The notes under the pieces: generated by a model
Seen by the model: the letters and a program-made list of their open reading frames with translations, nothing else
Told to the model about the DNA's origin: nothing
Databases searched by the model: none
Program-made: the position numbers and the translations under genes
DNA from: Phoenix dactylifera
Lineage: Eukaryota; Streptophyta; Magnoliopsida; Arecales; Arecaceae
DNA: 64,000 bases
Assembly (NCBI RefSeq): GCF_009389715.1
Contig: NC_052392.1
Location: 39,785,668-39,849,667, forward strand
Direction: 5' to 3'
Shown: positions 1-64,000 of the stretch, in pieces
Position numbering within the stretch: position 1 is the first letter of the stretch
How the letters are laid out: each line of letters begins with the position of its first letter

Positions 1-1431
1 ATATTCTTTGGGATCCTGTGCAATAATATTTTATTGATGTTATTTTCCTTGAACTCTAACAATTTGTTTGTGTCAACATTACTATTATTTATATCTTTCA
101 CCCTTTGTTTTCTTCAGGCATGCAATTGGGGTTAGACTTCTTGATATCTAGTTAGCGGATTCAAGTTCTAATTCTTTGCCTACTCTTCTCTGTATCATAT
201 TTGATTCTTCATTATACTTTTCATGGAACAAGTTAGAAATTCTCGTTAAACATTTTTGTGACAATGGAAATCAGGGTACTTATACAAGCTTAAACTCATG
301 TATCCAAGAAGGTTGGTCTTCCTTGCAGCCAACAAATCTTCGAGGTTCATGGCAAGCCCCTCATCTTAAAGTGCCTTGGCAGACTTATAAGATGCCTGGT
401 TAAGCAATCTTCACAACTATGTCATACTTCAAGTAGTTAGTTAGGGTTCCATGACTCCTTAAGAGCCTTCCTTAGGGGGCACTCGGTATATAGAAGAAAT
501 GTAGCCCAAAAGGAGAAAAAAAAAAAGCTTTGAAGGGTAATAGTTGGATCTTAAAGCTAAATCCAAAGGTGAGATAGCCCTGATCCTTTACAGCATTCAT
601 TCTTGATAAAACATCATCTAACACTTCTATATGTCATTTTAGCTTCTCTGCATACATTTCATTTAGTGTAGCCTGATTCTCAAGGTTAGCACCTCTTAGA
701 AAGAAAGAAAAAGAAAGATCCAAAAGCATTAAAGCCTATTAAGTTAGAACTTGTGATTGATGTTCTTATTTGACTACTATATTGGTAAATAAAGCAAAAT
801 AAAGTGTATTATCATTGCAAAACTCTTAAATTGGCGCAAATCTCACATAAGTAGGCATTTAAACCACGGCACAAAACGAAGCTAGTAATCAAGAATGCAA
901 CCCATGTTGCATCCAAGAGCTAGAGAGTATGAAGATTAGGTACTTCTAGGAAATACATAAACATTTTCATTTATGAAAACCCTTTCATGAACTTTGTCAT
1001 TTTAAAGGTCTTCCAATGTCTATATGATCTAGCATCTACCGAACATTTAGTTATACAGTTCCTTAACAAATACTGGGAAAATCTTCAGTGTCATGTAAAG
1101 CATCATCAAAGAACATGATTGTCAACTAAGCATGTGTGTTTGTTTGAGCCTGCATATGCATCTATTATAGATATCATTTAGACACAAAAGTTAAGTCCGA
1201 GTTACTGTAACTGGACCAGCAAATGTTTCAGTTTCATGCATCATGATGTTATATTGAGCTAGTCTTCTGGACATCAAAGTCATATTCATTTGAACTTTGA
1301 GAATGACAGCAACAAGAATAGATGTTTTCACAATATCAGCAAGTAACTTTTTGCTAATATATTGAAATTATCTATTTAAAGAAAACTAAGCAATCTAGTT
1401 TTATCATAATATCATCCGAAAATGATTGTAC
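1..1431. other. Gene-free stretch, probably last intron of CASTOR
   Basis: AT-rich sequence following the donor GAAGAG|GTACAA at 1432/1431. I looked on the minus strand for the expected CASTOR C-terminal exon (family motif around GNEMQIRPAD) and did not find it, so the terminal exon should be further left. A short minus-strand reading frame around 590-695 is open apart from one stop, but I do not recognise it. Confidence 0.5.
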
Positions 1432-2392
1432 CTCTTCAGCGAAAAGCTCTTCCAACACATCATTTATTTGCCGGTCTTCTGCAACCATTGCTAATGCCAT
1501 GCTCACCAATTCATTTGATAAGACATAATCACTAATTTTTGACATGGACAATAAATTCTTCGTCCTAGGATCCAGAATTTCACTGATTATGACGGATTTA
1601 TCAGATGCTTGCCGCATTTCTCCGATCCAAGAACCTTGGGAGAAACTTCCTCGGTGAACATGGGAGACCATAGCTTCCTTATAAGGAAGTCGTTTTGCCT
1701 ATAACAAAATTTTCAAAGTATGTTTTTGTTGAAATTCAAGATTTAGATATCTAACTGCAGAATAATATCTGAGAAATTCTAGAGCTTTTTCCACAAAAAA
1801 ACTAATGATATTAATGTACAGCTGCACACTTGCACTGGCAATCAAACTCTAAGCCAGACAAACTTTTGACAAAAATTCTATTTCTGAAATTCATCCACAA
1901 ATATTCACAAACAACCGGTTCTATTTTATTGTAACCTCTTATACAACAAATACTATCAATACAATTGACTGCAATTATCTTTTTTTCTATTTCTTGTCTT
2001 ATGGGAACAATATAACTTTTTTTAAAAAACTTTTGGAAACTAAGAAAGTAACATTAGCTAGATTGATACAAACTTCACAGGCATGTGTACAGATTAATAT
2101 AAATATGTAATGGGCGTTTATTTTTGCAACTTGAAGTTTTAGATATATAATCAAATATTAGAGGAAAAGACGAATGGGGAAGGATACAGAGATAGACTTA
2201 CATACAAGGTTCGCTGTACCGGTCGGTACCGGTCGGTACCGAGCGTACCGTACCCGTACCGATGGGTACCGGTATCGGTACACCAATGTCGGTACGGTCG
2301 GTACCGAGCGTACGGTACCGTACCGACACTCGGTACGCCTATACTAGTGCGGCACCGGTACGGGGTTCGGTACCGGTACGGCGAACCTTGCT

Positions 2393-2445
<53 letters not shown>

Positions 2446-5400
2446 GGATGCATATATGTATATATGCATGTATCAATGTATACAAGTCAATGCTTGGATG
2501 CTTACATTAAAAGAAGAATAAGGGGGAGAGGGGAAGAGAGAGAAGTACACTATCTAACAAATAAAATAATAGAATAGCCCTGATATGAGTTTGCAATTTG
2601 TTTAAGTTATTCATTAGGTCTATTTCAGCTTACTGAAGATGTGATACGACCATAGTATGCCGTACCATACCGAATAGGACGGTACCGAACGTACTGCACC
2701 GTATCGGTTTGGTACCGGTGACGTACTGACACTCGTTACGCCAGATGTATCGCATACCATACCGTACCAACACTATGCTAGTGTGGCACTGGTATGGGGT
2801 CCGGTACCGATACGGCGAACTTTGGATAGGACACTTAAATAGATAACCAACAGTGATGGTTTTACACTAAAACACGATGAGACTTCAGCTTAAATTGTTC
2901 CATAACCAAGATCGCTTACGTTAAAAACATAATAAAACTTTGGATGAAGTGTTCAGCACTTGAAACAAAGAGTCTGTTGCATAACACTACAAAAAAGTAC
3001 CAACTGTCAGCACTTTTTGCTAATGTCAGCAGGACACTAAGATGAATGTCCAGCTGTCTTGTGTCATCCAACCTTGTCCAAGTGTCTAAAAGTGCCAACT
3101 GCCAACACGTTCAGAAACCTTAAAATGGAGTGTCCAAGTAACATAACAAATGATAGTACTGCAGAAGAATCCCTGCTGATTCACATGGTCACACTCGAAC
3201 ATTTCTTGACTTAAGCACAGAACTGCAGAAACCAAACAAAATGGAAAGGGGCATATGAAGAAATCATGCATATTTTGCAAAGTGAACTGCTCGGAGAAAG
3301 GTATACCAATCGGAAGAAAACAACGTTACTTTATTAACCTTTGTAACATGCAGAGTGATGACAGAGCAGCCTTGAAGAAATATATTCACACAACAGATAA
3401 TTCCCACTGAAAGCTAATAGAAATTCAATCGTGAACCTGAATATCTCTGATTAGCAGTAATGTTGCAAGAGATCTTGAATCAGCTTGAATTGCAGAGTCT
3501 TCCACAGATTCATCAGCCAAAATCAAAATCTGCATGATGTTTTTCGCAAATGAGATTAATTCAATATACTGAACTACCAATCATGAAAGATTGCAGCAAT
3601 TCCACCTAAGACTTAAAATTAGCAGTTTAATGCACAAACTGATTCAAGTAATTTACAGAATCAAATGATTCTAGTGGGAGGCTCTCCAAGTGCCGGCGGA
3701 TGACAGCATTTCCTTCACGGTTGACCAGAGTTATGTTTTCTAATCGACTGAAGTCCAGACCACCATCAATTAGCTTTTTTTCCCTCTCACTCTCAGCCAC
3801 ATCATTGAACATCCACAATTCTGATTCTGGTGCAAGAAAAGCATCCAATACCTGAAACAGTGTATTTTACGATTGAATTAATGCTGGAATTTGCTTTTGT
3901 ACAACATCTTCGACCTTCAAGTAACCTGGAATAATTTATATTGTCATAACCGAGTCTATATTTAGCTGCAAGAAGAACCATGGAGTATAGTTCAAATCTG
4001 CTAATATATTGAAGCAACAGTAAAAAAACTTGAATAGAAAGTCAAAGTAATTTATTTTATTTTTAAACATTTTCAATTTTTTAACAATTTTTATTGTTGG
4101 TCTAAGGGAACTATTTGGAGTAGGATAAGTGTATAAAGATATACCTTACGTATATATTGAGTTGTTGGAGGCCATAAAAAAGCAATAGATTTAATTTTAC
4201 AAAGATTACATATTATTTATATCAGTTATGAGGCGTTCTGGATTTTTGTAATTCAGAAAAGCTTTTAGGGAAAATGAAGAACAGTCCAAATACAACCCAA
4301 TAATTGGCATTACAATAGCAGAGACATTACCTTATCAGTATATCATGGAATTTAGTCAGCCCAAGGTTGATTTTGCCACATTTGTGTCAACTCATATGTT
4401 AAGAAGCTCAGATAGTTGAGTTCCCACTAGCAATGACCCAGAAAATCTACAAGTAGCAATTTCGCTAATGGCAGGAAAGACGCACTTTTGATTTTCAACA
4501 AGTGAAAATTGTATTTTTTAAAAAAGAATATGAGAACAAATTAAACAATCTCCAAGAGAACTTTTGGAAGATATGCCAACACATGGATAAAACTTCCTCT
4601 GTAAAAAAAATGGGCTAAAAGGAACAGAAGAGAAGATAAACAATGGCAATAAAAGAACATACGATGAAAACACACAGAAATCTGCAATAAGAAAACTAGC
4701 TTGTCTTCAATGAATCTTACATAAGAAATGCAGAACATGTCAAATGCATTTTACAAAAGGTTATCACGGTCATTTATGCAAAGAATATATTATATTATGG
4801 GAGAATTTTGTTTTTGGTTGCTCAGAGGATCTACTATCTCTATGTAACCGAGTTTCTTTGTTGGTTGTTCTGAGTAGTCAGCAAAACAAGCCTCTTATCT
4901 GACACTGAATCAAAAGGTTTCCTGATCTAGGGTGAGCAAACTCCCAGGTAACCACTGAGACACCTATGACCACAGAATTCAAATAAAAAACGGTGCAACT
5001 ATCATATTGAATTCCTTATAATGTTACCATAATCATATCTTCCATATCTCGCCGCCAACCACAAAAAAGTATCCTTTCTGGAGACTTTGGAACAATAAAA
5101 TCTTTGGGAAGATATCCTCTATGGACCTGCATAATTAATAAAAAGAGAGGGTATTAGGGGCTTCGAAGTAAGAACTCACCACTATCATGTCATCTATATC
5201 CCGTCGCCATCCACAAAGTAAAATCTTCTGGGGCTTTCTTGCGGGCCGGACAATGTCTATGTACACTTCATCTTTGACCTGAATGATAAAATTGATTATG
5301 CTTTTGTACGTTCTAGTAGTGGTACATTTTATGTATTTATAGTTTCAGTGGGATCAAATTGACAAGAGTAAATTATAGAATGGACAAGCTAGGTTGCCCT

Positions 5401-8400
5401 CTGTTTATTTTTCTTTCTTAGTCAAACTTGATAATAGGTTTTAATTTTTTTTCTTGCAATCTTGGATCCCTATTGATACAAGAAATCCTTTTGGCATATG
5501 CATTCCTTAGGCATGTAGTTCAGGACCTCATTACGAACAAAGCAAAAAAAAGTATGAGTGAAATTTAATTAGAAATTTAGAATGCAATTGTACCATTGAA
5601 TGTAGGAGGAACACCTATTCCTGGTTCACTAGTTTTCAACAATCTTGGTTAGAAAATAAAGTGTGAAAACTTCTATACACTAATATGGGTCGTAGAACCA
5701 TAGAGTCAGAGTTACATTAAATATGTGCACATATAGATTGAGATTACGGTCGACGGAATCGTCCCGAACTACCTGGTTTGGGGCGCACCGAGCCGTACCG
5801 ATAGTGGACCGAGACGATTCTGGCAACCAAACGAAAAACCGGGATGATGGAGGAGGAGAAGGAAAGAGAGGAAAGAGAGAGAGAGAGAGCAGAAGAGGAA
5901 GGGAAAGGAAGAGAGAGGAAGGGTGGCGGCCTTGCCGACTTTACTTAAAAATTTCGAAAATAAAAAGGGGCCCCCTTCGAGACCCTTATGGAACCAGAGC
6001 AGAGCCCCTCCTCCGCCCCTTTGCGCAGCTCCCTGGCCCTTCGCCGGCCTTCGCCACCCTCTCTCTCCCTCCCTCCCCCTTCTCTCTCTTTCTCCCTCTT
6101 TTTCTCTCTCCAATTCTCCCTCTCCCCCGCCTCCACTACTGTGTCGGTACGGGCCTGGCATAGAACAACACAGGGGCGTACCAACCTGTGCCGCCAGACA
6201 ACCAGTCCGGGCTCCAGTTATGACATAGCAATCCTTGATTGAGATGAAATTTTGCACAACAAACCATTAACAATGCCTTGAAAAAAAGGATGAAGTAATG
6301 ACATCAGGTTAATTGGGGACAAAAGTACTATCCCAACTCCCAAGGATTTGTTCACAACCCTTGACTTAAGTGAATATCCTATCTTCAGAAAGAATAATAT
6401 GGATTCAATAAAAACAATTAACGGCAGAGGATTCAGCGCAGATGCATCTTGGCAGTGTTATATGTTTGTAATTTATAACTGAGTTATATTTTCATAAACC
6501 AATAATAAGCCAGCTTAATTAAATGAACTAGAATGTTGAGGCAGCAATAAGGGCCCATGAGCATATAAAGTTAGAAGCAAAGTCAAGGATATTGAGATGC
6601 ATGCATGCGCTTATACTAGGAGAGAGTGTTGGAAACAAGTGCAGTGGAGGAAACTTAGGAGCCAACCAATCAAGACAGTTTGGACAAGTGCAGCAACAAC
6701 ACCTCCAGCCAGATGGGACCTCTTAATATAGGTTGAATCTCGATGGAGAACCACACCAACACATCGATGGGGTAGTCAAGAAAACTGCAATTCAAATGAA
6801 CTGGTTGTAGATACTTGAACCATAGCCCATTGGGACTTTTAAAATGATGGTCGACACACTATAAATCTCAAATTCTACAATATAGTTTAAATGAATCCGG
6901 GTTAGAAACTTTGTTTCCACTTCATAGAGACTATTGTCATGCGGGCTTAGTGCTTTAGCGGGATAATATTTAGGGCCGGGAACCAGCGGGGAATAGACTG
7001 GTGCCTGATACCATTTTTCTTCTAAGGAATTTCCCATCATTTTAGCTTCCTTCTGCTTGATTGTGCATGCAGCCTTCCAGGAGTCAAAATCCCAGCTAAT
7101 CGAAGGCATGGCATTTGCAGAAGCAAGGTAATTATTCATATGCAATATAAGACCATCAGATGTATAGATAAAAGATGAACACATACAGAGCTTCGCCTGT
7201 TTATATATTGTTACCCACTTGACAGTTCAACTATCCAACAATTCATTGCACAGTACCCCCTCGCCAAGAGGGCCAGGTTGCCAATTTAGTTCCCATCACA
7301 TCCAATAAAGAGTTAATGAGACAGTAACACCGAGTCAGATATTCAAGCACCCACCATAATGCCTTCTTCTCAAGTGATTTTTATATGTTCTACTGCTCTT
7401 TATCACGTCAATGGGATTGATATTGAATTTTTTTTTTCACAAAGTAGTTAACTTATTTGTCCTCCCAATTTTAATACAGTGCATTCTCAACAGAGTATCC
7501 CACTTCCTAAGAATCTATTGCCCAAAAGCATAGCATGAGTAAAATGTTAAGGTGTCCAGAGAAATCTGCCATGACATCCTTGAAAAAAACCAAAAGTAGT
7601 AACAGATGAAAGTATGAATGAATGTATGTGCAGAATATAAAACCAAATGAATCAACTGCCATCACATGTTAGACCTGACATATGCTAGAAGCGCTGAATG
7701 CCTCCATATTATCATGTAATCATGGTCGGTCAGTGTGAAAAGAGAATTGCAATGCCATGTCACCATTTGCAACTTCAGTGGCCCATTACAGTGTGCATTT
7801 AGAGGAATCAAGCTAAATTTAATCGTGTCAAATAACAATTATAAAAATAGTAATCTTCTGTTAACAGTTAAAAATAAACTAACCTGCCATAATATGTATA
7901 ATTGTGATCTGTGAGGTAAGCATGTTGTGGATTAAATGCACAGGCAAGTACAATGATACGGTTACAGACTCGAAAAGTCGAAATGAAAGAAAATTAAGAA
8001 GCATAGATTAAGAGGTTAACTTAGAAGGAAATTAACATAGATTGCAAGGTGAACTTAACCATCTATAAAAGTTCTGCACACTAGGTGAATATTGCCAGAC
8101 CTCCTAAACAATAACAACATTGAAAAGAACTGATTATGACTAAGTTAATAAACAATTAAGGTCCCAGGGTAGGATATTTTGAATATTAAGCCTATGCACA
8201 GATACATAATATTGGGAATCAAATGGATGAATGCAAGCATATGCAATAGCCTGATGAAGAGGCAATAATGTTATGCATTCCACAAGCTAGGGATTGTTAC
8301 ATGATCTAAACTCCAGCAAATTTTCTCGCAGAAAAAATTGAAAGAGTAGCTAATACGCAATCAAAGATGACTTGAAACATTTCTACAAAGTATTGATTAT

Positions 8401-11400
8401 CTAAAAAAGAAAAGGAATTCACCATGGGCAATGTAGTTGGGGCATAACTATCATCATCTTCTGCAATTACAAGTATTTCATCACCCTCCTGAAGAACATA
8501 GGAATCATCAGGATTCAAAATGATCTTTCCTCCAGAAGATGCCACTTTTATTCCACAAGGTATGGCATCAGGAAAGCTGATCAATACATCTTCAAATTGC
8601 ATTTCATCCAACTGGGGCCATCTTTTGATGTAAAACTCACAGTTTTCAAACCCAAGGATATCTTCCCAGATCTGTCAAAACCTATTAAATGATTAGGCTA
8701 GGGAAAATAAAAAGAATCAACCAAAAACAAAATGATATCTTTTGTTCATAAAAGTAAAACAAATCTGACCTAAAAACTACACTTGTGATTAGATCACTAT
8801 ATATTAATTTCAATATGAAGACTCGATTCATTTGTTTCACCTTGTATGGGCCCATTTTTTCATTGCCTTAATTGAGAAAGGCAAAGAGGTACAGCAATGT
8901 TACATCTCAGATAGACAAAAAACTACGATGTTTACAAGCACATGAAATGTTGTTAATAATTACCAAGCAAGATAATGACCTCTTGAAAATGAACATGGCA
9001 AAAGTTCTCTTCTTCACTTCTAAAATCTGAAAGCACACTACTACTTTTGCAATTTCTAACTCACGAGAAGTATCCACAAAAAGGTATGTAAGAGAACACT
9101 ATATTGATATTTAGCTTCGCAACAAACAATCCAATCCAGATGCCTACACTTGTAAGCTAAACGTTCAAGTTAGAATAGCAACTGCGAACAGCATTATTAT
9201 GCAAGTCGGACTCCTATGATGGCAAAAGAAGGCAAAGAAGAAACTAACAATGCGAGAAATACAACTCAATAAATCAGGTTCTGAATATTTGGTGAGCACG
9301 AGAAGGCAGGAAAAAAAAACAAAACCTTCCTTAAAAGGAGACCAAGGAAAGCAAGAAAAGAGCAAGAGAGCATCCTGGAATCCAAAACATCCCTAACCTA
9401 AGCTCAATTGAAAAAGTGAGTATAAACTGGAAGGTAGATCAGCAAACTCAAGGGGATGACTGCATCCAAAGGATGCATTAGGTAAGCAAGAAAACCGCCC
9501 AACTATGCAAGGCAATCCAACCAAAATAAAAAACACAAATGAAGTTTCATGTCAACAAAAGACAGGAAAAAAACAACTATGTTACATTATCTGAAATTGA
9601 CCTGAGCAAGACCTGGTTGTCGAGCACACTGTATCATAAGGCGACCAATCACATCATGAGCAACAACAGTTTCAACAAGATCTCCACCAACTAGTTTAAC
9701 TAGGACTTCATTATCAAGATCGCTCAATTCTACGACTATATGTCCACTTAATCCTTCTTTAACTCCAGTCAAGCTTAAAACAGTTCGCAATGCCCGTGCG
9801 TCACTCTGTAATCATCAGGTGCAAAAGTGATAAGTAACTCTTTAGACATAAATTTCACAATGGTCAGTGGAATAATCTCGAACTGCCCGGTTTGGGGCGT
9901 ATCGAAGGCGAACGGGAAGGGTTCCGGCAACCGAAACGAGAAACCAACAATAAAGGGGGAGGAGAAGGAAGGAGGGAATAAGAGAGAGAGCGGGGGAGGG
10001 AGGAGGAGGGAGGAAGAGGGAGAGGAAAGCAGAGAGAGAGGTGGAGGCCGGCCGGCGGAGGCCAGCCGGCCGTGCAGAGGAGGGGCTCGGCCTCCGGTTT
10101 CTCTATTTCGTTCAAAACAGGGGTCTCAATGGGGATCCCTTTTTAATTTCGACTTCATTTAAAAATCTCGAAATTAAAAAATGGCCCCTCCAGGACCCCT
10201 GTTTCGAACGAAATAGGGAAACCGGAGGCGGAGCCCCTCCTCCGTGCGGCTCGCCGGCCTCCGCCACCCTCCTCTCTCCCCCTTCTCTCTCTCTTCTTCT
10301 TTCCCGTCCTCCCTCTCCCCTGCCCCCTCTACTGTGTCAGTATTGGCCCGGCACGGAACGGCACAGGGGCATACCAACCTGTGCCGCCGGGCAACCGGTC
10401 CGGGCCCCGGTTCCGGCACAATAATCCTTGGCCAAAACAATACCTGGTCTGCATTTCCATCTTCAGCTAAGACCACCACTGCACGAGCCTTCGAAACAGA
10501 AACCTATTTAATAATAGACACTTGATTCAGCAAACAAATTTGCATAGCAGAAAATGAAAATCATTAATCAGCATCATAAATTTCAACTAAGTATAGTCAT
10601 ATTGTTTTAAAGGAAAAAATTTTCATCAACTATTGAAATTGACGATAGAAATTGAGGTCAAGACTTCAAGAAAATAGGTAGACCTTTTTCAGATCTGCAA
10701 GAATTAGAGGACTTCCACTTCTGCATATGACAGATGTTCCCTTAAAGTCAAACTCCATTTTGGAAATATCTAGTTCCATTTCCTCCTTGTCCCTCTCAGC
10801 CATCACCACTACAGTGCCACCACCCAAACTCTCATTGGCTATTGCAAGTTGATTCAGTAAAGAACCCTGCTCTCCCATTAGAAGCATTAAATTATGAAAA
10901 TAGCAATGTTAGCAGATATACATACAAATGCCATCTACTAATAATTTTACTTACAGCTTTAGCACAAAAAATCAACTATCAAATGCCATATGCATGCCTT
11001 GTGCATAGGCTTTAAATAAAAATTGAAGAGATCCAAATCATGACATTTCCCATCTTTTAAGAAGAAAGATGTGAAAATCTTAAACTATCGTTCTTGGAAA
11101 ATAGCTATATAGTCATCTGTAACAACCACATGCAGGGGCAAAATCTCAGTGCCAGAGAGAAGCAAAAAGCATGTTATCGGAAATATTTTGGTAGATTGTA
11201 AAGTAAAAGATTTGGTGGGTCGGACTGCTGATTAACAATCATTTCATGTAGGTTTCTGGACACGGTGCATGGTTCCTGAATAATAGAGATCATAAAATGA
11301 AGTAAATGACACTGCAAAAGATTCCATATTAATAAACATATAGATACAAAATCATATAGACACTTGTCAATAAATAAGTAGATCACCTATAAATGTAAAC

Positions 11401-12551
11401 ACTGATTCTAAAAAAACTACTAACAGGTAGGGGTAAAAAGATGCTGTTCTTGTATTTGAAATTTTCAAATAGGTGATTTTGTCCAAAAAATTGCAGTATT
11501 AGTTTCAATTCAATAATGTTACTTAGTCCAAAAATCTACATCCTGTTTTAACAATCATTTTATCTGTATAATTTTTCTGCATTTAAAATATTTTTCTGCA
11601 AATTTATATCCCAGCCTAACCGTATAATCTTTTGATAACAGTATAATCTTTTGAAAGGATTTTTACTAGAATAATGGTTATCAAAGATTGCTTGTTAAGC
11701 ATAAAAGGTTCCTTCAAAAAGATGCATTGGCCTAAAGACAACTAGTCTACTTTAATTCACCTACATTCAGGGCTGAATTTAGCCAGGAGGCCCAGGATGG
11801 TGTCATGTATGGGTAAAACAGAGCCAATAAAACTGCCAAACTTCTTTAAAGTAACTAAAGAGCCTTACTTCGCTCTAGAAACAGAACAGAAGGAAAGCAG
11901 TGAGGAAATATGAGAATAAATCCTCTATTATAAATTAAAATCCATATAAGCCATCTCACTTTAAAAACAGGATAGAAAGGATAGTGAAAGGGGTACACGT
12001 GAATGAAAAAGAACCTTTATTTGTTGATTAATTCATTCATTATTACATTTATGTTGAGATTGAGGGGTCCTCAATTGGGTGAAAAATTTATGGTGCATCG
12101 AAGGGTTAGAAATCAGGAGAGGAGAATTAACAAAAGCAAGATGTAGAAAAAGGAATTACAAGCTTCATTAGCTGAGGATGTCGACTTGCTGAGGTTTGGA
12201 TTTTAGAAAGCACAGATGGCATCATAATTAATGATCCAAATGGCTTGGGCAAGGTGCATCAGTTATGGTCATGGTTTTCCTAAAATCTGTGAGAGAAAGA
12301 AGAGGAGTGATGTTTGATTGGTTAGCTACTTCCTAATATCATCAAACAAAGCATGCATAATAGTTTTGCTCCCAGATTCTTGACAGTATTCAAGCATTTG
12401 GTTCTCATCATGCAGATGCTGAGCTGAACTTCATGATGCAAGGAACATGTAGTTTACCAGACGTTTTTGACAAAAAAAAAAAGAAGTTGAAATTAGAAAA
12501 AATCACTCACATCAATGATTTTTCTCATCCACGGGAACCCTGAACTACTGC

Positions 12552-12584
<33 letters not shown>

Positions 12585-15500
12585 TGCATGTGTGAGCGTG
12601 CCTGATTTCTAGTGAACTTTCTTGTTTCAGAATGCTGGTATCTTGTTTAAGAACTAGTAAGATTGCTGTTAACATTGCTCACAACAAGAATGTCATAAAT
12701 TTTTTTGGCTCTCAGAGTTATTTAAACTCCACAGAAAATGAAACAGTGTTAATGTATGATGTTTCAGAGAACTGCCGGTAGTATTTAGTACTCACAAAAG
12801 AAGGGAAAATAACTATATAAAAGATGCAAGAAAAGTAAAATCTAAATTTACCAATTTATCACTCCAGCCAAGGATTAGTGTGTGATTTTTCTCTATGACT
12901 TTACTTCTGCCCTTCCTCAAAGAATCAAACTTCTCAGAGATCGTGTCAGAGACAAGCCCAAGCATCATGGCAAATATTAACATTCCACCAAAACTGATAG
13001 AAACTGAAACTAACTTGGGGCCAATACCAACTGAATTTGCATGATTGCCTGAATCGGCAACATAAGTCCAAGATAACCACAGACAGTCTGCTAAGCTATC
13101 ATCTGTCACACCAAAGAGTGCCAGACCACCAAGACATATAAGAAGAAAAGTTGCAAGAAATAAAGCCAACGGCTTAGCATATGGTTGCACTGACAAAAAT
13201 ACATCGACTCGGTATGCCAACTCCTTGCTAAGAGAAACCGCCTCAGTATCTGCTGGCATCCTTAGCCTTGAAATGTTGTCAATGTGTTTAAAAGTAATGA
13301 GTGCAATGGACAGCACAGCAAGTGAAAAGAACAGAGCAGAATTTTTTAGTTTCCTATTTAGTATATGATCACCCTCTTGTGATACAATATTGCTGCTTTC
13401 CAATGGAGGAAATATATCACATGCCTGTAGTCTTGCATTGAGCATGGACAGCTGGTCCTGTAAAACAAAAACATATCAAGTAAAAACTATCTGTGAATAG
13501 ACCAAATGACATTTTCGCATCTATATATTTTTTTCTCATACTGGATAACAATCAGGTGTAAGAATGGCATCTCTGGAAGTTACCTAAATAAATTTTATAA
13601 AAAAAATTAGCTTCCCTTCCCTTTTCCTGTGGGAAAATGATTCATGAAAACATGCAAGCACAAGAATGATTCCATTTATAGTATTGAATAAAAGCCATTT
13701 AAGTACATCAAAAATTCATAATGCATTTGTTCAAAAAATTATAGAAGATTCCTTTGCTCAGTTGAATGGCTGCAAAGCCTTCATTTTACTGTCAATTTGA
13801 ACTCTCTATTGGAAAATTTTGAGGATGAACAGATTAAGCTGAATTCAGATGGCTCTCTCTAGTTATTGCTTCAGGATGGTGGGTTTTGATAGGACCATAA
13901 AAGTGATATTGTTTTTAAGTTTGGTGCCTCCTCTCCACAACATATTCATAAGTTAAAAGAAGCACTTGCTGATCCAAAGTAATGCTCTTTGCCAGGCATT
14001 TCTAGTTCTTGCATACAATCAGAGTTTTTCTTTTCTTTCTTTCTTTCTTTTTTTGTTTTTTTTAGTATAATGGTGAAAGCATTAGAACAACCAAAATCAA
14101 ATACTTGGAAACCAACACCGTCAAGATTTGAATCTAGAAACACCCCCCTGCATGGAGGAGGTGTACCAGTTTGCTTGCATAAGTTTGGAGATGAACTTGA
14201 GCATTCCATGGAATACATAGGCCAAAGTATAAGTCCATGTAAGATGCTGAGTGCAAACTATCTCAAATATGGTAATTGATTTATGGAATGCATAGGTTCC
14301 AAATCAGTCATATTTGGAGAGAGGAAAACAAATCTATATGTAAGGTTTGCCGTCTCGGTATCAGATCCCGTACTAGTACCATTCTATTACAATATCAATA
14401 TGCGGTACAGTATGAGATGGCGGAACATACTGATACACCGGTATGGTACAATACACTCGGTACGTACATTGCTGACTGGTTCGGCAAACCTTGTACGTAT
14501 ATTTTCTTGCAGGCAACTACTACGCCTGCTGTGGATTTGAAATATCATATGGTTCAACCCCCATTTTCCAACATAACAATTAAGCTGAAGGAAATCCTGG
14601 ATGAGGTTAATGACATTGTATATACTGGCTTTAAGGAGGGTTGTGTTTATCCTTTTTAGCAACACTGATCTTTTAAGTTATTTTTTTTGAATAAATTGTA
14701 TTTATAACTGAATGATTGATGTTCCACATATTTGCACTTAGACTACAACCATCTAAAGTGGGGGAGAGAAAACCAGGACTTTGGTTTTCCAGAATGTAAG
14801 AACCATGGCAACAATCTAGAGGCCAGAAAGTGAAGCTAATTATTGGTATAGCCAATTCCATATCAAATCATCATGGAAAGGGAAATGTAAGTACATTCAA
14901 GTTCACAAGAACACAACAATATATTTATGCAATAAAAACATCAAGATTTCTCATTCCTTGATATCCATCTAAGCCATGAGGATCCATCATGCCATATCTA
15001 TTTCAGTTGTTATGGCAATTAATCGCATTTGATAAACTAGACATAAGGAACATAGCCAGTAGATGTTGTTACTTTACCTGCAAAACTATAAGTTGGTTAT
15101 GTAATGAAAAGTTTTTGTGAAGGAGAGAAGTGAAGCAGGTGACGATAATCTGCAAGAAACCAGGTTGCATGTAAAACAACATAAATATAATTTGTAAATA
15201 CTGCAGTTAACATATATTTGGCAAATGATGAAAAATAATATGTTTCAACGTAGTTAGGAGATTAATCAATCCAACATAATTCACTCTCCACAAGATCACA
15301 GAAAACTTATCATGAGTTGAACCATAATTTCGACTACACTGAATATTCAATAAATTCTGCAACATGCACAAAATTCTGCAGATAAATCTAAGAAAAAAGG
15401 AGCAAATTTCAGGTCATGTTATTGAATCATAAAGTCAAGTAGATGATTAATCAGTCAAGTGGGAAAATAGAAAACTAAACATTAGCAAATTCGGTACAAA

Positions 15501-15835
15501 TTCTGCAGAACTTTAAAAAACCAGAAAAGTGGCAATTTTTGTTCAAACTGCCAATGTTTTAGCTTCATGATCGAACAACAGCTGTGCCATGCATTAGATT
15601 TTGCCGCAAATAAGAAACAAAAATATTACCAATGAATTCCCCACGTCCCAAGAAATCTGACAGCACAGATCAAATTTCTCGGTCCTTAATAGATAATAAA
15701 TCCAGGAAAGACAAAGACTCCGTTTTTACCTCTTTCCGGATGGTAAATAGTGTATCTACCCCAATGATACTATTGTTCCGGACCATTATGAACAAAGATC
15801 CGGGTGAAACATGCACTTCTTCGAGAATGAAAAAA

Positions 15836-15868
<33 letters not shown>

Positions 15869-16413
15869 ACAAAACATAAGAAAACAATTGGCAAGAAGTA
15901 GAAAAGGAGTTGATGGTTAAAAAGATCAATTTGCACGAAATTTCTTCTACTAACCGCCACGGAAACCGCCATGGGCCACCGAAACCTGACCCTGCCGTCG
16001 AAGAAGACCCCGGCGCCCTTCCTGACCGCCGGCTTATAATCCCGGGCGGCCTGGGGGCCGTCCGTTCTTGCCGTCTTGTCTGGCGTCGGCGCATCGAAGC
16101 AGACCTTCCGGCGGACCCCGGCGTACCTGGAATCCCTCCGGCGGATCGACGACGGAAGCGGCGGCGAGGAGGTGGTGGTGACGGCGCCTCCGCCGGCGGC
16201 GGCCGGGAGGGAGGAGAAGGTGGAGCCAGGGGCCGCGCGCTGCGACCTGGGCTCGCGGAGGAAGGGCTTGGAGGCCCTGGTGGTGGAGGGGAAGACGGAG
16301 GGCCTTCTAGGGTTTAGGGTTCGGGCGGAGGGGGCGGTGTGGACGAAGGGGGCCGAGGGGAAGAACCAGTCCCGGTGGACGGGCGGAGGGGACGGCTCCG
16401 AGTCCAGGGACAT
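1432..16413 (-). CDS. CASTOR: CASTOR-type nuclear-envelope cation channel, 3' end outside window
   Basis: The family forms K+-permeable channels in the root nuclear envelope that support symbiotic Ca2+ spiking. Coding exons in order: 15955-16413, 15078-15149, 12852-13457, 10684-10866, 10444-10503, 9602-9805, 8423-8671, then 5180-5278 or 5028-5126, then 3657-3851, 3437-3529, 1432-1698. All are GT-AG and every junction is phase 0. They encode about 829 residues; rice CASTOR is about 890, so roughly 60-70 C-terminal residues lie left of the window. The start at 16413 matches the family N-terminus (MSLDSEP...HRDWFFP); an in-frame ATG seven codons upstream is less likely. Visible: Pro/Ser-rich N-terminus, first TM about 148-165 split by intron 1, further TMs about 217-233, 268-293 and 325-348, filter ADSGNHA about 311-317, and two RCK domains (HTLILGWSDKL; ILFCGWRRD). 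The filter has serine, the common form, not the alanine of Medicago DMI1. CASTOR rather than POLLUX is chosen from near-identity to rice CASTOR as I recall it. Confidence 0.95.
2205..2390. mobile_element. GGTACC-rich MITE copy A, in CASTOR intron 10
   Basis: Inverted ends CAAGGTTCGCTGTACCGG and CCGGTACGGCGAACCTTG enclose a body made largely of GGTACC/GTACCG words. The 8-bp direct repeat CTTACATA sits immediately on both sides (2197-2204 and 2391-2398), a target duplication of the length typical for hAT elements. There is no coding capacity, so it is non-autonomous. A (TA)n tract begins in the right duplication. Confidence 0.8.
2395..2442. repeat. (TA)n microsatellite
   Basis: About 48 bp of uninterrupted TA dinucleotides directly after MITE copy A. 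The tyrosine/isoleucine frames read through it are artefacts of the repeat. Confidence 0.95.
2651..2824. mobile_element. GGTACC-rich MITE copy B, in CASTOR intron 10
   Basis: Starts CATAGTATGCCGTACC and ends GATACGGCGAACTTTG. Its right half is clearly homologous to copies A and E (shared GTGTGGCACTGGTA and GGGGTCCGGTACCG). Flanks GATACGAC and GATAGGAC match at 7 of 8 positions, a slightly diverged 8-bp target duplication. It is non-coding. Confidence 0.75.
3852..5027 (-). other. CASTOR intron 8, no embedded feature
   Basis: AT-rich intron between exon 8A and exon 9. I see no other exon, RNA gene or recognisable element in it. Confidence 0.6.
5028..5126 (-). other. CASTOR: CASTOR exon 8A (canonical version)
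   Basis: 99 nt, 33 codons, phase 0 at both ends. It reads from VHRGYLPKDFIVPKSPER into ILFCGWRRDMEDMIM, matching the linker and first beta-strand of the second RCK domain in known CASTOR proteins. The acceptor is GCAG|GTC and the donor ATG|GTAA. It lies 53 nt downstream of a homologous exon of the same length. Confidence 0.92.
5180..5278 (-). other. CASTOR: CASTOR exon 8B (tandem homologous alternative exon)
   Basis: 99 nt, 33 codons, fully open and phase 0, with acceptor TTCAG|GTC and a near-consensus donor GTG|GTGAGT. It ends ILLCGWRRDIDDMIV, aligned with ILFCGWRRDMEDMIM of exon 8A. I count 13 of 33 residues identical overall and 12 of the last 18. The N-terminal halves differ almost completely (KDEVYIDIVRPARKPQK here). 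Splicing 8B to exon 9 is as much in frame as 8A to exon 9. Expression is not shown by sequence, but open frame, matched length and good splice sites argue that it is used. Confidence 0.85.
5755..6230. mobile_element. Foldback element G (purine/pyrimidine arms) in CASTOR intron 7
   Basis: The left part (CCCGAACTACCTGGTTTGGG) is followed by a purine-rich arm of GA/GGAA words (about 5843-5930). After a short AT-rich centre comes a longer pyrimidine-rich arm (about 6050-6133) that complements it. The ends match foldback element H at 9878-10418. The left arm lacks a segment still present on the right, so the copy is asymmetric. Several long overlapping reading frames cross it on both strands; they are low-complexity and not credible genes. 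Confidence 0.65.
6792..7184 (-). other. Unrecognised 130-codon open frame in CASTOR intron 7
   Basis: An ATG-to-stop frame on the CASTOR sense strand, outside any low-complexity repeat. Composition looks protein-like (for example KWYQAPVYSPLVPGPKYYP), but I recognise no family, signal peptide or membrane segment. Joining it to the flanking exons is not needed, because the canonical CASTOR protein is continuous without it. It may be a decayed gene or retrotransposon fragment, or chance. Confidence 0.25.
8672..9601 (-). other. CASTOR intron 6, nothing recognised
   Basis: AT-rich intron with no element or additional exon that I can support. Confidence 0.6.
9878..10418. mobile_element. Long foldback element H filling CASTOR intron 5
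   Basis: Two arms of roughly 250 bp are near-complementary around a short AT-rich loop at about 10152-10167. For example, ACAGGGGTCTC at about 10118 pairs with the segment around 10190, and the GGCCGGC-rich block near 10050 pairs with the block near 10250. The flanks share AATAATC (9871-9877 and 10420-10426). Removing the insert and one copy would leave an intron of about 89 nt. The element ends about 20-25 nt from the exon 5 donor and about 70 nt from the exon 6 acceptor. Confidence 0.8.
10867..12851 (-). other. CASTOR intron 3
   Basis: AT-rich intron containing a compound (CT)n(GT)n microsatellite at about 12551-12586. No other recognisable feature. Confidence 0.6.
12551..12586. repeat. 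Compound (CT)n(GT)n microsatellite
   Basis: A CT run passes directly into a GT run inside CASTOR intron 3. Confidence 0.9.
14341..14493. mobile_element. GGTACC-rich MITE copy C, in CASTOR intron 2
   Basis: Ends AAGGTTTGCCG and CGGCAAACCTT are perfect inverted repeats. The body carries GGTA/GTACC words but is more diverged than copies A and E. The flanks do not show a convincing 8-bp duplication, consistent with an older insertion. Confidence 0.7.
15844..15868. repeat. (TA)n microsatellite in CASTOR intron 1
   Basis: About 25 bp of TA repeats between exon 2 and exon 1 of CASTOR. Confidence 0.9.
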
Positions 16414-17540
16414 TTTGGGAATAATCCAACACACGAGGGGCGTTCTGGGAGTACACAGAATTCGCGATAAACTTGTCGCGAGATCTAGCGACGGGGATGT
16501 AGAAAATATGACACAATTAGCTGTACCAAGATCGAGAATTTATTTTATTTAATTGAATATATAATTCATAATATAACGCTCAATTATTAACTAGTTAATA
16601 GTCAACGTCATGAAACCTATTAAAATTTTCCTAAATGTATATTTAACTTTTTTTTTTTTTTTTTAACATCGGCTGTTCACATTAATTTTACCTGAGCACG
16701 ACCAGTAGTGTTAAAAAAAAAGAAGACAACACAGTAAAGTAGAAACAATAGAACTTTGAGTCCAAAAAAACTCTCCAAAGTGATAAGCAGCAAAGAAGAC
16801 GACTCAATCAACAACCTTATTCGCCTCTCGGCGAACGTGTATAGCCTGAAAGACATCACACTTCCTTACCAACCATCGTATGTCGCCTAAAAGTGGGTGT
16901 TCTGATCTCCTTCTCCACTCATCTAGTATCTATCCAATCACCACAACTGAATTCTTCGGATGTTCCTAGCCCCCAATACATGTCTCGCATAGGAAATGCC
17001 CTTCCACATAGCTCAGAGCTCCGCCCAAATGGCGGATGCTCCTAAGTTCCCCAAAGCACACCACATATGATATATATATTATAAACTAGGATATCATTGG
17101 AACTTTTTTTATAAAAAATCTAACTTATTTTGTCTGTGAATGCCAACGGTTCCCTGAAAATAAATTTAGTTTGAACCAAATGTTTGATTTCAAATGTATC
17201 ATTAGTTGTTTCTTCTGTCGCAGGCTCTTTTTTTTCTTTAATTTGTATAATTTATATGTGGATTTAGGTCTGCAGGAGAGAGAGCTCCATCAAGGTTGTG
17301 AGATAGGATCATGAAGCGCCTAAGATAGCGTTTATGGAGAAGGCTCGTTTTGTTTAAAATCAGAGCCAGCTGTTTACATGATTATAACATGTTAATCGAA
17401 TTCGGTATAATTTCACTTTTAAAAATTCATCTATTAATAGTCTTTTAATGGCCATTATAAAGAAGAAGAAATTAGGTAGTAGTGCTGCCGCATGAAACCA
17501 TCTCTTCGTATTTGAGCGTGGTCGTTAGACTGGTAATAAG
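16414..17540. other. CASTOR upstream region
   Basis: GC-rich up to about 16460, then abruptly AT-rich. It should hold the CASTOR 5' UTR and promoter; I see no unambiguous TATA box at a fixed distance. The distal half contains a decayed RNase H fragment. Confidence 0.5.
16790..17045 (-). pseudogene. Decayed RNase H fragment of a LINE-type retrotransposon
   Basis: Read on the minus strand, the segment starts with SAIWAELWAMWKGISYARH-like sequence, then stop codons and frame changes. It ends with a stretch resembling the RNase H C-terminal motif (RREANKVVD...). This AELxA...W-x-NKVVDW pattern is typical of the RNase H domain at the end of plant LINE polyproteins and of genomic RNase H-like remnants. 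It is short and broken, so inactive. A T-rich run at about 16651-16664 lies just beyond it and could be the reverse of a poly(A) tail. Confidence 0.6.
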
Positions 17541-17566
17541 AAGCATATTGTTATGTGCGGATGCCC

Positions 17567-17935
17567 GCATATATATTCTATGTGGACTTGCCTCCGCATG
17601 AACTTTATATGCGGAGCCGCACGTCGTTGGCTATTTATCAGAGGCGCACGCGCTATATGTGATTATAATAGCGTACGTGAGAACTCGCCCATAAAATTTT
17701 TATGCCGAAGAAAAACCGCAGAGAATAAATATGGCGACATTCGCACGTGGGTTAGTCTCGTCCAGAAACATGCATAAAATTTTTATGCGGAAAGAAGAAC
17801 CGCATAGAAAAGTATACGGGGGACTCTGCACGCGCTGCTCGCCTCGAGCAGTCGCGCCTCTATATGAATAGCCACGTGTACAAGCTCCGCATATGAAGTT
17901 TATGCGGAATAAACTTTGCATAGAAATGTATAGAC
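17567..17935. mobile_element. Foldback (palindromic) element with CCGCAT words
   Basis: A left arm at about 17592-17651 (CTCCGCATGAACTTTATATG..., GGCTATTTATCAGAGGCGC) is the imperfect reverse complement of a right arm at about 17861-17918. The interior carries two direct copies, about 82 bp apart, of CATAAAATTTTTATG, each followed by a CCGCA-GA block (17691 and 17773). It encodes nothing plausible. It is likely a MITE or foldback transposon; I do not know its family. Confidence 0.6.
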
Positions 17936-17939
17936 GAAA

Positions 17940-19590
17940 ATGTCGATGATGCCCGGCTTCTGTTCGATTAAATGCTCGAAAAAAAAAAATATAGATGAAG
18001 ATGATGATGATGTTGAGACGAGCTCTCATTAGTTAATGGGTGTAGACCCTAGAGCTAGCGGTGGCGCTGCCGTAACGTAGGCACAACTCGATTCTACCTG
18101 TGACCAACTCAATTTGGTTTTTTAAAAAAAAGTACAACGCCACCGTGGCGCAAAACAAGTCACTCGATTGTCTTCCACTAGGCATTTTGCTCCCCCAAAT
18201 GGCACATACTGCATATTGTTCTCCCATTTGTTCTCTCGGCATGATTTCATTTCTCCGCCATTGTGTCATTTTCTTTCGATTCAACTGGTTGTGTTCGTGC
18301 GAGATTAGTGTAAGCAGCCGATGTACCAAAAAAAATGGCACACTTCATGATACTAGTTCAAATGGAGCAGTGAGAATACATCACTCCAATTGAATGATTT
18401 TTTCAGTGATATTTTTGAGTTACTTAATTTTTTTTATAAAAAAGAAAGAAGCAGACCTAGATCTCAATCAGCTTTTTTTTTTTTTCTTTTTTTTTTTGAG
18501 GGGTTGGAGTTTGGGACCTTGCTCAATTTACTTGCTAAGTGATTGTAACATATGCTAATTCTAGTTTTTCTTTAGCATAATTGCTAAATTAATTGTAACC
18601 TAGCTAAAAAGAGAGCATTTAATATGGGCTTGCAAGCATCTTCTTCTTGTTGAGGAAACAAGATTTAATGGATCAGGTCTGGGAAGAAAGGCCCAAATAA
18701 GAGAGATGAATTAGTAAAATTGGTCGGATTTGAAGAACTTAAACTATATAGAGGTTGAGCGCAGAAGCAAGAATGGTCTAAAGGGATAACCTGAACGAAG
18801 GAGGCTGCTGAGGCTTTTTAGTGAATAGGTCGGAGAAGGTCGAGGATCGTAAGAGCTGAGGAGGGTGCAAGAGTAGAGAGAAAGGAATAAGGTGGATGGG
18901 GGAAAGCTAAATCATTTTTTTTAAAAAAAAAAGTCACTAATGTTTTGTTCTCTCAGCAATCCCTACATATTTATGATGCTAACCAAGTCAATGGAAGAAT
19001 TACCCTAATATTATTTGAACTCATGAAAGAATTTCTAAAAAGAAAAGGGTGACGATGAATATTTTAAAAGGTTGAATGAAGCAGCATTGTCTATATGGTA
19101 GCATAGATTTATATTAAGGTTCCAGAAAATTAATAGGTCTCAGTGTTGAATATGTAATGATTTAATGTTCCCAATTTGTGGTAATCATATGAAGTTGGTC
19201 GGTCTTGTCGATTAGGGTTAGGTCATAAAAAAAAAAAGTAATCAAGGTTCCTTAAGTACATATTTAAGTATTAACCGGTCTCTGGGATACGAGAATCATG
19301 TAAAGTAGACTGATATTACCGACTATAAATTGGTCTTGTGGAATTAATAAAAGGTCCTCGAAAGAAATTCAATTTATACTAGTTTTTAATTAATGGAAAG
19401 TATATAAGGCAAATGCATCAAAAATGCTTGTTTGATCTCAAAGCAGTATATGACAAAAATCTTGCCTTTTACTTGTGTTGAAGAACAATCCAAATGAAGA
19501 AGCTTTGAGTTTAGTTACAAACACTTTGGACAATGTTCTAGCAAGTTACCTTAGCAATGTTCTAAAGGGTATTATGTAGGAAATCTATGG
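17940..19590. other. Intergenic, nothing recognised
   Basis: AT-rich intergenic DNA with T-rich tracts near 18475-18498. I found no coding frame with protein-like character. Confidence 0.5.
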
Positions 19591-19599
19591 TTGCCGGCA

Positions 19600-20290
19600 G
19601 GCCGAGTTGATCCATGACCTGATATGAATCCGATCCTATTAAACCTAGCCCAATCCGTATTTAGAGACACGAGTGTTAGACTAAGTTCAAATATTGGTCT
19701 TGATCGAAAAGTTACAGTGGATCTGTCTTAGTATTTTTTATCCCAACCTGGATCATATAACATCTAGATCTAATTGGGTTAACAAAAATTAAACCCAAGC
19801 CGACTCCAACTCAATCAACCAAACTAAGAAATCTGGATCATACACATCTCATTGTCCTTTACTCTAGACAACTTTCACAATTCATCATATAAACTCTTGT
19901 TCAAACTAACTTCTCTTTTTTTTCATTTCAACAATCGGATCTTTCATTATCTATTTTCAATTAATTATATTTAAATATTCCTAGCTCATTGTCTTGAAGA
20001 ATTCTTATTTATAATGCCCTAAAGTATACCAATATATACACAAACTTAAAAATCATAGTTTGTAAACTTAACTTGGATGAAATTTATTTTTTTAAATAAA
20101 AATTTAAATTTAGATCGACTCTTCAATTTTATTTATTTTTTAATAATTTTATATTTAATTATTAATTGTTATATTTTAGCTAAAGAACAGCTAGATGTTT
20201 AACTTGAATTGCAAATCCGCTCCGACTCAGTTCTAATCCGAGTTCGAATATTTTGGGTCTGTATCCAAAATTATAACCTGATTATAAAAA
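19600..20290. repeat. Dispersed repeat, copy 1 (paired with 48.7-49.5 kb)
   Basis: Shares ordered blocks in the same orientation with 48660-49500: AATTC-TATTTATAAT followed by AAG-ATA-CAATAT, an A-rich run ending AT-ATAGTT, then ACAGCTA-ATGTTT. Both copies have Asp/Asn-poor AT-rich interiors and ends rich in GACCCAACCCG-like words. Probably copies of a non-autonomous element; no coding capacity. Confidence 0.6.
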
Positions 20291-20296
20291 TGGATC

Positions 20297-20314
20297 GGGT
20301 CGGGTCGGGTCGGG
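20297..20314 (+). promoter_or_regulatory. Perfect G-quadruplex motif upstream of DCC1
   Basis: Four GGG tracts separated by TC (GGGTCGGGTCGGGTCGGG) about 110 bp before the DCC1 start codon on the coding strand. It sits at the end of the dispersed repeat, so it may be repeat-derived rather than selected. Confidence 0.5.
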
Positions 20315-20376
20315 TCTACGAGGTCCAACCCAACCCGTTTTTACAAGGAAATCTAGGTCTCCAGAACACTGTACCC

Positions 20377-20384
20377 TTATAAAA
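20377..20384 (+). promoter_or_regulatory. Candidate TATA box of DCC1
   Basis: TTATAAAA lies 37-44 nt before the DCC1 ATG, implying a very short 5' UTR if used. Directly after it comes TGCGCGGGA, which resembles an E2F-type GCGGGA site and would suit an S-phase gene; that reading is inference. Confidence 0.45.
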
Positions 20385-20420
20385 TGCGCGGGAGACGGGA
20401 GGAGGGAGGGAAAGGGAGCG

Positions 20421-23400
20421 ATGGAGATGGAAATCGAAATGGGAGAGGCGACCGAGGGCCGGGGAGGAGGAGGAGGAGCGGAAGCTGTGCTTAGCCTGGC
20501 CGCGGGATCCTCGATCTCCATACGATACCACTCTCTCTTCGGATCTCATGATGATATGCTCCTTCTCGAGGTCGATGAGAAGCTCCTCCCCGATGTTCTC
20601 CACCACCGGTAAATCTTTACCCTCTCCTCTCTCAACGCTTCTCATCACGTTAACGCTCTTTTTCCTAATCTCCTTTGGATCTTAATTGCTTGACGTCGGT
20701 TTGTGCCTCTTTTTTAGGTTTGAAGCCCCTCTTTTTGTAGTTAGGGTTCTGGAAACTGAGTCTTTCATGTTCTCTTTGAAAGATAACGGATATGAAATTC
20801 GATTGACTGACATCTGGCCCCGAGATGGGACTGCTGATCGATTCGATACTCTTTTTTCAGGGGTCAATCGAAGCCGAGAATGTATTGAATTGAGCTTGTT
20901 GGTCACATACGCTTGTGGCTTTTCTCAATTGCAAAGGAAACCCATAGGATTTATCTAAAAAGCCTTTTTTTGTTTGCTGGGTCATTTTACATTGTCATTG
21001 AAATCTATGTACTTAACTGTTTAGATATGTTTTAATGATTAATTGTTGAGATTTGGACTAACTATTTACTCTGCAATGACATGGAAGGGATTCTTTATGT
21101 TCTGCTTTTTTTTATTTCAGATTTTGGATTTTGAGGATCATTGATTGTTCCTTTGCACATGCATTAATTCTAAGTTTTTCATCATTCCGATGATAGGATT
21201 TTTTTCACCTAGCACCAATCAAGTCTGTCCTTACCTTTTTGGTTCACTAAAGGTTTTGTTTCCTTAGACACTTTTTTTTTTGTTCATTTATGGACACGGC
21301 TGTAATAACAAATAGGAACGTAGATTTTGATCTTAGGGATCTGTGGCATCATACAAGAAAATTAAAATTTGTTCATGATTCTCATGAAAATGATGGTCAA
21401 TTTTCTACCCAAGCTGGCCTGTTGGGCATAATTATTTAAGACTTACGTAATTCACCCACATTACTTGGCAAAGGAATTATCATTTAAGATAACTGGGAGA
21501 GGACTCTTGCTTAACCAAAAGAACATTAAAACTTGTGTGAATATCACTCGCACTCTACACACTTTTTGTGTCAATACTTCATCTTTGGCTTGGGTACTAT
21601 GGTGAACAAGTAACATCGATATATAAATTCAGAAGGGGAAAAAATAACATGGGAGACTTTTAAGTGAGCACTAACATTCTAAACATGTGCATCGAACTCT
21701 GCTACTAGAGAAAAGCTGACTCATCAGGGATTGTCTTTCAAGTTGTTTCTCTGCTGAACTATAATGGGTTCTGTTACACATTGCCCATTTTCCTCCAAAC
21801 TTAGTTCATGCATATAGATAGGAAACAGAAGGTACATAAGTGTACTGCCGAACCCATAAAAGGGAGACAGTCGGTCTTAAAGACATGGGAAATATCTAAA
21901 AGGCTGGCAAGAAATATACCTTAAGTTGGAGTGATCTCACAGTAACAATATCATCCCCATCAAAACAAAGACATTGTTTAGACTAGAACCAGAATGGTAA
22001 TGTAGTCCTTAATGCAACCAGAGTAACATACAAGAAAGGAAAATTTAGACATGAGAACTCAACAAAAGGAGATAGACCCCATCAAAACAACCCAACATCA
22101 AACATGATGCTCCTGCTCCTGCCCAAATTTATAAGCAGCAGACTGCTGAATAGCCTAGCCTGAAGCCAGGTTCCTTCATATTTTCATGAGCTTAAACTGC
22201 ATAACAAGATGTTTAATATCCCTTGATACCAAGTGGCCTTTTAGGTCTCATGACAGGCTTTTATTTTGTTCAAGATAAATTGGTTAAAAAATATAGCACC
22301 AATTTGAGGGCTAATGTCAGGTTAAGTGCTTGTTAAATGTCCTGAATCTTCGGTGGATCATAACTTGATCCTTGAAGCTGACCTGATATAGGTAGGACAG
22401 CACTTGTTGGTTATGCTACATGGTATCAAGGACTTCTAATCATTTTTAAGCTTTCCTCACCATGACACTTCACATCATCTTTTGAGTACCATATCTTGAA
22501 TCTTGATGTCCCTAACCATTTCCTTGATTTTACCTTTTCAATATGGCAAGATGCTTTTCTTTGACAAATTTCCTCACCAATCTGCTTTGTGGTTAAATCT
22601 ATTAACTTCTTGCATACTTATTAGGCAAATAAGTACTTGTTTTTCTATTTCTCTTTTAAGTTGCAATTACTTGATTTTCCTTTATTTAGGGTGACCATTC
22701 GAGGGCAACCTGATGAGGAAGCTGTGCTTTGCACTCCTTCTTCAACCTATGCCATGAAGTTTGTAGGCACATCCAACTCTGTATTATTGATACCTGCAGT
22801 AGAGCCAACTCCTTCAAGTTCAAATGACGCATGCAACAGTAGCGACACAAACAACACAGCAGTTCCTGATGCAGTGGCATCTGTCATCAAAGCGGCACCA
22901 GGGTATATGGAGCTAATCCAAGCGGCCCCCAGGCTTGATAAATTGAAATCCCTCCTTAATGAGAGGCCTTACAGACTGGAGGAAGATCTAGAAAATGATA
23001 CGTGGTGCATGAGAGGCCTGTACAGATGGCAGGATCTGGTTGAGGAGATTCAGGCTAGTGATCAGGAGCTGAGGGATGGATTGAGGTCCCTCTCAGCTGT
23101 TGAGGTTAATGGGTACTGGAGGATAGTTGATGGAAAAACCATAGATGAAATATTAAACATGATCTTGAACAACTCTGTCTTGCACGAATGGCCTCTAAAT
23201 GCACTTTCAGAAGATGAAGTGGTTTCTGTCTTAGAAGCTGACGGGTTCCCTAGCAGAATTGTACTCCACTGCCTTGAAACATTTGGAAGTAAGATGGAGA
23301 CTTCAGGATGCAATTTGTGGAGCTTAGATGAAAAGCGGGTCTGTTTGCATTTTGCTGTACGAATTTTGGGTGGTGGGAAGATGAAGTTGGAGATTTTCAT

Positions 23401-23819
23401 GGAAAAGTGGATGCGAAGCATTCCTTCAGGAATGCGTGCAGATTTAAAAATGCTTGAGGGAGAAGTGTTGTATGAAAAACTTGGTATAGAAAACTGGATC
23501 CATGCCTTCAGCATCTCGGATCTTCCATCAGCTCCGGCTGAGCGTTTTGCAGCTCTGTTTCGAGAGCGGCCGAAGTGGGAATGGAAAGATTTGGAGCCCT
23601 ATGTCAGGTTGCTATGGCTCCTCACCAGATTTTCATCCCGTTGTTTCTCCTGTTTGCATTTTGGCATCTACTCTTATTTTCTTGGGAGCCTGACAAAACT
23701 TTATTTCTTTTTCTAGGGACTTGCGTGTTCCAGGCCTCTCCTCCGAAGGTTTGCTCATCAAGTATACTCGAAGAACGCAGCCAAATGCAAATGTTGAACC
23801 AATTTTCAGTGCGAGATAG
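20421..23819 (+). CDS. DCC1: Sister chromatid cohesion protein DCC1 (Ctf18-RFC subunit)
   Basis: DCC1 binds CTF18 and CTF8 to form the alternative clamp loader that acts on PCNA and helps establish cohesion at replication forks. Exons are 20421-20608, 22690-23607 and 23717-23819, all GT-AG. Junction 1 is phase 2 (CG|G) and junction 2 restores AG|G. The total is 402 residues, normal for the family. Family landmarks: an N-terminal block SISIRYHSLFGSHDDMLLLEVDEKLLPDVLHHR joined to VTIRGQPDEEAVLCT (quoted here as two exons' ends), then TYAMKFVGTSNSVLLIP. The C-terminal half contains WPLNALSEDEVVSVLEADGF and ends GLLIKYTRRTQPN. The ATG follows a TATA-like box and gives the acidic MEMEIEMGE start. 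Head-to-head with CASTOR at 4 kb. A second, phase-compatible exon may end the protein early. Confidence 0.95.
20718..20958 (+). other. Possible alternative last exon of DCC1
   Basis: After acceptor CTCTTTTTTTAG at 20717, exon 1 (phase 2) would continue in frame for 79 codons to a TAA at 20956-20958, without an intervening stop. The predicted tail starts FEAPLFVVRVLETES and is not similar to canonical DCC1. The product would have about 142 residues and lack most of the protein. The intron would be 109 nt against 2,081 nt for the canonical one. This may be a chance frame; only RNA data can tell. Confidence 0.4.
20959..22689 (+). other. Remainder of DCC1 intron 1
   Basis: AT-rich intron; no transposon ends, RNA gene or further exon recognised. 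Confidence 0.5.
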
Positions 23820-24254
23820 TCTTAAGTAGTTATATGCACCTGTTTTCAGCTTCTTTTGCCCCAGGTAATGACTAATGAGTGCATCTTCAGCTTCTCTCAG
23901 CTGTTGCAACTTGCAACTCTTTTTTGAGTCCATTGAAAAAACAGTTTTAAGATTTCCGTGTTATAGTAACATCTCTATTTGATTATATTACTGTTGGCAG
24001 GATAACTTATTGTTATATTTTTAAATTGATATGGAATTTGATTTTGAAAAATTATTCTAATAAGATGAACAAAAAAAAATATTGGTTATTGTTGCTGTTA
24101 TGCGCACTAGTCATCAAACACAACAGCAAATTCTCTTCCAAGGAGATGTCTGGGTAATTATGCACTTCACCTTTTCACTCCTTACATGGTGAGCTGTGAG
24201 AAAAGAAATCCAAAGAAAAAGAAAGAAAAGGAGAAGAAGGTGGCACAGGGAAGT

Positions 24255-24480
24255 TAATGTAACCGAGCTTGATCAAGTCGAGGTCTAATCAAGCTTGGTT
24301 CAAAATTATTCTCGAGCCTGGATTTTGAGATCAAGCTTAATTTATTCATTATTTAATCAAGTCTTATTTGGGCTTGATTTCAAACCAAGCCGAAAACAAA
24401 TCCAATCAACCAGCTTAATTATACAAAGCAAGCTGAAATCAGTTCAAGAATTAAGCTTGATTCAAGCTCAAATTGGCATC
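24255..24480. repeat. AAGCTTGA-rich degenerate repeat
   Basis: Words such as CAAGCTTGG, TCAAGCTTAA, GGGCTTGATT and AAGCTTGATTCAAGCTC recur about every 20-40 bp, making imperfect palindromes around HindIII-like sites. Nature unknown; not coding. Confidence 0.5.
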
Positions 24481-24761
24481 TAACTGATTCAAACAATTGA
24501 TGTTTAATCATAAAATATATATACTACATATAAAAGTGCCAACGATTTCAGTCAATAGAAAAATCATAACTGTTGATTTTTATTGAGTTAATCTTCACAT
24601 TGAAACCAAAAAAAAAAAATCCAACTTTAATATGAATACTATTTTTCTAATGTAATATGGATTCTACTGGTTTTGAAAAAAATAGCATCTAAATTTAACA
24701 CCATTTTTATTTCTCTAATTTAATATGGACTCCTGGGCGTCTGCATTGTGATATGCACAAA

Positions 24762-24875
24762 GTCCCTCTTTTCCTAAATAAACAAAAAAAAGACCCGTAC
24801 TGATCTTTAATCCGATAAGAACATATCTATATATTGGAGAAGTTTTCAATGAATCACAGAGCCTGGCATCTTATT
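24762..24875. repeat. Local direct duplication, unit 1
   Basis: Matches 24977-25095 at high identity (shared TCCTAAAT, GATAAGAACATAT, GTTTTCAATGAATCA and GAGCCTGGCAT in the same order). The period is about 218 bp, so this is a tandem duplication with an unmatched AT-rich spacer. Confidence 0.75.
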
Positions 24876-24976
24876 TTTAAATAAAATTTTAAAATATTTT
24901 GCATTTATTAAAAATTTTTCGACTGCATTTAAAAAAAATAGTCTTTTTTAATGAGCTCCAAATGCATTGGACCGCT

Positions 24977-25095
24977 TTGGTATCCCTTTTCCTAAATCAA
25001 AAAAAAGAGAGAGAGACTCGCAGTGATCTTTAATCTGATAAGAACATATCCATATGTTGGAAAAGTTTTCAATGAATCATGGAGCCTGGCATTTT
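24977..25095. repeat. Local direct duplication, unit 2
   Basis: Partner of 24762-24875, lying 300 bp upstream of the four-TM gene. Differences between the units are scattered substitutions and a GA insertion. Confidence 0.75.
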
Positions 25096-25398
25096 TCCCG
25101 GTCAAATGCTCCGTTATAATTAGTCCAAGTCCTCTCATGGATGATGGATCCCGCGTATGCCAAAAGCCATCTTGGTGTGAAGGAGAAGCATGGGTTTTTA
25201 CCAAAAAAAAAAAAAAAAGGAGAAGCATGGGCGGCTAGCCGTTGCTGCTCTCGCTCGTCTCCAACGGTCCCACTCGAGCCCACTCCAGGCTCCAGCGAGC
25301 CCTTCAAATAACGCCACCTCTGTCCCAGCTCCCCTCACCAATCCCTCTCTCTGAATCTCTCTTTCATTGCCCGGCTCTCTCTCTTTCTCCAATCTCTC

Positions 25399-25923
25399 AT
25401 GGGGAACCCACAATCCCACGCAGCCTCTGACGCCTCTGGCTCTCATTACCACTCGCACAAGGTCTTCCTCCTCTGCAACTACATCCTCCTTGGCGCCGCC
25501 TCCAGCTGCATCTTCCTCACCCTCTCCCTCCGCCTCATTCCGTCGCCCTGCGGCCTTCTCCTCATCTTCCTCCACGCCCTCACCATCGTCGGCGCCGCCA
25601 CCGGGTGCGCCGCCTCGCCGGGCTCCACCAGGTGGCACGCCACCCACATGGTCGCCACCGTGCTCACGGCCATCTTCCAAGGCTCCGTGGCGCTGCTCGT
25701 GTTCACCAGGACGTCCGACTTCCTCGGGGAGCTGCGGTCCTATGTGAGGGAGGAGGACGGGGAGGTCATACTCAAGATGGTCGGCGCTCTCGGGGCGGCC
25801 ATCTTTTGCTTGGAGTGGGTGGCCTTGGCCCTGGCCTTCGTGCTGAGCTACCATGCCCATATCTCCAAGGTGCGCCATGAAGATGAGGAGACGAAGGACC
25901 GACCATGGCCTTTCCAGGTCTAA
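25399..25923 (+). CDS. Four-helix plant membrane protein with myristoylation signal, unknown function
   Basis: Intronless, 174 residues, GC-rich with strong GC bias at third positions. Four hydrophobic stretches: about 22-48, 50-72, 79-102 and 124-150. The loop between helices 3 and 4 is charged ([10 protein letters not shown]) and the C-terminus is hydrophilic, ending RPWPFQV. The start gives MGNPQSHA, fitting the N-myristoylation consensus (Gly2, Ser6), and a His-rich SHYHSHK precedes helix 1. I have seen similar four-TM plant proteins but know no assigned function. The antisense frame across the same segment is a GC-driven shadow. The upstream frame from 25367 is low-complexity and lacks this pattern. 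Confidence 0.8.
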
Positions 25924-27344
25924 TTCAGAGAACAAAAGAAACGGATGCTGCTTTTGCTGTTGCTGTTGCTCCCGAGAGTAATGTTTTCACAACCTATCCT
26001 TTTTTGCAATTTTAATTCGTTCGTTCGTTCATGTTTCTCTTGGCTGCTGTATAAGCTTTACTTCTTAAGTGAAGTGAATTTTGTTTAATTTGTATATGTG
26101 ATTGGGGTTATTATAGCTTGCCTCCTCTGAGATCATTGTGATACTTCTTTCCCCATTTGAGCTCACACTGCTTGATTTTTTATAGCTAAGGACTAGGAAA
26201 CAGCTCATAATCCAGTCAAATTAAGCTCCGTTTGATTTTTATTTGAAACAATTTTTTAATTGTTCAGATCTACAGTCTTATCCTCCAGTGCGAAGATATC
26301 GTTTCTGTATTTCAAACCTATAGCATTATGTCGTAATAGAATGACCTTACCTTTGCGCTGTCATCCGCTGAGATCCCACTCTTTCCTAATCAAAAAAATA
26401 AAATAAGAAAAATGAAAAACCCAAACCTAAGCTACAGATCAACTGCATTTGCGCTGATTGATCGAACCCCTCACCTAAATCTCCTTAAGTCAATCCTCCT
26501 AAAATACATAAACCTAATTCATGTTACCGGAGCCTTTGTTCTTGAACATGGCTGATGGACTCCCCTTCAGGAGGTAAACCGCGTTTAGAGAAATACATTG
26601 CTATAGTTTTTGGCCTCCTGCCCTTGCTTGTCAGAAGTAAACATCAATAAGTAGTATTAGCATCCATCATACCATAGCATGAATATTGTAGCCCACCAGA
26701 TTATAATAAAGTGGCAAAGGATATGAGATGTTTAGAGAATATAATGTTTCCTTGTCAATATGTAATAAAGATAAATTCTATACCTGGAGAGACGTAAAAG
26801 CACAGCTAAGCTCTGATCTATGTGCTACCTGCCACCAGTTACCTATGAAGTCTGATATTTCTTAATTGTGCCTTTGAGGTGGCTGGGAACTTTTGTTGCA
26901 ACAACTCTACCACCTTATTAATCTCTTGTGAACAAGAAGGAATAATCCTAACCTGCAGTTACAGAGTTTGGAACACATCCATCATGATAATAAGAAATCT
27001 TAAGGATGACGAGAAATAGAACAATAGGAGTTAGAAGTTTCGGGGAATTACTTTTTATTTTTCTTCCAGATCTATTTTTTTATCCTACCTCTATTCATGA
27101 TTAGTAATCACAAACATTCTATCAACAGGATAAAAAAGTGATTTTTTCCCTCCAAAGAATTAAAATTAGGGAAAATAAAACAGCAAATCAGAGCCTATGC
27201 TGTTTATGTCCATCCATCATAAGGTGAGGAGTGAGGACTAGTTCAGTTCAGTACATCTATCTCTCTTGTGCACTTACAAATTCTGGCAAGTCTATTAGAT
27301 TGGCAGACCACTTGATCCTCATCTGTGACTTGATGATACATCAA
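25924..27344. other. Intergenic, nothing recognised
   Basis: 3' flank of the four-TM gene and AT-rich DNA. No coding frame or repeat ends that I can support. Confidence 0.5.
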
Positions 27345-29091
27345 TTATGGAGCCTCCAGGGGCGAGGCCTGGATGCAGAGGGCTTGTAAACAGATCTGCC
27401 GCAGTTTAGATCCGCCCGTGAGAGAATCAGCCATCATTAGTTCAGCTTTTTCATGCATGAGGTTGGATATAGCTGGCTCTTTCGAAGAGCCTTCCCGGTC
27501 AAATTGTGCAGAAGTTTTTGCTGTTGCAGCAATGCTCCGAATGAGCAGAGAGTGAGCTTTCATTTAGAATGAGCAGCACAATTGGTGAATTTAATCACCT
27601 GAAAGGCCTGAAATCCTCTCATGAATTTGCTTCCTCGCAGTGTGTTGAATCTTCAGAATTTTCTTGCCCCCAGATGTTTCACTGCATTTACTTACTTCAG
27701 GCTGATTTGAACCTTCCTCTGGAACACCATTGAGATCCAATAACACCGGATTTCACAACCCCTCTTCTCAGGTTCTTCCTCACTTGGTTGTAATTGTTTC
27801 GATGCTTCTGCTGGAGAAGCATCAAGAATCATTGAATCGTCATCAACTTCGGGAACCACAAGATGCTTCTCATTTGGTAGGCATTCTTTCAATGTTTCAG
27901 CAGGAGAATTATCCACAATTATGGCAAACCCCATCAGCATTAGTGTGATCAAAGTCTTCAGCCCGAACAGTACCTAACGCCTTCCATCAGCATTAGTATT
28001 TCAGACAAACACACCTAATGTAAAAAAAGATAAAATATGTAAATAAATCTATCTCATCCTATCAGCTTAAACTTTTAGAACAAATGGTGATTTCAACATG
28101 GCATCTGAGCAGGCTCGACCCATAACCTATGTGGACTAGGGGACACTGCAGTACGGATGCACTGGGGCTGACCATAGATCGATCGTGGTGTTTGTCATTA
28201 AATTTGAATGGATTTGAACCTTAGCCCGACGAAGACGTCAAGGCTTAAACAGAAGGAGTATGTGAGGACTCATGCGGGCGCATGTTTAGTTCCACATCGG
28301 TTATTTGTTAGGTGGATTTTGGGTACTTATGATCAAGAAACCTAAATAATACCTTCCGACTAGCCATTTTGGATGAGATCCTGAATTGTTACAAATGGTA
28401 TTATAAGAAAATATAAAATATATAAATAAATCTACCTCATCCTATTAGCTTAAGCTTTTGGGACAAATGGTGATTTCAACACCCAATCAAAGGAAAAGAT
28501 AGCAAAAGAATTGCAGAAGAGCTACGGCCTTGAATTTCTTACTAGTCATCCAAATTCCGTATAAAAATCACGCCTTTATTATTGATTCTCTTCCCTGACC
28601 GAAACCAAAATGGCAAATCGAAGCCCTTTGAGATTTTAGAAACAACAAATCTACGTATTTTACTCCAAACCTCTTTAAAAAAGCATCATTCGATCCCTTT
28701 TTGTTATTCAGCAACACTCCGTGAACAGTTCCTGCGAAGAAAAATAAACGAAAAAACGAGCAAAAATGACATCGTACTCCTCCTAAAATCTAGGGTTTTC
28801 TCTACCACAGGAGAGCGTTTATAAAATAAATAATAAAAAAAACAAATTTTTGGAACTAAAAACCCATAAATCGACCCAAATCCATGAAAATGACAAGGAT
28901 TCAGACCCTCATTCCCCATATCTGGCGATTAGAGAAACTAAGAACCAAAGAAAATGGAAGATTCCAAGCATACCTTGAGATCCAATCGAGAGAATCGCCA
29001 CCAAAACGATGCCGGCAGTTAGATTTCTAAGAGAATTATTCGAGGTTTTGCCCTCTACATTTTTCCCCTTCGTGTATTCACTAGCCTTCAT
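27345..29091 (-). pseudogene. Unrecognised small gene, probably broken or mis-spliced
   Basis: A first exon at about 28973-29091 starts MKASEYTKGKNVEG and contains one membrane helix (LTAGIVLVAILSIGSQ), then a good donor (CAAG|GTATGC). Downstream, on the same strand, 27700-27990 has protein-like sequence: SPAETLKECLPNEKHL, then PSEEEPEKRG in one frame. It continues in another frame as LLDLNGVPEEGSNQPE to RKQIHERISGL (about 27605-27720), and 27345-27560 reads SLLIRSIAATAKTSAQF. I could not join these into one open frame: exon 1 phase leads to an early stop, and a one-base shift separates the two middle pieces. Either a decayed gene or one with exons I mis-set. A dispersed repeat (28083-28400) sits in the presumed intron. 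Confidence 0.35.
28033..28480. repeat. Dispersed repeat with about 65-bp flanking direct repeats
   Basis: Segments 28033-28098 and 28415-28480 are near-identical direct repeats (ATAAATCTATCTCATCC ... ACAAATGGTGATTTCAACA). They enclose a body containing AACAGAAGGAGTATGTGAGG and AACCTAAATAATA. The body is homologous to 39292-39590. The structure could be a small element with long terminal direct repeats, or a tandem duplication. Confidence 0.6.
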
Positions 29092-30342
29092 GATTGCTCG
29101 AAGTTCAAAAGGGATCCAAGGGCATTACAGCTCGAGCAACTTCTCCTAGATCGGACGGCTTGTAATTAATACCTGACCTAGACGAGATTTGGATACCGTC
29201 GGATCAAATTTAAGAGCGCGCCAAAAAAAAAAGTGCGAATGCGGTCCCGCCAATAGTTTTCTTCTGCCTCGCGTTTGACGGGATTAAACGAGCCCGTGGG
29301 GCAGCTTGCGTGCCGGCTATCTGATTAGATCCTGACCGTCCAGGAGATGGATTTCGTTAGATTTCCCCCTTCGCTCTGGCTAGGTATGGCAACGAGCCGA
29401 AGCGCCTGGCTCCACCTCGGTTGGATTTAAATTTTAAAATTTTTTTAGTGTCAATATCTTTCTAAAAATTTAGAATTACGTAGATACTCTCTTAAAATTT
29501 AAATTAATTTCTGTACTCTTATAAAACATTATTTTTGCACAAATACGGTTCTTCTAATATGTTAATAAATATTATATTTAATTTAATTAAAAATAAAATA
29601 AAATTTAAAATTATTTTTTTGTTTTTCATCGTTATTGTCTTATAAATATTTATTTTTGCATATCTACCTATTAAAAATAATTTAGTTATTTAATTTAAAA
29701 TCGTTAATTTTTTAACGGCGTTAGATAATATGGGTATATATACAAAAACAAGGATGATAAAAAAAAGTTGAATAGCAAAACAATTGTTTTATGAGGATAT
29801 ATATGCAAAAATCAATTTTCAGAGAGCATTCGTGCAAAATTCGATATTTAGAAGGATATTTATAAAAGAAAAATCCAGCCAAATTTAGAAGAGAACTTAT
29901 ACCAATTTTGTAACTTATTTTTTTAATTAAAAAAATCTCAAATTTTACAATTTTATGGCCCTAGCAATAAAGACTGCAGGAAAATATTTCTACCTAGGCT
30001 AGTACTAAAACAAATAGAAGATGAATACGAGTTTCTGCCGACATTTTAATTGAGATGATGTTGTGAAGAAGCCTACGCTGGCTTTGCATGTAAATTGGAG
30101 TGCAAGTGCTTACCAAAGACCAATATTTTCCAAAGATCACAACCACACTTATGTTGATGGTTTATTACAACCACTTACCGCAAACAAACAACAAAATCCA
30201 ACATAGCACTCTTCAATCAACTGTTTGTTTTTGTTTTTTTTTTTTTGGATGGTAACGAACAAACGAACGAACAAAAGCCAAATAAAAGGGTTAAATAATA
30301 CAGAAGTTAAAAACAACCAATCAAATATCACACCTACACTTA
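29092..30342. other. Intergenic between the unrecognised gene and IQD
   Basis: GC-rich start (possible promoter of the minus gene), then very AT-rich DNA. No feature recognised. Confidence 0.5.
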
Positions 30343-33300
30343 CTATTTGAACGGTCTTCTTCCGACGCCGGCGGGCATAGAGACGGTGGAGTCGACGCTC
30401 AACCCTCCGACCGAGAGCGTCTTCTTGTGCTTACCGGAGCCCATCCTCTGCGAGCCGGCGTCCTTGGTCGCCGCGAAGAGCGACCCCTGCAGCGACCCGA
30501 TGCTCTGGCCGAACCGGAACGAGAAGCGGGGCTTCCCCTCGTGATCCGTGGCCAAGGCGCGGGATTTCGCCTTGGCGGAGGCGGTGGGGGTCATGTAGTT
30601 GGGTAGCGTGAAGGCCGAGCAGCTGGTGAGGCTCTCGTCGTCCCGGAGGGCGGCGGCGGCGGCGGCGGAGGGGTGGTGGTCCGACCGGCGGGAGGAGGTG
30701 GAGAAGGAGGGCTTGAGCTTGGATGCGGAGGCGGGGCGAGGGGTGCCGCGGCTGAAGGGGCGGGGATGGGGGTGGGCGGAGGAGGAGGAGGAGGGGGTGC
30801 AGGGGGTGAAGGGGGTGAAGGCAATGGGGTTGAGGCGAGAGGCCGGGGTTTGGGGACGGGGGTCGCCGGAGAGGCGGCGTTCGAGGTAGTTCCACCACCA
30901 GGGGAAGCCACCCATGCGGATGTCGGTGAGGACGGCGTGGGCCGACTTGGGCGACACGTTCAATAGCTGGGGTCAATAAAACCAGTTGGTTAGTTGGTCA
31001 ATAAAACCAGCTATCATGATTCTGGAAGGTCAAGTTACCCGCCATCGTCCATGCAGCGAGCGATGGTAAGGGTAAACAAAGTTGATGAGAAGTTATATTT
31101 TTTTTTCATTTGAGTTGAATTAGAGAGGTCTAGCCTTTTAATCATGGTAGCTGTTAGAGATCCTTATAAAATATATAGCATATGTAGAGTGGCCATTAGG
31201 GTTGACAATCAAACGAGGTCGGACAAGATACAAAATGGGTCGGATGCATGATAGTTCAAAAATCTGTGGATCCAAATCTGACATGTGTATCAAACAGGTC
31301 AAAAATGTAGATCCGAGTCTGACCAATTTATTAACCTATTAATCTATCTCGCTCTATAACATATTGAAATAAGTTAAATAGATTAAATAGTTAAGCATTG
31401 CCGCTCCTATTTACCATAGGAAAAAAATTAGAAAATTGGAAGCATTGCCACCGTTGTGCCATTTGATATGACCTAACAGGCTCCTCTTATCTGCCAATGA
31501 AGTTATAGCATATCAACTCCTAAAACTAGTTTTTATCTGAGGCATGAATATCTCGTGACCATCAAGCCTCTGCACTGTAATAGGAGAATGTTTAATACAT
31601 GTCCAACTATTCTAGCCTTCGTGACAAACTTTGTTAGTTTAGCTGGTTGGCACCTCTCTCTCCTCAAGGAGGGCTGAACCTTAAGGGAGGTTCAAGATCA
31701 TGCGATTTTTTTTTTGCACCTAAAATAATTTGGCTACCAACGCATGCCTATAGAAGAATGAGGGTAATGACTGGAAACTCAAAGGGCTAGATCCATGGCC
31801 TCTCATACTTCATTTTAAGTATTAAATTCAACACTAATTTGATTGTACCAGGAAGCAAGGGATCATACCTGATGAGAGTAAGCATAGGCCAGAGCTCTTT
31901 CCCTCTTGATGACTGCCTCCACCTTTCTTCTCATTCTTGCATCAACCTCCCCCTTTGTCAGCACGCTATCATTCCACTCCCCATGGGCTTCTGCCTCCGA
32001 CTGCATGGCATACACCATCAGTTAGGTCCAGAAACAAAGATCACTTCCAAACAGCAGCAAAGATATGATCACAGAACCATATTACAACTGTCAGCTTAGC
32101 ATGTAATTACTTTATCCATGTCATACTTCAGCTAGACTCCATTAAAGAGTCAAGCAACAGATCAAGAAAAGCTTGTTTTTTTTCTTTCTTTTCTTTTCTG
32201 GTTGAATAAAAAGGTTTAAATTGTATATAGTAACAAATAGAAAGCTCAGATATTCAGTTTCTTTTACCCGGTGAGTCATGCTCCATTTGCCGAAGCTGCT
32301 TTCAAATTCCTTGTCACTCTTTCGTGGGGTATGGTGCTGTTGGATGCTCCTGCTTTCCATCATCTGCAGCCTCCTTGCACGTATTTGTGATTGGACTCTT
32401 ACGAGCATCTGCATGCATTTCATTGCATTCATGGTCTGACGCTTCACACTCTGCCCTCTCATCACACCTTGAAGTCTTATTAATCCTTTGAGCGCTCGGT
32501 AGTTCCTTCTAGCCTGCACCATCGAAGCAAAACTTATAAAGGTTCTCTTCATTGCACATTAATGGAGATCTTGCGCTGAATTCGATGGCTGAATTGCTTG
32601 TAGATTTTGGTTATGCATGCAATTGTGAAACTTGGTCAAAAATAGTCCATGAAACTCTTTTGCAGTGATGCTAAAAGTTTTTGTTACATAGGTATCATCA
32701 TCCCTATAAGCTATCAGTGAGAAAAAAAGTGCCCATTCTGTAAACAAACCATGTGTTCATTCTGTTGAGAGTTGTTATTGGACAAGAACATCAGATTTAT
32801 CCATACAACTCCTGAAATGGGCTCTTCGTTACATTGCATACATCAGCTCATCATCAAAATCATCATGATGTGAAAATCTAAAGCAATCATTCGGCATGTT
32901 TCGACTTAATGGCAAAGAGGTTTGAATGCAAACTGCAAAGCAACCTATTGCAAACCTTCTCTAGTTGTTCAATAAATAGTTTACACAGAAGACTTCCTGG
33001 ATGTATTTTATTTCTAATGCCTGTCTATCACAAAATCATATACTTTGTGATTGTGAGTATGCATGTAACTAATGTATTGAAGGATGTATGAAATATGTCA
33101 GATTTATGCTCATCATAAACCCTAGACAAGGCTCACATGTCCGTCACTCTATGTTAAAAGAAAGAAGTGATTTTTGGTGTGTTTTTTGTTAGAGTTTTAA
33201 TTTTTTTAAAAAAAATTAAATTTTTGTATCCTCTAAATTTTAGTTGTTTAAAATGCTTTAAAATACTTTTTTGTCGGACATCTCTTGTGGAAAAGTTGTA

Positions 33301-34668
33301 CTCTTTGAAAGAGAACGTTGGTTTCCAAAAAAATACAGTGTTTCCGAAATATTACATATCTTCGGAACCATCGTGTCTCTTCGGTCATGTAGATAGAGTC
33401 TACAAATAGACTCCTCCAGGATTAATCCATGACAACCCAATCCGATCTCTCCCTCTCACTCACCAGTACTCTAACTTGTGAGAGTTTTTTCTACAGACGG
33501 AGAGTTTTTCTACCCTTCAACATTCTGTTTTTTTTTTAAATTATTTTCTGGGTATTTGAAGGAGTCGGTTGGGTCAAACCTCTCCAACGATCGTACTTGT
33601 TATAGGAAGGTGGGGCCGAGCTGGGTTGTCATACCTTAGGATCAAGATCGCCACAGACCCGCACATAGGGGGATGAATCGCATTCTTAGGGCAGTGTACA
33701 TCACTAACGTTGATCCAGACATGATCTTTTCAATCTTCTGAATTTGTTTTAATAGATTATTCTTTTATTACAGTATTTTCTAATAACAATATAGCAATTT
33801 CTAGGCACTATTCTCTAACACTTTTTCCAAAAAATTCAAGAGGGTAAGAGTAGTGGACTCACCAAGTAACCTCTATAGGCTGCTTGAATTTTGACTGCTG
33901 ACATTTGAACGTAGTTTGGAGTGATCAATGGTTTTGGTGCAGGTGCCAATAAGTGTGCAGGAGCAGGCGCAGTTGACTTGAGCGGCAGAACCTTCTTTTG
34001 TGGTGCTTGCTGTGTCCTGTGGAGTTGATCCCTCTCAGCATCGCACAGTATCTGTTCAATGCTGCTTGGTTTTCTGAAGAGAGGAATAAAGGAATTGACC
34101 TCTCCATGCTTTGATCTTCCAAATCCCCACCTTTTCTTCTCTTTTATGTTTTTCTTCTCTGACACCTGCACCCACCGCCACCTTAATTCTTTCGGAATGC
34201 ATGCAATCTATAGTTGCTAGTGTTAATGGAACTCATAACACAATGCATGAAATAATTTGTGATCAGTTAAGGCAATAATTTGTGCTTTGCATTCAGAAAT
34301 TTGAAAGCCTAAAACAGGGTTAGAAGTTCAGAATTAACCATATTGGATGGTCAATCTGAAACCAGCATATCTATGCAGATCAAAAAAGCTCCAGTTTAAG
34401 AAACTCTGTGCAGATCATACAAATTACAAATGTGCAAAGAAGCAGTTTACCTGTCTGAAATGGATGAAATATTATACTGAAATGCAAGCAAAATGTCTGA
34501 ATTATTACTAGTATGTGATTTTACTTTCATATTACCATAGACAAATCCCTTAAATCCAGTAAGTTTTACTTTCATCCGAATGCTTACATCGATCGGCTTA
34601 TCTGTATCTTTAGAGCTTGAAGTGAAGGCCCTTTTGAGAGCTGTAAACCAATTCCCCTTCTTCCCCAT
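30343..34668 (-). CDS. IQ67-domain (IQD) calmodulin-binding protein
   Basis: IQD proteins bind calmodulin and act as scaffolds on microtubules, membranes or in the nucleus. Exons: 34588-34668, 33863-34165, 32268-32513, 31869-32000, 30343-30966; all GT-AG and phase 0; 461 residues. The start [15 protein letters not shown] is the family N-terminus. The IQ67 region spans about residues 117-180: a classic IQxxxRGxxxR ([12 protein letters not shown]), then [10 protein letters not shown] and [10 protein letters not shown]. An intron falls between IQAAYRGYL and ARR, the conserved phase-0 position known in this family. Exon 4 has the basic [19 protein letters not shown] segment. Exon 5 carries [11 protein letters not shown], a Pro/Ser/Ala-rich part and the DUF4005 motif [16 protein letters not shown] at about 375. 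A poly-Ala run comes from GGC repeats near 30650-30670. Which IQD member this is I cannot say. Confidence 0.95.
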
Positions 34669-36349
34669 CTCCTTGGCATTACTAGTCTCAGCTCAAATGC
34701 CTGAGTGCAAGAATTAAAACAAGGATGAGCACAACACTTCTTTTGCTTTGCAAATTTATATGTACATTGCTATTGACAAGCTTTTCGAGACTAATCTGTA
34801 TGCATTTTACATTCATAAAACATTTGGCACTTGCACAGCATTTCATACATATTCTGTCACGTAGTGTAGAACTCACTGTTTGCACACTATCTATCAGCAG
34901 GTAAAGGTTCTCTGAAGAATAACAATGAAAATAATAAGATGGTGATTATTTCCTCTACCTGGAAGCTTAGGGTAAAACCACCTTAAAAGCCAACTCGGAT
35001 ATCGACGCCAATAAAGAAAACAAGGTGCTGCTCGCTGAGTTAGTATGGAAGGTCATCTCTCCCCGCCCTAACTAGAAATTCTTCTTCTTGTTATTCTTCC
35101 TTTTTTTTATTTTTATTTTTTTATAAGTTCACCTCTCCTTGCAAAACCTGTCATACAAAGAGTTGGCATATTTTTCAAAGAAATGAAAAAAAAAGAAGAA
35201 AACTCACTAAACTGAAGTGAAGAAAACTACTGGACTAATTGGTAAATAGAATTGGGGATCATTGGATTTAAATAACAATTATAAAAGGACATAAAAATCT
35301 TCAAAGTGATGCAATATGGAGGTTTATCTTCTTATGTTTTTCCACCACGAATCCATTTAAATTTTTCTCAAAAGATATATACAAATCCAATTAAAAGATT
35401 GAGCTGATGAAGTCCCTGTAATCAGCTTGTATTGCAAGAGACTACAATTCCCAACTTCTGCATGCTATTTTTTGTAATTCTAAAGCATCCATTAGAATTT
35501 TCAACTAGATATGAAGAATTGATAAAATCTTTGTGCCCTTTTTACTTATTCTGTTCACGAGGCATTTTGACACTACAATAGAAAATGTTATGACGGCAAA
35601 AATGTTGAGTGCAGAATGATCATCCAATAATCAAACATAAAAAAGGAACAGTCCCTTCTTTTTTGCAGAAAAAAAACATCAATTTTCTAAAAAGAAAAGC
35701 TGAAAAAATTTGATAAGATGAGAACCTTTATGCAGCTATCTCTCATCAATTAATCTCAAAACTACAGAAAAGCTAAGCAAAAAAGAAGGAAAAAAAAAAT
35801 CTTCAACGCTCCCAGAGAGTTCTTTCCATTCAAACCCAACATTAATTCATCCATTCGCTTCAGAACATCTCTCTAAATATCATTTGATTGACACAATTAT
35901 CAAAAAAGTAGCAAACAATGGAGCAACACCAGAATCTATCGAATAGAAGAATATCACCCATCGAAAAGAAAGAAGTTTATAGTTCTCCCGTCTTTTTTCT
36001 CCAGTTAAACTTTAATGCATTGAGTTAGCTTAGAGGGGAAAAAAAAAAGATTATGTAAAACTCTAGCCATCACTGCATAAACACATATATTGAAATGCAC
36101 ACACCAGAAACAAGAGAGAATAAAACAGAACTGTATGGCTGGTACCTTGGCCAAACTCCCAGAATTACTTCCAAAGCTAAACCTTTTGTACTGGAGGAGG
36201 AGATGGAGACATGGATTTAACTTGGTAACTTCCACTCGCCCTAGACAAATTGCTCTTGTGCTTCACCAAACCAAACATATATACCATATGCTTGTCTTTT
36301 CTCATTCAAGGAACTTGGCATCTGGTTCTTCCTTGCAAGGATTGAGATC

Positions 36350-36350
<1 letters not shown>
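34669..36350 (-). other. IQD upstream region
   Basis: AT-rich, no coding exon found. It may contain a 5' UTR intron, since a (GA)n tract typical of plant leaders lies at its far end on the minus strand. Confidence 0.4.

Positions 36351-36394
<44 letters not shown>
36351..36394. repeat. (CT)n microsatellite
   Basis: About 44 bp of CT, which is (GA)n on the IQD strand. It lies 1.7 kb before the IQD start codon and could be in a leader or core promoter. Confidence 0.9.
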
Positions 36395-36396
<2 letters not shown>

Positions 36397-39291
36397 AGCA
36401 TTTCTTGTGAGCAGGGAGTCTATAGCTCTCTTTTAGCTTGATGATGAAGAGGGGTGGCCACTTTCTCACTCCATGACCCCCGACCAACTTTACTTCACTA
36501 GAAAGCCTTCTGAGGCGACAGAGGCACTTGAGGAACAGTTGGTTGGCCTCCTTTTTAGATTACTGGGAAATTGCAACACTAGAAATGCTGAGCAGCAATT
36601 ATGAACAGAGGTAGGAGGTTACCATGTGAGACTAGCAACCATGTACAGGCCCAGCATTTATTAGATTCTTGCCTTGCATCTAGAGCATGTGGCACTGAGC
36701 TGGCCATCCATTATATGGGCCTCAAGATGCACTTGAAAACCAAGATGGACCACGAGCAGTCTGCTTTCTGTGCTTGCTTTGGAATGCTTTTATTAGATTT
36801 AGCTACTAAGTATTAGTCAAGAAAATGCGGGGTTATACATACAAAGTGTGGTTAGTTTAACATGCAGTGGACTCCCATGCTATAAATTGGATATAAAGTG
36901 CCAACCCTTGGATGGTTATGAGATGTGCTTGTTAAAATGGATCTTACTGTGTCTAGAAACATGATTTCTCTCCTGTTGGATTCTTGTAGATCCACTACTC
37001 ATTCATCTTTTTAAGTGACCCCTCAGCTTATGGGAACATAGGAAAGAGACTGTTGGATATTTGCTTATAAGCTACTCAAAACACAAAGTGGGGTGGTTCT
37101 CTTATCCAAATCAAGCTGCTTAGGTGCCGGAGTTGTTAGTAACAACTCTTGTAGGCCATCATCTCCATTGTCAACCTGTGTCTCCATCATAAACTATCAT
37201 CTCCATTTGGTCTCTTTGTAACTGCATGAATTGTTGTCATTGCTCATGGTTGGCCTTAAAACTGCGGCAACCTTGTTTTATCGGGCGATAATATATTTTG
37301 TGAGAGATCTGAAATACTGAAATTGGCTGGCTGGCCTTGCCTCACTCTTCTTTGTCATTATACAAGGTACTCTCAGCCTATCCTTTTATATGTTGGAGAT
37401 CCCATCTAAGAGCAACTTGAATTTTTTTCCCTCATTTTGTTTTGCTTTAGAACCTTTTTTTGTTTCACTTGGATGTGAGATCCATCACAGATAGCATCAA
37501 ATGCAATGCATCTCAAAGTTTGAGACTGGTTTTGGAGCATGATTCTTGTAGAAGTGCACCTCTTAAAAGGTGAAATGTTGCAGTATAACAGTTGCCGAGG
37601 CAAGAACAAGCATTTCAGAGGAATGAGGAGAGAATTACCTAAAAAAAACATTTGGTGAAGCACCTCCTAGAACTTTGAACACAGAACCAGCTTCAAATCC
37701 GGCAAAAAGGGGAAAAATCCTTTCAAATTTTGTACAACACTACTTGCAAACAAAACTAACATATAATGGAGCTAATCTTCTCTAGATTTGCCTACTATGA
37801 TAAACCATTAGTTGTATCTTCGTTGGAAAATACAGTTGAATACCATTCTTTGGTTTCAAGTTCAGAAGCTTTTCCTAATGCATTTGCTAAAGAGTGGGGT
37901 GCAAACCTGTGGACTTTGAATCCAACTTAATCACCTATTAGTCAAATCATTGCACTTAATTTTTTTTTCCTAATGTTTGGTTTATTGTACGTAGGTGCAA
38001 ATTTAGATGGGACTTCAAAAATTACGTACTTACATGTAACTCTTAAAAAAAATAAAAAATCTCAATGCTGCAAGTTAACCATTGCCAAAAAGATTGTTGT
38101 AAGTGCACAATTACATGTAACTGTAGAATTGAAAGTGCCAACTTATATGATGCTGAATAACTGCTGGTGTCAATTGGGTGCGTTTCAGATGCGATAGGAT
38201 GTAACGACTAAAAATATGCAATCAAATTTGATCTAACCAGCTCTAGATCGAGTTTGGACCTAAAATGTTGCCCTTCAGTTGATACACACCTTGCGGCTCA
38301 GAATTAAAGGCCACATAAATTAAGGATCTTAAACGAGGGTAGATGATCAAAGTCTTTGTAGTGCATGTTTGTAGTGCTGGATTTGCAGTCAGACCATGCT
38401 CGGTGCTGCCCATCCACTCCTGCTCGATATTTGGAGTGTGAGTAGGCATGTTTTTTGGGTGGCTAAGTTTGTTCTTGGGATTGCGTCATTTATAGCAGAG
38501 CACCCTAGAGGTGTTCTTGGGACCAACTCTTTAACTATTCATACTAGGCATGTATGAACCATCCGATTTACCAAAATAAAGAAAAATAAACAAAAGAAGA
38601 AGAAGAAGAAGAAGATCCTGGGAAATGTAAGCTAACATACAACAATGTTCAATACCGTCAATAGTGAAACAGATAGGAGACAGGATGGGCTGGGGAATTG
38701 AGGAGATGGGACATTTCTTTCACCAAAAGAAAAACAAACAAAAAGAAGCAAATGATATCATCAAATGATCCCGATAATATGACTTATTCCGACCTTTTTA
38801 GAGACCAACACGTTTAAGACAGAAATGAATCCAAGCCATTATATGTTACTGATTTCCAAAAATGATTGCTGTGGGATTGATTTACTTATATGCATATAAA
38901 CATGATGGAGGCATAAATACGTATAGGACTATCTGGTATATACATTATATTTCTCACGACTTGAGGTTGGATACTGAAAGGCGCCATCATTGTTTGTGGA
39001 AGACATCATTTGGTTCAACACTCCCCACGTTCTAGCAATTAGGACATGAGACGGTAAGGATGGCTTAATCTATACTTGATCGAAGGACATGCACTGAAAA
39101 AAGTGTCAAGTTTCTTCTTTTTATAATAGTAGTGCCACTTTTTTTTTCCGTGCCACATAAAGCATGAATGGGCCTGCACCCAGTCAAACTCAATTTTTTA
39201 TTTTTTTTAAGCAAATGTGAGCATATACGAAGATGTGCCTTTAGTCAATAAAATCTTCCGGCTTTTTTTTTTTTTTTTTTTAGATAAGACC

Positions 39292-39590
39292 ATAGATTGT
39301 TACAAATGATATCACCGGTTTATAGGCTATATGGAGACGGCAACTCTGTAGCATGGACCTACTAAGACTGTTCATGATACTTGTGATTAGATTTAAATAG
39401 TTTTGAATTTTTAGCTTGATGAGGATGCTAGGATCTGAATGGAAGGAGTATGTACGGACCATGCGGATGTGTGTTTAGTCCTACATTGACTTTGCACTGA
39501 ATAGATCTTAGATATTCATATAAAACTAAAGAACCTAAATAATATCTTTTTTTTTTCTGCGGACGAGGGGCTGAGCGAGTTGTTACAGTA
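39292..39590. repeat. Dispersed repeat, related to 28.1-28.4 kb
   Basis: Begins ATTGTTACAAATGATATCA and shares GGAAGGAGTATGT-GGAC, TTTAGTCCTACAT and AACCTAAATAATA with the 28.1-28.4 kb copy in the same order and orientation. Non-coding. Confidence 0.6.
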
Positions 39591-40274
39591 GCTCAAAATT
39601 GTTCATGAACAGCTTGGTACGTGATTATGCACCATAAAACAAAAAAAAAAATTAGAAAAAAGCACAGCTTGGTAAATCTTATATTAACCAAATGACAGCT
39701 CATAATTAATTTGTTCTTTTTAATCAAATAATATCTAGTATTCTATTGCTTGTTTCATTAGTGATACAAAAATATTTTAGTACCTCAAAAAATATCACTC
39801 AATATGTCACTCAGCTGGTGTGGTGTATCCTCAATTGATTCCCTCGTATTGGTATCATTAGTTGCGCGATTTAAGAGCAAGGCAACTTGTCCAAGCAATC
39901 TCAGTAACTTTTCTGAGTGATTTTTCCAAGTTACCATAGCATTGCTCTTTATAATAAACCTATCAGATAGCTCATTCAAGTTTACAAAAGTACTTATATA
40001 GAAAACACTATTAGAAAAGGTAAAAAAAAGTAAACATAGCTCTTAGAATGTACAAATATAAAAATTAACTTTGAAAACCCGGAAGTCAGAATAATGACAT
40101 CTATCTCATCCTTCTCCATAACCATGTTTACATATCCAGGCGCTAAAATTGGAGTAGACCAATGCATTCTTAGACTGATCTCAAGTCTATAATCAATTGA
40201 CTGCAATCAAGTTATCCAAAAACCAATCTAAAATATGTATTAGTTGGAGCCACCAATGTAGATTTACCAATCTA

Positions 40275-40276
<2 letters not shown>

Positions 40277-40348
<72 letters not shown>
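40277..40348. repeat. (AT)n microsatellite
   Basis: About 72 bp of uninterrupted AT dinucleotides, the longest simple repeat in the window. Confidence 0.95.
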
Positions 40349-40352
<4 letters not shown>

Positions 40353-42340
40353 TAATTAGTTAGAGCGTCCCAATGTTGGTTTTGGTTTTCCTCTCAAGAA
40401 TTAGCATTTCATTCTGTACCAAAAAAAGAATTAGCCTTTCTTTTTAATCAACCAGCTGGTCTATTTAAGTTCCAAAACCACAAATATTAATCCCATCAAG
40501 GAGATTGATAGCATTATGCAATCACAAGTATTAATTGCACCACATAGGCTGATCATAATATTATGCAGCAATTCATTCTTTATATACTCGAGATGACATA
40601 TCTAATCTATGATTGCTCAGAAAATAGTTTAAAAAAAAAATTAGTCTATTTCGCATGAACTTGAACAATTGCTATATGATCTCTCTCTTCGGAAAGAGTA
40701 AGGGCTGTTTTCATTATTTTTTGGTGCATCAACATCTTTTTTCCTTTAAGAAAATTTATATCCAAACCAAGCTACTTAATAAGTAAATAGTTAATTAAAT
40801 TTGGAGATGCAAAAGAAAATTAATCATCCTATACAAACTGAAGTAGATAAAGAGAACGTTCAAAGCATAGCAAGGGACGCTAAAGAAGATTCTAGTAGTG
40901 AAAAAAAATCTGGGTTCTAATTGGGAAGGAGTTAAGAGATTGATACTTAGATCCGGCTGGAAGACAGGGAAGGCAACTAAGACAGACAGCGACTTCATTA
41001 TTGATTTGCAGGTCTGCTTCTATAACTTAGAGGAGTTGTGCATATATAGATTTCAGGGAGTGTACAGAGTACAGGAGACTACAAAATTTAAGCTATAAAA
41101 TCTAGGCACAGACCTTGCTATTTTTGAGAAGATAGGATATCTACTTCTCTTGACTCCAAAATCAATAATAAAATATTTAAATTAAAAATCTACATCGTTG
41201 ATCATAATCTATATCACTAAAAATTACCTAGAAACCACATTCATAGAATTTGGCGGTCTTTGACCTATACATCATATGGACATAAAAAATGAGTTGTTTC
41301 TATTGTCCTAGTATACTAAAATATTTAAATTGAAAATTGATCTTATTGATCATGATTTACACATTAAAACATTAAAACACAGAGACCAAAAATCAATGGA
41401 TTTCAACACCTATATCAAAACAAAACATAATCTCATATTATTTTAACTATTCATTTGCAACAACTTGATTGATAGATCAGATACTACAAGACCATACAAT
41501 TTTTAACTTATAAAAAATTTTCGTGATATAAATTACCATCTTAATTTGGATGCCTTATTGATTTTGGACTTGCAATAGACATCCTCTCCTCTCAATCAAA
41601 GCAAAGTATATCTTTCAACAACTTCTTAGTACCTTCAGGATACAAAATCCATTACTCAAAAGGGATAGCAATCAACAAAGTTATAGCAATCAACAAAGTT
41701 TTCTTTTTTTTGTTTTTCTGTTTGTTGACAAAGAAAAAAAAGAAGAAAAAAGCCCTTTCTTTGTTTTCAAGTATATTACAACTTTAAACCAGAGAGAGCC
41801 AATGAACATGTTCATAGTCCAAAGAAGAATGATATGACCATGCACAACTTAGTAGTTCCTTAGGTCAGGAATGAACCAAGTTTGTGTCTTGCAAATCCTA
41901 TCAGAACTCTCCTAACACTGAATATTACTGCAACCTCAATTGTTCAATTCAAAAAGCTTTTACTATAATACAAACAGGGGGAAAACGAGATACAAATGGA
42001 ACTTCAAAGAGAGAATATATATGTTTACCCAGAGAGAGAGAGAGGGAGAGATCATATATAAGAAAGAGTACTTTACATTTTGACATGTGCATCGCTTTGA
42101 ATAACCTGTTTATATGATATGTACGAGAAAAATGTTATACAGATATATGCACACATCACAAATTCGCTTGCATTGAGGCAGGGTGAGAATACAGCATAAG
42201 TACCAGAGCAGGCCTACCGTTGTAACATAGTTGCTGTTACAATGGCTTGAGAGATGGGAGTGAGACTTCATCAAGTCCCTGAATGGTGTGCCAAACGAGG
42301 GTGCCAAGCAGGCAGGCTTTGTATGAGGATACTAAGGTTT

Positions 42341-61096
<18,756 letters not shown>

Positions 61097-63160
61097 CTAC
61101 AAAATAAGTGGAGAACTGCATGTCAAACAAATGCAAAAAATTATTTCATGAAACAGACGATAAGTAAAGTAATTTATAGAATCCAAAAATCCTTTTTTTC
61201 AAACATCAAAAGCAATCAAGCCCAGCTAAAAATGTACATATCTATGACTCAAATTAACATAAAATTGTACAAAGAAAATGAGGTATAACCATGAACAAGA
61301 TATGTACATCTATATAAGCCTTTGAGAGGTGAGCAAGCAGCAGTGAATATAAAACATGTTCCTAATCCAATTCAAGTTATGACAGGAAGCTAATAAATCT
61401 AATAAGTCAGGAAGATTAAACTAATAACACATGCATACATACACATATACATGTCTAGTTTACATAATAACATACATATTAGTGCATACATACTTGCATA
61501 TACAGAGATTGACAGAGACAGATAGACAGACAAATATATAGATCAATATATAACAGAATTCCTTATCTATTTACAGTTTAAAACCTTCATCAAAATCATG
61601 TTAAGATTATAACAATACCAACATCAACTGCTGTTACAAAGTCTTCATTTAGGTCATTATTATTTCAAATGTTTTTGTTTCTTTTTCTTCCCATCAACTA
61701 CCTGAAACATGAGTTAACAAAGTTTAATATGATTACTTGACTAGTACATACAAATGTTTAACTGTGACAAGAATAAATGATAGTGACAACACCCTAATAC
61801 ATTAAATAAAGACACAATTTTGAGGACCCCAATCTTCATTTGTGTCTTTCCCACTTTTTATTTGGATATTATGCACATCTACGTGTAAATACATTTGCTG
61901 AACTACTAAGCTTCCACAGCATTTGAACACTCTGCTGTACAATATTACAAGAGAGCTAAAAAATATAGAAATGACCAGTGCCCATATAGAAATAGAATAA
62001 CTACAAATCAGTTTAAGTGTGGAAGCAGATTGTGAACAATAGAGCATCATGGCCCCTGTCTTGAGCACTTAACTGTTCTTAGACCTCAAGGCAACAAAGA
62101 AATAGCATTTCCTCATTGCCTGGGGAGATAATACAAGAGAGCAATTGACTTCCGATAAAATTGGCTAGTTATGTCTCAATCTACCGGTTGCCTCCACACT
62201 AAAATATCTGCATCTCCTGAGAGCTCTGTATGTATCCCTCTTTTTGGACAATGGGTGGGTTAAATGACCTTTAAAATAGTGACTAGAATGGAGTTCGAGC
62301 TCTTCAATACTCTAGGCTCCAGCATGCCTTCTCTCACTCTCATGAGTTTGACAAAGGAGAAGGGCTGCGTATAAAGATTAAGAAAGGACTCTCTTCAATT
62401 TCAAGTGCACCAGAAACAACCCAGGAAACACCCTGCTATGGAACCTCACTAACAACTATGTTTTAACAATTTAAATGCAATCTTGCTCGTTGGTAATCCA
62501 ACAAACAAAAACAATTCAGTATTGATTTTTTTTTATTCTAACACCAAGGCAATAGTGAAAATGGCCATCTTTTTTAAATTCAAAGCACTAACTAAAAATG
62601 AATTTCATCAAAAAGAACCATGCTGCAAGAGCAATCGGAATTTAGGATATCAAGTAGGAATGTCAACAGCCCATCCTGCAGCCTAGATTCTACTATCTTG
62701 GATTGGATCATTCATCAATGTGTCAGTCCTAATCAAAATTTTGGTTTGCCCAGATACATCCCTTTGACATCCTTAATTTGAGGTGTTAATTGTATTTAAA
62801 AGTATAGCTGGTAGTATACACATATGCATTACGTGTAAGTTTGTTGCATAAAAGAAAAAGGATTGCATACCAAATTAATCACATAGATCGCGGGGTGTGC
62901 TACTTGCAGTAACTTACTACAGGTATCGTGCCCAGTCCAACATTTGCTTGACAAAAAAACAATAGTCCCAAACACCAAAACTGATTGACTAAAGAAATGT
63001 GCTAAATAAAGACTCCCCCATCAACAATTGTCTTGATGGAAAATAATAAATACACTAAGAATTTTGTTTCGATTCCTATTAACCATCCAATGGAAAGAAA
63101 AGGGAAAGCCATTACCTTTACAAATCAAGTTACCTTAAATTTTTCTACCATCTATTATCT
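61097..63160. other. Upstream of the BAGP1-like exons, nothing recognised
   Basis: AT-rich. The missing 5' exon of the BAGP1-like gene may lie here or beyond the right edge; I could not identify an in-phase donor-ended frame with confidence. Confidence 0.4.
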
Positions 63161-63164
63161 CACT

Positions 63165-63370
63165 TCTTAGGCCAGATTTGGTAAAGTTTTTGAGGAGCCA
63201 AAAAGCACTTTCTAGCATTCCAAAAATATTTTTGGATGGTATAGTGGTGTTTAATCAAAAAATCTGGAAGTGCTTTCTCCCCAAACATACTTTTTGGCAA
63301 ATTTCGAAAAGCTATTTTGGCTTAACAAAAATTTTCAAAGTGACTAAAATGCCCATGAACAAATCCCATA
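63165..63370. repeat. Possible left end of a transposon-like repeat
   Basis: Begins TAGGCCAGATTTGGTAAAG and continues with AGCCAAAAAGCACTTT and AAAAGCTATTTTGGCTT. This style of GGCC-TTTGGTAAA start with AAGC-TTTT/AAAAGC palindromes is seen in many small plant elements. The right end would lie outside the window. Confidence 0.35.
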
Positions 63371-63389
63371 ATTACATCTTTAATTATTA

Positions 63390-63990
63390 ACTAACATTAA
63401 CTATGTTATATTATTATATCATATCATGCTATATTACATTATATCAAATCATATCATATTATATTATTATACTATGAATATATTATATTATATTATTACA
63501 ATATATTGTTAAAATAATATAATAATATACTGTTATATCATAACATATCTTATTATATTACATTATATCATAATAATATACTATAATGTTATATTACGTT
63601 ACATTACATTACAATAATGCATTATACTATATTACATTATAATAATATGGCAAATCTTATCATATTATATTATTATACTAAACTATATAGTATTATATTA
63701 CCTTACATTACAATATTATATTACATTACATACATTATAATAATATTATACTATATAATAATGATAATATTATACTATATAATAATGATAATATTATATT
63801 ATATTATTATATCATATTAATTTATATTATTACACAATTTTAGAATAATATTTATTACATTAAAAAATTATATCACATTATATTATACTAGAATAATAAG
63901 TAATACTATGTAATAATATTTTAATATATAATAATAAGTAATATTACATTGCATTTTACTCTACTATCCAATACTATGTAATGTCCTTTA
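63390..63990. repeat. AT-rich TATTA-type low-complexity array
   Basis: About 600 bp of degenerate TATTATA, ATTACAT and ATATCAT words with almost no G. It follows directly on the possible repeat end at 63165-63370 and runs to near the window edge. Tyr/Ile-rich frames are artefacts. Confidence 0.9.
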
Positions 63991-64000
63991 TTGTCATTTT

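Follow-up and report, generated by a model that had tools for sequence, protein, structure and literature searches.

The 64-kb stretch of Phoenix dactylifera DNA analyzed here (64,000 nt, hereafter the window) contains most of a CASTOR gene in which the position of the eighth exon is occupied by two adjacent exons of identical length, 8B and 8A. The locus therefore raises the question of whether a core symbiosis channel is made in two forms, with each transcript using one of these exons in place of the other, and if so, what would keep both from being joined together. The exon pair is real and ancient. Its best explanation is, in our judgment, an ancient and sterically enforced mutually exclusive pair in CASTOR, a reading that we regard as probable.

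The CASTOR gene and its two versions of exon 8

CASTOR lies on the minus strand and extends from position 16413 to beyond base 1 of the window. Its exons were placed by splice sites and similarity, which yielded eleven canonical coding exons (including 8A) plus one extra (Table 1), while similarity placed the last coding exon, which ends in VVIAEKE, immediately beyond the window on the same contig (L003). Within the window, the coding exons so placed showed no stop or frame break, and the encoded protein contains the Castor_Poll_mid domain (PF06241, E 5.5e-43). Its C-terminal 480 residues score 930 bits against Lotus CASTOR (PDB 6o6j) versus 800 against DMI1. Apart from the gap between 8B and 8A, the CASTOR introns in the window measure 127 to 3,144 nt.

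Table 1. Positions of CASTOR features in the window
Feature	Position	Strand	Remark
First coding exon (ATG at 16413)	15955..16413	minus	splice sites and similarity
Exon 7, upstream (RCK1 end and beginning of linker); joins 8A or 8B	8423..8671	minus	
Intron 5' of 8B, 3,144 nt	5279..8422	minus	
Exon 8B (alternative; 33 aa, VKDEVYIDIVRPARKPQKILLCGWRRDIDDMIV)	5180..5278	minus	homologous exon in 221/221 proteins among the matches listed
53-nt gap (mini-intron), 8B donor to 8A acceptor	5127..5179	minus	probably too short for 8B-8A splicing
Best candidate 8A branch site, CTAAT	5153..5157	minus	consensus only; branch A 26 nt from 8B donor
Exon 8A (canonical; 33 aa, VHRGYLPKDFIVPKSPERILFCGWRRDMEDMIM)	5028..5126	minus	28/33 residues identical to Lotus CASTOR (PDB 6o6j)
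Intron 3' of 8A, 1,176 nt	3852..5027	minus	
Exon 9, downstream (RCK2 N-lobe); joins 8A or 8B	3657..3851	minus	
Exon 11	1432..1698	minus	

The initial annotation had described 8B and 8A as tandem, open, phase-0 exons of 99 nt with GT-AG sites on the minus strand, which proved exact to the base. Their 53-nt separation and 13 of 33 identical residues were likewise confirmed by the coordinates and an ungapped alignment, in which 19 of the 33 positions are positive (BLOSUM62 score 65) and 50 of the 99 nucleotides agree. Each exon is free of stops, preceded by AG, and followed by GT, and the pair thus combines equal length, compatible splice sites and phase, and homology, as is characteristic of homologous mutually exclusive exons. 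Among the 85 open AG-99nt-GT segments found on both strands of the 64-kb window, 8A and 8B are the two best scorers against 8A, in that order, and the third-ranked segment scores only 6. Since 8B scores 65 against 6 for the next segment, it is a duplicated exon rather than a chance resemblance; the same set holds no third copy. The reading frame stays intact with 8A, 8B, both, or neither (829, 829, 862, and 796 aa, respectively, with the last exon left out), and retention of the 53-nt gap leads to a stop after 14 codons. The 5' splice site of 8B matches the consensus at seven of nine positions, which is the joint best in the gene together with exon 7, while the 8A donor matches at six. RNA folding around the exon pair was no more stable than that of shuffled sequences (z 0.56) and thus gives no hint of an RNA structure governing the choice between 8A and 8B. 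Scans of the 64-kb window for Rfam families (at gathering scores) and tRNAs gave no match.

Several other sequences in the window were noted by eye or from their reading frames. Two CASTOR introns hold G+C-rich insertions (5740-6240 and 9850-10440) with a common stretch around GGCGGCACAGGTTGGTA, and these resemble copies of a single mobile element. Repeat-rich stretches resembling CGGTACCG also occur in CASTOR introns (approximately 2200-2440, 2640-2830, and 14380-14500), one of them adjoining a long TA run. Beyond CASTOR, a 363-codon open frame on the plus strand (22625-23716) contains VNGYWRIVDGKTIDEILNMILNN, the wording of which recalls, as we read it, the cohesion protein DCC1. On the minus strand, one of the open frames at 30343-32558 includes a stretch of 20 residues resembling an IQ motif and may belong to an IQD protein.

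Occurrence and conservation of exon 8B in seed plants

The initial annotation had suggested looking for the second exon in CASTOR of other angiosperms and, from the sequence, had judged the pair to be old and retained. We ran three protein searches centered on 8B and took the best 120 of 289, 120 of 171, and 120 of 213 matches below the E-value limit. Their union comprises 221 different proteins (the matches listed), which represent at least 112 genera by their names. It should be kept in mind that these matches come from a clustered database, include several rows per genus that are not independent as well as three nameless rows, and, having been found with an 8B query, give neither an 8A:8B ratio nor a view of 8A-only forms per species. 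As expected of such searches, 8B is carried by all 221. Its occurrence among the matches listed extends from monocots to gymnosperms, the latter including Cryptomeria and probably Ginkgo (P0034, which we take to be Ginkgo from its label Gb_17779). The second exon is thus present well outside palms, and since flowering plants and gymnosperms both carry it, the pair is older than the sequence alone could tell. Neither Fabaceae nor Brassicaceae appears by name among the 221 matches listed, which is not proof of loss. Both groups may nevertheless have lost 8B, and such a loss would account for its having been overlooked so far; CASTOR has been studied mostly in legumes.

Within the 96 proteins among the matches listed that were compared for both exons, the mean identity between species is 77.6% for 8B and 77.2% for 8A, while 8A and 8B of one and the same protein share 39.6%. 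Every 8B was at least as close to some other 8B as to any 8A. Consequently, 8A and 8B had diverged before flowering plants separated from Cryptomeria and Ginkgo, provided that both gymnosperm models are right; it should be added that, in each exon, only 1 to 4 residues place these two proteins nearer to CASTOR than to POLLUX. In a tree built from 33 selected peptides, 8B stood apart from 8A plus POLLUX/DMI1 (0.999), and gymnosperm 8A grouped with palm POLLUX (0.815). Because of the latter grouping, the duplication may even have preceded the CASTOR/POLLUX split, although 33 residues are too few for dating. POLLUX of the same genome (L002, G000:C1:34996103-34999165) has a single exon 8, VRRGFLPNAPCPRKYPEKILFCGWRRDIDDMIM, and no 8B-like copy was found elsewhere in the 3 kb around it, which include the whole upstream intron.

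The CGW motif of 8B varies in a few groups. Over the 221 matches listed, its first position is C in 201, T in 15, S in 3, and V in 2, while its last position is W in 212, M in 8, and R in 1. TGW was found in Solanum, Nicotiana, and Capsicum (P0060, P0065, P0076, P0107), CGM in Aegilops, Triticum, and Alopecurus (P0066, P0068, P0089, P0097), SGW in Coptis and Ranunculus (P0080, P0120), VGW in Xanthoceras (P0001, P0090), and CGR in Morella (P0086).

Use of 8B, the short gap, and competing explanations

How 8B is connected in other species bears directly upon its use. The proposal that 8B can stand in place of 8A was borne out in relatives, as 112 of the 221 matches listed contain only 8B and join it to exon 9, with these 8B-only coding forms coming from at least 67 named genera. 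Two of these models (P0129 and P0207, source label 'lgn'), encoded without interruption by contigs of 2,667 and 2,939 bp, are 723 and 805 aa long. Both have the order exon 7-8B-9, and they are evidently assembled mRNA or cDNA, since a gene with such introns would be too large for these contigs. By extension, we infer that 8B is also used in Phoenix dactylifera. Both exons are present in 102 of the 221 matches listed and 8A is absent from 119, and a separate scan gave the same totals. In 90, 8B is joined directly to 8A in frame. The gap is kept in frame in 6, where it encodes 18 residues in Phragmites, Eragrostis, Populus, Cucurbita, and Andrographis and 22 in Papaver; retention is thus rare among two-exon models (6 of 102 among the matches listed). 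A further 5 of the 221 (P0025, P0039, P0052, P0089, and P0212) leave 8B, either internally or past its end, and resume at an acceptor inside 8A or at some comparable inner point, as if a gene finder or the spliceosome were dodging a very short gap. Of the remaining irregular forms among the matches listed, P0001 repeats 8B ahead of 8A, 6 continue past 8B into the gap or further with no recognizable 8A, and 1 ends at 8B.

The claim that transcripts contain 8A or 8B but never both fared less uniformly. Model names containing 'isoform X' presumably denote NCBI evidence-based models and hence imply RNA evidence. Among the matches listed, 57 rows bear such names, a count that leaves out six rows with copied or similar labels (4 8B-only, 2 joined) and places P0182 and P0183 (cut-off names, both 8B-only) outside. 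The 48 of these 57 that are 8B-only favor the claim, while the 9 with both exons, like the 102 of 221 overall, speak against it. Of those 9, 4 keep a 54-nt gap, 1 uses an inner acceptor, and 4 are joined (Nicotiana twice, Solanum, and Salvia); in view of these joins, certain lineages may have a longer or a spliceable gap. Among the matches listed, 'isoform X' rows show a lower share of direct joins (4, versus 47 8B-only) than the remaining rows do (85 versus 64; Fisher p 1.2e-10, with P0208 [8B-only] and P0214 [joined] left out of the table and the p value only a guide because the rows are non-independent). The excess of joins outside 'isoform X' may reflect gene finders forcing both exons into one model, or some joins may be real; many joined models among the matches listed come from annotation pipelines whose evidence is unseen. 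Overall, we consider it likely but unproven that each transcript carries one exon and never both, and the argument for mutual exclusion would be built upon protein models and two assembled transcripts rather than mapped reads.

The length of the gap offers a possible reason for such exclusivity. In plants, introns shorter than ~70 nt are poorly spliced. The gap is 53 nt in the window; among the matches listed, the models that retain it show 54 nt for five further genera and 66 nt for Papaver. The best-fitting candidate branch site, CTAAT, leaves 27 nt between its A (A26) and the 8A acceptor, and further YTNAY matches place the A at 11, 41, and 45 nt (A11, A41, A45), such that every candidate lies ≤45 nt from the 8B donor. 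Animal work has proposed ~50 nt between 5' splice site and branch point as the threshold for joint occupation (PMC7969005, available text), and with a 53-nt intron and all YTNAY candidates within that distance, the palm pair has the layout of the short-intron type, the branch point itself being a candidate only. VSSYFEAPN, which the palm gap encodes in its first nine codons, recurs in P0125, a protein with the same 8B as Sorghum. Codons 8-9 of the gap encode PN, SN, or LI in 10 of the 12 relatives among the matches listed whose models extend into it; Erythranthe has these letters one codon later, and Dioscorea stops too early. At the nucleotide level, these letters would allow CTAAY or CTNAT where the palm has CTAAT, with which they are only consistent.

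According to our preferred explanation, the eighth CASTOR exon would have been duplicated in tandem long ago, and the spliceosome would now link exon 7 to either 8B or 8A. A U1 snRNP on the 8B donor and a U2 snRNP on the 8A branch point would not both find room, and 8B would seldom be spliced to 8A because the short gap could not hold the two together. Were both exons nonetheless recognized, the gap would stay in the mRNA and the palm protein would be truncated. Steric exclusion fits a 53-nt gap, and we infer it as the cause; the branch-point position and any tissue control are likewise predictions.

Two other explanations also assume that 8B enters transcripts. It could be a cassette exon that is added to 8A as a 33-residue linker insertion after the short gap is spliced out, as the 90 of 221 in-frame 8B-8A joins among the matches listed, four 'isoform X' rows included, would suggest. 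We find this unlikely, as a 53-nt gap is below what plants splice well, only 4 of the 57 'isoform X' rows are joined, and 11 two-exon models keep the gap or use an acceptor inside 8A (all among the matches listed); in addition, a doubled RCK2 first strand and GWRRD loop would presumably be hard to fold. Alternatively, inclusion of 8B might be mainly unproductive, with the retained gap supplying a stop codon that lowers the amount of CASTOR protein. Gap retention in the palm does end after 14 codons, P0125 (38 member sequences, 21 contigs) runs from exon 7 through 8B into the gap and then a stop, and P0137 and P0143 stop soon after 8B. A poison exon needs no conservation of its protein sequence, however, whereas that of 8B equals that of 8A; nor does it need a gap that is open when retained, as is found in six genera, and 8B-only coding forms occur in at least 67 named genera (both among the matches listed). 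Accordingly, we hold a mainly unproductive role to be improbable.

It is more improbable by far that 8B is a dead and roleless leftover of the duplication in the palm lineage. 8B is open, has a 5' splice site matching at 7/9, the joint best in the gene with exon 7, and is conserved in at least 112 genera among the matches listed. Mutually exclusive use of 8B and 8A remains our preferred explanation.

Predicted effect on the channel and comparison with known systems

Mutually exclusive splicing would give two mRNAs and two channels that are alike except for the final portion of the linker and the opening strand and loop of RCK2. In Lotus CASTOR, the RCK1-RCK2 linker comprises residues 553-580 and RCK2 begins at 581 (PMC6697748, available text). 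Counted from the stated D553/D554, exon 8 corresponds to Lotus residues 565-597 and hence covers most of the linker plus R589/R590, two arginines that act as a latch on the Ca(I) site. The same source describes H463 as stacking between R589 and R590 and a salt bridge between the Ca(I) ligand D442 and R590, and reports that the D442A mutation leaves the channel leaky when Ca2+ is low and eliminates nodulation. In an unanchored scan of the matches listed, 8B retains R589 in 220, R590 in 221, and D591 in 220 of 221 proteins, while 8A retains R589 and R590 in 102 of 102 and D591 in 101 of 102. The linker part (565-582) is largely unlike between the two exons, and their commonest residues differ at F585L, M592I, E593D, and M597V. 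Because the arginines are kept and the linker part differs, an exchange of 8A and 8B would spare the latch and alter what holds it. As the swapped segment adjoins the Ca(I) latch, the two channels probably differ in Ca2+-dependent gating, which, judged from the location of the segment in the Lotus structure, would be the likeliest consequence of the swap, with partner binding or stability as alternative effects. An AlphaFold model of an 8B-only protein (P0083 with 44 relatives) was set aside (mean pLDDT 52, pTM 0.27).

If our reading holds, the pair would be unusual for its kingdom, age, and place. Its retention from gymnosperms to grasses, within the Ca2+-sensing gating ring of a core symbiosis channel, would offer a handle on how nuclear Ca2+ spiking is tuned and would let short-intron exclusion in plants be tested on a natural example. 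Work with a single CASTOR cDNA in species with both exons would cover only one of two channel forms. Gymnosperms and flowering plants separated roughly 300 million years ago or more. As a tentative idea that we would not yet favor, seed plants might have kept a splicing switch for ~300 million years or longer that sets the response of a nuclear Ca2+ channel through exchange of a linker and strand beside the Ca(I) latch, such that nuclear Ca2+ signals differ between tissues or partners.

Sequence databases already hold 8B forms, for instance under 'isoform X2'. In the open PMC literature, with subscription journals outside its scope, we found neither a description of the CASTOR exon pair nor a paper on the ion channel CASTOR and splicing. 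For crop DMI1 homologues, numerous predicted splice variants are listed in supplements (PMC9114929), and neither a duplicated exon nor a mutually exclusive one is named in the available text of that paper; PMC5006320 and PMC8890496 have no bearing on the pair. Lotus CASTOR and Medicago DMI1 (PDB 6o6j and 7vm8; PMC6697748) belong to the same channel family and share its domain order, with an 8A-type segment in the solved chains, and the available main text of that study contains no word starting with splic, isoform, or exon. Plants have few mutually exclusive exons; in a 2026 study of the Arabidopsis proteome, they account for 11 of 2,442 splicing events (PMC13136898, available text).

The nearest parallels come from animals. 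As set out in the available text of Pillmann et al. 2011 (PMC3228551), homologous mutually exclusive exons have equal length, conserved splice sites and frame, and sequence similarity, as does the CASTOR pair; the examples given there are animal (Dscam, myosin, and the Drosophila X chromosome), whereas the CASTOR pair is from plants and its exclusivity would be judged from protein models and two assembled transcripts. Exons 4a and 4b of vertebrate OGDH (PMC7969005, available text) are likewise ancient duplicates in a Ca2+-regulated protein, and there they are mutually exclusive. The human branch points are 25-41 nt from the first donor, below the ~50-nt limit, as the CASTOR candidates (≤45 nt) would be, and a restriction of intron size over long evolution is a further likeness. 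In contrast to CASTOR, OGDH is an animal mitochondrial enzyme, its intron measures 118-131 nt with distant branch points in birds and mammals, and a difference in Ca2+ sensitivity is reported as shown for OGDH, while for CASTOR it is predicted from the position of the segment. Provided that our reading is right, the CASTOR pair would work like these animal cases of steric exclusion across a short intron.
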